Part shown: in pieces, positions 1 to 64,000 of the stretch
How positions within the stretch are numbered: the stretch's first letter is position 1
Layout of the letters: every line of letters begins with the position of its first letter
Assembly (NCBI GenBank): GCA_002747825.1
Contig: PDQQ01000013.1
Span: forward strand, 1 to 64,000
Direction of reading: 5' to 3'
Length of the DNA: 64,000 bases
Origin: Deltaproteobacteria bacterium
Lineage (GTDB): Bacteria; Desulfobacterota; Desulfobulbia; Desulfobulbales; Desulfocapsaceae
The notes under the pieces: model-generated
What the model saw: the letters and a program-made list of their open reading frames with translations, nothing else
What the model was told of the DNA's origin: nothing
Databases searched by the model: none
Made by a program: the position numbers and the translations under genes

Positions 1-126
1 TTGTATTTATTTTGTTTTTCGTAAACTCATTATAACACAAAGAGCTCTCCGAGCCTTTATTTATCTGCTTTTACTTACTTATTTATGAGACAGCACTGGT
101 AACGAATACATTTTTAAAAGAATATT

Positions 127-1440
127 TTGAAACAGCAACCAGTCATCGACGAAAGCATCGCCTGTCCGAACTGTGATCTGCTCCTGCCTCGGACAGAAAC
201 AAGAAAAGGCTTCAGCCGCCTCTGCCCAAGGTGCGGGAAAAAACTCTCCCCCAGAAAAAGCCAGAGTATCAAACGCTGTCTGGCCCTTGCCCTGGCTGGT
301 ATTCTGCTCTACTTTCCTGCTGTATTGCTGCCACTTATTTCCTTTGAAAAACTGGGCTTCAGTGGCTCGGCAAACGTGGTCGAATCGATAGTCAATTTTT
401 ACAAAAATGGCTACTACTTTGTTGCTGGTATGAGCTTTCTATCGGCACTACTCCTCCCTTTTCTGATCCTGCTGAGCAGCTTACTCGTCAGTCTGGGACT
501 CTACTATAATCGCAGACCGAGCTGGCTGAGGTTTTGCTTTAGAAGCTATCTCCACCTCGAAGAGTGGGCGATGCTCGAGGTGTACCTGCTGGCCATAATG
601 GTGACCATCATCAAGATGGCCGACAGTTCCACCGTCATCTATCATATTGGAGTCGGCATCTATGCGGCTCTGGTTCTCATCATTATCGCAATATCAACGG
701 CCATCGACAAGGAGGAGTTCTGGTCCCGGCTCGAGGAAAAAGCCCCCGATACACCCCTCCCAACCCAAGCGACCACACTGTCTGAACAGGATTCCGCACT
801 CGACTATGGTCTTATCCAGTGTCATACCTGCCATAAGCTAATACCGGTCTCTGAGGATGGAAAACCCTGCCCCCGCTGCCTGGCTCGCCTCTTCAAACGG
901 ATTCCGGGTAGCAGACAAAAGACCTGGGCTTTGCTCATTGCCTCTCTTATTTTTATCGTGCCTGCCAACATACTGCCCATAATGGAAGTACGATTTCTTG
1001 GCACTCCGGAGAAATCGACAATTTTTGACGGAATCCTCTATTTTTTTCAGCACGGTTCGGCGCTCATTGGGCTGGTGATCTTCACCGCCTCGATCCTGGT
1101 TCCCTTGTTCAAGATTCTCGGCATTGGCATCCTTTTGTTGACCTCTCCGCCATGTGCCTTGCCCCTCCTCAGGCAGAAAACAGCCCTCTATCGGGTTATT
1201 ATTTTTATCGGCAGATGGTCGATGCTTGATGTATTTGTGATCGCTCTTTTGATCAGCCTTGTTGATTTTGGTTTTCTTTCCACCGTCAACGCGGGACCTG
1301 CAGCCACATTCTTTTGTATGGTCGTAGTGCTGACAATGCTGGCCGCAACGACCTACGATCCCAGGCTGATGTGGGATCGATGCTATCGTGGTAAAACGCC
1401 AGCACCTTCCACTCCCTCGAACGCCACAAAACGACAATGA
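127..1440 (+). CDS. letA: LetA/PqiA-family inner-membrane protein
   Basis: Inner-membrane partner of an MCE-type lipid transport system (LetA/YebS, PqiA family). The 437-residue protein has two repeats, each with a cytosolic zinc ribbon (CPNC...CPRC near residues 13-37 and CHTC...CPRC near 232-252) followed by about four hydrophobic segments. Length and architecture match E. coli LetA (about 427 residues). The gene overlaps the seven-MCE-domain gene downstream by 4 bp, as in letAB. The start is a TTG at 127 with only a weak purine-rich stretch before it, so the start is the least certain part. Role in phospholipid traffic between inner and outer membrane is known for the family, not shown here. 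Confidence 0.88.
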   Translation: MKQQPVIDESIACPNCDLLLPRTETRKGFSRLCPRCGKKLSPRKSQSIKRCLALALAGILLYFPAVLLPLISFEKLGFSGSANVVESIVNFYKNGYYFVAGMSFLSALLLPFLILLSSLLVSLGLYYNRRPSWLRFCFRSYLHLEEWAMLEVYLLAIMVTIIKMADSSTVIYHIGVGIYAALVLIIIAISTAIDKEEFWSRLEEKAPDTPLPTQATTLSEQDSALDYGLIQCHTCHKLIPVSEDGKPCPRCLARLFKRIPGSRQKTWALLIASLIFIVPANILPIMEVRFLGTPEKSTIFDGILYFFQHGSALIGLVIFTASILVPLFKILGIGILLLTSPPCALPLLRQKTALYRVIIFIGRWSMLDVFVIALLISLVDFGFLSTVNAGPAATFFCMVVVLTMLAATTYDPRLMWDRCYRGKTPAPSTPSNATKRQ

Positions 1441-4127
1441 CTCAGCAACCCGTATATAAAAAAAACATCGGTATTTCTTCAGTATGGCTTCTCCCTCTCA
1501 TTGCCCTCTGCATCTGCTGCTGGCTGCTCTACTCGCATTATCAGAATGCGGGAAAAAATATCGTTGTTTCCTTCAACGATGCCTCCGGTATTGTCCCCGG
1601 GAAAACCCAGGTTCTCACCCGCGGAATACCCGTTGGCCTGGTAAAACAGGTCAAGCCGGACCTCTATAACAATCAGGTGAAGGTCTTTATCGAAATTAAA
1701 AAGGAGGCAGCACAGTATCTGGTCGAGGATTCGGTTTTCTGGGTGGTTCGACCGGAGCTGTCAGTAAACGCGGTCCAGGGCCTGGATACCATACTCTCGG
1801 GGATCTACATTGGTATTCAGCCTGGAAATTCAGACGTCCCAAGCTCCCAGTTCCAGGGTTTGTCCTCGATGCCTCCTGTGCCGGCGGACACCCCGGGGCT
1901 GCATCTGCAGCTCAAGGCGGACAACCTTGGATCTATCCGGGAAGGCACCGGTATATACTACAAAAATCTTGAGATCGGCAAGGTGGAAACCTACCGTCTC
2001 GTCGATGATAAAGACATCCTGATGAACATCTTTATCAATCAGGAATACAGCCACCTGGTGCGGGAAGGCAGCCGTTTTTGTAATGCCAGCGGCATTGAAC
2101 TCAGCGGCAAGCTGACCAATCTCAAACTGCGCATCGAATCGATAACCTCGCTGCTGCGCGGCGGCATCCTCCTCTACACCCCTGAAACATTGCTGGAAAC
2201 TCCACAGGCAAAAAACGGAAAGACCTTTCCCCTCTACAAGGATTACCAGGCCGCCAACTACGGGACCGCAATGACACTTACCCTCAACTCGGGCAAGGGC
2301 ATTTTTGAAGGGGTTACCAAATTAGTGTACCGTGGCATTGAAGCTGGTATCGTGCAGAAAATCTCTATCAACGACGATGCAAACAAAACGGTGACCGCCC
2401 ATATCTTTCTCGATCCACGGGCGGAATTCATCCTGAAAGAAAACACAAAATTCTGGCTGGTCAAGCCAGAGATAGGGCCCTCTGGCCTACAGAATGTACA
2501 ACTGTTGTTCTCCGGTGCATATATCACCTTCCTGCCCGGTGATGGAGAATTCAGGGACCACTTCGTCGTCGAAGAAGAACCACCAAATCTGGCCCCGCTG
2601 CGTCCGGGGAGGTTCTTTTTCCTCGTCTCCAGTGCTGCCTCCACAATCAACAAAGGCTCTCCCGTCTCTTTCAAAAATATCAAGGTCGGAGAGGTGGTGG
2701 ATATTACGATTGACAAATTCGGGGAAAAGATCCGTACCAAGATATACATCTACGAAGAGCATCTGTCGCTGCTCAGTAAACGATCTGTCTTCTGGACGCA
2801 ATCCGGTCTTGCGGTCAGCGGCTCGCTCGGCGAGGGGCTCTCTGTATCCACCGGGCCAATGAACAGGATTCTCCAGGGGGGTGTCTGCTTTATCACCCCA
2901 ACCCGGAGAAAAAACCAAGCCCCGCCGGAGGAAGAAACCAGCTTTCCGCTCTTTGCAAGCTACGAGGAGGCAGTACAAGGGCGAGACGATTTTACAAAAG
3001 CAGGGAAACCGATAAAGATCATCGCCTCCGGCATAAAACCGGTGATCAAGAGGGCCCCTATATTCTTCAAGCACGTGAAGATTGGCCAGATCGAGTCGCG
3101 CCATCTGGCAAAAGGGGGAGAAGATCTGATACTCTCGGGACGAATCTTCAACAAATACAAAGACCTGGTAAACAAAACAACCCGCTTCTACCAGACCAGC
3201 GGCATCCAGATCTCGGGCGGGCTATCAGGACTCCATCTGCAGACAAAGACCCTGCAATCGATACTGACAGGAGGAATAAACTGTATCAATGTTCCCGGCA
3301 CGGAGATACCCAAAGACCAGCCATATCCGCTCTATGAAACCCTTGAAGCGGCCCTTGCAACAGATACGATTACCATCTCTGTAAGGCTACCGGCGAGCAA
3401 GGGGATCAAGGTTGGCTCCAGCCTGCGCTACAAAGGTATTGACGTCGGGCGGGTCCAACGGCTTGAATTGTCTGACGACCTGAATATTGTCGAGGCGACG
3501 CTGCGTGTAGAGGCAAAGACCGAACCACTCTTTCGCAGCAAAACAAAGATATGGGTTTCCGGGGTAACAGTGGGGCTTGATGGTATTGAAAATCTGGGCT
3601 CGGCCCTCTTTGGCCCTTTTCTCGATATGTTGCCCGGAGGCGGAGAGATACAGCACAGTTTCACAGCGGCAACAGAACCTCCCCTGGTAACGGCAAAAGG
3701 ACTTGAAATCGTTCTTGAAACCAGCCATCTCGGTTCGATTGAGGTTGGTTCACCGATCTATTACCGTCAGGTTCAGGTTGGTCTGGTTACAGGTTACCAG
3801 CTGTCTCCCAGCTTCCAGACGGTCTCTATCAAAGCTATGATTGACGACCAGTATCGCCCGATTATACGGCAGAACACGAAATTCTGGAACGTCAGCGGGG
3901 CACGACTCGAGGGGGGGGTTTTCTCTGGGCTGACCATTGCAACAGAATCGCTGAAAAGCATTATCAGCGGTGGTATAGCCCTGGCCACTCCAGACGAAGA
4001 ACAGACAAGCGAGCCTGTACAATCTGGGCATCACTTTACTCTCTACGACAAGGCAGACCCTCAATGGCTGGATTGGAGTCCCGATGTCATTGAACCAGAA
4101 AAGATGGAGAATAACCAGCGGCAATAA
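1437..4127 (+). CDS. letB: LetB-like protein with seven MCE domains
   Basis: Periplasm-spanning MCE protein anchored by one N-terminal membrane helix (about residues 14-32). Seven MCE repeats are visible, each with a glycine-rich core of the type YKNLEIGKV, YRGIEAGIV, FKNIKVGEV, FKHVKIGQI, YKGIDVGRV or YRQVQVGLV; the first is RGIPVGLV. Seven domains in 896 residues fits LetB/YebT (877 residues, seven domains) rather than PqiB (three). In the family, hexamers stack into a tunnel for lipids between the two membranes. The gene overlaps letA. No pqiC-like lipoprotein gene follows, which also supports the Let type. Confidence 0.9.
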   Translation: MTQQPVYKKNIGISSVWLLPLIALCICCWLLYSHYQNAGKNIVVSFNDASGIVPGKTQVLTRGIPVGLVKQVKPDLYNNQVKVFIEIKKEAAQYLVEDSVFWVVRPELSVNAVQGLDTILSGIYIGIQPGNSDVPSSQFQGLSSMPPVPADTPGLHLQLKADNLGSIREGTGIYYKNLEIGKVETYRLVDDKDILMNIFINQEYSHLVREGSRFCNASGIELSGKLTNLKLRIESITSLLRGGILLYTPETLLETPQAKNGKTFPLYKDYQAANYGTAMTLTLNSGKGIFEGVTKLVYRGIEAGIVQKISINDDANKTVTAHIFLDPRAEFILKENTKFWLVKPEIGPSGLQNVQLLFSGAYITFLPGDGEFRDHFVVEEEPPNLAPLRPGRFFFLVSSAASTINKGSPVSFKNIKVGEVVDITIDKFGEKIRTKIYIYEEHLSLLSKRSVFWTQSGLAVSGSLGEGLSVSTGPMNRILQGGVCFITPTRRKNQAPPEEETSFPLFASYEEAVQGRDDFTKAGKPIKIIASGIKPVIKRAPIFFKHVKIGQIESRHLAKGGEDLILSGRIFNKYKDLVNKTTRFYQTSGIQISGGLSGLHLQTKTLQSILTGGINCINVPGTEIPKDQPYPLYETLEAALATDTITISVRLPASKGIKVGSSLRYKGIDVGRVQRLELSDDLNIVEATLRVEAKTEPLFRSKTKIWVSGVTVGLDGIENLGSALFGPFLDMLPGGGEIQHSFTAATEPPLVTAKGLEIVLETSHLGSIEVGSPIYYRQVQVGLVTGYQLSPSFQTVSIKAMIDDQYRPIIRQNTKFWNVSGARLEGGVFSGLTIATESLKSIISGGIALATPDEEQTSEPVQSGHHFTLYDKADPQWLDWSPDVIEPEKMENNQRQ

Positions 4128-4200
4128 AAAGCAAACACCTCACAGAAAGGTCATCTCTACCAGTGAATCCAAACGCATGTAAGACGGCCTTTGATGCTGC

Positions 4201-4418
4201 TGTAAAAAGGTGGACACCTGGTTAAGCCAGATAGGGTATAATGTCATAACATCGTTTACCCTTTCAGGTATGATTTTTCCTTCGAGCAAAAGGAGGAAAA
4301 CATGCCGTGGAAGTGGACAACGATGCTCGAACGAAAGCTGGAGTTTGTTACTGAATGGCGATTGGGTAATTTTACCCTCTCTGAGCTTTGTCGAGAGATT
4401 CACACCTACATCTTTTAA
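4201..4418 (+). mobile_element. Left-end remnant of an IS481-like insertion sequence
   Basis: Position 4201 begins TGTAAAAAGGTGGACACC, which looks like an insertion sequence terminus. About 100 bp on, a strong ribosome binding site (AGGAGG, 4291-4296) precedes a transposase start that stops after 38 codons at 4418. No matching right terminus was seen up to 5.8 kb. The element is reduced to one end and abuts the stop codon of the omptin gene at 4419. Family assignment rests on the transposase N-terminus. Confidence 0.6.
4302..4418 (+). pseudogene. Truncated IS481-family transposase N-terminus
   Basis: An ATG at 4302, 5 bp after AGGAGG, opens a 38-codon frame. It begins MPWKWTTMLERKLEFV and includes FTLSELCRE, which is the typical IS481-family transposase start (MPW..., LEFV, then LCR before the helix-turn-helix). 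After SELCRE the similarity ends and a stop follows within eight codons. The DDE catalytic domain is missing, so this is a decayed fragment. Confidence 0.6.
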
Positions 4419-5405
4419 TTAAAATCGCATCTGCAGCATAATAGTGAACATCGCAGAGCTGTGGTCCATACCTGCACCATCTTCGAGCAGCCGAATCCGC
4501 CCTTCATCGTTGAAATGCCACTCACTGTCTCCCTGCATATTATCGTAAGAGAGATAGCTGAAGCCGACCTCCACACCCAGGAGGGGAGATATGTCGTAAC
4601 CACCTGAAATATCAAAAGAGATCATATCTCCGCCAGTAAAATCATCATAGGTGACGAGGTTCCTCAGATAGTGGTGATCAACGGCTTCACCCCTTACCAA
4701 AGGAGAATAGATAAGACTTCCGGCCAATCGTATATTCCCCGAAAAACTGGCAGCAAATCCAATGCCGCCGTAGATGGATTCAAAGGTCTGCTCATAGGCA
4801 ATGACAGGCAGATTTGCCGGAATAACGCCGGTATCAAGTCCACGCCAATAGTCGTAAGTGCCGCCACGGCTTTCCCAGCCAAAAACATCCCTTTTGTATC
4901 CAACAAGACCAGTCAAAGCAACCCCGAAGGTTTTATAAAAGGCATAGGATCCTCTCAGATCCAACAGCGAACCATCGGTTACATCGGTGTCGGGATGCTT
5001 TGACAGATGCGTGTAATCAAGTCCTGGATAGAGCCAGTCATAATCGCTCATATCACCCTCACCGTCCGTCACCTTAAACCAACCCTCAATCTCAAGTCCA
5101 AACCTGGAAGCGATCTCCAGCCTCCCCTCAAGGCCAAGAAGATACAAACTGTCAATACTCCAATCCAGCTCACTCGCTTTGTGGTTATCCCAAAAAGGCC
5201 AATACACATATTCTTTTGATTGACCACCTAAAAAGCCAGTTCCCATATCAAGAGACAGTTTAATGTTAGACGTGGCCGGCGCATCTGCGATTACCGAAGC
5301 TTCTTCCGGCTGCTCCACAGCTGCTGCAGATTCTTCCGCAAGACAAGAAACAGGTATCAATAGAAGAACACTTCCAACGGCCGCCATCAGAGTAGTACGA
5401 ATCAT
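4419..5405 (-). CDS. Omptin-family outer-membrane aspartyl protease
   Basis: Predicted ten-stranded beta-barrel protease of the omptin (OmpT/Pla) family. Residues 1-23 are a signal peptide and the protein ends in phenylalanine (MLQMRF), as outer-membrane barrels do. Catalytic pairs of OmpT can be placed: DYDW (Asp121, Asp123) for Asp83/Asp85, followed by SKHPDT as in the ESRHPDT stretch of OmpT, and VDHHY (Asp243, His245) for Asp210/His212. Length of 328 residues is near the family's usual 300-320; the extra part is an Ala/Glu-rich linker after the signal peptide. The gene stands alone, next to an insertion sequence remnant, which suggests acquisition by transfer. Substrate cannot be told from sequence. 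Confidence 0.8.
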   Translation of the reverse strand: MIRTTLMAAVGSVLLLIPVSCLAEESAAAVEQPEEASVIADAPATSNIKLSLDMGTGFLGGQSKEYVYWPFWDNHKASELDWSIDSLYLLGLEGRLEIASRFGLEIEGWFKVTDGEGDMSDYDWLYPGLDYTHLSKHPDTDVTDGSLLDLRGSYAFYKTFGVALTGLVGYKRDVFGWESRGGTYDYWRGLDTGVIPANLPVIAYEQTFESIYGGIGFAASFSGNIRLAGSLIYSPLVRGEAVDHHYLRNLVTYDDFTGGDMISFDISGGYDISPLLGVEVGFSYLSYDNMQGDSEWHFNDEGRIRLLEDGAGMDHSSAMFTIMLQMRF

Positions 5406-5773
5406 GTTTTTCTCCTTCCGTTCAGAGATTAAGCGTGCAAAAGTAAATCAAGAGGGTAAAGGAACATACGCGCATAACAACTATTGGGTCTTAGATGCAG
5501 AAGAAAGGAAAACCCCTTCCCCAAACCTTTTCATTGTAAAACCTGGTGTTCCAACAGACAAGATCTTTGACAAATCCTGGCAACAAAGGGTACTCTTGTC
5601 CTGAATGGCACGGAACACCTGCATAACGGAGAACGACAAAAAAATCCTGTGACAGGACTATACCATCATTGTCAGAAAAAACCAAAAATTTATAACAAAT
5701 TCGAGAACATTCTTGAAACACCTCTCATCCTGAACAACTCCAACCGATGGATAAGCTGAATCCTCCGAGGCAT
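5406..5773. other. Gene-free stretch between omptin and homocysteine methyltransferase genes
   Basis: About 370 bp containing both divergent promoters. The omptin ribosome binding site (GGAGAA on the minus strand) lies just inside. A small inverted repeat CCTG-tga-CAGG lies near 5647-5657. No convincing coding frame, riboswitch or repeat family was recognised. Confidence 0.4.
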
Positions 5774-6712
5774 GCGATGCATTGTATTGCAAAAATTTTG
5801 CAGCAGCAATCTGTTGTTATCGTAGACGGAGGTCTGGGAACAGAACTTGAGAAGCGAGGCTGCGACCTCAATACTCCACTGTGGTCTTCGCGGCTCCTCC
5901 TCTCAGAACCGGAAACCATAGCCGCCGTCCATACCGCATATCTTGAGGCCGGAGCCGATTGCCTTATTACAGCAAGCTACCAGGCATCCTACGAAGGATT
6001 TATGCCCCTGGGACTGAGCGAAAAACAGACCACAAAGCTACTCATCTCTTCTGTCTCTCTTGCCTGCAGAGCCAGAGACGTTTTCTGGGAAAACACCGAT
6101 CAAAAGAGCCGTCCACGGCCTCTCGTTGCAGCGTCAATAGGCCCCTACGGTGCCTTTCTCGCCGACGGTTCCGAATATAGAGGAAACTATGGTATAACAA
6201 CGGCAGCTCTTCAATCTTTCCATCGAAAGAGGATGCGAACCCTGATTGAGGCCGGACCGGATCTTCTCGCCTGCGAGACAATTCCCTGTCTTGCCGAGGC
6301 AGAAGTGCTGGCAGACCTGTTACAGGAATTTCCTCAAGTCTGCTGCTGGATGAGTTTTACCGCCAGGGATGCCGAACATATAAGCAGCGGTGAAGGTCTC
6401 GGACAATGCGTAGAATACCTTGAAAAATATCCTCAGATAGCGGCAATCGGCATTAACTGCACGGCACCCCGACATGTAGAGCCGCTGCTTGCAATACTTC
6501 GCACAAAAACCGACAAACCAATCATTGTCTATCCTAATAAAGGTGGGCATTATGGCCCGACAGCAACAACCAGGATCCGTGACGACAAAGAGATCTCCTA
6601 CAAAGAACGATCTCGTCTATGGTTTCAACAGGGGGCCCGACTCATAGGCGGCTGCTGCAACACCACGCCCGAAGATATATGGCAAATAGCCGAATGGGTC
6701 CGCTGTAAATAA
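5774..6712 (+). CDS. mmuM: Homocysteine S-methyltransferase
   Basis: Cytosolic zinc enzyme that moves a methyl group from S-methylmethionine or S-adenosylmethionine to homocysteine, giving methionine. Family hallmarks are VDGGLGTELEKRG near the N-terminus, INCTAP near the middle, and the zinc site GGCCNTTPEDI near the C-terminus. Length of about 312 residues matches E. coli MmuM (310). An in-frame ATG also exists at 5747, but the ATG at 5774 has GAGG at a better distance. The substrate choice between the two methyl donors is not visible in sequence. The gene stands alone and ends 29 bp before the convergent DHH-CBS gene. Confidence 0.88.
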   Translation, partial: AMHCIAKILQQQSVVIVDGGLGTELEKRGCDLNTPLWSSRLLLSEPETIAAVHTAYLEAGADCLITASYQASYEGFMPLGLSEKQTTKLLISSVSLACRARDVFWENTDQKSRPRPLVAASIGPYGAFLADGSEYRGNYGITTAALQSFHRKRMRTLIEAGPDLLACETIPCLAEAEVLADLLQEFPQVCCWMSFTARDAEHISSGEGLGQCVEYLEKYPQIAAIGINCTAPRHVEPLLAILRTKTDKPIIVYPNKGGHYGPTATTRIRDDKEISYKERSRLWFQQGARLIGGCCNTTPEDIWQIAEWVRCK

Positions 6713-6740
6713 AACAGGCTGAAGAGACAGAAAACCTTTA

Positions 6741-8045
6741 TTACTCGGGGAGAAGATCGTAATAATAGGTGAGAATATCGGTTCGGCTGACAATACCAAT
6801 GGGCTTGTCGTCCTGCATCACAGGCAGATAACCTATATCCCTCTCCTTCATCAACATAGCGGCCATTGAGGGAGAAGTTTGTGGAGTGATGGTAAAGACA
6901 TCACGGGACATAAAGGCCTTGACTGGACTGTCCCATTGCCGTTGCTGCTTTATCTTCCTCAGATCCCCCAGAACAATAATACCGAGGATGCTCTCTTCCT
7001 CCATCACCAGTATGCCGCGAATCTTCTGCTGGCTCATAATCTCCCGAACCTCTTTCATCCTTGTGTCTGCGGAAATACCGACGACAGGAAACGACATAAT
7101 ATCGGCGATAGTGGCCGATTCTCCGCGTGTATTCTGAATGAGAAAAAGTATTTCCTCAACGATACCCTCCGGCGTCTTATCGGAAGATTTGATGATCGCC
7201 GATCCGGCACCCGCATGCCCGCCGCCGGAGAAATGTTGCAAGATCTTACCGACATTGATCCCTTCTCCCTCACTCCTGCCAATAACCGTATGACTCTGTT
7301 CATCCCAACTGAAAACGACAAACAGGGCATTGACATTGATGATCTTGCGGTACATGGAAACCACCGAGGCAAGGTTCTGAACCCGCTGATCCAGACGTAC
7401 ACAGTTGAAGCCTACACGAAGCCCTCTGACGGTTTCGATCTCGGTCTTCTCTATCATCGTAAAGAGAAGTTTTTTATGAATCTCCTCGTAGGGGGGGTTG
7501 AGAAAAAAATTTGCCACATTCAGATCGGCCTTGTTTTCAAGCAAAAAGGCAGCGGCAAGGGCGTCTTCACTGCTTGTTGAAGGGTAGGTAAGCTGGCCGG
7601 TGTCCTCATAGAGACCGATGATCATAACCGTCGACTCAAGAGGAGTGAGACGAATCTCACGTTTTTTCATCTCCCGGACCAGCAGAGTCACCGTTGAACC
7701 AGCATTTTCCTTGCAGGACCAGGTGCTCTTGATATCCCCTTGAACTGCCATATGATGGTCCCAGAGATCAATGACAAGATCCTTCCGCTGTCGCAGCCTC
7801 TCCATACGATCCAGCCTCTGCCATTGATCGGTATCGACCACCACAAGCTTTGTCACCTCATCAGGATCGATTTGGTTGGGCAAAAGCAGGTTAAAAGCCG
7901 TCTTGTGGGTTGAGAGAAATTGCGAGACATTTCTGTTTGTCTCTTTGGGAATAACCCCAACACATCCAGGATACAGGAGTGTGGCAGCAATAACCGATGC
8001 CAGACCGTCAAAATCGGTGTTCTTATGCGTGGTCGCAACAAGCAC
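6741..8045 (-). CDS. DHH-DHHA1 phosphoesterase with paired CBS domains
   Basis: Residues 1-300 form a DHH-DHHA1 phosphoesterase (HKNTDFDGLAS near residue 7, DLWDHHMA near 92, and GGGHAGAGSA near 275, the DHHA1 glycine motif). Residues about 315-430 contain two CBS modules, which usually bind adenine nucleotides. Relatives include the N-terminal half of some CCA-adding enzymes and NrnA-type nanoRNases/pAp phosphatases, but there is no nucleotidyltransferase domain here. The likely reaction is hydrolysis of short oligonucleotides, cyclic dinucleotide products or pAp, under nucleotide control. The start is a GTG at 8045 with AAGGAG about 11 bp upstream. It lies 15 bp downstream of the M48 protease gene, so the two are probably co-transcribed. 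Confidence 0.8.
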   Translation of the reverse strand: MLVATTHKNTDFDGLASVIAATLLYPGCVGVIPKETNRNVSQFLSTHKTAFNLLLPNQIDPDEVTKLVVVDTDQWQRLDRMERLRQRKDLVIDLWDHHMAVQGDIKSTWSCKENAGSTVTLLVREMKKREIRLTPLESTVMIIGLYEDTGQLTYPSTSSEDALAAAFLLENKADLNVANFFLNPPYEEIHKKLLFTMIEKTEIETVRGLRVGFNCVRLDQRVQNLASVVSMYRKIINVNALFVVFSWDEQSHTVIGRSEGEGINVGKILQHFSGGGHAGAGSAIIKSSDKTPEGIVEEILFLIQNTRGESATIADIMSFPVVGISADTRMKEVREIMSQQKIRGILVMEEESILGIIVLGDLRKIKQQRQWDSPVKAFMSRDVFTITPQTSPSMAAMLMKERDIGYLPVMQDDKPIGIVSRTDILTYYYDLLPE

Positions 8046-8060
8046 CTTTCGTTGGCTCCT

Positions 8061-8870
8061 TTACCGAAAACGATATACAGGACGCGAAGATCGATCCAGA
8101 TAGTAGGGCATAACCTTTTCTGCCAGAATCGTCAGGGTCTGTTTGCGATGCGCCGAAGAGGGATGGGTCGAAAGAAACTCCGGCGGTTTCTTCCCACCAA
8201 GCTCGGCCATTTTAGTCCAGAGACTGACGGCAGCCCGAGGATCGTAACCGGCACGGGCCGCGAGATCAATACCCATTTCGTCGGCCTCTGCCTCGGCCGT
8301 TCTGCTGTTGGGCAGGTTAATGGCAACCATTGCCGCAGCGGCACTTCCGGTCAAAAGAGCGCCTCTGTAGTCACTGTCTCCGGCGGCGATGGACACTCCA
8401 GCAAGCCCCAGCTGTGAGGCAAGAGCTATCGACATACGCTCTGCGGTATGGTTGGCAAGGGCATGGGAAATTTCATGTCCCATCACCTGAGCAATCTCAT
8501 CGTCACTTGCCTTGAGCTTTTCGATAAGGCCGCTGTATATTGCCATCTTGCCGCCCGCCATACACCAGGCATTGACGATCTCCGGATCATCAATCACCGT
8601 AACATCCCACCCCCAATCTTTGGTATGTGGATACAGTGCGATGGCCTGGGCTATCAATCGCCCTGTAATCTTTTGCACCCTGCCGGTAAGAGCCCGGTCG
8701 TTGTCTACCCTGCCCTTTTCCCGCAGTGGTTTCAGGGTTTCGATATAGGCACTGCGGGATGACTTGATCGCCATCTCCGGAGAAACAAGCATCAATTGAG
8801 ATCTGCCCGTAGGGCTTTGCGCACAGGCGGTACATAACAAAACGATATATAGTAGAAAGAGTTTCTTCAT
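8061..8870 (-). CDS. M48-family metalloprotease lipoprotein
   Basis: Periplasmic zinc protease related to LoiP/YcaL/BepA. It has a lipoprotein signal peptide ending at the lipobox LCTAC (Cys about 16), the zinc motif HEISH near residue 137, and the third-ligand motif EAEADEMG near 197. At 269 residues it has the M48 catalytic core without the TPR domain of BepA. Relatives degrade misassembled outer-membrane proteins. A 3-prime neighbour 15 bp away encodes the DHH-CBS protein, with no obvious functional link. Confidence 0.85.
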   Translation of the reverse strand: MKKLFLLYIVLLCTACAQSPTGRSQLMLVSPEMAIKSSRSAYIETLKPLREKGRVDNDRALTGRVQKITGRLIAQAIALYPHTKDWGWDVTVIDDPEIVNAWCMAGGKMAIYSGLIEKLKASDDEIAQVMGHEISHALANHTAERMSIALASQLGLAGVSIAAGDSDYRGALLTGSAAAAMVAINLPNSRTAEAEADEMGIDLAARAGYDPRAAVSLWTKMAELGGKKPPEFLSTHPSSAHRKQTLTILAEKVMPYYLDRSSRPVYRFR

Positions 8871-8993
8871 AGTTTTTTCCTCATCATTGACATGGCTTCA
8901 TTTCTTTGGAACGCATTTTAACAAAAAAATATTCCATATATTTTAGCGAAGATTTACGGTGAACAATCAAAAGATTGAGCAAAAACTATTCGC

Positions 8994-9203
8994 TTATTTT
9001 TTTCGAAAAAAATTATATATACCAATAATTCCGAACAAACAAATTCCTAATTGAAGGACAATAACGCTTAGAGTGATGACAGGAACAGACTGTCTGGCTT
9101 TCAGCACAAGGTAGCTATTTAAAGCAACTGGAATGTTTATGCCTAGCAAAAAACAAATACCAACAACTATATTTTTTGCATAAGTATATTTTTTATCTTT
9201 CAA
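8994..9203 (-). CDS. Small two-helix membrane protein, function unknown
   Basis: A 69-residue frame with two hydrophobic segments (about residues 11-31 and 42-63), a basic N-terminus and a basic end (FFRKK), as expected for a small inner-membrane protein. It resembles nothing I recognise. It lies in a markedly A+T-rich stretch downstream of the TolC-like gene and could be the last gene of the exporter island. The hydrophobic pattern with charged ends argues for a real gene, but no homology is claimed. Confidence 0.4.
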   Translation of the reverse strand: MKDKKYTYAKNIVVGICFLLGINIPVALNSYLVLKARQSVPVITLSVIVLQLGICLFGIIGIYNFFRKK

Positions 9204-9336
9204 AAAATTTTGTATAATAAAAAACTGTCCAGATATAAAAAAATTAGAAAAGAAAATACCATGAAAAATTTAAGCATATCTTATTACCACTTTTCATCTT
9301 TTCAAATAATTTTATGAAGTACGTTTTTTAACAGGA

Positions 9337-10845
9337 TTAATGGGCTGCCTTAAAGAGTTCATCGGTGACTTTTATCTGATTTTCTGTGCCAGATAAAGAG
9401 CCGCGATCAAGAGCCAGCTCAAGCCATTCCCTATCCAGCACCCCCATTGTATACGCTAGGTTAGTTGCAGCAATATTGTAGGCAACCAAGGCTGCAACAG
9501 CTTCGTATTCAGCCCGTAAATAGGTATTTTTCGCATCTATTATTTCCAAATTATCAGAGAGGCCCTTCTCATATCTGATCTTTGCAAGATCAAGTGCCAT
9601 CACGGCCTGATGCAGCTTTTTTTGAGCTATTGCAGATTGTTCCTCTTCCATGAAAAGCTCCTGAATTGCCTCTTTTCCTTCCTGTAGGATGAGGCGTCGA
9701 AGAGCCTGTTCTTCCCGACGAGATTTATTTTGCTCAACCTGCAATTTCACAAGGGCATTTTTTTCCGCAAAGGAGTCAAAAGTCGAAAGTAATTCGAGCT
9801 GAATTGACCAGTTTGTCTTATCAAGCTGTAAGGCATCATCTGTACTATTTCCACGACCTTTCTGCTCTACGAGAAAACTGATCGCCACATCGGGCAACAG
9901 ATTTTTCTGCGCACGCTCATATGCCTTTTCCAGAATCTCCTTACGCACAAGTAAAGCCTGCCAATCAGGCCGAATCCGAAAAATATTATCAGTCCAATCC
10001 TCATCCAGAGCAGGAACCATCCTGACAATATTATCTGGCACTGTCAGAGAATCTTCATCTTCAAATCGCAGTAAATTTTTGAGATCATTCCTCGCTCTTT
10101 CAGTGAATTGCAGCCGATTCTGAATCATTGACTCAGCATCCAGTACAGAGAGTTCCGCTCTGTAAACATCAGTCTTAGCAACAAGGCCCAGAGCTGCTTT
10201 AGATACGGCAGCTTGCAGATGTTCCTTTGACCGTTGCAATGCCAACTCCGCATCCTTTTGCAGCTGTTCTGCCAAGCATAAATTGTAGTAATACCGGACA
10301 GTATCCCTGATAAGACGCTGCTTGGCGCGTTCTACAGAGATCTCACTTTCCCTGGCCCTCAACTCAGCCACGTTCAGTTCGGTAAGATTATAGTTGCGCC
10401 CCCATCTCCTCCAAAGCCCTTGAGATATCTTTACATAGGCTCTGGCATTATGAGAATAAGCTGTCAGATAATCACCATTTTCATCTATCCTATTACCAGC
10501 AAATCCATACCGAAGAGTAGAACCAAAGGACGTGTCTCGACGTATTTCCAGACCAAGTGTTTGTGCGCCAGTACCTTTATGTAGGCCAAAAGAGGTAAGA
10601 GGGATTATTTTTGAATCGAAACGATGTTCTGCGGACAATATATCCATGCGGGTAAGTCGGATAGTATCCTGAAAGTCAAGAGCTTCATCGCTCTGACGCA
10701 AAGCCATATCAACAACATTCAACAAACTCAAATTCCGGGCATATGAACATACCACTGACACAATAACCGTTGAAATGGTGACAAGAACAACACCAACCAA
10801 CTTTTTCCAAACATCCTTGCCCCCAAAGGTTCCTCGTTTAAACAT
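9337..10845 (-). CDS. TolC-family outer-membrane efflux protein
   Basis: Outer-membrane channel of the TolC/OEP family. The 502 residues have an N-terminal hydrophobic export segment followed by two related halves rich in long helices with heptad-like Ala/Leu/Gln/Glu content, typical of the TolC periplasmic barrel. A tyrosine/asparagine-rich pair (RYYYNLCLAEQ) ends the first helical block. It is a plausible outer-membrane exit for the MacAB-like genes encoded upstream on the same strand. Start choice is uncertain: ATG at 10845 is used, but GTG at 10872 is in frame and neither has a clear ribosome binding site. A gap of about 450 bp with repeats separates it from the upstream gene. Confidence 0.8.
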   Translation of the reverse strand: MFKRGTFGGKDVWKKLVGVVLVTISTVIVSVVCSYARNLSLLNVVDMALRQSDEALDFQDTIRLTRMDILSAEHRFDSKIIPLTSFGLHKGTGAQTLGLEIRRDTSFGSTLRYGFAGNRIDENGDYLTAYSHNARAYVKISQGLWRRWGRNYNLTELNVAELRARESEISVERAKQRLIRDTVRYYYNLCLAEQLQKDAELALQRSKEHLQAAVSKAALGLVAKTDVYRAELSVLDAESMIQNRLQFTERARNDLKNLLRFEDEDSLTVPDNIVRMVPALDEDWTDNIFRIRPDWQALLVRKEILEKAYERAQKNLLPDVAISFLVEQKGRGNSTDDALQLDKTNWSIQLELLSTFDSFAEKNALVKLQVEQNKSRREEQALRRLILQEGKEAIQELFMEEEQSAIAQKKLHQAVMALDLAKIRYEKGLSDNLEIIDAKNTYLRAEYEAVAALVAYNIAATNLAYTMGVLDREWLELALDRGSLSGTENQIKVTDELFKAAH

Positions 10846-11176
10846 ATCTATACCCAAAAGACAACAACCCACTACTTACGTACCCAAGCCCTCTTTCAGC
10901 AAGACCGACGTATTCAAAAAGGTATCGCAAAATCCTTCACCAATCTCATGTTGTTGAAATGAGCATTTTGCCGAATCCACAAAGTTAGACTTGACTTCTG
11001 GTATAAAGCAGGTGCAAACCCAAAAACCAGCCACACAACCAGAAGATCTTTCGCTTCCCGGGGACATAACAGAGTTTACTGTAAGACTCGAGAATTATGA
11101 TTAAAATGGAATTTTTAAGCCCAACCGTAGTCAGCTTGATTGCGTGGTTAAACGGAGCACGTAGCTTGGCCACATA

Positions 11177-11208
11177 ATTGCAAGCCTCGTTAAGACGGAA
11201 CGCGGAGC
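11177..11208 (+). repeat. First copy of a 32-bp direct repeat
   Basis: The unit begins ATTGCAAGCCTCG and continues TTAAGACGGAACGCGGAGC. It matches a second copy at 11227-11258 at 29 of 32 positions, including an exact 21-bp block. A more diverged copy (ATTG...GTTAAACGGAGCACGTAGC) lies near 11140-11166, giving a period of roughly 40-50 bp. It sits in the 450-bp gap between two minus-strand genes of the exporter island. Confidence 0.7.
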
Positions 11209-11226
11209 TTATTCACATGACTCTTG

Positions 11227-11271
11227 ATTGTAAACCCCGTTAAGACGGAACGCGGAGCGGTCCGTCTTAAC
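11227..11271 (+). repeat. Second repeat copy extended into an 11-bp perfect hairpin
   Basis: Positions 11227-11258 are the second copy of the 32-bp repeat. Within it, GTTAAGACGGA (11239-11249) is followed after 11 bases by its exact complement TCCGTCTTAAC (11261-11271). This forms a long stem just downstream of the stop codon of the minus-strand gene ending at 11296. It may act as a transcript-end structure, although no U-tract follows, or may be a REP-like element. Confidence 0.65.
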
Positions 11272-11295
11272 AAACCAATATGTAGAAAAAAAAAT

Positions 11296-12354
11296 TTATC
11301 TGGTGTAACTCGCTGTAACCTCCCCCGACAAAGAGAAGGATTTCGAGGTACCTTGAACTGTACCAGAATACGGACCTACTTTATCAGTGGAACTAAAATA
11401 ATCAGGACTAAAGCTGAGGAAGTAACTCCCCTCAGGAAGACTTGTACTCTGACTCAGATTCCAATCTCCCGATCCCAAACCGTTAGTGGTACTATACCTA
11501 CCATTCTCAGAAAAGGTTATTGAATAGTTTCGGGAAAAACCACTCCCTTGTTCAGAAACCTGCCAGGTACCAAGAATAGATGTAGCATTAAGGGGGCTTT
11601 CGTCTTCATCATCACCATCAAAACCGACCGCGGCGACCACACCTCCAGCCACAGCTATTGCCGCGACCGAAGCCGTCACTATTGCAGAGGTCGTCATTGA
11701 AGAAGTTGATGCAACGACGGTCCCGGCCGCGACACTGTCTGCAGCCCCTTCACTGAGTGTTGTATACAAACCCGCAACAATACCAAATTTAGAAGACGAC
11801 TCAACAACATCAAAAACCATATTATCGGAAAAACCAGGCAGATCCTGAGGGATATTATTCATCTCGGTATAAACCCTAACAGGCTCCAAATCTTGTCTTT
11901 CCTTGTCCGAATTTTTCACTGGAATGTCATACGTCTGGCTTTTGACAACAATATTATCATCATTTTTCACAAGGAAGAGATACGAAACCGAGCCAGAGCC
12001 ATTGGCCGGGGCTGGCAACGTTGCTGTGTAGGCTCCACCATCAAAATCAGAGCCAAGCTGTTTAAATTTATCTACCAGCCCTTTCTCTGTCTTCTCCATT
12101 GGCACAAAAACATAGTTCGCATCTTCCACAGCCTTGAAATAGACACGTACAACATCCACTCCATTCGGATCTGCTACCTCTGCATAGAGAACAATGCGTT
12201 CACCCGCCGTTAGCTGATCAACAGGGTTATGCCTTATTTGGGTAGTTGGTTGTATCTGTTCAGTATTTGTTGAAACAGCGTGGGCAGAACAGTTCAAAAA
12301 AACCATAGTCAAGACGAGTAGTCTAGCCAACGTATGACGAAAAATTCTGGTCAT
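11296..12354 (-). CDS. Secreted protein of unknown function in the exporter island
   Basis: A 352-residue exported protein I do not recognise. It starts at ATG 12354, preceded by GGAGGAG on the minus strand. After a signal peptide come, in order: an Ig-like beta-rich region (about residues 40-150, with a VYFKAVEDANYVFVPM segment), a linker, an Ala/Val/Ser-rich hydrophobic stretch (about 215-245) that could span a membrane, an acidic patch DGDDEDE, and a C-terminal domain of about 95 residues beginning LGTWQVSEQGSG, which looks like a lipocalin-like beta-barrel fold. It lies between the permease gene and the TolC-like gene, all in one direction. It may be a cargo or accessory surface protein of that exporter. 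Confidence 0.6.
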   Translation of the reverse strand: MTRIFRHTLARLLVLTMVFLNCSAHAVSTNTEQIQPTTQIRHNPVDQLTAGERIVLYAEVADPNGVDVVRVYFKAVEDANYVFVPMEKTEKGLVDKFKQLGSDFDGGAYTATLPAPANGSGSVSYLFLVKNDDNIVVKSQTYDIPVKNSDKERQDLEPVRVYTEMNNIPQDLPGFSDNMVFDVVESSSKFGIVAGLYTTLSEGAADSVAAGTVVASTSSMTTSAIVTASVAAIAVAGGVVAAVGFDGDDEDESPLNATSILGTWQVSEQGSGFSRNYSITFSENGRYSTTNGLGSGDWNLSQSTSLPEGSYFLSFSPDYFSSTDKVGPYSGTVQGTSKSFSLSGEVTASYTR

Positions 12355-12603
12355 GTTTTCTCCTCCCAAAGGCCTATGCCCTCTTTATATTGTCAATTTC
12401 TTTACTGGTACCCTTTGTAAATAGTATATACGAACAACCATCTTCAGATATTTAACATTGTAATGCATTGTCATTCACTCTGCAAATAATCGAGGCAGGA
12501 TAACACACGGTCTCTTTTTTGTGAGAACCGCCAGCCAACGTATCTTGATTTTGACATTGTCAATTGTATATCCATTGTACAACGCAACAACGAAATCCAC
12601 AGT

Positions 12604-13848
12604 TCAATGTTCCCGAAGAGCAAGCGCAGGTTCAAGGCCGGCAGCTCTTATAGCAGGATATAGACCAAAGACAACACCGGTTATAATCGCCGCCATAGGA
12701 GCAATAAGAATACTTATTTCACTGAAGGCAACGTCCCATTCTGCATACTGCTGGATGCCTATGGCAAAGAGGATACCGGCCACTACGCCCCAAATACTAC
12801 CGAAAAAGCTGAGAAGCACAGAATGACAGAGGTACAAATAGAGAATCCGTCGAGGAGTGCCACCTATAGCCAATCGAAGAGCAATTTCTCTTGTCTGTTC
12901 AGCAATATTTGCCAGCATTACATTGAGTACACCAATCCCCCCAACCAAAAGAGAAAGCCCGGCAATCGATCCCATAATAAAAGAAAAGATTATCTGACTT
13001 GCCTTTGCCTCCTTTAACAGAGATTCTGGTACAATGATCTGAAAGTCCTTGATCCCCCTGTGCCGCCGTAACAATATTTCTTCGACCTGACCTGCCGTAT
13101 CGACAAGAGATCTCCCTTGGGAACGAAAAAGCTTGATAACGATACCATCAACCGAGGGAATCTCTCCGATTGGACGACGAAGAGGCAAGGTGGAAATGGG
13201 CAAATAAACAGCATTGTCGAAGTCAAGACTGGAAAGGCCTGTTCCTTCTGTCATTAATTTACCCTTAGAGCGGGCTATCCCCACTACCGTGCAAAGCTGG
13301 TTTTCGACTTGAATAACCGAACCCAATTGAGCCTGTAACAAACGCGCGGTATCGGCACCTAAAACACAATTACGGGATTTTTTTCTCACATCTATTGCAA
13401 GGAGCTTCCGACCTTCGGCTATTGCCAATTGCTCCACCTGAAACCAGACAGCATCCACACCGACCGCCATTGTCTTTGTCTTGCTCGTGAGATATCGAGC
13501 TCTGGATTCATCAATTTTTCGATACCCGGTCACGAGTCCTCCCCCATCAAACCATCCTCTGAGAAATTGCCGATCCTTCAGAGTCAGCCCCCGGGAAAGA
13601 TTTGTCAACCCGTTTTGCTCCGAATCATTGAAAGAGTTTCTCTCTATTCTTAGACTATAAATTCCAAGTGATTCTATGGCCTGCAGAGTGCTGACCCGTG
13701 CCCCCTCACTTATTGACAACATAGCAATCAGAGAGGCCACTCCAATACCTATCCCCAGACTGCTCAAAAAGAATCTCAACGGTCTTCGCTTAAGACTCGT
13801 CCAACTGTCCCTTATGTCAAGGATGAGAAATCTATAATTCTTGAACAT
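12604..13848 (-). CDS. MacB/FtsX-type ABC transporter permease
   Basis: Membrane subunit of a MacB-like mechanotransmission ABC transporter. The 414 residues show one N-terminal membrane helix (about 28-50), a large periplasmic domain of about 215 residues and three C-terminal helices with the FtsX signature around EQTREIALRLAIGGTPRRI. This equals the second half of MacB; the ATPase is a separate gene directly upstream with no gap (13849/13848). Transporters of this type do not pass substrate through the membrane but drive periplasmic substrates out through a TolC-like channel. Confidence 0.88.
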   Translation of the reverse strand: MFKNYRFLILDIRDSWTSLKRRPLRFFLSSLGIGIGVASLIAMLSISEGARVSTLQAIESLGIYSLRIERNSFNDSEQNGLTNLSRGLTLKDRQFLRGWFDGGGLVTGYRKIDESRARYLTSKTKTMAVGVDAVWFQVEQLAIAEGRKLLAIDVRKKSRNCVLGADTARLLQAQLGSVIQVENQLCTVVGIARSKGKLMTEGTGLSSLDFDNAVYLPISTLPLRRPIGEIPSVDGIVIKLFRSQGRSLVDTAGQVEEILLRRHRGIKDFQIIVPESLLKEAKASQIIFSFIMGSIAGLSLLVGGIGVLNVMLANIAEQTREIALRLAIGGTPRRILYLYLCHSVLLSFFGSIWGVVAGILFAIGIQQYAEWDVAFSEISILIAPMAAIITGVVFGLYPAIRAAGLEPALALREH

Positions 13849-14550
13849 TTAGGCACCCGGACTGGATCGTTTATCGAGCCTCAATACCCTGGTAGCGTAC
13901 TGCTCCAAGGCTGCATCGTGTGACACCATGACCACAATCCGCCCCAAATCTGCCTGTTCGCGGAGCAATTTCACCAGCTTTAAAGAATTTTCAGAGTCCA
14001 GATTTCCCGTTGGTTCATCGGCAAAGATGACCTGCGGTTCCCGGACTAATGCCCTGGCAAAAACAACTCGCTGCATCTCTCCGCCAGAGAGCGTGGCCGG
14101 GTATCTCTGCGCCAGCTCCTCTAAACCGATGAATTTTAACAAGGCCATACAGTGGAACTCTATCAGCTCTCGAGAAATGGCCTTTCCGTAGTGAAAAGGC
14201 AGGGTAATGTTCTCGAAAACCGTCTTGTCTGCGAGAAGATACGGCGTCTGAAATATGAATCCGTAAGCCCTGTTACGCAAATTGGCAAGAGCAGAAGAAG
14301 ACATTCTTTGTAAAGAGAGACCAGCAAAAAAGACTTCCCCCTGACTAGGGCTGTCAAGACCACTGAGCAGATGCAGGAAGGTCGATTTACCCACACCAGA
14401 GGGCCCACAAACAAATAAAAACTCTCCTGCCTGTAACCGTAAAGATAATGGCTGCAGAGCAAGAATTTTCTCGTCTCCCCAACCGTAAGACCGACTAACA
14501 TTTTTGGCCTCAAGCAGAAAGTTTTGATCAGATTGGGCAGATGTCTTCAT
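13849..14550 (-). CDS. MacB/LolD-type ABC transporter ATPase
   Basis: Cytosolic ATPase subunit partnering the FtsX-type permease. Visible motifs are Walker A GPSGVGKST (about residue 42), the signature LSGGEMQRV (about 145), Walker B VIFADEP (about 165) followed by the D-loop GNLDSE, and the switch histidine in MVSHD. The 233-residue length is standard for the LolD/MacB/FtsE branch. Its ATG overlaps the last codon of the adaptor gene by 4 bp, and its stop is next to the permease start, so adaptor, ATPase and permease form one translationally coupled operon. Confidence 0.9.
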   Translation of the reverse strand: MKTSAQSDQNFLLEAKNVSRSYGWGDEKILALQPLSLRLQAGEFLFVCGPSGVGKSTFLHLLSGLDSPSQGEVFFAGLSLQRMSSSALANLRNRAYGFIFQTPYLLADKTVFENITLPFHYGKAISRELIEFHCMALLKFIGLEELAQRYPATLSGGEMQRVVFARALVREPQVIFADEPTGNLDSENSLKLVKLLREQADLGRIVVMVSHDAALEQYATRVLRLDKRSSPGA

Positions 14551-15989
14551 GGTTTGGGTAAGAGGATGGTATCACCGGGACGCAGCCCATCAACAACTTC
14601 TACCCAGAGACTGCCTTGGGCTCCGACGGTTATCTGTTGTTCGCGCGGCGTATCATTGTCGAACAGTTGAACGGTGGTTTTACCTTGTCGGAAACGGATA
14701 GCATTCAAAGGAATCGCCGTCACATCAGACACTGAACGATAGAGGATATGGGCCGTTGCAGACATCCCGACATGAATTTTTTCTGTATTACCGAGTAAAC
14801 GAATTCGGGTTGCAAAGGTTTTCAGCCCCGAATCTTGCCCGTCTTCAAGAGGAAGAATAGATACGGACTCGACCTCCCCAGAAAATTCTTGCAGAGGAAA
14901 GGCATCTACCTCGAGAGACACCTTCATCTTCCTGCTCATTTTGGCGACATCTATTTCTCTGACAGAAATATCCAAGACAAGAGCACTGGTGTCCGGAATT
15001 TGCAAAAAAGGTTGGCCAATCCAGACAGAATCACCGACCTGGACCTTTCTTTTCCCATTGTTTCTGGGAAGTTTTATGTATAGAAGAATACCAGAAGACG
15101 GAGCATAAATATCGCAATTGACGATATCTTCTTTGGCTTTTTTTACCTCTTTTAACCTCATCTCGACGAGTCGTTCAACCTTTGTTACTTCTGATTTTTT
15201 GTTTTGGATCATCAAATCCGCCATTCGTTTTACCCTCTGCAACTCAGCTTCAGAACCGGAGACTAAAAGGCTTGCCTTGCTTTTCATTTGCGGCCAGACA
15301 TAAGCATCAAAATTCTTAAGCTCAACCTGAGCAACAACAAGATTTTCCTGAGCTGTGAGAAAAGCCTTTTCGACCTTGTCAAACTCTCTGTTACCTACAT
15401 AACCTTTGTCAAGAAGGGACTCTTGATCATCTCGTTCGAGTTTGGCGATATTTACTGCCCGTTTCTGCTGGGCAAGTTTCTGTTCAAGAATTCTTCGCTT
15501 CAGGGGACCGGAACCTTCAAGGATCTCGGTAGCCTCCATTTTTGCCATTTCATACTTTCTGATGGCTTCCTGAATCTTGCCCTGCTCCTCTTCCTCTTGC
15601 ATAGACAGTGCTTTTTGGGCTACAAGCAACGTTGCATAGGCATCGTTGAGATCAATTTCTGCCTTTTCAAGACGATCCATAAATGGTTTAGCGTCAAAAC
15701 GAGCAACCAGAACATTCTTACGCACCCAGGTCCCCTCGTCGGCCAACCAGACAATCTTTGCTTGATTACTGGATATTTTTGAGGAGATTGGAATAATGCG
15801 GGCTGGATTGATGGTACCTCGTTCGTTCACGGTAAGAAAAAAGCTCTTCTTACCGACCCTGTATGTAGTAAAATCCTGATTCTCTTGTTCTGCCGAAACA
15901 AAAAACCAGTACACCGTCAGACAAGAACAGCAGACAAGTAAAAAGATGCTGTACAAAAGAGGTCTGAAATATTGTTTGTTGCCTATCAT
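14547..15989 (-). CDS. HlyD/MacA-family periplasmic adaptor
   Basis: Membrane fusion protein linking the ABC pump to an outer-membrane channel. It has an N-terminal signal/anchor (about residues 10-30), a first half-lipoyl strand region, a long coiled-coil hairpin (about 95-285, rich in Lys, Glu, Ala, with repeated KAE/RAE patterns), a second lipoyl segment and a C-terminal beta-barrel region with a terminal DGLRPGDTILLPKP. The last element is typical of MacA-like adaptors. It overlaps the ATPase gene by 4 bp. At 480 residues it is longer than MacA (371), mainly in the coiled coil. Confidence 0.85.
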   Translation of the reverse strand: MIGNKQYFRPLLYSIFLLVCCSCLTVYWFFVSAEQENQDFTTYRVGKKSFFLTVNERGTINPARIIPISSKISSNQAKIVWLADEGTWVRKNVLVARFDAKPFMDRLEKAEIDLNDAYATLLVAQKALSMQEEEEQGKIQEAIRKYEMAKMEATEILEGSGPLKRRILEQKLAQQKRAVNIAKLERDDQESLLDKGYVGNREFDKVEKAFLTAQENLVVAQVELKNFDAYVWPQMKSKASLLVSGSEAELQRVKRMADLMIQNKKSEVTKVERLVEMRLKEVKKAKEDIVNCDIYAPSSGILLYIKLPRNNGKRKVQVGDSVWIGQPFLQIPDTSALVLDISVREIDVAKMSRKMKVSLEVDAFPLQEFSGEVESVSILPLEDGQDSGLKTFATRIRLLGNTEKIHVGMSATAHILYRSVSDVTAIPLNAIRFRQGKTTVQLFDNDTPREQQITVGAQGSLWVEVVDGLRPGDTILLPKP

Positions 15990-16306
15990 TAAATGAGATA
16001 CATCCAGCTATAAAAAGGTAAAACTCAACTCTTTCAATATGTTGCAAATTTACTACAACGGGGAGACTCCACAATATACGACTACAAAAAAAATTACTTT
16101 GATTGCTCATGGGCAAAGTTTATGAGCCAAATGCATTGCTCTCTTTACACTGCAGAAAAAATGATTGTTGGGCCGTATTTCTGATAAACGTTTTTTGCAG
16201 ACCAAGGCAAGGATTTATGCTTCCATTCTGAAAGGATCTCGAGCAAATCTTTTGGGTTCGTTCTTCCCCCTTCAATGGTTTTTCTTCTCCAGTAACTATA
16301 CCTTCA
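15990..16306. other. Gene-free stretch upstream of the adaptor gene
   Basis: About 320 A+T-rich bases between the CsgG-like gene and the adaptor gene, both on the minus strand. It should hold the promoter of the adaptor-ATPase-permease operon. No repeat, RNA family or convincing short gene was recognised. Confidence 0.35.
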
Positions 16307-17626
16307 TCAATAGGCTTCGTCTATGGCATTAACAATTTCACGAACAGCCCTTTTGGCCGCAAGATGTATAGCCCCAGATCGGGCTTTGAGTTGACTGGCG
16401 CCTTGAATAGCTACGTAATCTTGCTGGAAATCAGAAATATGCAAGATTTTTTTGTCTTTTATCCGAATCGCCTTGGCGGTAAAAAGAACGCTGCTCTGCT
16501 TCGCTTTGAGTTTCCCGGTATATTGTGCATCATAGTTTTGAAACAAGATAGTCCCCGATATAACGATGTCAGCTCCTGCCGCCTTACCAGCCTTGATGGC
16601 ATAGGCGGCGAGACCCGACCGGGCCTGAAGCAGATTTTCAAGATCGGTGAGCTCTTCCTCGGTTACCCAATCACCCAGCAACACATTTTGCCCCCCGGCA
16701 ATAGAATAGGCACGATTGACGATATCACCTGCGGTGAGAACCTGTGCCCCCCGTGCATGAAAGCCCTTGGCCATAGCCTGTTCCGCCATACTCAGATCAA
16801 GTATGCCTGCAGTATCTTCAACATCTTTCTTGTCATCCACCTGTTTTTCTGCAAAAAGAAAGAGTATTTTCACATCATTTGACAATTGAACCAGCGAGGA
16901 TTTCGGTTTGTTGTCTCTATGGTCAGCAGACTTTGCCAGATGATACTTCTGTAATCTTGGGCTAAGCTCGGCAAAGCCTCTGTTGAGAGCCGCTTCGAGC
17001 ACCTGATTGGCCATCATGGTATCGTTACCACCAGCTGCCCCAAAACCAAGAGTCTGGGTAATTTGCCTGGTCTTTTCACTTGATCCTGCTGCAGTGGCTA
17101 CGATTTCATTTGTAATCGCATCTTTTACTGTCAATTCAACCACCACGGAAACAACTTGCTTCTTCAATTTGGAAAAGGCGGTAGATGTATACTCCATTCG
17201 CTCACTGTACCCGGTGATACTCCCCATAATAAAGTAATCATTTAACAAAACGCCTCTTATCTGCCTGCTGACGTCTTTATCCTGGTTCAGATCAGACCAA
17301 TGCAGATTTCTTCGCAACAGGACATCTTCCAGATTTGTCCAGTCGATAACCTTAAAGTGCTGACTCTGCTTGAGATGGCGAACGATAGAATCACTTACTC
17401 CGCTTTCTTTGAATACCAGCTTGGCTGTCGGATGCTCAATGTTCACCTTGGCAACCGCAATCGTACCAAGATGCAAGGGACGGAGGCTGGGCGATTGTAG
17501 CGTGGGCGGAGATGATTTCGTCGCAGAGAAAGATACGTTTTTTTCGGCTGTACAGCCCGCAAGAGTTCCAAGTACAATCGTAACACAGAATACATATCGC
17601 AAGTATCGTGCAGTTCTCATTTTCAT
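16307..17626 (-). CDS. CsgG-like outer-membrane lipoprotein with a second C-terminal domain
   Basis: A 439-residue lipoprotein (lipobox LAGC, Cys about 25). Residues about 55-225 look like a CsgG/FlgO-type domain: a strand region around LGTIAVAKV, VIDWTNLEDVLLRRN, a DYFIMGSITGYSE segment and a long strand region VVSVVVELTVKD. Residues about 245-435 form a second alpha/beta domain (DIVISGTILFQNY, ISDFQQDYVAIQG) like LPP20/CsgG-related families. CsgG itself (277 residues) makes the curli secretion pore; a fused second half is unusual. The DUF799-like gene is 14 bp upstream on the same strand, so the two are probably an operon. No curli subunit gene was found in the window. Confidence 0.6.
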   Translation of the reverse strand: MKMRTARYLRYVFCVTIVLGTLAGCTAEKNVSFSATKSSPPTLQSPSLRPLHLGTIAVAKVNIEHPTAKLVFKESGVSDSIVRHLKQSQHFKVIDWTNLEDVLLRRNLHWSDLNQDKDVSRQIRGVLLNDYFIMGSITGYSERMEYTSTAFSKLKKQVVSVVVELTVKDAITNEIVATAAGSSEKTRQITQTLGFGAAGGNDTMMANQVLEAALNRGFAELSPRLQKYHLAKSADHRDNKPKSSLVQLSNDVKILFLFAEKQVDDKKDVEDTAGILDLSMAEQAMAKGFHARGAQVLTAGDIVNRAYSIAGGQNVLLGDWVTEEELTDLENLLQARSGLAAYAIKAGKAAGADIVISGTILFQNYDAQYTGKLKAKQSSVLFTAKAIRIKDKKILHISDFQQDYVAIQGASQLKARSGAIHLAAKRAVREIVNAIDEAY

Positions 17627-17640
17627 ATCTCGTCGTTTTT

Positions 17641-18330
17641 CTATTTTTTTACAGCAGTTGTTTGAATCGCTGAATCCAGTAAAGAGTCCCCCTGGGAAAC
17701 CGTAATGACAGGGCCATCGGGCATATTGGCTAACATCATATCGGCCAAAGCATACACAGCTTCTTGCTTTTTGCCCCCTGCTTCTACGAGCACGACATCA
17801 AGAAACATATTTATCGGATCTATCGCAAAACGTCTTTTTGCAACTCGTTCCTGTAGCGATACCCAAAGAACTTTCCCCTCTCTATTCTGCAGTTTCAGAG
17901 AACAGGTAAAAACATATGAATTATACAGCCCCGCATGCTGTTTGGCGGCCTGTTCTACGACTCCCGAGAGAAAAGCGTCTGCCGAAGTGAGCTTCTGCAA
18001 TTGATGAAAAGAAAGCAGGCGGAGCTGACCTGCGTTATACACTCCGAGATCACGCAGTTTCTGGTCAACAATATCACGATCTATCACAGAAAAGCCCTTT
18101 GCCCGAAGCCGCTGAGCCAGACGTGTACGGAAATGATAGGCGATATCTCCATCAACAGTGAGATTCTCCATCGGCAAAATGGCAATTGAATATTTTGAGG
18201 CCGACTGTAAATCTCGCAAGAACTGCGGATCACTCTGTGAGTCTACACCAACATTTTCATTGGCGATACCCGGAGAAACCGCAAAAAATAAACAACAAAA
18301 CATGATATACAGAAAAAAATTTTTTAGCAC
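17641..18330 (-). CDS. DUF799/GNA1162-like exported protein
   Basis: A 229-residue exported protein with an N-terminal signal sequence (LYIMFCCLFFAVSPGIA). The core (YSIAILPMENLTVDGDIAYHF, shown in shorter form as ILPMENLTVDG; then GFSVIDRDIVDQKL; then DAFLSGVV) follows the pattern of DUF799 proteins, which are structurally related to CsgG's periplasmic domain and TolB N-termini. Family members such as GNA1162 are usually lipoproteins; here the cysteines lie inside the hydrophobic core and no clear lipobox is visible. The start is GTG at 18330 or ATG at 18303. It is 14 bp from the CsgG-like gene, suggesting the two products work together. Confidence 0.6.
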   Translation of the reverse strand: MLKNFFLYIMFCCLFFAVSPGIANENVGVDSQSDPQFLRDLQSASKYSIAILPMENLTVDGDIAYHFRTRLAQRLRAKGFSVIDRDIVDQKLRDLGVYNAGQLRLLSFHQLQKLTSADAFLSGVVEQAAKQHAGLYNSYVFTCSLKLQNREGKVLWVSLQERVAKRRFAIDPINMFLDVVLVEAGGKKQEAVYALADMMLANMPDGPVITVSQGDSLLDSAIQTTAVKK

Positions 18331-18740
18331 TTATATCTCTCTGTATCTTCTTTTGAGGAAAAAACAACCACAGTAGAATAAAAACGGTCTTGCTCAACAC
18401 GACTATCGGCTCTCCTGGAGGGTGTCTTCCCGGTAAAATTGCAAACCTGAGGCACAATCCATTATGAAGGCTTCTGCTCATTTTGTAAAGAGCTCGAAGG
18501 CTGAAGGCTCGCAGGCAATAGTCTTTTTACTGCAATTGAACGAAGAAACTCACAGACGAAGTATCCTTCAACAGACAAAACAAGTTCGGACATAATCGCC
18601 TAAAAAAGGTCTTGAAAGAGCAAAAGACGGGGTGATACTATAAAGCTTTGTGAGCGACAGCACCTCCATTTTAGTAATACAGGAGGAACTCACTCAAAAA
18701 CAGGTTCCTCTTTATCTCAACGACAGGATAAAAAACCAGA
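18331..18740. other. Gene-free divergent promoter region between the DUF799-like gene and znuA
   Basis: About 410 bp. A nested inverted pattern (CTTC...ATTG...CAAT...GAAG) lies near 18425-18475, and GAAGGCT occurs twice near 18497-18512. No Zur-type box or known riboswitch could be recognised with confidence. Confidence 0.35.
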
Positions 18741-19616
18741 ATGCGAACCATCATCTGTGTACTCTTTTTTCTTCTCTTTACTCCAGGAGTGGTGCATGCC
18801 ACTGAAAAAACATTAGTTTTTGTCAGTATACTACCACAGAAATTCTTTGTTGAAAAGCTGGCCCAAAACCTGGTTGATGTCGAGGTTATGGTCCAACCCG
18901 GTGCCAGTCCGGCAACATATGAAATAAGGCCTTCCCAGCTAAAAAAATTGAGCCAGGCCGCTATCTTCTTTACCATCGGTGTCAACTTTGAACGTGCATG
19001 GCTGAAAAGGTGCTTGGCGATAAACCCGAATCTTCGGATCGTACAGACAGACCAAGGCATAGAAAAACGGGCTATGGCCTCACACCACCACAAAGACGAG
19101 CATCGGCATGCCGAAAAGCCCTCTGAGCACGGTCTTGACCCGCATATCTGGTTATCACCGAGGCTGGTAAAAATGCAGGTGCAAACCATTGCCAAAGGTC
19201 TGGAGGATATCCTGCCCGAAAAAGCGGCACAGATCAGAAAAAAAAAGGCTGCCTTTATAAAAGAGATAGACGGACTGCAAAACCAACTGCGGGAGATACT
19301 GGTGGCAAAAGCCGGTATGCGTTTTATGGTTTTCCACCCCAGCTGGGGCTATTTTGCAGACGATTTTAAGCTCGAACAGATTCCGATTGAGCTTGAGGGC
19401 AAAGAACCGAAGATATCACAGCTCCAGGGCTTGATAAAACATGCCAGAGAGAAAGGCATACACGTAATTTTTACCCAACCCCAATTTTCAGAAAAGAGCG
19501 CCCGGCTGATCGCAAAAGAGATCGGCGGCCGGGTCGTGCCGCTTGATCCACTGGCTGAGAACTGGCTGGAAAATATGAAAAAGGTCACAGAACAATTCAG
19601 AGACACGGTGCAATGA
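18741..19616 (+). CDS. znuA: Zinc ABC transporter substrate-binding protein
   Basis: Periplasmic zinc-binding protein of the cluster A-I type. It has a signal peptide (about residues 1-20), the LPQKFFVEKLA start of the family, and a histidine-rich loop (SHHHKDEHRHAEKPSEHG, about residues 113-130) followed by the ligand motif DPHIWLSP. Further ligands are in FHPSWGY and the terminal DPL region. The His-rich loop indicates zinc rather than manganese. It overlaps znuC by 4 bp. Confidence 0.9.
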   Translation: MRTIICVLFFLLFTPGVVHATEKTLVFVSILPQKFFVEKLAQNLVDVEVMVQPGASPATYEIRPSQLKKLSQAAIFFTIGVNFERAWLKRCLAINPNLRIVQTDQGIEKRAMASHHHKDEHRHAEKPSEHGLDPHIWLSPRLVKMQVQTIAKGLEDILPEKAAQIRKKKAAFIKEIDGLQNQLREILVAKAGMRFMVFHPSWGYFADDFKLEQIPIELEGKEPKISQLQGLIKHAREKGIHVIFTQPQFSEKSARLIAKEIGGRVVPLDPLAENWLENMKKVTEQFRDTVQ

Positions 19617-20374
19617 AAGAGACCGGAACCGGCGAACCGCTTGTGGAGATAGAAGATCTCTGCTATTCCATAGGCGGTAGAGATATACTCCACGACATAC
19701 ATCTCACCATCAAACGTGGTGACTTTATCTCTATTATCGGGCCCAACGGTGGTGGAAAAACGACCCTCCTGAAATTGATACTTGGTCTTCTCGAACCAAC
19801 CAGAGGCCGGATAGGCTTTCCCGGCGAACAATCGATGGAAAAGACGGTATCAATCGGCTACGTTCCACAGTATGTAAACCACAATCTCAACTTTCCGGCA
19901 ACCGCAATAGATGTGGTTCTTATGGGCAAGCGCAGACCGAAACGCAGATTTCGTCTTGGCTTTTCGGCAAAGGAGAGGGCCCTCGCCGGTACAACCCTTG
20001 ACAAGCTGGGCGTTGGAGCCTGCGCCAAACAGAAAATCGCCACACTCTCCGGCGGCCAGAGACAGCGGGTGCTCATTGCCCGCGCCCTGATCTCAGACCC
20101 AAACCTTCTGATTCTCGACGAACCAACCGCCTCCATTGACACGAAAGGCCAGGCCGAACTCTACGAATTGCTGGTAAACATCAACAGGGAACAGACAATC
20201 CTGCTGGTCAGCCACGATCTGCTGATGCTCTCTAACTATACCAAATCAATCGTCTGCCTCAACAGACGATTGCTCCACCACAAGCACATAACTTCGTCAA
20301 ACGAGGTACTACAGGCCTTCTATTCATGCTCGGAGGAAACGCTCTGTCCCGTCGACCTCATCGCAAAAAAATAG
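19613..20374 (+). CDS. znuC: Zinc ABC transporter ATPase
   Basis: Cytosolic ATPase of the zinc importer. Motifs are Walker A GPNGGGKTT (about residue 43), signature LSGGQRQRV, Walker B LLILDEP and switch SHD. The position after znuA and before a nine-helix permease gene makes zinc the likely substrate. The 253 residues are normal for the family. Confidence 0.9.
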   Translation: MKETGTGEPLVEIEDLCYSIGGRDILHDIHLTIKRGDFISIIGPNGGGKTTLLKLILGLLEPTRGRIGFPGEQSMEKTVSIGYVPQYVNHNLNFPATAIDVVLMGKRRPKRRFRLGFSAKERALAGTTLDKLGVGACAKQKIATLSGGQRQRVLIARALISDPNLLILDEPTASIDTKGQAELYELLVNINREQTILLVSHDLLMLSNYTKSIVCLNRRLLHHKHITSSNEVLQAFYSCSEETLCPVDLIAKK

Positions 20375-20393
20375 TAGAGAACAGGGGGAGAGA

Positions 20394-21278
20394 ATGATCG
20401 AGGCACTACAGTTTGAATTTTTTCGTAACGCCTGCATTGCCGGCCTCTTGGCCAGTGTTATCTGTGGTGTGATCGGAACACTGATTGTCGTCAACCGCCT
20501 GGTTTTTCTCTCCGGAGGAGTTGCCCACAGCGCCTACGGCGGAATTGGTCTGGCTTTTTTTATGGGCTGGCCATACATGCTGGGGGCCACCTCTTTCGCC
20601 TTTGTCTCTTCGATGGTGATGGCCGCTGTTTCGATACGGAAAAAACAACGTGCAGATACAATTATAGGAGTGATGTGGGCCGTAGGTATGGCCACCGGCA
20701 TACTGCTTCTCGACCTGACTCCCGGGTACAATGTTGACCTTATGAGCTATCTCTTTGGTTCGATACTCAGTGTTCCATTTTCAGATCTTCTGGCCATGGG
20801 AGGGGTAACAGGCATTATTCTGCTGACGATCCTGCTGTTCTACGACGATCTGCTTATTATGTCTTACGATGAAGAATTCGCAAAGGTTCAGGGTGTGGCC
20901 GTTTCCCGCTTGTATTTTATGCTCATTGGCCTGATTGCGATAACCGTGGTCGTCCTTGTACAGGTTGCCGGACTGATACTTGTTATCGCCCTGCTTAGCA
21001 TACCACCGTATATCGCCGAGAAATATACAAGATCCTTATTGGCAATGATGCTTGTTTCGTCTCTGCTGGGGGCTGTTTTTATTTTTCTCGGACTGTGGGC
21101 CGCCTATAGATTTGATCTTACTTCAGGGGCCTCCATTATTTTAGTGGCAGGTTGTGGCTTCTTTGTCTCCTTTCTGATGGACCTCTTCATCGGCCTGCGC
21201 AGAAAAAGGCTCTGGTTAAAGCTGCATATGAAAGATATGCCTGAAAAAGGCCTGAACGATCCATCTGTCAGCCATTAA
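20394..21278 (+). CDS. znuB: Zinc ABC transporter permease
   Basis: Integral membrane permease of the ABC-3 family with about eight to nine hydrophobic helices over 294 residues. The start at 20394 is preceded by GGGGGAG. The N-terminal FFRNACIAGLLASVICGVIG and the GGVAHSAYGGIGLAF segment are typical of ZnuB. It completes the znuACB operon, which runs opposite to the neighbouring transglycosylase gene. Confidence 0.9.
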   Translation: MIEALQFEFFRNACIAGLLASVICGVIGTLIVVNRLVFLSGGVAHSAYGGIGLAFFMGWPYMLGATSFAFVSSMVMAAVSIRKKQRADTIIGVMWAVGMATGILLLDLTPGYNVDLMSYLFGSILSVPFSDLLAMGGVTGIILLTILLFYDDLLIMSYDEEFAKVQGVAVSRLYFMLIGLIAITVVVLVQVAGLILVIALLSIPPYIAEKYTRSLLAMMLVSSLLGAVFIFLGLWAAYRFDLTSGASIILVAGCGFFVSFLMDLFIGLRRKRLWLKLHMKDMPEKGLNDPSVSH

Positions 21279-21332
21279 AAGAGAGGAAAGGGATCAACTT
21301 TCGACGGTAGGGCAAAAAACAGCGGTGAGAAT

Positions 21333-22559
21333 CTATTCTGCTCTGCCTCTTTGTTGACGAAGGCTTATCAGAACCGGCACCGTTGCCTCGCCGGTCTCTT
21401 CAAGACCGAGAGAGCGTTGAAAAAGTAATATTGCCTGCCGGCTCCTGGGTCCAGGCTGTCCATCGACCTCTCCGGTGTAGAAGCCCGCTTGTTTTAAAAG
21501 CCGCTGCACCTCCAAGATTTCATCGAAGGTGAGCGAACCTTGAGGCCGAGGCCATTGCAATGTCTTCGAGCCGTACCCGGCAATTTCATCGGCCAGAAGC
21601 CCAACCGCCAGAGCATAGAAATCTGAATTATTATAGCGCTTTATTATGTAAAAATTCTTCATTACCAAAAAGGCAGGTCCTTGGGGTCCGGCAAAAAACT
21701 TGAGAACCGCCCGGTCATCAGGCCAGGCATAGGCCTTCCCGTCCGGGCGATACACCCCCAATGCCTGCCACTGGCGCAGGGTCTTTTCCTGTCCTTCAAG
21801 GGCTCTTTTTTTCTGAGGGACGATGACCTCATACCCCCAGGTCTTTCCCGTACGCCAGCCATTTTTCCTGAGCAGGTTGGCTGCGGTTGCCAGGGCGTCT
21901 GCAACAGAATGCCAGATATCCCTGCGTCCATCACCATTCATATCCACCCCATAGGCAAGATAACTGGTGGGGATAAACTGGGTATGCCCCATAGCGCCGG
22001 CCCATGAACCAAGAAAACGATCGGCCCTCACATCACCGGCCTGGAGGATTTTCAAGGCGGCAATGAGTTGGCTGCTGCCAAACTTTTTTCTCTTTGGATC
22101 TGCGTAGGCCAGGGTTGCAAGGGCAAGAGGCACGTAGTGAAAGCGCTCGGTTTTCTGCAAGGCTTCACCGTAGCTTGATTCCATCGACCAAAGCGCCAGC
22201 AGTATCGAAGGTCGCACCCCAAATTTTGCAGAAATCGCCTGCAGGGTGGTCCGATATTTTTCGGCATATTCCCTGCCTTTGGCCACGGTGGCAGAATTCA
22301 CCCGGGCATCGAGATAGCTCCAGATTTTGAGTGTAAACTCGGGCTGATATGCAGCCTTTTCCAGCACCCGCCTGTCCGGCTCCTCGACTCCGGCAAAGGC
22401 TTTGTCCCAGGTTTGCCGGGTAATCCCTTCCCGTGCAGCTCTGGGATAAAAATTCTCAAGAAAACGGGTAAAATCCTCTGCTGCCTGCGCTTCATAGCCC
22501 TTGACAGAGAAAAAAAAGACGAACAGACAGAAGAGGATATTGCTTTTATACACAGTCAT
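21333..22559 (-). CDS. MltB-family lytic murein transglycosylase
   Basis: Periplasmic enzyme that cleaves peptidoglycan between MurNAc and GlcNAc to give 1,6-anhydro ends. A signal peptide (about residues 1-27) is followed by the MltB catalytic domain, with the catalytic glutamate in LWSMESSYGE (about residue 129) and the conserved GAMGHTQFIPTSY segment near 187. The C-terminal 60 residues (EVQRLLKQAGFYTGEVDG, then GPRSRQAI) are a peptidoglycan-binding type 1 domain. This arrangement matches the MltB_2 subgroup (about 400 residues), which lacks a lipobox. Confidence 0.88.
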   Translation of the reverse strand: MTVYKSNILFCLFVFFFSVKGYEAQAAEDFTRFLENFYPRAAREGITRQTWDKAFAGVEEPDRRVLEKAAYQPEFTLKIWSYLDARVNSATVAKGREYAEKYRTTLQAISAKFGVRPSILLALWSMESSYGEALQKTERFHYVPLALATLAYADPKRKKFGSSQLIAALKILQAGDVRADRFLGSWAGAMGHTQFIPTSYLAYGVDMNGDGRRDIWHSVADALATAANLLRKNGWRTGKTWGYEVIVPQKKRALEGQEKTLRQWQALGVYRPDGKAYAWPDDRAVLKFFAGPQGPAFLVMKNFYIIKRYNNSDFYALAVGLLADEIAGYGSKTLQWPRPQGSLTFDEILEVQRLLKQAGFYTGEVDGQPGPRSRQAILLFQRSLGLEETGEATVPVLISLRQQRGRAE

Positions 22560-22596
22560 GATAGCTTGTAACGGCGGTACAAAGAATCTCAGAGAG

Positions 22597-23652
22597 TTAA
22601 TGCGCTTTCTTAAAAAGCCTTTTCAATTCACCGAACCCTTCTTCTTCAAGCTTGTCCACCGGAATAAAACGAAGGGAGGCAGAATTAATACAGTAACGCG
22701 TACCCTCCGGCCCTGGTCCATCAGCAAAGACATGCCCCAGATGGGAGTCTCCGTCCTTGCTACGCACCTCGGTCCGTTCCATCAACAGGCTACGATCTTT
22801 TTTCAGCTTTATACACCCCTGGTCAAGAGGCTTTGTGAAGCTGGGCCATCCGGTACCGGAATCAAATTTATCAAGAGAGCTGAAGAGAGGTTCGCCGGTG
22901 ACCACATCCACATAGATGCCATCTTTTTTATTATCCCAGTATTCATTGTTAAAGGCGGGCTCCGTTGCATCATTCTGGGTCACCTCATACTGCATCTTTG
23001 TAAGCTTTTTACGCAACGTGGCCTCATCGGGCTTGCCTGAGCCAGCCTCAGGAACGTTCTTCCAGGTCCTGGCGAGAAACCCGGCTCTTCCCGAACCTGT
23101 CTTGTAGGCCGTATAGTGGACCACGTTTTTTTTGTAGTAATCCTGATGATATTCCTCTGCAGGATAAAACGGCTTTCGAGGAACTATGGCCGTTACCACA
23201 GGAGAATCAAAGACGGCAGAGGCCTCAAGAGCGGCCTTGGACCGCTCAGCAATCTCTTTTTCCCGATCATTTTCATAAAAAATCGCTGTCTTATACTGGG
23301 TACCCCTGTCTGCAAACTGTCCTCCCGGATCGGTTGGATCAACATGCCGCCAGAAGGTGTCAAGCAGTTGTGAATAGCTTATTTTTTGGGGATCATAGAG
23401 GACCTGAACAACCTCAAGATGATCTGTCATACCGCTTGAAACCAGCTCGTAACTCGGACTCTCTTCTTCCCCCCCCGAATACCCGGCTACAACATCGAGA
23501 ACACCATCCAAAGCCTCAAAAGGTGGCTCCATACACCAGAAACAACCACCGCCAAAAATCGCCGTAGCCGTCATCTCCTTTTTATCGGCGGCTATCGAGA
23601 GGCCCGGAAGACAGAGCATTACAACCAGACTGAAAAAAACAAATATCTTCAT
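22597..23652 (-). CDS. msrAB: Periplasmic MsrA-MsrB methionine sulfoxide reductase fusion
   Basis: Repairs both stereoisomers of methionine sulfoxide. After a signal peptide (about residues 1-21) comes MsrA with catalytic cysteine in GGGCFWC (about residue 36), then from about residue 205 MsrB, with GTGWPSF and the catalytic cysteine in [11 protein letters not shown] (about 328). The MsrB part lacks the two CxxC zinc motifs (it reads GEPLFSS where a zinc-type enzyme has C-x-x-C), as in many fused forms. The export signal places the enzyme in the periplasm. AGGTGA precedes the ATG. Confidence 0.92.
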
Positions 23653-24196
23653 ATATCACCTCATAAAAAAGTTAACCATTCATGGCAAGTGTAACACATT
23701 GACGTTAATATTTACATCTGTAACCTTTCTCAGCTCCAAATTGAACATGCAATTTCTCGCTGCGATCGCCTGAGAGACCTTTTTCCAGCCCGGACAACCA
23801 TAGGCTGGAACGCAACAGAAAAAATTCTTTTCAAAAAACCTGTTTTCAGCGCCCAAAAGGTGCAAAATCCGTCGTCCGAATCAACATCTGAAAAAGACAG
23901 AAATTCTGAGCAAAACCACAGTATCAAGGAGGGCACCCAGAACAGACAAGCGCCTGTACAAGAGCTGCCGTGTTTGTATACGTGTAGACCTTCTTCAGGT
24001 GTCACCAAAACACACCCAGTCAAAAGTTCTAAAAAATCTACTAATTACAACAAACATCTACAGACATTTTTTTTACAAAAGAGGCCAGGGCCTATTGTGT
24101 AGCCCTGCAGACGCGAAGACGTATCTGCAAGATTTTTTCATCTGTCCGACCAGTTTTCTATTTCAAAATCCACCCCCCATTGCTATAGTGGCAGCC
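23653..24196. other. Gene-free stretch upstream of pyrG
   Basis: About 540 bp between divergent msrAB and pyrG. A perfect 8-bp inverted repeat TTCCAGCC...GGCTGGAA with a 12-base loop lies at 23783-23810. The frame of pyrG stays open upstream to 23999, but the CTP synthase family begins at the ATG at 24197. No known RNA family was recognised. Confidence 0.4.
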
Positions 24197-25870
24197 ATGA
24201 TAAACGCAAACAATACCAAACGGACCAAATTCATTTTCGTCACCGGAGGTGTTCTCTCTTCCCTTGGCAAGGGGCTGGCTTCTGCAGTCATTGGGGCCCT
24301 TCTTGAGAGCAGGGGGCTGACGGTAACCTTTCAGAAGCTCGACCCCTACATCAATGTCGATCCGGGAACGATGAACCCGTTTCAGCACGGTGAGGTCTAT
24401 GTCACCGACGACGGAGCCGAGACGGATCTTGATATGGGGCATTATGAACGCTATACCAACGCGGTCATGGGCCAGAAAAACAACTATACCTCCGGGCGTA
24501 TTTATTACTCCGTCATCCAAAGGGAGCGGCGCGGTGAGTACCTCGGCGGAACGGTTCAGGTTATTCCTCATATCACCAACGAGATCAAAGATGCTATCCG
24601 CCAGCTTGACGGCACAGTTGACGTTGCGATCATCGAGATAGGCGGTACGGTCGGAGACATTGAAGGCCTTCCCTTTATAGAGGCCATTCGTCAGTTACGC
24701 GGTGATCTGGGCCGGGAATACACACTGTTCATCCATCTAACCCTTGTGCCTTATATAAAGACGGCCGGAGAGGTCAAGACCAAACCGACCCAGCACTCTG
24801 TGCGTGAACTGCGGGCTGACGGCATCCAGCCGGATATTCTGGTCTGTCGGACAGAAATACCTCTTGAGGATGGTCTGAAAGACAAGATAGCCCTCTTCTG
24901 TAACGTCCCCAAGGATGCGGTTATCACCGCTATCGACGTAGACACCATCTACGAGTTGCCGCTTCAGCTGCACAGGGAGGGACTCGACACCAAGATACTT
25001 GAATTACTCAATATCTGGACTGGACAGCCGAATATAGCCCATTGGCAGAATCTGGTTGACAACATCCGCAACCCAGAACACGAGGTCAACATTGCCATTA
25101 CCGGGAAATATGTCGATCTTACAGAGTCTTACAAAAGCCTGCATGAGGCCCTGGTCCATGGCGGTCTGGCAAACAAAACCAAAGTCAATCTTTCCTACAT
25201 CAGTGCCGAGGACCTTGAATCAAAAGATGTGGCAGAATTACTCGCTGCCTGTGACGGAATCCTGGTACCCGGTGGATTTGGCGAACGGGGGGTTGAGGGA
25301 AAGATCAAGGCGATCAACTATGCCCGTTGCCATAAGATTCCATTCTTCGGGATCTGTCTTGGTATGCAGCTCGCCGTTGTCGAGTTTACCAGAAGCATGC
25401 TTGACCTGCCCCAGGCCAACTCACTGGAGATGGATCCCAAGACACCGGATCCGGTCATCTATCTGATAAAGGAATGGTTTGACTACCGGACGAACGAGAT
25501 ACAGAGGCGTGATGAAGATTCAGATCTCGGGGGAACCCTACGCCTTGGCGCCTACCCCTGCGTTCTGAAAGAGGATTCCAATGCCTACAAGGCCTACAAA
25601 AGTCTTGAGATCAGCGAAAGACATCGCCACCGCTTTGAGTTTAACAACGACTACCGCAAGCCGCTTGAAGAAAAAGGACTTGTTGTTTCTGGAACCTCAC
25701 CGGATGAAAATCTCGTTGAGATTGTTGAGCTTGCCGACCATCCCTGGTTTCTTGGCTGCCAGTTTCACCCGGAGTTCAAGTCAAAGCCGATGAAGCCGCA
25801 TCCCCTCTTCCGGGACTTCATCCGTGCCGCTCTTGACTACCAGAAAGACAACAAGAAATACGGCCTATAA
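24197..25870 (+). CDS. pyrG: CTP synthase
   Basis: Converts UTP to CTP using glutamine and ATP. The synthetase half begins [17 protein letters not shown]; the glutamine amidotransferase half carries GGFGERG and the nucleophile in [10 protein letters not shown] (Cys about 386), with the catalytic His-Glu pair in QFHPEFKS. From ATG 24197 the protein is 557 residues, close to the E. coli enzyme (545). The longer open frame upstream has no family counterpart. It leads the kdsA-kdsC-lptC group, a common order in proteobacteria because CMP-Kdo synthesis needs CTP. Confidence 0.95.
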
Positions 25871-25970
25871 GGCCAGTCCTCCTCAGTGTCAATTTTGACA
25901 AGACCATAAACGAAGGCGGAGGTCATTTTCGCGGACAACCGCCTGCCAACGTATACAGAAAGAGAGGATC

Positions 25971-26810
25971 ATGCCCCAGACTGTCGTCCAAATCGATACA
26001 CCGTCACAGCCCCCCATACAGGTTGGAACAGGCCAGAAGCTGCTGGTCATTGGTGGACCTTGCGCCCTGGAATCCGAAGATCTCGCCCGGACGGTGGCGG
26101 ACAAGATGCTCGAGATTTGCGCAAGACTTGAGGTCTCCTACGTATTCAAGGCCTCCTTTGACAAGGCAAACAGGACCTCACTGGGATCCTACCGAGGCCC
26201 CGGCCTTGAGCGGGGTTTACAAACGCTCGAGAAGATTCGCAGGGAAATGGGCGTCCCTGTTATCTCTGACGTACACGATGTCTCCCAGGTACGTCCCGCA
26301 TCTGAGGTTCTGGACATACTGCAGATTCCAGCATTTCTCTGCAGACAGACGGACCTTCTGGTTGCCGCCGCTCAAACCGGCAAAGCGGTAAACGTGAAAA
26401 AAGGGCAGTTCGTCTCTCCCTGGGATATGAAAAATGTTGTCGGCAAACTCCGCGATGCCGGGGGTAAAAAAACTATGCTGGTTGAGCGCGGGGCCTGTTT
26501 TGGCTATAATAATCTGGTTGTGGATATGCGTTCTCTGCCTGTCATGCGCTCACTTGGGTGTCCTGTTATTTTTGACGCAACCCACTCTGTTCAGCTCCCC
26601 GGTGGTGCCGGCAGCTCTTCCGGCGGACAACGGGAGTTCATCGAGCCTCTTGCCAAGGCGGCAACGGCCATTGGGATTGACGGTCTGTTTATGGAAATTC
26701 ACCCCAATCCGGACAAGGCCCTCTGCGATGGGCCAAATTCAATACCACTGGATAGGGTCGAGTTTCTCCTCGAAAAGATCCTTCGCATTCGAGAGGCCGC
26801 TACTCTGTGA
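25971..26810 (+). CDS. kdsA: 3-deoxy-8-phosphooctulonate synthase
   Basis: Condenses arabinose 5-phosphate with phosphoenolpyruvate to Kdo-8-phosphate for lipopolysaccharide inner core. The sequence has [33 protein letters not shown] and [12 protein letters not shown], all characteristic. At 279 residues it is of standard length. AGAGAGGA precedes the ATG. The family contains metal-dependent and metal-independent forms; the Asn at the metal-Cys position cannot be told with certainty by eye. Confidence 0.95.
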
Positions 26811-26902
26811 TATGTACAGATTATCCTCAGGCACAGGGTAGATATCTCTCAGATTGCCAACTCCTTGAAAAATATCGAACGCGGGCAAGAAGGAGCGGTT
26901 CA

Positions 26903-27448
26903 ATGAAAAAAACTCCGGAATACCAACGCGTCCTGGCCAAGGCCAAGGACGTGCGGCTTCTGCTTTTGGATGTGGACGGGGTTCTCACCGACGGAAAACT
27001 GTTCTACACCGACCAGCAGTCTGAAGGCAAGGCCTTTAACACCCAGGACGGCTTCGGTCTACGACTCCTTGTTGAGGGGGAAATTGATACAGGCCTGATC
27101 ACGGCGCGAACATCGGCCGTTGTCGCAAGACGTGCAGAAGAGCTGCAAATGAGCCACATCTACCAGGGGATCGGCAATAAGAATAAGGCGTTAAAGGCTA
27201 TATTGCAACACTCGGGATACAAGCCTTTTGAGGTTGCCTATATGGGCGATGACTGGCTTGATCTCTGCCTGCTCTCCAGGGTTGGGCTGGCACTGGCCCC
27301 GTCTAATGCGGTCAAAGAAGTGAAAGAGGCGGTCCATTATGTTACGGAACGGGCGGGAGGAGGTGGCGCCGTTCGTGATGCCTGCGACCTGCTCATTGAG
27401 GCGAAGGGACTCGATCAGCAACTTTTGCAACGATACACAATCAGATGA
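26903..27448 (+). CDS. kdsC: Kdo-8-phosphate phosphatase
   Basis: HAD-family phosphatase that removes phosphate from Kdo-8-phosphate. The nucleophile motif is DVDGVLTDG and the later acidic motif is MGDDWLD. ATG 26903 follows AAGGAGCGG and gives 181 residues, the family's usual length; the frame is also open upstream to 26807, which overlaps kdsA by 4 bp, but that extension has no family match. The stop overlaps the lptC start (ATGA). Confidence 0.92.
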   Translation: MKKTPEYQRVLAKAKDVRLLLLDVDGVLTDGKLFYTDQQSEGKAFNTQDGFGLRLLVEGEIDTGLITARTSAVVARRAEELQMSHIYQGIGNKNKALKAILQHSGYKPFEVAYMGDDWLDLCLLSRVGLALAPSNAVKEVKEAVHYVTERAGGGGAVRDACDLLIEAKGLDQQLLQRYTIR

Positions 27449-28032
27449 TACAAGGCCGTAATATTACCTGGATTCTTCCTCTCGTTATCCTGATCACCAG
27501 CCCTCTCTGGTCTATTCCTGTATCCAGGTTTCTCACCCCCCGGGGAAATTTTGACCCTCAACCCATTCAAGCACCTCGACAGACTGTCCACCGGTTTAAC
27601 CTGGAAAAAATCAAAATCACACAAACTCAAGATGACAGAAAAACATCTCTTATCATCGCGGATTCAGCGCAGACGACAAAAGACCCCAATGTGTTCATTA
27701 TGCACAAAGTCAACGCTGATATCTTCAGCGAATCAGCAAAACCAACCAGTATCACCGCAGAAAAAGGCGCGTACAACACGGCCACTGAGAACCTGCAGCT
27801 CAACGATAATGTGGTTGTAAGAAAAGAGGGACAAACCCTCTTCACCGACAAGCTGTTCTACGACAACAAGAAACGAACCGTACACTGTCCGGGAAAAATA
27901 AAACTGGAAGCCGACGGGGTAACCATCAATGGTGGCAGTCTTGATTACGACATTGACCAACAAAACTATGTCATAGGCAATCGGGTGCATGTCTTTTTTG
28001 ACAGCTTCCCGTCCCATAAGCCCTCTCTTTGA
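27445..28032 (+). CDS. lptC: LPS export protein LptC
   Basis: Bitopic protein that takes lipopolysaccharide from the LptFGB2 ABC transporter and passes it to LptA. One N-terminal helix (about residues 9-25) is followed by a beta-jellyroll with repeated strand motifs (VNADIFSES, LTAEKGAYN-like KGAYNTATENLQLNDNV, and LFYDNKKRTVHCPGKI). At 195 residues it fits LptC. In most relatives lptA and lptB follow; here the next gene is convergent, so those genes must lie elsewhere. Confidence 0.85.
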   Translation: MIQGRNITWILPLVILITSPLWSIPVSRFLTPRGNFDPQPIQAPRQTVHRFNLEKIKITQTQDDRKTSLIIADSAQTTKDPNVFIMHKVNADIFSESAKPTSITAEKGAYNTATENLQLNDNVVVRKEGQTLFTDKLFYDNKKRTVHCPGKIKLEADGVTINGGSLDYDIDQQNYVIGNRVHVFFDSFPSHKPSL

Positions 28033-28064
28033 CGACAAGAGAGAACAAGACGCAACAAACACAT

Positions 28065-28778
28065 TCAACGTACCCGGGTACAGCTGACCACCAGAAAGCC
28101 ATCAATCACCCGACGAAAACGGACATTCACATCCCAGAGCGTCAGACCAAAATCGTGTTTATCGGTACCCTTCTGACTCGGCGGGCGGGGATCCTGAGCG
28201 ATCACCTCTCTTATAAGCTGTCGTAACGGGCGGCCGGAGTCCTGCTGGTAATCCTGGCAAAACTGCTCAACCTCTGCACTCAAATCAACGGTACATTCAG
28301 GGGACGAAACGGTTCCAAGGCCACAGGTGGCCTCCTCTATACTGTCGCTGTAGGCCAGATAGGGTTTGATGTCAACGACCGGAGTCCCGTCCATGATATC
28401 AACCCCGGAGAGTTTGAGACGACAGCCCTTCTCTGAAAAGAGAATCCCCTCCAGACGGACCACAGACAAGCCCAGATGGTTGGGGCGGTGCGGGCTTCTG
28501 GTGGCAAACACGCCAAAACGCCTGTGCCCGCCAAGCCATGGTGGGCGCACAGTGGGTTTCCAGCCATCCTCGATACAGCCATGAAAAATAAATTGCAGCC
28601 AGAGATGAGAAGCCTTCTCGATTCCACGCAGGATCTCCTGCCGGTTGAACGGAGGGAAAAGCTCAAGTTCGGCGGTGGCCACGGACACCATACCTGGCTG
28701 CCGGGGAATACCGAACTTCTCTTGAAAACATGAGTGGACGACGCCTATTGCCTCAATCTCAAAAATTGTTTTTTGCAT
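28065..28778 (-). CDS. trmO: tRNA (N6-threonylcarbamoyladenosine37-N6)-methyltransferase
   Basis: TsaA/YaeB/TrmO-family SAM-dependent enzyme that methylates t6A37 in some tRNAs. Family marks are EAIGVVHSCFQEKFGIPRQ near the start, GVFATRSPHRPNHLGLSVV, and DGTPVVDIKPYL. At 237 residues the length is typical. It is convergent with lptC and divergent from the nickel operon, whose promoter region it shares. Confidence 0.92.
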   Translation of the reverse strand: MQKTIFEIEAIGVVHSCFQEKFGIPRQPGMVSVATAELELFPPFNRQEILRGIEKASHLWLQFIFHGCIEDGWKPTVRPPWLGGHRRFGVFATRSPHRPNHLGLSVVRLEGILFSEKGCRLKLSGVDIMDGTPVVDIKPYLAYSDSIEEATCGLGTVSSPECTVDLSAEVEQFCQDYQQDSGRPLRQLIREVIAQDPRPPSQKGTDKHDFGLTLWDVNVRFRRVIDGFLVVSCTRVR

Positions 28779-28840
28779 AACCTCTCTCCAGCAAGTACAC
28801 CACGCCGTAATATTTTTTTATATTTTGTGTTACAAGGCTG

Positions 28841-28893
28841 TTGACAAGCCTTCCGGGCAACGATAGTATAACACGAAATGTACAGTTCGTGTT
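28841..28893 (+). promoter_or_regulatory. Promoter with overlapping palindromic operator before the nickel operon
   Basis: TTGACA (28841-28846), 17 bases, then TAGTAT (28864-28869) is a near-consensus sigma-70 promoter reading toward nikM. Over the expected start point lies a perfect inverted repeat AACACGAA (28870-28877), 8 bases, TTCGTGTT (28886-28893), with a TGTACA core. A further GTGTTA half-site occurs at 28827-28832. The layout suggests a repressor, probably a NikR-type nickel sensor, but the spacing differs from the published NikR consensus GTGTTAC-N13/14-GTAACAC as I recall it. Confidence 0.65.
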
Positions 28894-28954
28894 TTGATCT
28901 ATCAAAAGATACAGGATCCCAAAGACTTTTCAGGATACAGGCGGTTCGCAAGCA

Positions 28955-29569
28955 ATGCACATCTCGGAAGGCGTTCTCAGCACACAGGTTCTTGCGGCAG
29001 GTGGTCTTGTGGCAGCAGCAGGAACGGCTGTGGGGCTCAAAAAAATGGATTATGACTCTGTAATGACCACTGCATTGCTCACCGCGACCTTTTTCGTTGC
29101 CGGCCTGATACATATACCAGTCGGACCGGGAAGTGTGCATCTTGTACTGGGAGGGCTCATCGGTCTTGTTCTTGGCTGGGGCTGTTTTCCCGCTATTCTC
29201 ACTGCCCTGTTGTTGCAGAGCATCTTTTTTCAATACGGAGGTCTGGTGGTTTTGGGCGTCAACACAAGCACAATGGCCCTGCCTGCCCTGATCTGCTCTT
29301 ACCTCTTTCGCCCATGGTTAAAGCACCAGGGTGCAAGAAGGCAGATTGCCGCCTTTTCCTGTGGCTTCGTCTCGATGTTTCTCTCCTGCCTGCTTATGGC
29401 CCTCGCCCTCGCGACAACAGACAAGGGCTTTATCGATGCCGCCTGGCTGGTCGTTTCGTTGCATCTGCCGGTAATGGTGGTTGAGGGCTGTATCACCATG
29501 TTTGTTGTAATTTTTCTGGTCAAGGTAGAACCGGACATTCTCGCCCTGGAGGGGAAACATGGGATATAA
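28955..29569 (+). CDS. nikM: Nickel/cobalt ECF transporter S-component NikM/CbiM
   Basis: Substrate-binding membrane subunit of a group I ECF transporter. The N-terminus MHISEG is the metal-binding signature of NikM/CbiM, where the free amino group, His2 and a later His hold Ni or Co. About six hydrophobic helices follow over 204 residues, shorter than fused NikMN. The gene overlaps nikL by 11 bp. The neighbouring NikL- and NikK-type genes favour nickel over cobalt; no cobalamin genes are nearby. Confidence 0.85.
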   Translation: MHISEGVLSTQVLAAGGLVAAAGTAVGLKKMDYDSVMTTALLTATFFVAGLIHIPVGPGSVHLVLGGLIGLVLGWGCFPAILTALLLQSIFFQYGGLVVLGVNTSTMALPALICSYLFRPWLKHQGARRQIAAFSCGFVSMFLSCLLMALALATTDKGFIDAAWLVVSLHLPVMVVEGCITMFVVIFLVKVEPDILALEGKHGI

Positions 29570-30167
29570 AATATTCACCAGCGTCTGCCTCTTTCTCTGC
29601 CTTTTGAGCTCCGATCCGGTCCTGGCACACAAGATTCGGATCTTTGCCTGGACTGAAGGAGAGATCATACACACCGAGTCAAAGTTCAGCGGCGGCCGTG
29701 CCGCCAAGAAAGCGAGGATACAGGTATACAGCCAGGCCGACAAGACCCTGCTCCTGACAGGAACCACCAACGAAAATGGGCTGTTTGACTTTACACGCCC
29801 GGCTCATTCTGGCGGCCTCAACATCACGGTTGACGCCGGAGATGGGCATAAAAACAGCTGGTATCTGGAAGATCAGCAGCCATCTGACGGTCGAGAAAAA
29901 ATGCCCTCTTCTCTGAAGCAGAGATCCGGGACTCTGAAAGGTGTCGATCGAGCGGCTTCGGGGGCTACAGCTGCGCCCCAAAGCCCCGGCAGAGAAGAAA
30001 TCGCAGCAATAGTCGACAAACAGCTGGAAAAACAGCTGGCCCCGATACGGCGGCTGCTCGCCGAGCAGCAGGAACGTTCTCCAGGGATCCGGGAAATTCT
30101 CGGAGGAATTGGCTATATTCTCGGCCTTGCCGGGATCGCTGCGTATATGAAATCTAAAAAGAGATGA
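29559..30167 (+). CDS. nikL: NikL-like membrane-anchored periplasmic protein
   Basis: A 202-residue protein with a signal peptide (about 1-23, ending LAHK), a carboxypeptidase-regulatory-like beta domain (about 45-105; GRAAKKARIQVY, TNENGLFDF), a charged helical linker and one C-terminal helix with a basic end (GLAGIAAYMKSKKR). This layout matches NikL of NikKLMQO nickel transporters. GGAGGGG precedes the ATG, which lies inside the nikM 3-prime end. Its exact role in nickel uptake is not established. Confidence 0.7.
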   Translation: MGYKIFTSVCLFLCLLSSDPVLAHKIRIFAWTEGEIIHTESKFSGGRAAKKARIQVYSQADKTLLLTGTTNENGLFDFTRPAHSGGLNITVDAGDGHKNSWYLEDQQPSDGREKMPSSLKQRSGTLKGVDRAASGATAAPQSPGREEIAAIVDKQLEKQLAPIRRLLAEQQERSPGIREILGGIGYILGLAGIAAYMKSKKR

Positions 30168-30223
30168 CCAGATACAAACAGATACAAGACTATTTACAAT
30201 ACTCATAAACGGAGAGGAGAACA

Positions 30224-31009
30224 ATGATAGACCGAAAAATCGCAGGTATCCTTCAACTGGCCGTAGCAGGTTGTCTTTTTGTAAGTACGAGCGCAATGGC
30301 CCATTTTGGCATGCTTATTCCGGATCAGCCCATCGTTGACCAAGAAGAAACAGCATCCGAATTTCTGCTGGCATTTAGCCATCCCTTTGAGGGACATGCC
30401 ATGCACCTCGCAAAACCAAAGAAATTCAAGGTGTTGACAAATGCTGGAGCAACAGATCTCACCGATGAGCTGCAGCAAACAAGATATCTGGAGCAATCGG
30501 CCTGGAAAATGGCCTACACCTTCAAACGTCCAGGGGTGTATCAGTTCATCATGGAACCTCAAGCCTATTGGGAACCGGCAGAGGATCTTTCCATAATCCA
30601 TTACACCAAGGTTGTTGTTCCCGCCTTCGGAGATGATGAAGGCTGGGATCAACCAGCAGGGCTGCCGACAGAGATTGTCCCCTTAACGCGGCCCTTCGGG
30701 AACTATGCGGGTAACAGCTTTACCGGACAGGTCTTGGTGCAGGGGAAGCCCTCTGCAAATGCGGAGGTAGAGGTAGAATTCTACAATCAAAACCAGCGCT
30801 ATGCGGCACCATCAGACTACCATGTAACCCAGGTGGTCAAGGCCGATGCAAACGGGGTTTTCACCTTTACCTGTCCGCTGCCTGGCTGGTGGGGATTTGC
30901 CGCACTCACCGAGGCGGATTACACCATCAAAAATCCAGAAGGTGAGGATAAGGGCGTCGAACTTGGTGCAGTTTTCTGGACCTATTTTACCGCTCCGCAG
31001 ACAAAATAA
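30224..31009 (+). CDS. nikK: DUF4198/NikK-type periplasmic protein
   Basis: A 261-residue exported protein (signal peptide about 1-25, cleaved before HFGML). It contains HPFEGHAMHLAKPK and a second Ig-like half (GNSFTGQVLVQGK, then FTFTCPLPGWWGFAAL) typical of DUF4198 proteins, which accompany nickel and cobalt transporters and are called NikK. Conserved histidines near the mature N-terminus could bind metal. A ribosome binding site GGAGAGGAG precedes the ATG, and the nikQ gene starts 6 bp after its stop. Confidence 0.8.
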   Translation: MIDRKIAGILQLAVAGCLFVSTSAMAHFGMLIPDQPIVDQEETASEFLLAFSHPFEGHAMHLAKPKKFKVLTNAGATDLTDELQQTRYLEQSAWKMAYTFKRPGVYQFIMEPQAYWEPAEDLSIIHYTKVVVPAFGDDEGWDQPAGLPTEIVPLTRPFGNYAGNSFTGQVLVQGKPSANAEVEVEFYNQNQRYAAPSDYHVTQVVKADANGVFTFTCPLPGWWGFAALTEADYTIKNPEGEDKGVELGAVFWTYFTAPQTK

Positions 31010-31015
31010 CGAAGA

Positions 31016-31765
31016 ATGCTCGAAGAATCTTTTGTCGAAGGGCAGTCCCTTCTGCATACCACAGACCCGAGAATCAAGCTTATCGTTGCCCTGGCCTTCA
31101 ATCTGCTGGTCGCCCTGACAACGGATTTTTTGGTTGTGGCTCTGGCCGGCTTTGTTGCCCTTTGTCTGGCAATTCTCTTCAGGCTCCCCTTCGGACGGCT
31201 CTGTAAAAGTCTGCTTGCAGCCAACGGGTTTGTCCTGTTTTTGTGGCTTACCCTGCCACTGACCTACGCCGGAGAGCCGATGTTCAGCCTGGGGCCCTTC
31301 GACTGTAGCCGGGAAGGTGTTGTACTGTCACTGCGTATAACGATGAAGGTCAATACCATTGTTCTCGGGATCATCTGTCTCCTTGCAACCTCCAATTTTG
31401 CAAGTCTTGGCCATGCCCTGGAAGGTCTCGGCCTTCCAAGGCGGCTTTGTTGCCTGCTCCTTTTTTCCTACCGCTATCTCTTTGTCATATATGAGGAATA
31501 CCAGCGCCTGATGCGCGCGGCAACACTGCGCTGCTTTAAACCGGCAACGACAGTTCACACTTACAAAACCGTAGCATATCTCTTTGCAATGACGCTGATC
31601 AAAAGTTACGACCGTGGCAGTCGTATCCATCAGGCCATGCTTTTGCGGGGATTCGACGGCAGGTTCCGCCCTCTTTCCAGCCATACCCTCAACCGCTTCG
31701 ATATCATCTTCTTTCTTATTTCTCTGCTGATAATAGCAGGGCTCTTCTTTCTTCACTTTACCTAG
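31016..31765 (+). CDS. nikQ: Nickel/cobalt ECF transporter T-component NikQ/CbiQ
   Basis: Energy-coupling membrane subunit of the ECF transporter. Five or so hydrophobic helices and two cytosolic helices carrying the Ala-Arg-Gly type coupling motifs (RAATLRCF and LLRGFDGRF) are visible. The N-terminal segment VHTTDPRIKLIVAL-like (LLHTTDPRIKLIVALAF) is the CbiQ family start. At 249 residues it is of usual size. It should bind the NikO ATPase encoded 1.3 kb downstream. Confidence 0.88.
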   Translation: MLEESFVEGQSLLHTTDPRIKLIVALAFNLLVALTTDFLVVALAGFVALCLAILFRLPFGRLCKSLLAANGFVLFLWLTLPLTYAGEPMFSLGPFDCSREGVVLSLRITMKVNTIVLGIICLLATSNFASLGHALEGLGLPRRLCCLLLFSYRYLFVIYEEYQRLMRAATLRCFKPATTVHTYKTVAYLFAMTLIKSYDRGSRIHQAMLLRGFDGRFRPLSSHTLNRFDIIFFLISLLIIAGLFFLHFT

Positions 31766-31832
31766 AGCGCGTCCTGTGGTACTTCCACTGTGATACACCC
31801 CTTCACAGTAATACCAGAGCACAGGTGCATTT

Positions 31833-32900
31833 ATGAAAATTGGCATAATTGGTCTGCCCCAGGCGGGCAAAAAGAATCTTTTCTCTCTGTTAACCGGCAA
31901 TGATCTTCAGGAACAAACTGTAGCAAAACCGATTCCCGGGGTTGCCGATATTCAGGACCCCCGTTTTGACAAACTGGTCTCTCTCTACCAGCCGGCCCGG
32001 CAGGAACATGCACGTATCAATCTGCTGCTGCTTCCCAAGCTGGAAAAAGAAAATATTGCCAGGGGCGATATCTTTGCCGACATAGCGGATGCCGACGGCC
32101 TCTGCCTTGTTGTTCGTGCCTTTGTAGACGACGCCATATACCACCCCGATGGCTCGGTCAACCCGTTGCGCGACACACTGGCCGTACACTCCGAGCTGAT
32201 TATGCACGATCAGATTTTTGTCGAAAAACGGATTGAACGACTTGAAAAATCACAAAAAAAGCAGAAAACCGATAAACAGGAGGCGGAACTTGTTCTGATG
32301 AGGAAATTTCAGACCCATCTGGAAAAAGAGCGTCCCCTCCGGCTGCTTGCCCTCTCGGACGAGGAAGAAACCCTTATACTCAGCTATCCCTTTCTCACCA
32401 AAAAAGAGCTTCTTGTTGTCTTCAATGTCTCCGAGGATATGCTCAACACAACGAAGATGCTCGAAGAAGCTGCAGATTTTTGCCAAGAGCAAAAGGTTGA
32501 GGCAATGCAGGTCTGCACCCAGGTCGAGTCGGAAATCGCCCTTTTGGATTCGGAAGAAGAACGGCTTGCATTTATGGCGGATCTGGGGATTGAAACACCG
32601 GCACTTACCCAAATGACCCGCCTCTGTCTGAAGGCCCTCGGTCTGATCTCTTTTTTTACCGTCGGCAAAGATGAGGTCAGACAATGGCTGGTCAAAAAAG
32701 ACGCCACCGCCCCGGAGGCGGCGGGCGTCATCCACTCTGACCTGCAGCGCGGCTTTATACGGGCAGAGCAGATGAGCTACTCCGACCTGCTGGCCGCCGG
32801 AGGTGAAGCCGAATTGAAAAAGGAAGGCAAGATCTATCTGCAAGGCAAAAATTATCTGGTTGCCGACGGAGATATCCTCAATATCCGCTTCAAGGTATAA
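31833..32900 (+). CDS. YchF/Obg-like P-loop protein with an altered nucleotide-binding loop
   Basis: A 355-residue relative of the universal ATPase YchF (OLA1), which is about 363 residues. The C-terminal TGS/DUF933 domain is well kept (GFIRAEQMSYSDLLAAGGEAEL to DGDILNIRFKV in the family pattern), as is the N-terminal GIIGLPQAGKKN. The P-loop, however, reads GLPQAGKKN where YchF has GLPNVGKST: the Mg-binding Ser/Thr is replaced by Lys14 and Asn15. The DxAGL switch motif of YchF is not recognisable, while the base-recognition region survives as FNVSED. It is probably a paralogue with weak or no nucleotide hydrolysis. It sits between nikQ and nikO in the same direction. Confidence 0.7.
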   Translation: MKIGIIGLPQAGKKNLFSLLTGNDLQEQTVAKPIPGVADIQDPRFDKLVSLYQPARQEHARINLLLLPKLEKENIARGDIFADIADADGLCLVVRAFVDDAIYHPDGSVNPLRDTLAVHSELIMHDQIFVEKRIERLEKSQKKQKTDKQEAELVLMRKFQTHLEKERPLRLLALSDEEETLILSYPFLTKKELLVVFNVSEDMLNTTKMLEEAADFCQEQKVEAMQVCTQVESEIALLDSEEERLAFMADLGIETPALTQMTRLCLKALGLISFFTVGKDEVRQWLVKKDATAPEAAGVIHSDLQRGFIRAEQMSYSDLLAAGGEAELKKEGKIYLQGKNYLVADGDILNIRFKV

Positions 32901-33022
32901 ACCGCATCGCTGCGACAGAACATCTGTCAGCCACAACAAAAACAAGGTGACGGAAAGTGTTCTCTAAAGGACTCTGTCCCAGAGGTCACTACAGCCTTCG
33001 ACGAGAACAGATAAAAAGAACA

Positions 33023-33745
33023 ATGCTGGAACTCTCACATATAACCTTCACCTACCCTGGTGCCGCCGGCCCCACCTTGGAAGACCTGTCGTTCAAGGTA
33101 CTCGAACCGCGGACCGGGATAATCGGCCCTAATGGCTGCGGCAAAACCACCCTGCTGCATATCATGGTTGGACTGCTCAAACCGGAAAAAGGCCAGATAC
33201 TCTACAAGGGGATGCCGGTACAGACAAAACAGGACTTTTCTAAACTGCGCAGGGAGGTTGGCTTTGTCTTCCAGAGTTCAAACGACCAGCTCTTTTGCCC
33301 GACGGTCATTGAAGACGTGGCCTTTGGCCCTCTTAACCTTGGCTATCCTCCGGAAGCTGCCGTCGAGCAGGCACGTGCAACCCTGAAGACACTGGGACTC
33401 GACGGGTTTGAAGACAAGATAACCCACAAACTCTCAGGCGGAGAAAAAAAACTGGTGGCATTGGCAACGGTCCTTGCCATGCGTCCCCGGATACTGCTGC
33501 TCGACGAGCCGACCAACAACCTCGACCCCCGTACCACAAAACGACTTAGAGAGATCCTCAGGCAGCTTGAGATACAACAGGTGATTATTTCCCACGACTG
33601 GGACTTTCTGAGCCATACAGCCGATGATTTCTACCTGGTAAGCCAGCGGCGTATGCAACGCTGTGAAAAAGATCACATTCACGAACATCGCCATATCCAC
33701 AAGGCGGGAGACCATCCCCATGTCCATAGAATGGAGAACCCCTGA
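33023..33745 (+). CDS. nikO: Nickel/cobalt ECF transporter ATPase NikO/CbiO
   Basis: ATPase of the ECF transporter. Walker A is GPNGCGKTT (about residue 36), the Q-loop is VFQSSNDQLFCPTV, the signature LSGGEKKLV, Walker B ILLLDEP and the switch ISHD. The C-terminal tail is rich in histidine (HIHEHRHIHKAGDHPHVH), plausible for a metal-handling transporter. ATG 33023 gives 240 residues and matches the family start (MLELSHITFTYPG); the frame is open upstream to 32957 without support. A terminator-like hairpin follows. Confidence 0.88.
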   Translation: MLELSHITFTYPGAAGPTLEDLSFKVLEPRTGIIGPNGCGKTTLLHIMVGLLKPEKGQILYKGMPVQTKQDFSKLRREVGFVFQSSNDQLFCPTVIEDVAFGPLNLGYPPEAAVEQARATLKTLGLDGFEDKITHKLSGGEKKLVALATVLAMRPRILLLDEPTNNLDPRTTKRLREILRQLEIQQVIISHDWDFLSHTADDFYLVSQRRMQRCEKDHIHEHRHIHKAGDHPHVHRMENP

Positions 33746-33746
33746 T

Positions 33747-33772
33747 CCAGTATATACAGCCCTGTATACTGG
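33747..33772 (+). terminator. Hairpin after the nickel operon
   Basis: Right after the nikO stop, CCAGTATATACAG and CTGTATACTGG form a stem (one 2-base bulge) with a two-base loop. The following U content is poor (CTAAAAGCCTTTTCC), so termination is plausible, not certain. Confidence 0.5.
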
Positions 33773-34336
33773 CTAAAAGCCTTTTCCCAAGATCGTTTTT
33801 GTCCGTAACCGGTGCCAGACCGGTGTCGGCAGCCCATAGGTACTGTCGGAAAATAAGAGTCGGAAATGGCTGGACCCCAGCCATTGGCCATTGGTGTACT
33901 CGAGGGACAAGACGAATTGCCTTTCTTTACCATGGCCTTCCATATCTCTGGGAGAAAAATTTCTCGGTCACAGGTGCATCTGCACAGATGAAATCAGCTT
34001 GAAAGAGAAACCCGAGTATGGTATATTCTGCCACAGCTGAATCCTTAGTTATTTCATTGAATTATAAAGTATATAAAGATTTTATCGTTCTTTTTATGAA
34101 ATATTAGGGGCTATGGAAATACGTTGCCTCTGACTCCTCTCCAGGATCGGTTCGGACTGTGTCTGGAGTTTGTGTCTTTGCGATAACCACCTGCATACCT
34201 GTCGTTGTCTGGTATTCGGGAGATGCAATCAAGACAGGGCTTCTTTCTCCAAGCAAACGAAGCGCTGTTTATGTACCACCCGTTGATGCTGTTTTCGAGT
34301 CTATGTTCTTTGGCTGTTAACAAAGAGGTGTTACGT
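33773..34336. other. Gene-free leader upstream of the formate dehydrogenase locus
   Basis: About 560 bp with several hairpins: two ACCGGT blocks near 33808-33824, a perfect AATGGCTGG-acc-CCAGCCATT stem near 33867-33888, CATCTG-ca-CAGATG near 33977-33990, and CTCCAG...CTGGAG at 34139-34168. Between about 34020 and 34110 it becomes very A+T-rich, as a promoter would. No coding frame on either strand is convincing. The concentration of stems before a selenium/molybdenum enzyme locus might mean RNA-level control, but I recognise no known family. Confidence 0.4.
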
Positions 34337-35995
34337 ATGCAGAAAGAATTTTCTTTTACCCAGCCTTCGTACATAACCCTTGATCTCGGAGAAAAATATC
34401 TCCCCATCCACGAAGATCAGGCCTGTATTGTCACAAACAATCCACTGACCAAGGCGGAAGTTTACGCCCCCGAGATAAATTTCTATCTCCGCCATTCCAC
34501 AGCAGACAAGAAACATAAGTCAGAAGCGGTCAAGACCCTGTATGAAATCAGGATGACGGCCTTTGATCTTGCCCAGCAAACAGAAATGAGCATCACCGCC
34601 GGGCACCGTATCCTTATCGTATCCGGTCTGGAGCAGTCTCTTCTTGGAAACAAACTCGACGAGCTGGGATTTGAGGTTCTTCAGGTACAGGCCTCAAGTA
34701 TCGTCACCCTTGATAAGCAGCAAAATGGTCTACAGGTATCGGTACTTGAGGGAGAGACGACCTTTATTCTCGAGGCAGACCAAATCCTGTGGGGCAACTG
34801 CCCTAAGGAGTACACTGCTCTCCCCGCTGTCCACGACCATGAGATACTCGGACAGCAAAAGACCATAGAGCGTGTACTTGCAGGCTGCAGAACCATCTCT
34901 TACAACATCCAGGTCAAATACAACAGTTCTCTCTGCCTTTATCACGACAAGCGGCAAGAGATCTGTGGCCAATGTGCCAATGTCTGTCCAACGCAGGCCA
35001 TAGTAAAACGACAACAACCCTTGCGTCTCGAGATAATGCATGCCAGATGCAGCGGCTGTGGAGCCTGTGTCGCCGCCTGTCCAACGGGGGCGATGGACAG
35101 CAGCCGTATACCGAGAAACGCATTTCGACAGATTGCAAGACTCTTTACCGGCTATACGGCAATGATCATCCCTTCAAGCCTTGATCTTGAAAAGCTGGAC
35201 TGCGAACTGGATACCGGGATTCTCCCGCTGGTCATCGACGATTCCCTTCTCGACGAATGGCATCTACTTTCACTGGTTCAAACAAGCGGTATGCCGGCCA
35301 TATATTGTCCAGATGAAAGAACTGACCTCACGGAGAATATCGTCAGGGTCGTAAATGAAATCTTCCTCAAACGCTTTCAGCAAAAGGCGGTGATACTCTG
35401 CGAAACGCCGGAAGATCTCAAGCGGGAGACGGCACAGATCAAGCCACTGGATGCGGCCCGCTTCGAACTCGATGAACGCTCACTGACCAAGAGACAGGCC
35501 ATTGCCAAAAGGTTACAGCATCTGATCGAAGCCGAGGATCTCGGCGCCGTCGATACCGCTCCGTATCTGCATTACGGCATGCTGCGTCTGAACCAGGATG
35601 CGTGCACACTCTGCCTGAGTTGTGTTGATGGCTGCACCCCCGGGGCCTTACAAATTGACAAGGAACAGAACACACTGGACTTCATCCCGGCCCTTTGCAC
35701 CTGCTGTGGCTACTGCCTGCAGACCTGTCCGGAGAACGATTGTCTGAAGATCTACAGGGATCAGTTAGTCCTGCACCCGGAATTCTTTCGGCGCAGGGTA
35801 ATGGCAAGAGACGAAATCTTCAAATGCGTTGAGTGTGGAAGAGGTTTTGCTCCTGCCAAATCGGTGTCCAGGATTGCGGCAATAATGGCGCCGAAATTTG
35901 CTGATGACAGCCTGCGGAGTAAAACGCTCTATTGCTGCCCGGAATGTAAGGCCCGAGTTATGCTCGAGGGGCTTAAGGAAATTGAATCTTTTTAG
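34337..35995 (+). CDS. Multi-cluster ferredoxin-type protein of the formate dehydrogenase locus
   Basis: A 552-residue cytosolic iron-sulfur protein. The N-terminal 200 residues lack cysteines of the ferredoxin type. They are followed by two 4Fe-4S motifs (CGQCANVCP about 210, CSGCGACVAACP about 238), a region of about 170 residues, two more (CTLCLSCVDGC about 424, CTCCGYCLQTCP about 455) and a C-terminal zinc-ribbon-like CVECG...CCPEC pair. ATG 34337 follows AGAGGTG; the frame is open upstream to 34205. Similar genes precede fdh operons in other proteobacteria. It may deliver electrons or help assemble FdhA. The TorD-like gene begins 9 bp after its stop. Confidence 0.7.
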   Translation: MQKEFSFTQPSYITLDLGEKYLPIHEDQACIVTNNPLTKAEVYAPEINFYLRHSTADKKHKSEAVKTLYEIRMTAFDLAQQTEMSITAGHRILIVSGLEQSLLGNKLDELGFEVLQVQASSIVTLDKQQNGLQVSVLEGETTFILEADQILWGNCPKEYTALPAVHDHEILGQQKTIERVLAGCRTISYNIQVKYNSSLCLYHDKRQEICGQCANVCPTQAIVKRQQPLRLEIMHARCSGCGACVAACPTGAMDSSRIPRNAFRQIARLFTGYTAMIIPSSLDLEKLDCELDTGILPLVIDDSLLDEWHLLSLVQTSGMPAIYCPDERTDLTENIVRVVNEIFLKRFQQKAVILCETPEDLKRETAQIKPLDAARFELDERSLTKRQAIAKRLQHLIEAEDLGAVDTAPYLHYGMLRLNQDACTLCLSCVDGCTPGALQIDKEQNTLDFIPALCTCCGYCLQTCPENDCLKIYRDQLVLHPEFFRRRVMARDEIFKCVECGRGFAPAKSVSRIAAIMAPKFADDSLRSKTLYCCPECKARVMLEGLKEIESF

Positions 35996-36004
35996 AAACT
36001 TGCT

Positions 36005-36712
36005 ATGGATCATCTCGCAATAAACAAGGCCCGGGTCGTCTACTACAGCTTTTTTGCTTCCTTCTTTGCCTTTGATTTCGGCAAAGACCATTACGACAGA
36101 GGAGTACACGCCCTTGAAGCCCTCATCCAGTCTCCGATTGACGAACAGAGCGCGCTTGCCTTTTCTAATCTGAAACGACGATGTAAAAACGGAGGCTTTG
36201 CAGCCTTTGCCAGGGAGAACAACAATATCTTCTCTGATCCCTCATCAGAACCGATACCAACAACGGCTTCATTCTATGACGAAAATCGCGATGACGGCAG
36301 GCAACGACTACGAATGATCGACTATGTCATACAGTCCAAATATCGCCGTAATGCAGAAAGTTTTAAAGAACACGAAGATCATATTGAATTCATCCTTCTC
36401 TTTCTTGCCAGACTTATTGAAGAGCAGACACAGGGGGTAAAACCTTCCGGCGATCTGGCAAAGGCAGTCTTTACCAATATTCTCAACCCGATGCTCGACG
36501 ACTTCACCGATAATCTGTTCAACCACAGGCAAAGTTTTATCTACAAGCAGCTGGCTCTGGCGCTCAGATCATTTACCGAGCTGGAGCGTGTCTACCTTGA
36601 TGTGGGCAAACCGACCAAAACAAACAACAGAAAACGAACCAGGGCTGAGGAGATACAGAAAAAGGGTACAGAACAGGGTTGTATCAGGATGAATTCCAGC
36701 TTTACGATGTAG
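36005..36712 (+). CDS. TorD/DmsD-family molybdoenzyme chaperone
   Basis: An all-helical 235-residue cytosolic protein of the TorD family, which binds Tat signal peptides of molybdoenzymes and guards cofactor insertion. Family traits are the N-terminal RVVYYSFFASFFAFDFG, the central FYDENRDDGRQRLRM (the TorD motif usually contains Y-x-S-x-Y/F-L-x-G, here shifted), and EDHIEFILLFLARLIEEQ. The C-terminal 30 residues are basic and atypical. It lies just before the Tat peptide gene and fdhA, so FdhA is the expected client. Confidence 0.75.
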   Translation: MDHLAINKARVVYYSFFASFFAFDFGKDHYDRGVHALEALIQSPIDEQSALAFSNLKRRCKNGGFAAFARENNNIFSDPSSEPIPTTASFYDENRDDGRQRLRMIDYVIQSKYRRNAESFKEHEDHIEFILLFLARLIEEQTQGVKPSGDLAKAVFTNILNPMLDDFTDNLFNHRQSFIYKQLALALRSFTELERVYLDVGKPTKTNNRKRTRAEEIQKKGTEQGCIRMNSSFTM

Positions 36713-36800
36713 AAAAAGACTGTACCGGCCTTAAAAAGACACCGGCTTAGAACACTCCATTGCCCGTGAATTGTCGGCTCTGGAGATCATACAATCAGCG

Positions 36801-36823
36801 CAAATATGTCAAAAACATATTTG
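36801..36823 (+). promoter_or_regulatory. Perfect inverted repeat upstream of the fdh structural operon
   Basis: CAAATATG (36801-36808), 7 bases, CATATTTG (36816-36823) is an exact 8-bp inverted repeat. It ends 33 bp before the ATG of the Tat peptide gene. A possible -10 element TACAAT (36790-36795) overlaps its left edge but no good -35 is seen, so the site may bind an activator or repressor. The regulator is unknown. Confidence 0.5.
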
Positions 36824-36856
36824 TTAACCGCTAACACTTCTAGAAAAGGAGGAGAC

Positions 36857-37069
36857 ATGCTCGAAGAAAGGAGGCAATTCCTCAAAACAACTCTGGGGGC
36901 GTCCGCTGTTGGAGTTGGCATGCTGATATCTGCCAAATGCAGTGTCGCAGCCGAAGAAAAGAAGGAAAAATCCCTCTCCAACGGTGTCGTTATAGGACAT
37001 TCTCCGAAAAAGGAGATCCTGTACAAGAAGACGCAACACTGGGATGTTTACTACAAATCGGCATACTAG
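36857..37069 (+). CDS. Formate dehydrogenase region Tat-target small protein
   Basis: A 70-residue protein with a twin-arginine signal (ERRQFLKTTLGASAVGVGM) and a short hydrophilic tail containing KKTQHWDVYYKSAY. It matches the small family found directly upstream of formate dehydrogenase alpha genes (formate dehydrogenase region TAT target, called FdhX in some species). ATG 36857 follows AAAAGGAGGAG. fdhA begins 15 bp downstream. Function is unknown; a role in maturation or as a small subunit is assumed from the constant linkage. Confidence 0.8.
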   Translation: MLEERRQFLKTTLGASAVGVGMLISAKCSVAAEEKKEKSLSNGVVIGHSPKKEILYKKTQHWDVYYKSAY

Positions 37070-37084
37070 AAAGGAGGGGCGACC

Positions 37085-39925
37085 GTGTTAAACAAAGCGT
37101 TCAGCAAGATGTCCACCAGGATCGGCAGACGCTCTTTTCTGAAGTTGGCAACGGTTGGAGCGGGGCTTGGAGCAACATCGGCCTTTGCGGCCGCCGACGC
37201 CATCCGTCCTGCGACCGACGAGGAGGTAAAGAATCCGTTTCCAGGCTCTAAAAGGGTAAAGACGATCTGCTCAATCTGCTCTGCAGGCTGCGGTATCATT
37301 GCCGAGGTGCAAAACGGGGTCTGGGTTCGCCAGGATGTGGCTCAGGATCACCCGATCAGCGAGGGCAGCCATTGCTGTAAGGGTATTGACCAGATTGATC
37401 TGGTCAAAAGCAAACAGCGTCTTAAGCACCCTTTGAAGAAGGAAAACGGCAAATGGAAACGTATTTCCTGGGAAAAGGCGATCGATGAGATTTCGACAAA
37501 GATGTTGAAGCTGCGAGAGGAAAGCGGCCCGGATATGGCGATGTTCCTCGGTTCGGCAAAGTTCAACACACAACAGGCGTTCTACTTTAGAAAATTTGCG
37601 GCGATGTGGGGAACGAATAATATCGACCACGTCGCCCGTATCTGACACTCCGCTACAGTCGCCGGTGTGGCGAACACGTGGGGGTATGGAGCCATGACAA
37701 ACCATTTTGGTGATGTCGTTGGCAATTCAAAGTTGATACTCGTTATCGGAGGCAATCCAGCAGCAGCCAACCCGATAGGGATGAAACATTTTCTGCAGGC
37801 AAAGGATCTCAACGATGCCAAGTTGATCGTTGTTGATCCTGTTTTCACCAAGACGGCGGCAAAGGCCGATCATTATCTGCGAATCCGCACAGGAACAGAT
37901 GTCGCCTTTATCTACGGCCTTCTCCATGTCATATTCAAAAATGGCTGGGAGGATAAGGAGCACATAGAGAGCAGGGTTTACGGGATGGAAGAAGTGAGGG
38001 CGGAAGCGGCCAAGTGGACGCCTGAAGAGACCTCTGATGTTACCGGAATTCCGGCCCAACAAATTATTCAGGTGGCAACACTGCTCGCCAAGCATAAGCC
38101 TGGAACAGTCGTTTGGGCGCTGGGGATTACACAGCATTCGACCGGAACATCCAACACCCGAATCCTCCCCATACTCCAGCTGGCTCTGGGCAATATGGGG
38201 AAAAAAGGTGGCGGCTGCAACATTATCCGGGGTCATGACAATGTTCAGGGTTCCACGGATATGTGCTGTCTCGCAGATAGTCTTCCCGGGTACTACGGGC
38301 TCTCAGAAGGCTCCTGGAGATATTTTGCCAAGTCCTGGGGGCTCGACTACGAGTGGCTCAAGGGTCGTTTTGCCAGCAAAGAGTGGATGGAGACGAAGGG
38401 ATTTTCCCTGGCCAAATGGTGGCAGGGCGTCCTGCAAAAGGAAAAGACCTACTCCTCCTCTCCGGTTCGCGCCCTCTGGGTACAGGGAAACGGGATCACC
38501 TCCATGGCCCATCAGGTGGAGATCCAGGAGGCCCTTGACAAGCTGGATCTGGTCGTCATCGCCGATCCGTTTCTCAACGAGGCAGCGGTGCTCACCAACC
38601 GTAAGGATGATATGTACGTCCTTCCGGTTGCCACCCAGTTTGAAACGGAAGGCTCTGTTACAGCAACCAACCGTTCCTCCCAGTGGCGCTCGAAGGTGGT
38701 CGATCCACTGTATGAGAGCAAGCCTGACCACGAGGTCATGTTTGCATTTGCCAAAAAGTTCGGCTTTTATGATGAATTTACCAGGGCAATGCGGCTTGAG
38801 GTGAAAGACGGCGAGCTGGTTGAGGTCAAGGAGGATTTTCTCTGGCCTGACGATGCAACCAACGAGCTGGCCAGAATCCTCAAGACCATAGGCCTGGGGG
38901 GCTGGACCCATCAAAGGCTGCGGGCCCATCAGGAAAACTGGCATATGTTTGATCCAATTACCCTCGGGGGCAAGGGGCCAATGAAGGGCCAGTATTATGG
39001 TCTGCCCTGGCCGAGCTGGGACGAAAACCATCCAGGCAGCCCGGTGCTCTACGATATCGATACCCCTGTTGCTGGTGGTGGAATGGGATTCAGGAACCGC
39101 TTTGGTCTGGAACACGATGGTGTCAGCCAGCTTGCCCGTGAGAGTGTAACCGTATCAGGCTCAAAGGTCGCAGGCGGCTATCCGGAAATCACCAGGGAAA
39201 ACATCGAATCCGTTCTTGGCATAAGCCTTACAGAAGAGGAAAAGGCCAAAATGGGCAGCAACTGGAAGACCGACATCAGCGGCATCATCACACAAAAATG
39301 CCTTGAGGCCGGAGTCGCTCCCTACGGTAACGCAAAGGCCCGGGTGGTCGTCTGGACATTTCCCGATCCGGTGCCAAAGCATCGAGAGCCTATCCACTCA
39401 TCACGCCCTGATCTGGTGGTCAAGTATCCGACCTACGAAGACCAGAAAAACAACTTCCGCGTCGACACCAAATACATCTCAGAACAGACAGCACAAGAGT
39501 GGGCAAAGGATTTCCCGACTATGCTTGTCACAATGCGGGTGGTCAACCTCAGTGGTGCCGGTATGCTTGAGAGGGTCTCAAAGTATCTCTCCCATATCAC
39601 TCCCGAAATGTTTGCCAATATCCACCCGGATCTGGCACTCAAGTACGGCCTGCGTGACGGAGATATGATGTGGCTGCATGCACCACAGGGTACAAAGATC
39701 AAGGTCAAGGCCCAGTACAGCTACAGCGTTACGCCGGACAGAATCGCGATGCCGTACAACTTTGCCGGTGTTATGCAGGGTGTTGACCTCAGTGACAGAT
39801 ATCCGGAAGGGACAAGACCTTATGCGGTTGGAGAAAGTTTCAATACGATCACCAACTACGGATTTGATATCATAACGCAGATTCCCGAGTTCAACGCCGG
39901 TCTCTGTAGAATAGAGAAAGCATAG
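37085..39925 (+). CDS. fdhA: Selenocysteine-containing formate dehydrogenase, catalytic subunit
   Basis: Periplasmic Mo/W-bis-MGD enzyme that oxidises formate to CO2. The GTG start at 37085 opens a Tat signal (RRSFLK). The 4Fe-4S site is CSICSAGC...HCCKG (about residues 61-98). An in-frame TGA at 37643-37645 (codon 187) stands in the context ARI-U-HSATVAGVANTWG, the known selenocysteine position, and the same frame continues without break to 39925 (946 residues). A SECIS-like hairpin follows the TGA. The C-terminal molybdopterin-dinucleotide-binding domain (HPDLALKYGLRDGD, NFAGVMQGVD) is intact. Annotation pipelines may wrongly split this gene at the TGA. SelB is encoded at 55.8 kb. Confidence 0.95.
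37643..37672 (+). promoter_or_regulatory. Selenocysteine UGA and SECIS-like hairpin within fdhA
   Basis: UGA at 37643-37645 is followed by five bases, then CGCUACA (37651-37657), an eight-base loop GUCGCCGG, and UGUGGCG (37666-37672). The stem has seven pairs, one of them G-U. A GU at the start of the loop agrees with bacterial SECIS elements bound by SelB. Stem and loop lie within coding sequence, as bacterial SECIS elements do. Confidence 0.85.
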
Positions 39926-39935
39926 GGGGGTAATC

Positions 39936-40502
39936 ATGAGTTTCGAACAAGCTCGAATGAAGTTTTTCTGCGACAGCAATCGTTGCATTGAGTGTTTTGC
40001 CTGCAGCATTGGCTGTGCCGAAGCGCATGAGCTACCGGTTGGCATCAGCAGGCGAAAGGTGATTACGATGCATAAGGGCGTTGTCGGCAAAGAGTACTCA
40101 ACATCCATTGCCTGTATGCATTGTACCGATGCTCCCTGTGCGCAGGTTTGTCCTGTCGATTGCTTCTATATCCGTGAGGACGGAATTGTCCTGCACGACA
40201 AGAAAAAATGCATAGGCTGCGGTTACTGCCTGTACGCCTGCCCCTTTGGTGCGCCACAGTTTCCAAGGGACGGGGCTTTCGGGACCAAAGGCGCGATGGA
40301 TAAATGCACAATGTGCGCCGGCGGTCCGGAAGAGACAAACAGCGAGGAAGAACGGCATCTGTACGGTCAAAACCGTATCGCAGAAGGACGGGTGCCCATA
40401 TGCTCGGCTGTATGCGCAACCAAGGCCTTGCTGGTCGGTGATGCGGAAGAAGTGTCGACCATTTACCGTAAACGTGTCTCATCAAGAGGCAAAGGAGCAT
40501 AA
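39936..40502 (+). CDS. fdhB: Formate dehydrogenase iron-sulfur subunit
   Basis: Electron-transfer subunit with four 4Fe-4S clusters. Cysteine groups are CIECFACSIGC (about residue 17), CMHCTDAPCAQVCPVDC (about 66), CIGCGYCLYACP (about 94) and CTMC...CSAVC (about 125-160). The 188 residues match short FdhB subunits without a C-terminal membrane anchor. GGGGGG before the ATG serves as ribosome binding site. It should pass electrons from FdhA to the cytochrome b subunit. Confidence 0.93.
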   Translation: MSFEQARMKFFCDSNRCIECFACSIGCAEAHELPVGISRRKVITMHKGVVGKEYSTSIACMHCTDAPCAQVCPVDCFYIREDGIVLHDKKKCIGCGYCLYACPFGAPQFPRDGAFGTKGAMDKCTMCAGGPEETNSEEERHLYGQNRIAEGRVPICSAVCATKALLVGDAEEVSTIYRKRVSSRGKGA

Positions 40503-40509
40503 TCAAGTG

Positions 40510-41409
40510 ATGAAAAAAACAGCATTTTTTATCATCACTTCTCTTTTTCTGGTGTCAGCTGCCCTGGCAGCTGACAGCCAGATATGGGGAGAGATGATGA
40601 TCCCCAATATTCTTGACTACGGCAAAGAAGGTTCTCTCGACCTGGGCCCCCTGTTCACCCTGCTGCAAGGTACCTACTTTCGCTGGGTGTTTCTTGCCAT
40701 AACGGTTGGAGTTCCGACTATCTTTCTTGTACATTACCTGGTCTGGGGGCCAAAGGTTTTCTCCCATGGCGGAGACAAGATTTACATTTTCAGCCTGTTT
40801 CAACGGATTGTACATCTCCTGGCTGTCATATCCTTTCTCGTTCTTGTACCAACAGGACTGATGATGGTTTTCGGCAGATACCTCGGAGGTGGAACCCCGG
40901 TCTATCTTGCGCGAAATCTCCATGCCATGGCTACTGTGGTCTTTTTTATTGCTGTTTTTCCTATGTTTCTCTGCTGGTGCCTCGATATGCTTCCCTCCAC
41001 CGATGATATCAAATGGGTATTTATTCTCGGAGGCTACCTCAGCAAGAAGAAACGGGAGATACCGGCAGGGAAGTTCAACGCGGGACAAAAGATGTGGTTC
41101 TGGGTGGCAACCCTTGGGGGGATGGTGATGATTGCCACAGGTCTGATGATGTACTTTCAGGATTTCAATCTTGGCATTGCCCGGACACTTGGTTTGTCAC
41201 AGATAGACCTGTTACGTGGTGCAGCCATTGTGCATAATGTGCTTGCAGCACTCATTACAGCCTTCTTTTTTACCCATGCATATATGTCCCTTTTTGCCAT
41301 TAAGGGTGCAATTCACAGCATCATTACAGGCTATAAGGAGGAAGAAGAGGTAAAATATCTGCATAGCTCTTACTACAAAAAGCTTCAACAGCAACGGGCA
41401 AAATCATAA
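40510..41409 (+). CDS. fdhC: Formate dehydrogenase cytochrome b subunit
   Basis: Membrane subunit that anchors FdhAB and hands electrons to quinone. Residues 1-20 look like a signal or first helix, followed by four main helices. Candidate haem-b histidines are in QRIVHLLAV, ARNLHAMAT, and VHNVLAAL...FFTHAY, the FdoI/FdnI pattern. ATG 40510 (with GTG 40507 directly before it) follows AAAGGAG; the frame is open much further upstream inside fdhB, which is not coding. Length is 299 residues. It ends the operon. Confidence 0.9.
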   Translation: MKKTAFFIITSLFLVSAALAADSQIWGEMMIPNILDYGKEGSLDLGPLFTLLQGTYFRWVFLAITVGVPTIFLVHYLVWGPKVFSHGGDKIYIFSLFQRIVHLLAVISFLVLVPTGLMMVFGRYLGGGTPVYLARNLHAMATVVFFIAVFPMFLCWCLDMLPSTDDIKWVFILGGYLSKKKREIPAGKFNAGQKMWFWVATLGGMVMIATGLMMYFQDFNLGIARTLGLSQIDLLRGAAIVHNVLAALITAFFFTHAYMSLFAIKGAIHSIITGYKEEEEVKYLHSSYYKKLQQQRAKS

Positions 41410-41540
41410 GCAACAGCAGGCGAAACCATCCTGAACGAAAAACTGGCTTTGCTCCAGCTGCAGCCCCTTGAAACGTTGCAGTTTTCACTGTGGCCAACGC
41501 AGCCTGTTTTTCGTAATGGTCTTCCGCAAACACGAATATC

Positions 41541-41602
41541 CCCCACAGAGAAAGGTTCACCCGCAGATCCGGTGAACAAGAAGCACTCTCTGTGGGGTTT
41601 TT
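41541..41602 (+). terminator. Rho-independent terminator of the fdh operon
   Basis: CCCCACAGAG (41541-41550) pairs exactly with CTCTGTGGGG (41588-41597), followed by TTTTT. Inside, GTTCACC (41555-41561) pairs with GGTGAAC (41571-41577), giving a long two-part stem. It lies 131 bp after the fdhC stop. The unusual length leaves room for an additional RNA role. Confidence 0.85.
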
Positions 41603-41979
41603 GAGAGGTAACAAAGAAAACTCCTCTGCGGGTCGGCGATTTTTCGGTGAGCCTCCGTTACAAGGCATTCCATGTAGTACACGCCTTGTGCCTTGACTTG
41701 CGAAAAACTCTGCCCATCAGAAATGCTAACCTGGATATTTCATAAACATTGTGTCAATTTTTTAAACATTGCCGATATTCTAATATACGACATCGAGAAC
41801 ATTACAGTTTTACAATATCCAGAGTGTTCACCAAAGGTCAGTCCATGCGGCACCATCTTCTTTGCGTATTTTTGCAGTAAATAGAGTTTACTATTACCTA
41901 ATGCAAAAAACTTCGAACCTGACACCGCCTGAACTGATGAAATATCCGGGCTAAACCTCACTTTTCTTCGCTGAGCAGG
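41603..41979. other. Gene-free stretch after the fdh terminator
   Basis: About 380 bp between convergent genes. It contains one inverted repeat, ACAAGGC (41660-41666) and GCCTTGT (41683-41689), with a 16-base spacer. No coding frame or known RNA was recognised. Confidence 0.35.
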
Positions 41980-42870
41980 TTATTCCTCTGAGACAGGCTC
42001 CTTCTGCAAAGAATCAGATGAATCGAGGATATCGTCTTCCTTTTTCTTTTTACTGTTGCGGCGAAAAAGGCGGGCAAAAAACCCCCTCTTTCGGGTTTGT
42101 TTCTCGTTTGACAAGACCTCTGAAGAGATGGCTTGACAATCTGCACAAAGCCCCCCGCCATCGGCAGCCTCTTCTTTGCCATCCAGACTGCAACCGCAGA
42201 TGGAACAGACCGCCGGAGAGCCGTGGTCTTTCTCACCCGCAGGTTCCGATTCAAAAACGACATCTTCTCCCCCGACCTCAAAGACATCCTCATCACCACC
42301 CTTCTCAGGAATGCCCTCGACCTCACTCAGCAGAGAGGTAACATCGGCGATACTTCCATCTGCAGGGGAAGGATCTTCTGCTCCAACCTCGTCATCAGAA
42401 AGCTCCAGAGAAGAAACGACCTTTTCTTGACCCTCAGCAAGTCCGGAGGTTGTTCTCTGCTCCTCGACCTCGAGAAAATACTCGGTAAAAGATTCGGAAG
42501 AGAGAGCAGCATCTTCTTCACTATCCAGAGCCAGACCAGCGACAACGGGCTTTTGTTCTGATCCTGCCGACGAAACGGCGAAAAGAATTTCTTTTTGTGA
42601 AGAATCCTCAAGCACACTCTCATCAAGGGCAAACTTTTTGTCACAGTCGGGACACACTATTTTCTTTTGATACAGTGTGTTCTCAGCAGTTCCTCTCAGG
42701 CTGCAGTGTGGACAAACTATCCGAACGAAAGCTCCCTGATCATTGTCGGGGATAACACTGCATTCTGCGATAAATCGCCCCTCACAATCCGGACAGGAAA
42801 CCTTTGAATTAAAGAGAGAATCCTCTGCAACCCCTTCAAGCCCGCAGTAAGGGCAAAATAGCCTCATCAT
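41980..42870 (-). CDS. Zinc-ribbon protein with acidic low-complexity region
   Basis: A 296-residue protein that I cannot name. It has two MJ0042-type zinc ribbons at the N-terminus (CPYC...CPDC about residues 6-29 and CPHC...CPDC about 54-77), a long Glu/Ser/Asp-rich region (about 95-220), and a third ribbon CSICGCSLDG...CADC (about 221-243). The C-terminal 40 residues are basic (RKRGFFARLFRRNSKKKKED). There is no membrane segment. Such ribbons often begin regulatory or scaffold proteins in deltaproteobacteria. The gene stands alone; its promoter region is shared with divergent copA. Confidence 0.6.
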   Translation of the reverse strand: MMRLFCPYCGLEGVAEDSLFNSKVSCPDCEGRFIAECSVIPDNDQGAFVRIVCPHCSLRGTAENTLYQKKIVCPDCDKKFALDESVLEDSSQKEILFAVSSAGSEQKPVVAGLALDSEEDAALSSESFTEYFLEVEEQRTTSGLAEGQEKVVSSLELSDDEVGAEDPSPADGSIADVTSLLSEVEGIPEKGGDEDVFEVGGEDVVFESEPAGEKDHGSPAVCSICGCSLDGKEEAADGGGLCADCQAISSEVLSNEKQTRKRGFFARLFRRNSKKKKEDDILDSSDSLQKEPVSEE

Positions 42871-43264
42871 AAGTCTCCGAATATTAATTGTTCTTTATTT
42901 GTAACGATTCATAAGGTGCAAAACAGATAACCGCAGACATCTCGGCCGGATCTTTAGAGGTAATTGTACCCTCTCACAGCCACTTCAACAAATAAATTAT
43001 GTAAAAAACGTAGAGAATTTCTCAGATAGGAAAATCTTGTCCAGATTCAGCACAGAAAAACCAGAACTTCGTTACGATAAACAATGGACCTCCTTCCCCG
43101 TATTTTACATGCCTTCCCCAACCATTCCAACCAGAGATCCTGACCTTTTTCAATTAAGGCTTCCCATACAAAAACAATTTTTGTAGAAAAAGAGATTGCA
43201 AACTGGCCCAATGGGCTTGTCCCGAGTAAAAATGACCAACAGGCCCTCATCAAACAAAAAAACC
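42871..43264. other. Gene-free divergent promoter region before copA
   Basis: About 390 bp. The copA frame is open upstream to 43196, but the family start is best placed at 43265. No copper-regulator palindrome (CueR or CsoR type) could be picked out with confidence. Confidence 0.35.
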
Positions 43265-45541
43265 ATGGATAAGAGAGTACAGTTTGACATAGGCGGTATG
43301 CACTGTGCCGCCTGCTCAGCGCGTATAGAAAAGGTTATCAACAATCTCTCTGGCATAACAACCTGCTCTGTCAACCTCGCCACCCAAAAGGCAGATATCC
43401 GCTTTGACCCCAAAGCCCTAGGTTCAGAGGAGATCAGAGCAGGCATAGAAAAACTGGGCTTTACCGCGGTACCGGTTCAACAACACAGAACCACCCAAAA
43501 ACAGTCGGAACAACAGCATCTGGAGGCAATACGGCATCGGCTCATCCCGCTGGCCATCCTTTCGAGCAGTATTCTTCTGATCTCTATGGGGCCGATGCTC
43601 GGTCTCCCGTTTCCCCGGATTCTGTCTCCGGATACATCTCCTCTCTACCATGCCCTTCTCCAGTTTGTATTGATCCTTCCAGTTCTCTACCTTGGACGGA
43701 ACTTCTATCTCAGTGGCATACCAGCTCTCGTCCGCGGCCTTCCCAACATGGACAGCCTGATTGCCATTGGTACAGGAGCTGCGGTGGTCTACTCCACCTG
43801 GAACCTGCTGGAAATCGCCTTTGGCATAGACCCTGTTGCCAAGGCACATGACCTCTATTTTGAATCTGCCGCCGTACTGATTGCCCTTATCTCGCTTGGC
43901 AAATATCTCGAAATGCGTTCAAAGGTGCGCACCGGAGATGCAATTACAGCCCTGATGCGACTCGCCCCGGCTCAGGCCACCGTTCTTGACAGCAATGGAG
44001 GGCAAAGACAGGTCGCCGTCGAGGCGCTCTGCGTCGGAGATACAATCCTTTTACGACCCGGCGAGCGGGTTCCGGTAGATGGCACCGTCGTAGAAGGCAA
44101 CTCGAGTGTCGATCAATCGATGCTTACCGGGGAAAGTCTGCCTGTGGTAAAGACCAAAGGCAGTCTTCTTTACAGCGGGACACTCAACACCACAGGCACG
44201 CTGCATTTTTCCGCCACCAGGGTTGGCGAAAAGACCACACTTGCCCGCATCATTGCCCTCGTTGAAGAAGCACAGGGCAGTAAGGCGCCGATTGCCCGTT
44301 TCGCCGACCGGGTCAGTCTCTACTTTGTCCCTGTCGTTATCGCAATTGCAGTGCTGGCCGGGCTCAGCTGGTTTTTCCTTGGCGAAGCCGGACTCAGCTA
44401 TGCCGTACGCATCTTTATCGCCGTCATGGTTATTGCCTGTCCCTGCGCTATGGGGTTGGCCACCCCGACCTCAATTATGGTCGGAACAGGCAGAGGCGCC
44501 CAACTCGGAATCCTGATCAAGACCGGAGAGATTCTTGAAAGAGCCCAGGCCACAGACTGTATTGTCTTTGACAAAACAGGTACCCTGACCATTGGTAAAC
44601 CAGAGGTTACCGACATTGTCTCTGCCAATGACTGGCCGGAAACAAGGATACTCAGTCTGGCCGCATCGCTGGAACAGGCCTCGGAACACCCCCTTGCCAG
44701 CGCAATAGTCCATGCTGCAAAAAAACGAAAATGTCAACAGTACCGTATCGAAGATTTTACAGCCTTGCCCGGCTCCGGAGTGCAGGCCAGAGTAGAATTT
44801 CTCGGAGAGGCCTGCAGAATTTTTCTTGGCAATGCAGCCTTTATCAGCGGCCATCTCGAAAAACCTCTTCTCCAGGACATTGAAACCAGGGCGCAGGAGT
44901 TGGCATCGGCGGGCAAAACCGTTCTCTATCTTGCGACAAAAGGTGCTCTGGCTGGCCTGATTGCCGTTGCCGATCCACTGAAAACAGAGGCCCAAGAGGT
45001 CATAGGCCAGCTTACCGGCCAAGGACTCAGGGTCGTCATGTTGACCGGCGACACCCCCAAAACCGCCGAAGCTGTTGCTGCAGCGGCCGGAATACGCGAT
45101 GTTATTGCAGGAGTACTGCCGGCGGAAAAGGCAGAAAAAGTGCAGGAACTCCAAAAAAACGGCCATACGGTGGCAATGGTCGGTGATGGAATCAACGATG
45201 CGCCGGCTCTGGCCTGTGCAGACGTGGGTATCGCAATGGGTAGCGGTATAGATGTGGCGATGGAATCGGCAGATATTGTGCTGATGAACAACCATCTGGA
45301 GGGTATTATACATGCCCTGGCACTGAGTCGTGCAACCATGAAAAATATCCGCCAGAACCTGTTTTGGGCCTTTGCCTACAACGTTGTCGGTATTCCTGTG
45401 GCAGCCGGCGTTCTGGTTATATTCGGTGGCCCGGCCCTCAACCCGATGCTCGGAGGAGCGGCCATGGCGATGAGCTCTGTCTCGGTGGTCACCAATGCCC
45501 TGCGCCTGCGACATTTTTCACCGAAACAGAAAGGCCCTTGA
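43265..45541 (+). CDS. copA: Copper-translocating P1B-type ATPase
   Basis: Inner-membrane pump that exports Cu(I). In order: one heavy-metal-binding domain (GMHCAACSARIEKV, about residues 12-25), membrane helices, the transmembrane metal site CPC in VIACPCAMGLATP (about 390), the phosphorylated Asp in DKTGTLT (about 436), the SEHPLA histidine motif, and GDGINDAPAL (about 640). The MXXSS-type motif near the C-terminus (AMAMSSVSVVTNALRLR) is typical of Cu(I) pumps. From ATG 43265 the protein has 758 residues; an in-frame ATG at 43232 is possible. It stands alone, without a visible chaperone or regulator gene. Confidence 0.92.
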   Translation: MDKRVQFDIGGMHCAACSARIEKVINNLSGITTCSVNLATQKADIRFDPKALGSEEIRAGIEKLGFTAVPVQQHRTTQKQSEQQHLEAIRHRLIPLAILSSSILLISMGPMLGLPFPRILSPDTSPLYHALLQFVLILPVLYLGRNFYLSGIPALVRGLPNMDSLIAIGTGAAVVYSTWNLLEIAFGIDPVAKAHDLYFESAAVLIALISLGKYLEMRSKVRTGDAITALMRLAPAQATVLDSNGGQRQVAVEALCVGDTILLRPGERVPVDGTVVEGNSSVDQSMLTGESLPVVKTKGSLLYSGTLNTTGTLHFSATRVGEKTTLARIIALVEEAQGSKAPIARFADRVSLYFVPVVIAIAVLAGLSWFFLGEAGLSYAVRIFIAVMVIACPCAMGLATPTSIMVGTGRGAQLGILIKTGEILERAQATDCIVFDKTGTLTIGKPEVTDIVSANDWPETRILSLAASLEQASEHPLASAIVHAAKKRKCQQYRIEDFTALPGSGVQARVEFLGEACRIFLGNAAFISGHLEKPLLQDIETRAQELASAGKTVLYLATKGALAGLIAVADPLKTEAQEVIGQLTGQGLRVVMLTGDTPKTAEAVAAAAGIRDVIAGVLPAEKAEKVQELQKNGHTVAMVGDGINDAPALACADVGIAMGSGIDVAMESADIVLMNNHLEGIIHALALSRATMKNIRQNLFWAFAYNVVGIPVAAGVLVIFGGPALNPMLGGAAMAMSSVSVVTNALRLRHFSPKQKGP

Positions 45542-45851
45542 AACGGTTGCTAGCCGGCGTGGAAAACTGACTGCATCTTTTGACAATTTTTGTTATATTT
45601 TTCAGTCTGGTTGACATATTTTTTTCAGGGCAGAGGCTTTGCACAGGTCGAAAGAGGTTGCGGTCTGACATCTGTTTTTTCAGAAGGCAACGAACCGGCA
45701 GGGCTGGAGCAGATAGCCACAACGAAGACAGAGCTCGGAACTTCGACACCCCGATTCTCTGTCTCTGAGCCGAGTTTCATTAAACGTACGACACCATTCG
45801 CGCTGCCCCCTCCAGACGGTCGGCCTTTCTCCTTAGCCAAGGGTGTATTCC
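45542..45851. other. Gene-free stretch upstream of the class III fructose-bisphosphatase gene
   Basis: About 310 bp. TTGACA occurs twice (near 45579 and 45612), each in an A+T-rich setting that could serve as promoter toward the bisphosphatase gene. No clear operator or RNA structure was recognised. Confidence 0.35.
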
Positions 45852-47699
45852 ATGTCAGAGACATCAAAAAATACGATCAAGCAACCGGTCGACAACACAC
45901 GGTCCGTGGGTGAAATTGACAGGCTGGCCGGACAGCTTCTGGAGATTGACCTGGAGCTCGACTCGAATATACCGACGACCATGTGGATCAGTGACTTACA
46001 CGGTGAAGGCGACCGTTTCAAGTCCATCTTAAGGGGCCGATTTGGCATGCTCTACCAGACCTGCAAGGAGGCCCTGCCCAAGACATTCAGCGCCGAAAAA
46101 CTACAGTATCTGACCAGAATCATCCGTAAGAATGCCTATCTCTACGATGATTCTGTCAAAATGGACAGGCAGGATGTCATCCTTTGCCTGGTTTCTGTCC
46201 TGCGCTACAAACTGACCAACGTCCGCAGGGAGCGGCATCAAACCTACCGGGGTGAATTTCAAGACGTTATTCAACGTCTTCTCTCCGGCTTACCGGTTCC
46301 GGACCCCATTTTTGAGGAACAGATCGTCTCAGACAGGCTGATAAACCATCTCAGCCTCTCTATCCGGCGGACACTGCTTGACCGAATTCAGGTTCTCGGC
46401 GACGTTTTTGACCGCGGCGAACAACCCGACAAGATCCTGCGGATCCTTTTTTCACACCATTACCGCAGCGGGGTGGATTACGTCTTCGGCAATCATGATA
46501 TTCTCTGGATGGGTGCTGCGGCTGGTTGCAAATCACTGGTTGCCGAGGCCCTGCGTATTACCTGCCGTTATGACCATTTTTCCTTTCTCGAGCGCATGGG
46601 TTTTGATACCACGAAACTGGCCGACTTTGCCATCGCCACCTATCCTTCGGAAAAAGTCACCGGAAACTTCAAGGCAAAAACCGCCAAGGGACGCTCTATG
46701 GAAAAGGCCCTGGCGATAATCCAGTTCAAACTTGAAGAAAAGACCATCCTCGACTTTCCGGAATACCAGATGTCATCAAGACTCTGGCTTGACAGACTAT
46801 CAAAAATGCTCAGGGAAAACGACACATCAGCTCTGAACGACAACCATTTTCCAACCATCGACCTGGACAATCCAGCGGCCTTGAGCCCTAAAGAATCTGC
46901 ACTGATCGACGATTTAACCGGGCAGTTTACCGGCAACCGTAAGTTGATGCGCCTGCTTGGCTATCTCTACAGCGAGGGGAAAACCTACCATATCCAGAAT
47001 AATTTCCTCAACATCCACGCCCTGGTACCATCCACTGCCGAAGGCGACTTCGAGGAATTTCTCGGACATAAGGGCCGCGCCCTGCTGGATGTTATCCAGA
47101 AGACCATTGAAGAGGTTGGACAAAATTATATCAATAAAAGGCCCCAGAAGCCGGAAGATCAGGCCCTGTTTTTTTATCTCTGGTGTGGCCCTAAATCACC
47201 CTTTTTCGGCAAACACGCGATGAAGACCTTTGAGAGGTATTTCCTTCTCGACAAGGCGACACACAAGGAGCGGACCCTGTTCTGGAAGGATAACCTGCAG
47301 ACAGACCAGTTTAAGAAAAAGATGCAGAAAGAATTTGGCGTGCAAAGGGTCATCTTTGGCCATACCCCGGTCGACTACCGGAAAGGCCTGCAAATGGCCA
47401 GCGAAGACGGCGTGGCAATAAATGTTGATGGCGGTTTCGCAGCGGCCTACTATAACAGGGGGCATTCACTGGTACACACCCCCCACCAGCTCTATGGCAT
47501 CATCCTGCCGACCCCGGAAGAGATTGAGGAGGCGGCGCAAAAACTGGAGTCTGCACCCCTTGATATTGAACTTATTGATGAGTTCCGAGAACCGATAAAG
47601 ATACGAGACACCATCGCCGGCAAAAAGCTGCTTGCCCTGCGCAGTAATATTCTGCAACAACTGCGGGCCTGCACTACAGAATCCGACGGGGAGGTTTGA
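45852..47699 (+). CDS. fbp: Class III fructose-1,6-bisphosphatase
   Basis: Metal-dependent phosphatase of gluconeogenesis, of the type first known from Firmicutes. It carries the calcineurin-like motifs [12 protein letters not shown] (about residue 47), [13 protein letters not shown] (about 183) and GNHDILW (about 214), plus a C-terminal histidine motif [11 protein letters not shown] (about 500). From ATG 45852, which follows AAGGG at good spacing, it has 615 residues, a little shorter than the B. subtilis enzyme (671). GTG 45843 is an alternative start. A GlpX-like gene follows 160 bp downstream. Confidence 0.9.
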
Positions 47700-47861
47700 G
47701 CTTCTGGATTTTTAAAAAATCAAGATATATTGAAAATTTAAATATATTTCCAAGGAAGCACTTTGCCAATATCTCTGCAGCCCACACAAGCACTGATGGT
47801 TTCGTAAACAGTTATCGCTTGTCCCTGGCTGGGCTCACCAATAAAAAAAGTTACGCGACCT

Positions 47862-48809
47862 ATGAACATAAACTATGGAATGGAAATCGTCAGGGCCACG
47901 GAGATTGCGGCCCTCACCGCTGCCAGGATTCAGGGTCTTGGAGACCATAGAAATATCCTCAATCAGACCCGTAAGGCAATCGCCAAGACCTTACACCGCC
48001 TGCCGGTGACAGGTACGGTGATAAACGACCGATTTACAGGCAGGGAACAGATCTACCAGCTGCCCTCGACCATCGGCAGCGGCAGTGAAGAGACTGATCT
48101 GCTGGTTATTGCGCTTGAGGCCTACCACTCGGCGGCCAACGGACGCAACAATTCAACCTCGTACGCAGCCATTGCCAAGTCCGCCTCTTTGCAAAACGTC
48201 CCGAACCTCAGTATGTACAAGATGGTGGTTGGCGCCAAGGTTGGTGATGTGATCGATATTACCCAGCCACCAGCGAGAAACGTCAAGCGGGTTGCTCGAG
48301 CGCTGAGGAAATACACCGAAAATGTGACTGTCTGCATCCTCAACCACCACAGGCATAAGATGCTCATCGATGAGATCAGAAGCTGCGGGGCGCGCATCAA
48401 GCTTATTGAAGAGGGGGAGATCTCAGGCTGCCTCTCTGCAATAATGGGAGAAAAAGCAGATATTTATATCGGATATGGCTACGCCCATGAGGCGGTCTTT
48501 GTTGCCGCGGCCATCCGCTGCTTCGGAGGCTATTTCGAGGGAAAAATCATCTACGAAAACGAGCAGGAGTACCAGGAGGCAGAAGGCCACGGCATCAGCG
48601 ATTTTACAAAGATCTTTCGGGTTCAGGATCTTGTCAAGAGCAAGCAGGTGGCGATAGCCGGGACCGGCATCACCGACGGAGAGTTTCTCGAGGGGGTCCG
48701 CTTTACCCCGACCGGTGCGATCACAAACTCCTTTGTTGCCCGGGGGGAGAGCCGTACCTATCGGAGCCTCGAGACACGCCATTTCTTTGACTATAAGCCG
48801 GTATTCTAA
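47862..48809 (+). CDS. GlpX-like protein with altered metal-binding residues
   Basis: A 315-residue relative of class II fructose-1,6-bisphosphatase (GlpX, about 336 residues). Overall similarity is clear: EIVRATEIAALTAARIQGLGD, VVGAKVGDVIDITQPPA, VCILNHHRHKMLIDEI, and SRTYRSLETRHFFDYK match GlpX regions. Asp28 (Asp33 in E. coli) and Glu210 (Glu213) are kept. Two central metal-binding elements are not: the GEGE-DEAP loop reads INDRFTGREQ, and DP-I/L-EGT reads IALEAY (83-88), so the equivalent of Asp85 is isoleucine and the Gly-Thr is lost; the second glutamate remains as Glu86. It may be a regulatory pseudoenzyme or act on another substrate. A true class III enzyme is its neighbour. Confidence 0.75.
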   Translation: MNINYGMEIVRATEIAALTAARIQGLGDHRNILNQTRKAIAKTLHRLPVTGTVINDRFTGREQIYQLPSTIGSGSEETDLLVIALEAYHSAANGRNNSTSYAAIAKSASLQNVPNLSMYKMVVGAKVGDVIDITQPPARNVKRVARALRKYTENVTVCILNHHRHKMLIDEIRSCGARIKLIEEGEISGCLSAIMGEKADIYIGYGYAHEAVFVAAAIRCFGGYFEGKIIYENEQEYQEAEGHGISDFTKIFRVQDLVKSKQVAIAGTGITDGEFLEGVRFTPTGAITNSFVARGESRTYRSLETRHFFDYKPVF

Positions 48810-48848
48810 TACCGCCATCATATGTCCGCTTGCTTTTAAGGAGAGGCT

Positions 48849-49415
48849 GTGAATGAATTCATAAAAAAATATGAAGAAATCTGGAAAGATACCCCTGTTA
48901 GCCTTTTAGACAATTATAACTATCATCTCAAGCTCACAGAAAATCTTGACAACCTCAAGTCAGATAAGTTTGACTTTGAAAGTTTATATAAAATTGTTCT
49001 CTGGAAATTAAATCGTTTTCCCTATATTGAGCAGGATCTGATAAACCGCTTGAAAAACGTTTCTACAGTACAACCTCAACACCATGAGGAATGCGGTGAC
49101 CTTATCAAGGATTTACTGAAAACTCCAGGTATCGCTCTACCAATATCCAGCACAATATTACGGTTTTTAAACCCCAGAACATTTCAGATTATCGATGACA
49201 GAACATATCGAATTTTATTTCCTGGAAAAACGAAATATCCTTCAAAGGGGAAAAAAGTCACGGATAGTTATCTTAAAAAATCGGTTGAAATATATTTTAA
49301 ATATTTAGATAAAATTCATGAAATTTCTTCAGAAAAGCTTCCCTTTGAATATGCCGATCGTATTTTGTATCTTTTAGACATTAAGCTTGGCAACAAAATT
49401 GGGAGCAAAACATAA
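48849..49415 (+). CDS. A+T-rich hypothetical gene with HhH-GPD-like pattern
   Basis: A 188-residue cytosolic protein I cannot name. The GTG start at 48849 follows AAGGAG. The central segment LLKTPGIALPISSTILRFL...QIIDDRTYRIL resembles the helix-hairpin-helix plus catalytic-Asp region of HhH-GPD base-excision glycosylases (ID-x-R-x-Y/W pattern), but the likeness is short and no iron-sulfur site is present. The gene is clearly richer in A+T than the flanking bisphosphatase and dnaE genes, which suggests horizontal acquisition. Confidence 0.5.
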   Translation: MNEFIKKYEEIWKDTPVSLLDNYNYHLKLTENLDNLKSDKFDFESLYKIVLWKLNRFPYIEQDLINRLKNVSTVQPQHHEECGDLIKDLLKTPGIALPISSTILRFLNPRTFQIIDDRTYRILFPGKTKYPSKGKKVTDSYLKKSVEIYFKYLDKIHEISSEKLPFEYADRILYLLDIKLGNKIGSKT

Positions 49416-49593
49416 CAAATCATTCTACCGAATTTGTTACACTCAACTTTGGTGCTATGAGAACAATTCTTGTATTATAAATATTTTGTTCAATCCTGAA
49501 AGTGAAGGTTACAACAAAAACTTCACGGACTAGAGGTTTGAGCGAACCCGCTGAAGCTTGCCATGTAATCTACCATTGTGTGCAAAGAAAGGC

Positions 49594-50112
49594 ATGAGAG
49601 TGACCACCAACATCAGAAAAACGGATCTGATTCGTTTTAATGTGGCAATTCTGCCGACATTACGATCGACATATGTAACAGTTCTGGTTATTTCGCTATT
49701 CATATTTGGACTTATCTGTTGGAAAAACGGTATTCCCCAGACTCAGAGTGGCTGGATAAGGATTCTCCTGAGTTCTTTCGGGGGAGGTTTTTTCGGAATG
49801 TTGTTTGGCGTCGTCTTCTCAATGATTTCAATCCTGCTTATGTCATCTTCAAAAAACGGCATTCTTGGGCAACATGAATATTCGTTAAGCCCTGAAGGAC
49901 TCCATGAAAAAACCCCTGCGAACGAAGGTCTGAGCAGATGGTCTGGAATAACCAAGGTAAGAGTTGCAGGCCCATATCTGTTGTTTCAGATATCAGGCTG
50001 TTTATTCCATATTGTACCAGCCCGAAGTTTTCGCTCTGATGAGAGTTTTAATGAGTTTGTATCACTGTCAATTGAACACTGGCAAAAGGCACATAACAGG
50101 CAGGTCAAGTAG
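49594..50112 (+). CDS. YcxB-like membrane protein
   Basis: About 172 residues: two hydrophobic helices (about residues 20-40 and 55-85 from ATG 49594), then a soluble C-terminal part reading LSPEGLHEKTPANEGLSRWSGI-type sequence (LSPEGLHEKT, RWSGITKVR, YLLFQISGCLFHIVPARSF). This two-helix plus beta-domain layout is the YcxB-like family, whose function is unknown. GTG 49600 is an alternative start with better ribosome-binding-site spacing; ATG 49558 is also in frame. It lies between the A+T-rich gene and dnaE. Confidence 0.6.
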   Translation: MRVTTNIRKTDLIRFNVAILPTLRSTYVTVLVISLFIFGLICWKNGIPQTQSGWIRILLSSFGGGFFGMLFGVVFSMISILLMSSSKNGILGQHEYSLSPEGLHEKTPANEGLSRWSGITKVRVAGPYLLFQISGCLFHIVPARSFRSDESFNEFVSLSIEHWQKAHNRQVK

Positions 50113-50284
50113 GCTGCCCGCAGGTTCGCGCCTGTTACGCTGTTGATATACTCTCTTTTTCTCAACAAACAGCACAAGAGGCTTGCAGCATAAAAAATAC
50201 CAGCTATACTCAGATTCTCTCTTTTCGATCAATAGACACCACCAGGTTGGCCTACCACCCCTTTTAACTCGCAGGAACACAAAA

Positions 50285-53200
50285 ATGAGCGCAGGATTCA
50301 CCCATCTTCATCTCCACACACAGTACAGTCTCCTTGATGGGGCCATTCGTATCTCCGACCTTGTAGAAAAATGCAAGGCGTTTGATATGGATAGTGTCGC
50401 CGTTACCGACCACGGAGCGATGTTTGGCGCCCTGGAATTTTATATCAAGGCAAAAGAGGCCGGAATCAAACCAATTGTCGGCTGTGAATTCTATGTTGCT
50501 CCGGAGAGTAGACATATTCAAAAGGCTGTTGATGGCCAGAAGTCCTACCACCTTGTCCTGTTGGCAATGAACCATACGGGCTATAAGAACCTGATGAAAA
50601 TGGCATCAATCGCTCAGTTTGAGGGGTTTTACTATAAGCCGCGAATCGATATGGAGGTCCTCAAAGAGTACAACGAGGGCGTCATTGCGCTCACCGCCTG
50701 TCTTCAGGGTATCGTCCCCAACGCCATCCTGAAAAAGGATCTGCCAAGGGCCAGAAAAAAGGCCGAGGAGCTCTACGAGATTTTCGGCGACCGTCTCTAT
50801 TTTGAACTGCAGGAAAACGGGATCGCCGCCCAACAAAGTGTCAACGACGGGCTGAAAGAGCTCGGCCGGGAAATGGGCATCAAACTGGTTGCAACCAACG
50901 ACTGTCACTATCTTACCCGTGAGGAGGCCAAGGCCCACGAGCTGTTGCTCTGTCTGCAAACCGGGAAAACCATCAATGACCCGAAAAGGTTCAAGCTCCC
51001 CACCGAGGAGTTTTACTTTAAATCGGCCCAGGAGATGCGCACCAGCTTCGCCCACTGTCCCGAGGCCATTGCCTCGACCCAGGAGATCGCCGACCGCTGC
51101 AATCTTGAGATTGACTTTGGCAACTACTATTTTCCGAAATTCCCTGTCGAGGAAGGAGAAACCCTCGAGAGCATGTTCACAAAGGCCTGCTGGCAGGGGC
51201 TGGAAAACCGCTTTGCCAAGATGCAAGAGACGGCGGGCCTTGATGACGCCAAAAGACAGGTCTATACAGAGCGCCTGCAGGCAGAGATCGACGTTATTCT
51301 CAAGATGGGTTTTTCCGGCTATTTTCTTATCGTTGCCGATTTTATCAACTGGGCCAAAGACAGAAAAATCCCGGTAGGCCCAGGGCGGGGATCCGGGGCA
51401 GGCAGCCTCGCCGCCTATGCCATGTCCATCACCAATATTGACCCCATCCTCTACGACCTCATCTTTGAGCGGTTTTTGAATATTGAGCGAAAGTCGATGC
51501 CCGACTTTGATGTCGATTTCTGCCAGGAAAGACGCGGCGAGGTGATCGACTATATAAAAGAAAAATACGGCGGTTCCAGCCATGTTGCCCAGATCGTTAC
51601 CTATGGAAAGATGAAAACGCGCGGGGTTATCCGCGACGTCGGGCGGGTGCTCAACATGCCCTTTGGTGACGTGGACAAGGTGGCCAAGATGGTTCCCGAG
51701 ACGGAAAAAGTGACCGTGGACAAGGCCCTGCAGGCCGAACCCAAACTCCAGGAAGCGGTCAAAAATGACCCAAAGATCGCAGAACTGATCTCTTTTTCGC
51801 GAACCCTCGAAGGACTGGCCCGAAATACCTCAACCCATGCCGCGGGCATCGTTATTTCACCAACACCGCTCACAGACTATCTGCCGGTCTGCCGGGGTAT
51901 CAACGGTGAAACCCTGACCCAGTACGATATGAGCCATACCGAAAAGACCGGGCTGATCAAGTTTGACTTTCTCGGGCTGAAAACGCTGACGGTCATCGAC
52001 AAGACCCTTAAACATATCCAGCTCGACAAGGGTATCGAAATCGATATAGACAATATCCCGTTAGACGACAGCAAGGCCTTCGAGCTCCTCTGCAAAGGCA
52101 ATACACTCGGCGTTTTCCAGCTGGAAAGCTCGAATATGCGTGATCTGCTGATCAGGCTGGAACCCGAACAATTCAGTGATCTGATTGCCCTGGTCGCACT
52201 CTATCGGCCGGGCCCGATAAAGTCCGGGATGATCAACGATTTCATCGATACCAGACACGGGATCAAGGAGGCTGAATATCTGCTGCCGGAGATGGAGCCC
52301 ATCCTGAAAGAGACCTTTGGTTTGATTCTCTATCAGGAACAGGTCATGAAGATAGCCAACGTCCTTGCCAACTACTCGCTCGGCGACGCCGATATCCTGC
52401 GCAGGGCAATGGGCAAGAAGAAACACGACGTCATGGCCAACGAGAAAATAAAATTTCTCAAAGGGGCCAAAGACAACAATATCCCACCGGAGACGGCGGA
52501 GCAGATCTTTGACCTGATGGAGTATTTCTCAAGCTATGGCTTTAACAAGTCGCATTCGGCGGCCTATGCGATGGTCGCCTACCAGACCGCCTATCTCAAG
52601 GCACACTTTATGCCGCAGTTTATGGCCGCCCTGCTCTCGAGTGATATGAGCAACACGGACAAGGTGGTCTTGTATATCCACGAGTGCAAGGAACACAACA
52701 TCGAGGTGCTGCCTCCTGACATCAACCAGTCCGTCAAGGACTTCAATGTCAAAGAAGATGCGATCCGCTTTGGCATGGCCGCGGTAAAAAATGTCGGAGA
52801 AAATGCCCTTGACTGTATCCTCAAAGAACGCGAGAAAAACGGTCCCTTTACCTCAATCTCCGATTTCTGTAACCGTGTCGATTCACAAAAGGTCAACAGT
52901 CGTGTTATCGAGAGCCTCATTAAATCTGGATGTTTTGATTCCCTCGGCCATTACAGGTCGCAGAACCTTGCCATCCTCGAACAGGCCATGGAGCAGGCAA
53001 AGGCCGTACAGCGGGATATGCAAAGCGGCCAGATATCGCTGTTCACGGTTGCCCCCGAGATAACTCCTCCGGCAGCAATCTCACAGCTGCCGATGCCGGA
53101 TATTGCCGAATGGGATGACCAGGAAAAACTGAAATTTGAAAAGGAGACCGTCGGTTTCTATATCACCGGGCATCCCTTGGACAGATCGATCGATGAGATA

Positions 53201-53824
53201 AAAACAATCACCGACTGTACAATCCAGGATCTCAAAAGCCGAACTGAAGGCCAGGCGGTACGTATAGGCTGCCTGATTCGCACCTGCAGAAACCTCAAGA
53301 GCAAAAAGGGTGAATCGATGGCCATTCTCTCCGTGGAAGACCTCTTGGAGGCTTTGGAAGTCGTTGTTTTTCCAAAGACATACTCAGAATACGAGACGCT
53401 TCTCTCCACCACAGAGCCGGTGATTATCCAGGGCCGGCTGCAGCAGGAAGAGCGGGGGCCGAAAATTCTTGCTGAAACCATCCATTCACTGCCAGAGGCA
53501 AGGGCAGCCTTCACCGACAAGACCCATATCAAGCTGCATTACGACAAAATCTCACGGCAAAAGCTGGAAAAACTCAAAAAGACCTTCTACCAGCACTACG
53601 GCCCAAGCCCCCTACATCTCACCCTGCAGTTTTTCGGAAAGGGGGAAGTCGATTTTGAGCTTGCCGGAGACCTCGGTATCCGCCCATCTCAGGAGTTCAC
53701 AGACAGCGTCGAGGACATCCTGGACTATAAGGCTGTCAGCTTTACCCAAAAACCAATCCAGCTGAAAAAGCCCCAACGGCATTGGCAAAACAACGGCGAA
53801 AGGCAGAGTACAAGCCCAGGATAA
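50285..53824 (+). CDS. dnaE: DNA polymerase III alpha subunit
   Basis: Replicative polymerase catalytic subunit. The N-terminal PHP domain begins FTHLHLHTQYSLLDGAI; the polymerase catalytic acids lie in PDFDVDFCQERR (about residue 405), preceded by PVGPGRGSGAGSLAAY. The tandem helix-hairpin-helix and OB-fold regions follow, ending in a domain with FFGKGEVDFEL. From ATG 50285, after AGGA, it has 1179 residues, the usual size (E. coli 1160). The frame is open upstream to 50183 without family support. All PHP metal ligands visible at the start appear intact, though E. coli-type proofreading is by DnaQ. Confidence 0.96.
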   Translation: MSAGFTHLHLHTQYSLLDGAIRISDLVEKCKAFDMDSVAVTDHGAMFGALEFYIKAKEAGIKPIVGCEFYVAPESRHIQKAVDGQKSYHLVLLAMNHTGYKNLMKMASIAQFEGFYYKPRIDMEVLKEYNEGVIALTACLQGIVPNAILKKDLPRARKKAEELYEIFGDRLYFELQENGIAAQQSVNDGLKELGREMGIKLVATNDCHYLTREEAKAHELLLCLQTGKTINDPKRFKLPTEEFYFKSAQEMRTSFAHCPEAIASTQEIADRCNLEIDFGNYYFPKFPVEEGETLESMFTKACWQGLENRFAKMQETAGLDDAKRQVYTERLQAEIDVILKMGFSGYFLIVADFINWAKDRKIPVGPGRGSGAGSLAAYAMSITNIDPILYDLIFERFLNIERKSMPDFDVDFCQERRGEVIDYIKEKYGGSSHVAQIVTYGKMKTRGVIRDVGRVLNMPFGDVDKVAKMVPETEKVTVDKALQAEPKLQEAVKNDPKIAELISFSRTLEGLARNTSTHAAGIVISPTPLTDYLPVCRGINGETLTQYDMSHTEKTGLIKFDFLGLKTLTVIDKTLKHIQLDKGIEIDIDNIPLDDSKAFELLCKGNTLGVFQLESSNMRDLLIRLEPEQFSDLIALVALYRPGPIKSGMINDFIDTRHGIKEAEYLLPEMEPILKETFGLILYQEQVMKIANVLANYSLGDADILRRAMGKKKHDVMANEKIKFLKGAKDNNIPPETAEQIFDLMEYFSSYGFNKSHSAAYAMVAYQTAYLKAHFMPQFMAALLSSDMSNTDKVVLYIHECKEHNIEVLPPDINQSVKDFNVKEDAIRFGMAAVKNVGENALDCILKEREKNGPFTSISDFCNRVDSQKVNSRVIESLIKSGCFDSLGHYRSQNLAILEQAMEQAKAVQRDMQSGQISLFTVAPEITPPAAISQLPMPDIAEWDDQEKLKFEKETVGFYITGHPLDRSIDEIKTITDCTIQDLKSRTEGQAVRIGCLIRTCRNLKSKKGESMAILSVEDLLEALEVVVFPKTYSEYETLLSTTEPVIIQGRLQQEERGPKILAETIHSLPEARAAFTDKTHIKLHYDKISRQKLEKLKKTFYQHYGPSPLHLTLQFFGKGEVDFELAGDLGIRPSQEFTDSVEDILDYKAVSFTQKPIQLKKPQRHWQNNGERQSTSPG

Positions 53825-53901
53825 TTTCTCTATGCCAAGGCATCCAGACAGCCTCAACAAGCACCGATGAAGATATTCGCGAATAAAGAGTCCCCACAGA
53901 G

Positions 53902-54219
53902 CTATACTAAGGGGGGAATACGATGGTCGAGAAGGTCTATTTGGGCACTGAGATCGATGGGCGGAGCCTCGCCTCTACAGGAGATCTCAATCTCGGCAGC
54001 GACACCTGCGCACTCTTTGAGGCCAATGCTGAGGCAGGCCCCTTTTATTGTATGCGCGTATCGTTCGAGTTTTTCGTTGTCATCTTCTGCGTATGCCTCT
54101 TTGAGATGTTGCAGATGCTCCGACAGAGCCGAAAGGAGATCAGGAATCATCAACGCAACCTGATCTTCGGGGAGACCAAACTGGTTTATCAGATATTTTT
54201 TTATTTCCCGGACACTCAT
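53902..54219 (-). CDS. Stand-alone histidine phosphotransfer (Hpt) protein
   Basis: A 105-residue helical protein with the Hpt motif AHTIKGACLSIGL, in which His is the phosphate-accepting residue (about residue 56). Its upstream helix (YAEDDNEKLERYAHTI) and downstream helix also fit the four-helix bundle of Hpt domains. The second ATG (54219) has AAGGTGA at the right distance; ATG 54225 is the alternative. It is an orphan relay protein: no histidine kinase or response-regulator gene lies nearby. Confidence 0.8.
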   Translation of the reverse strand: MSVREIKKYLINQFGLPEDQVALMIPDLLSALSEHLQHLKEAYAEDDNEKLERYAHTIKGACLSIGLKECAGVAAEIEISCRGEAPPIDLSAQIDLLDHRIPPLV

Positions 54220-54378
54220 ATCCATTCACCTTGTACAATACAGCGAAAAGCTTCAGTCACACTGCGCAGGAAGAACAAACAACATTTCCTGCAAAAAAAG
54301 CCAAAAGGCGAGAATCTACCATGTATACAAGAAGCTTGTCCAGCGACTTTTGAAGTCAAACGATCGGCTACAATAACC

Positions 54379-55767
54379 ATGTGTTCCTCTTTTACCAAAG
54401 ATATTGCGGCCCTGATACGAAAAAACGCACTCGTCGAGGACGGGGAAGGGATCGTCGTCGCCGTCTCCGCAGGGGCAGACTCCACGGCCCTGCTCATAAG
54501 CCTCTCGGAGATGGCGTGCTATAATCTGATCGCAGCCTACATAGACCACGGCCTGCGACCGACAGAGGCAGAGCGGGAAATCTCCAGTCTCCAAGAGCTC
54601 TGTGCACAACGCGGCATACCGTTTAGCGTCCGCTCGGTTGAGGTCAAGAGACTCGTACAGCAAACCGGCCGGTCAACGGAAGATGCGGCACGAGAGCTGC
54701 GTTACAGGGCTCTGGAGGCGATCCGAACGGAAAACGGCTACGATACAATTGCGGTGGGCCATACTCTTGACGATCAGGTAGAAGAATTTTTTATTCGCCT
54801 GATCAGAGGCAGTGGCACCTGTGGTCTATCGGGGATGTCCCTGCGCCGAAAACAGATTATCCGGCCATTGCTGCACAAGAGCAGAGCGGAGATTGAAGAT
54901 TTTTTAACCGACAAGGGTCTTGCCTGGTGTACCGACTCATCCAACCTCTCCACAACCCTTTTACGAAACAGGATACGTCTCAATCTGCTTCCTGAGCTGG
55001 AGCAGCACTACAACCCGTCCCTGCGCAAAACCATCCTCCAGACCATGGACATACTCCGTGAGGAAGAGAGGTATATGAGAGAAAAAAGCCTGTCTGCCTA
55101 CCGGCAATGCGTGGCTGGCGATACCGGCAAAGGACGGCTGTCAATCGATCTTGACAGCTACCGCAGCTGCCACAAGTCTCTTCGCAGACGAATCGTAGAG
55201 CAATGCTGCTGGCAGTTGGGGGTTGGCCCTTCGTACACCAACAGAGAAGATGTCGACAAACTTGCTGCAGGTGAGAGTGGAAAAGAGCTGCATCTCTCCT
55301 GCGGGCTGCAGCTGATACGGCAGAACAGGACCCTAGTTCTGCAAAGGGTGGCCTTCTCAGGAAGAAGGCGATGGCGGCCAGCGGCCGACTACACACTGCC
55401 CATAGAGGGCCCGGGGAGCTATCTGCTCCCGGAGTTGGGGCTTGAGATCAGGCTGCAGATCTGTTCGCCAGAAAAGATCCCCAAAGAGGCTGGCCTGCTG
55501 ACCGTTGACAACGAGAAATGCCCTTTTCCGCTCACGGTACGGCCCTACCGGCCCGGAGAGCGTTTTACCCCGCACCGCGGCGGTGGACGCAAAAAAATAG
55601 CCCGCTATTTCAACGAAAAAAAACTCGACAAACGACGGCGAACCTCCTGGCCCATTCTCTTTCTCGACAATTCTGTTGTCGCCGTTATCGGGTATGCCGC
55701 AGACAGCAAATACAGGGCTGACAGCCATACTACATCAATATTGACCATTGGCCTTACCCACCGATAA
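54379..55767 (+). CDS. tilS: tRNA(Ile)-lysidine synthase
   Basis: Adds lysine to C34 of the minor tRNA(Ile) so that it reads AUA. The N-terminal PP-loop is VAVSAGADST (about residue 29), where most relatives have SGGxDS; Ala for the first Gly is a small deviation. Further family motifs are YIDHGLRP, VGHTLDDQVEEFFIRLIRGSG and RNRIR. The C-terminal TilS domains (FTPHRGGGRKKIARYFNEKK) are present. ATG 54379 gives 462 residues, near the E. coli protein (432). The frame runs open upstream over the antisense Hpt gene, which is not coding on this strand. Confidence 0.92.
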   Translation: MCSSFTKDIAALIRKNALVEDGEGIVVAVSAGADSTALLISLSEMACYNLIAAYIDHGLRPTEAEREISSLQELCAQRGIPFSVRSVEVKRLVQQTGRSTEDAARELRYRALEAIRTENGYDTIAVGHTLDDQVEEFFIRLIRGSGTCGLSGMSLRRKQIIRPLLHKSRAEIEDFLTDKGLAWCTDSSNLSTTLLRNRIRLNLLPELEQHYNPSLRKTILQTMDILREEERYMREKSLSAYRQCVAGDTGKGRLSIDLDSYRSCHKSLRRRIVEQCCWQLGVGPSYTNREDVDKLAAGESGKELHLSCGLQLIRQNRTLVLQRVAFSGRRRWRPAADYTLPIEGPGSYLLPELGLEIRLQICSPEKIPKEAGLLTVDNEKCPFPLTVRPYRPGERFTPHRGGGRKKIARYFNEKKLDKRRRTSWPILFLDNSVVAVIGYAADSKYRADSHTTSILTIGLTHR

Positions 55768-55784
55768 AGACGGTTTGACACAAA

Positions 55785-57719
55785 TCAAGACCTCTTCTTC
55801 CGCAATATCCTCTTGTCTCCGACCCGCCTGGTAATCTTTTCCCTGTCGAGATATTCAAGTATCGGTATGGAAAATTTTCTGGTCAGCCCGGTCAGCTCCT
55901 TGAAGGCCGGGGTATCTATCTCACCATGGGCCTCAATATGCCGCTGTACCGAATCGATAAGAGGATCGATAACCTCTTTGGCGTAGTAGAGCGATTCGTT
56001 GATCTTGCGCAGTCTCTTCTCCCGCACATTGACGGCGATAAGCTCCCGCACCATCTTTTCCGGATAGTCGGCAAAGCGGGCGAGGGTCTCTTTGATGGTC
56101 GGGGTGGAGAGACCGCTTTTTCGATACCAGGCATTGAGTTCAGCCTGCAGCTGTTCTTCATCCGCCTGCAGGGTCACCCTATGCTCGGGAAGACGCACCA
56201 CCGAATCTTCCTGGATGACCTGATTTTTACGCAACAGATCGCTGATACAATAGGTATAGAGCTTATCATCGATTCTCCGACCAACCCCGGTACGCAGCTC
56301 TTCCTTTGACAGGCCGGGCAGCAGCGGAAACTTTTTATGAAAACTGGCAAGATACTCGACAAAGAGCCCTTTGATATGCTCCGTTATCTCAAAGCTGACA
56401 AACCGTTGGATCACTGAATCGACAACAACAATTTTCTTTGCAGATATCGGCTGTTGCAGGACTTTTTTCAGTCTGTTGCCAAAGATGCCAAGCCGCACAC
56501 CAAGCTGATCGGCGGTCAACCCCTGCTCACGGCTCTCCTGCAGAAAAAACAAGATCTTATCCTCATCACTACCATCCTTCAAGATCTGGTAGAGCCGCCG
56601 ATTATACTCCCGGTCGGCCGCTGACAGCCTTTTTCTCTTACGCGGCGAGACATTGCCGTAAACGGTTCCCCCACCAACGGTCACCACTGGAGAATAACTG
56701 CGAACGACATAGTTATCTCCGGGCCAGACCACGGCCTTCTCCTCGAGCAGGAGCTGCACCACAGCCTCTTCACCGGGCTGCAACACATCTCTATCGAGAA
56801 GGGAGACCCTGCCAATGATTTCCGAGGTTCCCAGATGCACCCTCAACCGCGCTCTATGCTTGAGTGGTTTGCTGTTTGCACCAAGATACAACAGACGACA
56901 ATCGAGCATATAACTCGGTTCCATGGTCTTTTCAGGGGCAACAACCATCCCCCTGTGTATTTCATCTACCCCGACTCCCTGCAGATTGATGGCGGTTCTA
57001 TGCCCGGCCTCCACTTCAGCGACCGCCGATGAATGGACCTGCAGCCCACGCACCTTTGCCACCCTTGTGCCGGGATACAGCTGCAGATCGGCGCCAAGGG
57101 CCGTTCGTCCGGATATCGAGGTACCGGTAACCACAGCCCCAAAACCCTTCATCGCAAAGATTCGATCCACCGCCAGACGAAAAGGGCCATGCGCCTCCTG
57201 AAAATCATGGCCCTTGACGATGTTGTTGATGGTGTGCCGAACCTCCTCGATTCCTTCACCGCTGGTCGAAGAGACCTTGAGTATCGGTGCGTCTTCAAGA
57301 AAGGACCCCTGACAAAAACTCTCGATCTCTTCACTCACCATCTCCAGCCATTCGGCATCCACAAGATCGATCTTGGTAACCACAACAAGCCCCTGACGCA
57401 CCCCCATAAGCCGGCAGATCTCAAAATGTTCGACCGTCTGCGGCATAATACCCTCGTCCGCAGCCACAACGAAGGCGAGGATATCGATACCGGAAACCCC
57501 GGAAACCATGGTTTTGACAAATTTTTCATGGCCGGGTACATCGACGATACCGACCCTGTGCCCACAGGCAAGATCGAGGTAGGCAAAACCCAGTTCGATG
57601 GTAATGCCCCGCTTTTTTTCCTCTTGAAGGCGATCCGTCTCAAAACCAGTCAGCGCACGTATAAAACTGGTCTTTCCATGGTCCACATGGCCCGCGGTTC
57701 CTAGGACAATTTCTCGCAT
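55785..57719 (-). CDS. selB: Selenocysteine-specific elongation factor
   Basis: GTPase that brings selenocysteyl-tRNA to UGA codons carrying a SECIS hairpin. The EF-Tu-like part has [12 protein letters not shown] (G1), DVPGHEKF (G3) and TKIDLVD (G4); domains II-III follow, and the C-terminal half contains the four winged-helix domains that bind SECIS RNA (ends [14 protein letters not shown]). At 644 residues it matches SelB (E. coli 614). The formate dehydrogenase in this window is a direct client. selA, selD and tRNA-Sec were not found in the window. Confidence 0.95.
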
Positions 57720-57745
57720 ATCAACAACAATTTCATAAAAGTAAA

Positions 57746-57760
57746 AGGGTCACCCTTTCC
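57746..57760 (-). terminator. Small hairpin after the MBL hydrolase gene
   Basis: On the minus strand AAAGGG-tga-CCCTTT is followed by TACTTTTATG, 26 bp after the stop of the MBL gene and before selB. The short stem and interrupted U-tract make it a weak terminator at best. Confidence 0.35.
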
Positions 57761-57785
57761 TCAAACAACAAGCCCATCGGCACAA

Positions 57786-58412
57786 CTAGAGATAGGGGTT
57801 TGTTGCAGCCTCATGGCCAATGGTCGACTGTTTGCCCCCGTAGCCATGGCCCGGCCAGACCAGGGTCTCTTCAGGCAGGGAAAACAGGTTCGTCCGAATC
57901 GATTCGACGAGCTCCCGGTGTGAACCGCCGGGGAAGTCGGTTCGCCCTATGCCGCCCACAAAAAGGCTGTCTCCTGTAAACAGATGTGGGGCGCTGTACA
58001 GACAAATACCGCCCGGTGTATGCCCCGGCGTATGCAGAACCTGCAGGCGAACCGTTCCCAGGATGATCTCATCATTGGCCTCTACACTGACTTCAGGAGG
58101 GGGACTGGCTTCAAGCCCGAGCATCGAAAAATAATTTTTCACCTCTTCCTGCTCAAAAAAAGCGATATCAGCGGCATGCATAACTATTTTCGCCCCGGTC
58201 TGCTGTTGAATCCGCCGATTACCACAGACATGGTCGGGGTGACCATGGGTTGCTATAATGTACTTCACAGACAACCCGAGCCTGTCAACCTCAGACAGCA
58301 GGAAATCTTCTTCACCGCCAGGATCGATGATCGCCGCCTGACCTGTCTGTTCACAACCGACGATATAGCAGCAAACCGCCATAGACCCTACTATGAATTG
58401 CTGTACTATCAT
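57786..58412 (-). CDS. Glyoxalase II-like MBL-fold hydrolase
   Basis: A 208-residue metallo-beta-lactamase-fold protein of the YcbL/glyoxalase II-like group. Metal-binding motifs are THGHPDHV (about residue 56), the HTPGHTPGG region (about 130) and an Asp in TGDSLFVGGIGRTDFPGG; the final His is in WPGHGYGG. The short length without the C-terminal glutathione-binding domain of true glyoxalase II suggests another thioester substrate. It lies between selB and mrp, in the same direction as both. Confidence 0.85.
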   Translation of the reverse strand: MIVQQFIVGSMAVCCYIVGCEQTGQAAIIDPGGEEDFLLSEVDRLGLSVKYIIATHGHPDHVCGNRRIQQQTGAKIVMHAADIAFFEQEEVKNYFSMLGLEASPPPEVSVEANDEIILGTVRLQVLHTPGHTPGGICLYSAPHLFTGDSLFVGGIGRTDFPGGSHRELVESIRTNLFSLPEETLVWPGHGYGGKQSTIGHEAATNPYL

Positions 58413-58492
58413 ATCCGTTTTTTCTGCGTTGAAAATGCGTTATCCTCAGCAGCAGCCCGCCCGCCTGCTGCTGAAAAAGAGTCTTAAAAACA

Positions 58493-58515
58493 CCCACCAG
58501 CCGTGGGCATTTTTT
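58493..58515. terminator. Hairpin terminator with T-tracts on both sides
   Basis: CCCAC-cagcc-GTGGG (58493-58507) is followed on the plus strand by CATTTTTT, and on the minus strand by TGTTTTT. It lies just after the stop of mrp (minus strand), which it most likely terminates. A second stem CAGCAGCA...TGCTGCTG lies at 58447-58473. Confidence 0.65.
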
Positions 58516-58552
58516 GGTAACCGATTGTTACAGGATCTGCGAAAACTGCCCT

Positions 58553-59482
58553 TTACGAACAGGAACCGCCACCACAACAGCCTCCGTCGTCCTGGGAAAC
58601 AGTACGCAACGTAACCGGTGCTCCCGTCGCAGGCAGTCGCAGTTCAACCGCCTTTACCACCTTCTGAAAGGCCGCAATGGCCGGACTGTCACCGGCCGAT
58701 GCGAGGTATGGACGCCCCTCATCTCCGGCCATAACAACCTTGGGATCCATCGGGATTCTGCCCAGAAAGGGGAGATCACATTCGCGGGCAAGGGCCTCGC
58801 CACCGCCGGACTTAAAGATATCCACGGTGGTATTACAGCCAGGACAGACAAAACCGGACATATTTTCGACGACTCCGGCAATTTCGACCTTGACCGTTCT
58901 ACAGAAATTTATTGACTTCCGGACATCTGCCAAAGCAACATTTTGCGGCGTTGTCACCACAATGGCATTGAGCAGAGGAATAGTCTGGGCCACCGATAAA
59001 GGCTCATCACCGGTTCCAGGAGGTGCATCGATGATCAGATAATCCAGCTCACCCCAGTCCATATCGGAGACAAATTGACGGATGGCCTGGATTTTCAGGG
59101 GTCCCCGCCAGATTATGGCCTCATCCCGATCCTGCATCATATACTCCAGAGAAACCACCTTCAGGTTCTCGTTATAGGCCAGCGGTGGAACCAGTCCGTT
59201 CGGCTCGGCGGGAGGCTGCACGGTGCCCTTGAGATCCAGCATACGAATGACATCCGGGCCATGGATATCAACGTCCATCAAACCGACCTGATATCCAGCG
59301 TTGGCAAGTCCCAGGGCCAGATTGACGGAGACGGTCGATTTACCAACCCCCCCCTTGCCGCTCATCACCAAAATCTTGTTTTTGATTTTACCAAGAGACC
59401 TCTTGATTGCCAGTTCTTGCTGCGCTGCAGCAGCCTGTTGCGACTCGGGCGTACTACAGGAACCACCACAAGATCCACTCAT
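58553..59482 (-). CDS. mrp: Mrp/NBP35-family P-loop iron-sulfur carrier
   Basis: ATPase thought to carry or assemble iron-sulfur clusters. The deviant Walker A is SGKGGVGKSTVSVNLA (about residue 40), with DVDIHGPD and IDAPPGTGDEP following. A CPGC motif near residue 218 (FVCPGCNTT) is the usual cluster site. Cysteine-rich ends (SCGGSC at the start, GGCCGGGSC at the end) are extra potential metal sites. ATG 59482 follows GGAGG and gives 309 residues. Such a protein suits an organism rich in iron-sulfur enzymes, as the fdh locus implies. Confidence 0.9.
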   Translation of the reverse strand: MSGSCGGSCSTPESQQAAAAQQELAIKRSLGKIKNKILVMSGKGGVGKSTVSVNLALGLANAGYQVGLMDVDIHGPDVIRMLDLKGTVQPPAEPNGLVPPLAYNENLKVVSLEYMMQDRDEAIIWRGPLKIQAIRQFVSDMDWGELDYLIIDAPPGTGDEPLSVAQTIPLLNAIVVTTPQNVALADVRKSINFCRTVKVEIAGVVENMSGFVCPGCNTTVDIFKSGGGEALARECDLPFLGRIPMDPKVVMAGDEGRPYLASAGDSPAIAAFQKVVKAVELRLPATGAPVTLRTVSQDDGGCCGGGSCS

Positions 59483-59709
59483 TGTCCTACCTCCATTTTG
59501 AAAAAGATATAAAGACCGACAAATACGACTTTCCAATACCATAAAGCCCTATAGAAAAAAGTAAATACATGTCGGATGCAAAACTGCCGTTCTCGGCTGC
59601 AACAGGGGCGACAAAACACTGGCTGACTATACCGCAGATTGCACTATCCTGCACAAATACCGATATATTTTTTTCAGCCAGAAGATACCGCCTTCTCAAC
59701 GGCCCGGGA

Positions 59710-59755
59710 TTGACGAAAGTCTAATCATGGTATATCATATGTCTACAATTAGACA
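59710..59755 (+). promoter_or_regulatory. Promoter and autoregulatory-type operator of the RES-Xre pair
   Basis: TTGACG (59710-59715), 17 bases, TATCAT (59733-59738) forms a promoter toward the antitoxin gene. TGTCTA-caat-TAGACA (59740-59755) is a palindrome covering the likely start point, and a third half-site GTCTAAT lies at 59719-59725 in the spacer. Repeated half-sites over the promoter fit repression by the Xre antitoxin. Confidence 0.65.
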
Positions 59756-59771
59756 TTCAAAGGAGGGCATC

Positions 59772-60173
59772 ATGGCACTCGCGCTGCGACAAGGGCCTGA
59801 ACTGACGATCACAGAGATAATAGAAAAGATTGAAAACGGTGTGCCGACAGCTGTTTTCAACGCCATCAAGGATGCGCTGGAGCTCAGCGATAAAGAGCTC
59901 GCTCAGACAATCAGAATCCCCAGGAGTACACTTGCACTCAGAAAGCGGCGGGGAAGATTCTCCTATGAAGAGTCGGAAAGATTGTACCGCTTGCAACGAC
60001 TCATTGAAAAGGCTGTGCAGGTTTTTGGGGATATCGAAACAGCCAGAATCTGGCTGAAGAATACGGCCTACGGCTTGGGAGACAGGTCACCGCTTGCATT
60101 TTGCCGCACCGAGATCGGGGCCAGAGAGGTAGAGAACCTGCTCGGCCGCATCGAGTATGGGGTGTTCTCCTGA
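59772..60173 (+). CDS. Xre/MbcA/ParS-type antitoxin of a RES-Xre pair
   Basis: A 133-residue antitoxin (DUF2384). The N-terminal part contains a helix-turn-helix around LELSDKELAQTIRIPRSTLALRKR (here cited in part: DKELAQTIRIPRSTL), and the C-terminal MbcA/ParS/Xre domain reads VFGDIETARIWLKNTAYGLG. ATG 59772 follows AAAGGAGG. The stop overlaps the toxin start (TGATG), the usual coupling. It should neutralise the RES toxin and repress its own promoter. Confidence 0.85.
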   Translation: MALALRQGPELTITEIIEKIENGVPTAVFNAIKDALELSDKELAQTIRIPRSTLALRKRRGRFSYEESERLYRLQRLIEKAVQVFGDIETARIWLKNTAYGLGDRSPLAFCRTEIGAREVENLLGRIEYGVFS

Positions 60174-60631
60174 TGGACATTACCGCCTACCGTCTTGTCC
60201 CCAGAAAACATGCGGATACGGCCTTTACAGGCACAGGGGCCAGGCTCTATGGAGGGCGCTGGAACAGCCCCGGCACCGCGGTTGTCTATACTTCAGAATC
60301 CCTTGCCCTCTGCTGTCTGGAGATCTTTGTGCATCTTCCCTCGTACAAGCTGTTGCAAGGGTATGTTTACATCAAGGTTCATTTTGACTCAGCCCTTGTT
60401 CTTGAGGCAGAGCTGCCTGACGGCTGGAGTGCACGACCAATTTCCAGCTCTTCACAGACCATTGGTAATCGGTGGGTCAGTGATGGCAGGTTTCCGATAC
60501 TCAAGGTACCGAGTGTAATCATTCCCGAGGGTGTCAACTATCTGCTCAATGTTGCCCATCCCGATGTTCATCATATCAAACAAGGGCCAGCGGCTGACAT
60601 GACCTTCGATCCCCGCTTACAAAAGGACTAA
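60173..60631 (+). CDS. RES-domain toxin
   Basis: A 152-residue RES toxin. RES proteins of this kind act on NAD (degradation or ADP-ribosyl transfer), halting growth. The conserved residues are visible: Arg in YGGRWNSPG (about residue 25), Glu in CCLEIFVHL (about 50), and Ser in the later LKVPSVIIPEG segment. ATG 60173 lies inside the antitoxin stop. Length is normal (about 150 residues), and the gene is intact. Confidence 0.87.
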   Translation: MDITAYRLVPRKHADTAFTGTGARLYGGRWNSPGTAVVYTSESLALCCLEIFVHLPSYKLLQGYVYIKVHFDSALVLEAELPDGWSARPISSSSQTIGNRWVSDGRFPILKVPSVIIPEGVNYLLNVAHPDVHHIKQGPAADMTFDPRLQKD

Positions 60632-60644
60632 AACTGCTTGACCA

Positions 60645-60923
60645 TCACCAGTCAACATAATCGTCTTCATAGTCTTCATAATCTGCGTCGTATGTATCGC
60701 AATCATCACACTCATCGCATGCATCCGGAATATGATCGAAGAGATCTTGCCTGCCGGTTGTTTCTGTCTGTTTTGAATGCCTTTTTCCGTCCATATCATC
60801 AAGGATAATCCAGTTTTCTCGGTCTTGAACAGGACTTTGATCCTTTTTACCAGGGGATAACTTCCTCCACTCCTTCTTAAACATGTCAAAAAAACGGAGT
60901 AAGAATACATCAAACAGAAACAT
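60645..60923 (-). CDS. Small protein with acidic, tyrosine-rich C-terminus
   Basis: A 92-residue protein of unknown function. ATG 60923 follows GGAGG on the minus strand. The first 20 residues are hydrophobic and basic (MFLFDVFLLRFFDMFKKEWRK-like pattern, here cited in part: FLLRFFDMFKKEW). The last 30 residues are almost all Asp, Glu, Tyr and Cys (DACDECDDCDTYDADYEDYE), which could bind metal or a basic partner. It converges on the RES toxin gene with a 13-bp gap. A strong ribosome binding site supports it as real. Confidence 0.5.
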   Translation of the reverse strand: MFLFDVFLLRFFDMFKKEWRKLSPGKKDQSPVQDRENWIILDDMDGKRHSKQTETTGRQDLFDHIPDACDECDDCDTYDADYEDYEDDYVDW

Positions 60924-61112
60924 AGTCCCTCCTCGAGATCTCCTGGTTATCAAACCAAAAGCCGCTTTTTTATCTATAGATGCATTGCCCGGAAAAAAAC
61001 CTCAATAAGGAGGATAGAGCCTCTGACTGATAATTTCAAGGATTCATTCAATCTATCAGCCGGTCTCTTCTGCAATTTTTTGTGACAAGGAGGGCGTGTT
61101 TACAATAAAATA

Positions 61113-61289
61113 ATGCAAATTATCAAAAATCTATGTAATAACCTTGGTGGTTGCCTGGATCGCGGCAGTCGCAGATGTTCAGGCGAGCGCGGGCAGGATG
61201 TGCAACAACGGGTGGTGCGGCCCTGCGTCCAAAAACAGCTGAAAAACGCTGAAGACCACTCTCTTTTCACCAAAACGATGGCGGATTGA
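61113..61289 (+). CDS. Candidate 58-residue cysteine-containing protein before ftsY
   Basis: An ATG at 61113 opens a 58-codon frame ending at TGA 61287-61289, directly at the ftsY start. The product, with CNNLGGCLDRG and RRCSGERGQ segments, has four cysteines and many Arg/Gln residues. The codons look used rather than random. The nearest ribosome binding site (AAGGAGGG) is about 17 bp upstream, which is too far. No family is recognised. It may instead be untranslated leader of ftsY. Confidence 0.3.
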   Translation: MQIIKNLCNNLGGCLDRGSRRCSGERGQDVQQRVVRPCVQKQLKNAEDHSLFTKTMAD

Positions 61290-61291
61290 TT

Positions 61292-62425
61292 ATGCTTGGC
61301 TGGTTCAAAAAGAAGTCCGATACACAAGACACCGACAAAAAGGATATCCCCTCCAGCAGCGGGAACAGACAAAGGCCCTCTGCCGAACGAGAAAAAACGC
61401 CAGCACCCTCTTCCCAGAGCATCGCAGACCATAAAGAGGTTGATCCTGCCCCACGCCAGGCAGTTCCTGAAAAGGCCCGAACAGTTGAGACCTCCGAGGA
61501 GAACAGGGAATCCTTTTTTTCTCGCCTCAGCAAGGGTCTTGAAAAGACTCGGGAAAGCTTCACCTACCAGATGGATGCTCTTTTTCTTGGCAAAAAAGAG
61601 ATTGATGCAGATATGCTGGATGCCCTTGAAGAGTTGCTCATTACGGCAGATCTGGGGGTAGAGACCACCGATGAGCTTATGGAGCTTGCCAGAAGACGAG
61701 TCAAACGCAAAGAACTTACCGATCCTGAATCCCTGAAAAAGATTGTTAAAAACCATCTGCGTCAGTATATCCTCGACAACGAGGCCGACGCCAGGATGGT
61801 TATGCCCGGGGCCGGCCCCTTTGTGATCATGGTTATCGGGGTCAATGGCGTCGGCAAAACCACGACCATCGGCAAAATTGCCCATAAGTTCAAAGAGTCC
61901 GGGCAAAGCGTTCTTCTCGTTGCGGCCGATACCTTCCGGGCCGCAGCCATCTCACAACTCCAGATATGGGGAGAGCGGAACGATATCCCCGTCATCGCCC
62001 ATCAGGAGGGCGCGGATCCGTCCTCGGTGGTTTTCTCGGCAATGGAATCGGCGATCGCCAAGGCCATTGATGTTGTCATCATAGACACCGCCGGCAGAAT
62101 GCACACCAAGGACAACCTGATGGAGGAGCTGAAAAAGATCAAAAGAGTCATCGGCAAAAAACTCGCCGGGGCTCCCCATGAAACCCTCCTGATCATCGAT
62201 GCCACCACCGGCCAAAACGCCCTTTCCCAGGCAAGGCTCTTTGATGCTGCAACCAAGGTCAGCGGACTGGCCCTGACAAAACTCGACGGCACCTCCAAAG
62301 GCGGGATTGTTGTCAATATATCAAGGGATATGAAGATCCCCATCCGCTTTATCGGGATTGGGGAAAAAATTGATGATCTCAGGGAGTTTGACGCCAGACA
62401 GTTCGTTGAAGCCCTCTTCTCTTAA
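61292..62425 (+). CDS. ftsY: Signal recognition particle receptor FtsY
   Basis: Membrane-associated GTPase that receives SRP-ribosome complexes. An acidic, Lys/Glu-rich A domain (residues about 1-90, MLGWFKKKSDTQDTDKK start) is followed by the NG domain with GVNGVGKTTTIGKIA (about residue 184), DTAGRMHT (about 268), and TKLDGTSKGG (about 330). Length of 377 residues is normal for a short-A-domain form. ATG 61292 is chosen; TTG 61286 is in frame. The nearby small open frame ends three bases before this start. Confidence 0.93.
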   Translation: MLGWFKKKSDTQDTDKKDIPSSSGNRQRPSAEREKTPAPSSQSIADHKEVDPAPRQAVPEKARTVETSEENRESFFSRLSKGLEKTRESFTYQMDALFLGKKEIDADMLDALEELLITADLGVETTDELMELARRRVKRKELTDPESLKKIVKNHLRQYILDNEADARMVMPGAGPFVIMVIGVNGVGKTTTIGKIAHKFKESGQSVLLVAADTFRAAAISQLQIWGERNDIPVIAHQEGADPSSVVFSAMESAIAKAIDVVIIDTAGRMHTKDNLMEELKKIKRVIGKKLAGAPHETLLIIDATTGQNALSQARLFDAATKVSGLALTKLDGTSKGGIVVNISRDMKIPIRFIGIGEKIDDLREFDARQFVEALFS

Positions 62426-62473
62426 AAAGGGAGGAAGCCAGGTTTTTTACCACAGTAAAAGAACAAACACACC

Positions 62474-63307
62474 ATGTACTACCAACAAAAACAATCTCCT
62501 GGCTGCGGAGGCTGTCTGCTGATCGCCCTTCTCTTGACCCTGATCCTTGGCGGGCCGTCTGGCCTGATGTCTTTTCTGGGGACCCTTGTCTATCTCGGAT
62601 TTTCCGGTTTTTTGCTCTTCATCCTGCTGTTCTGGGGCTTTTCCTACTGGGTGCGGCAGAAGGCCTTTTCCTACCAGCAGTCGCAGAGCGAAAGCCACAA
62701 CCGGTTTGTCTGGCTCCTGATCAACATCCTCATTCATATTGCCAAACTGGATGGCAAGATCACCCGGGAAGAAGTGCAGACAATACACCGATTTTTCCAG
62801 TACAATCTGCACTACAATCAGACCCAGATGCACTGGGTAAAAGAGCTTATCAAAGAGGCCGCCAATTCATCCCATCCGCTTGATACACTGCTCCAGGAAA
62901 TCAAGTCAAATTTTGGCTACGAACCGCATCTCATCCTCCTTGAGCTCGTATATCAGCTCCTCTACACGAATGAGAGTGTCAGCGATAAAGATCTGCAGAC
63001 CGCACGCTATATCGCCACCTATTTACATATCTCTGAATACGACCTGCGGACCATTGAGGCAAAATACCGCTACGGCAGAAGCTACAGCGCCGCTGGATCC
63101 GCCTATGACGAATCGGCAAGGCATTATGCCACGCTCGGGCTGCAAAAGGGGGCCAGCTCAGAGGAGATCAAGAAGGCCTACAGAAAACTGAGCATGAAAT
63201 ACCACCCGGACAAGGTCCGTCATCTGGGAGACGAATTCAGGGCTGTTGCCGAAGAAAAGATGAAGGAGATCAACGCCGCCTACGACTATCTGACCAAACA
63301 GCCGTAA
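62474..63307 (+). CDS. djlA: DjlA-like J-domain protein
   Basis: A 277-residue co-chaperone for DnaK. One N-terminal membrane region (about residues 13-60, two adjacent hydrophobic stretches) is followed by a TerB-like helical domain (about 75-185) and a C-terminal J-domain with [13 protein letters not shown] (the HPD motif at about residue 246). This order equals DjlA of E. coli (271 residues), where the J-domain is also at the end. It starts 48 bp after ftsY and probably shares its transcript. Confidence 0.87.
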
Positions 63308-63368
63308 CCAAGAAGATCAAAGGACTGGTCGTTGAAACCGCCATAACCCAAAAACAAAAGGAGAGACA

Positions 63369-64000
63369 ATGCCTGTTGCAGATAAGATGCGTGTTTTCGC
63401 CGAAAAATCGTCCTGGATTCGCAAGATGTTCGAACAAGGGGCCGCAATGAAGGCCCAATATGGGGCAGACAAGGTCTACGACTTCAGTATCGGCAACCCG
63501 GATGCACCGCCACCCCCCAAATTTACCAGCGTTATCGAAAAGATTGTTCAAAAAGAAGATCCGGGTGTACATGGCTATATGCCCAACGCAGGGTATCCGT
63601 GGGTTCGAGAGGCCCTTGCCCAAAGGATGTCCAGAGAACAGGAGGTACAGCTCGACAAGGATGATATTCTTATGGCCTGCGGTGCTGCCGGCGGTCTGAA
63701 CGTTGTCATGAAGGCCATCCTCAACCCCGGCGATGAGGTTATCATACTTGCACCCTACTTCGTTGAGTACGGCTTCTACATCGATAACCATGGAGGGATC
63801 GCCAAGGTCGTGCAGACCGACGAAGATTGCAATCTTGATCTGGAGGCAATAGAAAAGGCGATAGGCAAACGGACCAGGGCAATCTTCATCAACTCGCCGA
63901 ATAACCCGTCAGGCCAGATTTATCCGGCCGAAACGCTCAAAGAGCTTGGACGCTGTCTGGACAAGGCCCAGAAACAATACAAAACGAAGATCTACCTCGT
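63369..64000 (+). CDS. PLP-dependent class I/II aminotransferase, partial
   Basis: The first 210 codons of a fold-type I aminotransferase, cut by the window end. ATG 63369 follows GAGAGAC. Visible family features are DFSIGNPDAPPPP, the VHGYMPNAGYPWVREALA segment, CGAAGGLNVV, and the NSPNNPSGQIY motif, which contacts PLP. The catalytic lysine lies beyond the window. The sequence resembles aspartate- or alanine-type aminotransferases; the substrate cannot be fixed. Confidence 0.85.
   Translation, partial: MPVADKMRVFAEKSSWIRKMFEQGAAMKAQYGADKVYDFSIGNPDAPPPPKFTSVIEKIVQKEDPGVHGYMPNAGYPWVREALAQRMSREQEVQLDKDDILMACGAAGGLNVVMKAILNPGDEVIILAPYFVEYGFYIDNHGGIAKVVQTDEDCNLDLEAIEKAIGKRTRAIFINSPNNPSGQIYPAETLKELGRCLDKAQKQYKTKIYL

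What the first reader, a model, noticed from the sequence alone, without database searches (positions are those of the whole stretch)
8994..18330. Exporter island combining a MacAB/TolC-like pump with a CsgG-like lipoprotein and a DUF799-like partner
All genes from 18330 down to 8994 run in one direction: DUF799-like protein, two-domain CsgG-like lipoprotein, adaptor, ATPase, permease, a secreted Ig-like/lipocalin-like protein, TolC-like channel, small membrane protein. A mechanotransmission pump plus CsgG-type outer-membrane components is not a standard named system as far as I know. The secreted protein between pump and channel genes could be the cargo or a surface component. The island is more A+T-rich than its flanks.
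Basis: partly seen in the sequence, partly recalled or inferred. Interest (0 to 1): 0.75.

Follow-up and report, generated by a model that had tools for sequence, protein, structure and literature searches.

The report
Efflux pump with ring-lipoprotein partners
This stretch of DNA from a relative of Desulforhopalus carries, side by side, genes for a predicted envelope-spanning pump and for two envelope proteins that likely form a collar on the pump's exit duct; the same combination recurs, in reshuffled order, in related bacteria.

Summary
Window 9337-18330 (minus strand) encodes a GNA1162/DUF799-like secreted protein, a lipoprotein of two domains (CsgG-like, then TolB-N-like), an adaptor, a separate ATPase, a MacB-like permease, a secreted Ig-like protein (SECR) and a TolC-family duct. 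The 69-aa protein at 8994 found no relative in the loci searched. The block coincides with the A+T-richest stretch of its length in the window; in a same-genus genome its place, between an M48 protease gene and znuA, holds one unrelated gene, so it looks like an inserted unit. The halves do co-occur: the tandem CsgG is in 4 of 257 class genomes, in all 4 beside this DUF799 protein, and in 3 of 4 with pump genes in the same cluster, in differing order; the fourth ends at a contig edge. But 11 of 14 close pumps lack the pair nearby. Best reading: a type VII ABC exporter whose duct, which has no lipid-anchor motif, is probably held by a lipid-anchored CsgG/TolB-N plus DUF799 collar, as PelC, PqiC and YbjP do for other systems. 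Cargo unknown; a curli-type pore is unlikely.

The parts
17641..18330 (-). GNA1162/DUF799-like secreted protein, 229 aa, signal-like N-terminus without lipobox
   Evidence: PF05643 E 2.7e-8; no lipobox in the window, nor at the likely signal of the 3 other close members; PDB 4hrv GNA1162 only E 0.13 by sequence
16307..17626 (-). Tandem-domain lipoprotein, 439 aa: CsgG-like domain, then TolB-N-like domain
   Evidence: PF03783 E 1.8e-9; AF2 model mean pLDDT 72.6, pTM 0.44; fold matches; lipobox LAGC
14547..15989 (-). Periplasmic adaptor (HlyD/MacA type), 480 aa, one N-terminal hydrophobic segment
   Evidence: PF16576, PF13437; TIGR01730 85 bits against a cutoff of 94.9
13849..14550 (-). ABC ATPase of the LolD/MacB/FtsE kind, 233 aa
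   Evidence: PF00005 E 8.7e-28; LolD model E 1.3e-60 but below its cutoff
12604..13848 (-). MacB-like permease, 414 aa, four hydrophobic segments, periplasmic core domain
   Evidence: PF12704 E 3.2e-27 and PF02687 E 1.1e-15; four peaks
11296..12354 (-). SECR: secreted protein of 352 aa from the ATG (357 aa from the upstream TTG): Ig-like domain, hydrophobic Gly/Ala-rich segment, variable C-terminal beta domain
   Evidence: model pLDDT 80, residues 219-250 below 50; Ig-like match; hydrophobic peak at 230-248 of the 357-aa frame; family alignment of 25 of 28 hits
9337..10872 (-). TolC-family outer-membrane duct; start codon unsure; no lipobox
   Evidence: PF02321 E 1.2e-20; no lipobox-like motif in the first 90 residues in the window or in 13 related pump loci
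8994..9203 (-). 69-aa membrane protein at the block's end; membership doubtful
   Evidence: two hydrophobic segments, G+C 0.295; no tblastn hit in the loci
8061..8870 (-). Left flank: M48 metalloprotease, not part of the system
   Evidence: PF01435 E 3.8e-38; in G008 it lies next but one to znuA, without the island
18741..21278 (+). Right flank: znuA, znuC, znuB-like genes, not part of the system (names recalled from the sequences, no family scan run on these)
   Evidence: syntenic with G008 L137

Best explanation
The island encodes homologues of a split MacB-type (type VII ABC) exporter, its adaptor and a TolC-family duct, together with a tandem CsgG/TolB-N lipoprotein and a secreted GNA1162-like protein that are predicted to form an accessory collar at the duct's outer-membrane end. 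Shown here: the gene content, domain calls (families and models), the co-occurrence in reshuffled order, the absence of a lipid-anchor motif on the TolC homologue and its presence on the CsgG homologue, and a related genome without the block. Inferred: ATPase and permease would drive periplasmic motions by mechanotransmission and move a periplasmic cargo through adaptor and duct, as reviewed for MacB (PMC5985334); [quoted passage not shown] SECR, taken to the periplasm by its signal peptide, is most likely an envelope or surface protein served by or tethered to the machine, less likely its folded cargo. The block behaves as a unit that was probably acquired at this site.
Against: No interaction was tested. 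Of 14 close pumps in the class, 11 lack the pair in the stretches read (up to 20 kb, some cut by contig ends), one of which (G005) keeps SECR, so the pump stands without the collar genes in most species. G013's only close pump is on another contig than its pair. Five CsgG relatives on contigs over 15 kb (P0011, P0021-P0024) show no matching pump contig, though the pump search was word-limited. On the adaptor tree CsgG-linked pumps are scattered (7 changes; 8 of 500 shuffles as low), so the link was gained or lost repeatedly; unlabelled rows on short contigs are simply unknown. YbjP is not required for efflux under laboratory conditions, and non-lipidated TolC is common without it (PMC13082787, abstract and passages), which weakens the anchor argument. 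Ring formation cannot be seen in a monomer model of moderate confidence. CsgG distances partly mirror the species tree.
Confidence: 0.42

Rival explanations
1. Loose neighbourhood: an all-purpose type VII ABC efflux pump and a separate envelope lipoprotein pair (for example a peptidoglycan-linked or LpoB-like activator) sit together because both belong to an envelope or surface island, with no physical contact.
For: 11 of 14 close pumps lack the pair; CsgG-DUF4810-DUF799-type operons in G026, G103 and G111 have no pump recognised nearby (DUF4810 confirmed by Pfam in G026 and G111); link scattered on the tree.
Against: Pair and pump are together in three gene orders and two families of the class; contig-length linkage above a jitter control; distance correlation; the low-G+C block encloses both halves.
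Confidence: 0.27
2. Curli-type secretion: the CsgG-like protein forms its own outer-membrane pore that exports SECR, and the pump is a helper or unrelated.
Against: Between shared motifs the first hairpin region is 42 residues against 47, and the second 47 against 57, in a full CsgG of the same family (G027); the model shows one strand and then coil there; no CsgE, CsgF or curlin-like gene was recognised among the 8 proteins scanned; a TolC duct is already present; G072 shows no SECR on its 7-kb contig.
Confidence: 0.1
3. SECR is the pump's cargo: like the peptide STII it reaches the periplasm by Sec and is pushed out through adaptor and duct.
For: MacB-type pumps take Sec-exported periplasmic substrates (PMC5985334, passages); SECR has a signal peptide and is encoded with the pump in window, G006 and G005.
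Against: SECR is about 350 residues with a predicted folded Ig domain and a hydrophobic segment; it occurs without pump or pair in G012, G002, G028 and at a second place in G006, and is absent from 11 of 14 close pump loci.
Confidence: 0.12

Closest known systems
MacAB-TolC and other type VII ABC tripartite pumps
   Same: Adaptor, MacB_PCD plus FtsX permease with four hydrophobic segments, related ATPase, TolC-family duct
   Different: ATPase and permease are separate proteins (as YknY and YknZ are, PMC5985334); permease far below the NCBIfam MacB cutoff (147 of 966 bits); CsgG and DUF799 genes attached
CsgG curli secretion lipoprotein
   Same: Fold of the first domain, lipobox, Pfam CsgG above cutoff
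   Different: Short second hairpin region, second TolB-N-like domain, no curli genes recognised beside it
CsgG-DUF4810-DUF799 (GNA1162) operon
   Same: CsgG and DUF799 families as neighbours; compact CsgG form alike
   Different: No DUF4810 gene between; DUF799 member without lipobox; CsgG has a second domain; pump genes attached
PelC, PqiC and LptE-type outer-membrane lipoproteins
   Different: No sequence relationship shown; ring not tested; partner here would be a TolC duct
YbjP, lipoprotein partner of E. coli TolC
   Same: Lipoprotein that adds a lipid anchor to a non-lipidated duct, seen on MacAB-TolC (PMC13082787)
   Different: DUF3828 family according to that paper; not compared with the CsgG fold here

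Membership tests
MacAB-TolC pump | MacB periplasmic core domain and FtsX-type permease | tested here: met
   PF12704 E 3.2e-27, PF02687 E 1.1e-15, four hydrophobic segments
MacAB-TolC pump | ATPase and permease fused in one MacB chain | tested here: not met
   separate ORFs 13849-14550 and 12604-13848; MacB model 147 bits (permease) and 171 bits (ATPase) against 966
MacAB-TolC pump | adaptor and TolC-family duct | tested here: met
   PF16576, PF13437, PF02321
CsgG curli secretion channel | CsgG domain above Pfam cutoff and CsgG fold | tested here: met
CsgG curli secretion channel | lipoprotein signal | tested here: met
   LAGC in the window; cysteine nearly invariant (90% or more) in A1; strict regex match in 12 of 25 rows
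CsgG curli secretion channel | two membrane-spanning beta hairpins per subunit (recalled) | tested here: inconclusive
   second hairpin region 47 residues against 57 in the G027 CsgG; no second strand there in the model
CsgG curli secretion channel | curlin and CsgE/CsgF partners in the locus | tested here: inconclusive
   none recognised by Pfam or NCBIfam among the 8 window proteins scanned; the assembly is 57% complete and was not searched for them
GNA1162 (DUF799) lipoproteins | PF05643 above cutoff | tested here: met
   34 bits against 25.9
GNA1162 (DUF799) lipoproteins | lipoprotein signal | tested here: not met
   no lipobox at the likely signal in 4 of 4 close members (one regex match in L024 lies before the likely start)
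CsgG-DUF4810-DUF799 operon | DUF4810 gene between the two | tested here: not met
   14 bp between the two genes in the window, 5 bp in G006; DUF4810 is present in L116 and L119
PelC/PqiC ring lipoproteins | ring-shaped oligomer on an outer-membrane partner | not testable with these tools
   no multimer prediction was available

The most novel reading that the evidence does not exclude
A new envelope machine: a MacB-type exporter whose TolC duct is clasped by stacked rings of a CsgG/TolB-N lipoprotein and a GNA1162-like protein, moved between species as one block with an Ig-like display protein, and, where a PilZ gene sits inside the cluster (G006), under cyclic-di-GMP control. It would join efflux pumps to the CsgG/FlgT/LPP20 ring families, and the second context in which the same pump stands beside an adhesin-like cluster would be a sister version.
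Probability: 0.27. Interest if true: 0.75.

Novelty: new variant of a known kind. Interest (0 to 1): 0.52.

Why it matters
Type VII ABC pumps, CsgG-fold lipoproteins and GNA1162-like proteins are each widespread (recalled), and for DUF799 and DUF4810 the held library gave no functional study by title (DUF799 3 papers, DUF4810 none, GNA1162 6, mostly vaccine antigen work). If the pair docks on the duct, it gives DUF799 and compact CsgG proteins a concrete job, testable in one pull-down, and extends to a gene cluster the recent finding that a lipoprotein partners TolC.

Tried and rejected
Rejected: CsgG as a full pore (short second hairpin region). The 69-aa protein as a core part (no hit). A mobile element with terminal repeats: only a 12-nt inverted match near the two ends (E 0.018), whose left copy is the stretch just before the M48 start codon, and no remnant of the gene that stands there in G008. 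RNA families (gathering threshold) or tRNAs as an insertion site: none in the window. Promoters and terminators: no excess over shuffles. Plasmid carriage of the CsgG protein: no match in 72,556 records. Genome-contig scan with the CsgG alignment: 2 loci. Phylum search, 395 genomes: 14 matches, only the window's own full-length. By sequence the CsgG profile found no CsgG entry in the PDB at E up to 1, so the call rests on Pfam and the fold. The tree used the quick method, with 97 inner branches of which 25 are open; of 94 adaptor hits it left out P0119, P0131 and P0146 (430 residues or less) and P0147-P0149; it did not show one origin of the link. In the chance estimate (0.27 expected against 6 of 14 pumps with a CsgG-domain gene within about 12 kb) three of the six are a different protein, CsgG fused to an FGE domain, and relatedness is ignored, so it is only a rough guide.
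Full report
WHAT IS THERE. All genes of the finding are real ORFs on the minus strand. From 18330 downwards: DUF799/GNA1162-like protein, CsgG-like lipoprotein, adaptor (MFP), ATPase (ATP), permease (PERM), a secreted protein that I call SECR, a TolC-family duct, and a 69-aa membrane protein. Pfam names all of the seven scanned but SECR above cutoff (the small protein was not scanned). MFP, ATP and PERM overlap or abut; DUF799 and CsgG are 14 bp apart; the other gaps are 133-423 bp. The host is a 1.22-Mb, 57% complete assembly; G006 of the same genus is named Desulforhopalus sp. by NCBI (protein P0008 on a contig of G006's length).

CO-OCCURRENCE. In 257 genomes of the class, 9 match the CsgG alignment at E 1e-5 and 4 of these over full length: window, G006, G013, G072. 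DUF799-like proteins are in 48 of 257, but only those same 4 are close (52-67%, E below 1e-70; the next best is E 7.5e-11). Close adaptors (E below 1e-100, 41-51% identity, window aside) are in 14 of 257, of 54 at E 1e-20. I read the neighbourhoods of these 14, in stretches of up to 20 kb, some cut by contig ends: 3 have the DUF799-CsgG pair (window, G006, G072); 1 has SECR only (G005); 5 (G012, G002, G014, G013, G028) lie beside a different cluster with a 440-530 aa protein (in the one scanned, from G028, a CsgG match of E 0.054, below cutoff), an LPP20-like protein (sub-threshold in the G012 copy), a DUF2807-like protein and, in four of the five, a repeat protein recognised by blast; 5 (G163, G170, G169, G027, G010) show none of these. 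SECR is beside the pump in 3 of 14. G013's own SECR-DUF799-CsgG genes lie at the end of another contig, which stops inside csgG. The protein searches add contigs: 8 of 25 CsgG proteins share an exact contig length with a SECR or adaptor hit (two are the window's own and G006's), against 0.14 after jittering the lengths, and P0017 is the protein of G072 read directly. Seventeen of the 25 show no such match: P0017, eleven on contigs under 10 kb, and five on contigs over 15 kb (P0011, P0021-P0024), which stand as possible counter-examples.

ONE UNIT. Gene order differs between the three clusters while the core content is kept (G072's contig ends in the adaptor). The adaptor tree scatters the linked pumps, so the link is old with losses, or repeated. 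The block coincides with the A+T-richest stretch of its length in the window, with GC3 of 0.39-0.51 against 0.48-0.60 for seven neighbours (0.23 for the small ORF). In G008 the same flanks, M48 and znuACB, are separated by one 393-aa gene; a relative of it also adjoins M48 in G004 and G010 (blastp) and, by its printed N-terminus, in G007, while G011 shows another ORF there. G008 has no close pump (best 23% identity), tandem CsgG or DUF799 hit. This fits insertion of the whole block here; loss in G008 is less likely given the composition, but only one empty site was seen.

HOW IT LIKELY WORKS. MacB-type transporters are thought not to carry substrate through the inner membrane but to drive periplasmic cargo through adaptor and duct; STII is Sec-exported first (PMC5985334, passages). 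PelC forms a ring of twelve lipoproteins on the PelB barrel (PMC12141448, abstract and passages); PqiC is an octameric toroid that steadies an envelope-spanning transporter at the outer membrane (PMC10897342, passages); YbjP binds TolC in MacAB-TolC and supplies a lipid the duct lacks, yet is dispensable for efflux in the laboratory (PMC13082787, abstract and passages). Here no lipobox-like motif was found in the first 90 residues of the duct in 14 of 14 loci (window and 13 others), while the CsgG protein has one in the window, G006 and G013 (none matched in G072, whose start is unsure). Hence the collar reading, at 0.42.

KNOWN OR NEW. No paper in the held library was found that joins these parts: searches 'GNA1162 and CsgG' (1 paper, a serology study), 'DUF799' (3), 'DUF4810' (0), 'GNA1162' (6, mostly vaccine antigens), 'CsgG, MacB, operon, outer membrane lipoprotein' with at least 3 terms (47 papers, 15 listed, none on point by title), 'FlgT, CsgG, TolB, lipoprotein' with at least 3 terms (9) (listings only); a review of tripartite systems does not mention CsgG in the 300,000 of 747,799 characters held. 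Subscription papers are mostly absent from that library. I class it as a new variant of a known kind: a type VII ABC tripartite exporter with a new accessory module.

Noticed in passing
L106:2200-7204, L105:11817-17102, L107:6175-10714, L108:2-6992, L110:1-7483: In five genomes the same pump family sits beside a conserved cluster: 112-aa secreted-looking protein, 440-530 aa protein, LPP20-like protein, DUF2807-like protein, an Asn/Gly/Ala-rich repeat protein (four of five by blast) and in two an HtrA-type protease. It looks like a surface fibre or adhesin system (it recalls HfaABD, from memory) and may deserve its own study.
   Followed up: partly
L106:13867-15633, L110:14817-16601, L105:3543-5342: A CsgG-domain protein fused to an FGE-sulfatase domain (PF03783 E 4.7e-18, PF03781 E 2.3e-45 in the L110 copy), with PEGA-like and SPOR-like (both sub-threshold) neighbours, on the other side of the same pump in three genomes.
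   Followed up: partly
L023:11161-14384: Two neighbouring SPFH/Band 7 proteins (565 and 509 aa) upstream of SECR and the pump in G005, with a 337-aa gene between.
   Followed up: no
L024:10861-11544: A protein with a C-terminal PilZ domain inside the full cluster of G006, between SECR and TolC, suggesting cyclic-di-GMP control there.
   Followed up: partly
L030:211-1361, L031:10065-11240, L032:9938-11133, L036:9519-10734: A short SECR-like protein (221-262 aa) paired with a small lipoprotein-like protein of 130-152 aa in four same-genus genomes; a GGDEF response regulator lies near in L032 (Pfam) and, by its N-terminus, in L031.
   Followed up: partly
L115:2734-4152: In G072 a 472-aa protein with a weak LipL46 match (E 1.4e-4, below cutoff; no Pfam match) stands between CsgG and TolC, where G006 has SECR and a PilZ protein; FlgT-like by eye only.
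   Followed up: partly
window 11177-11258: Two 91% identical 32-nt copies spaced 50 bp apart between SECR and TolC.
   Followed up: no
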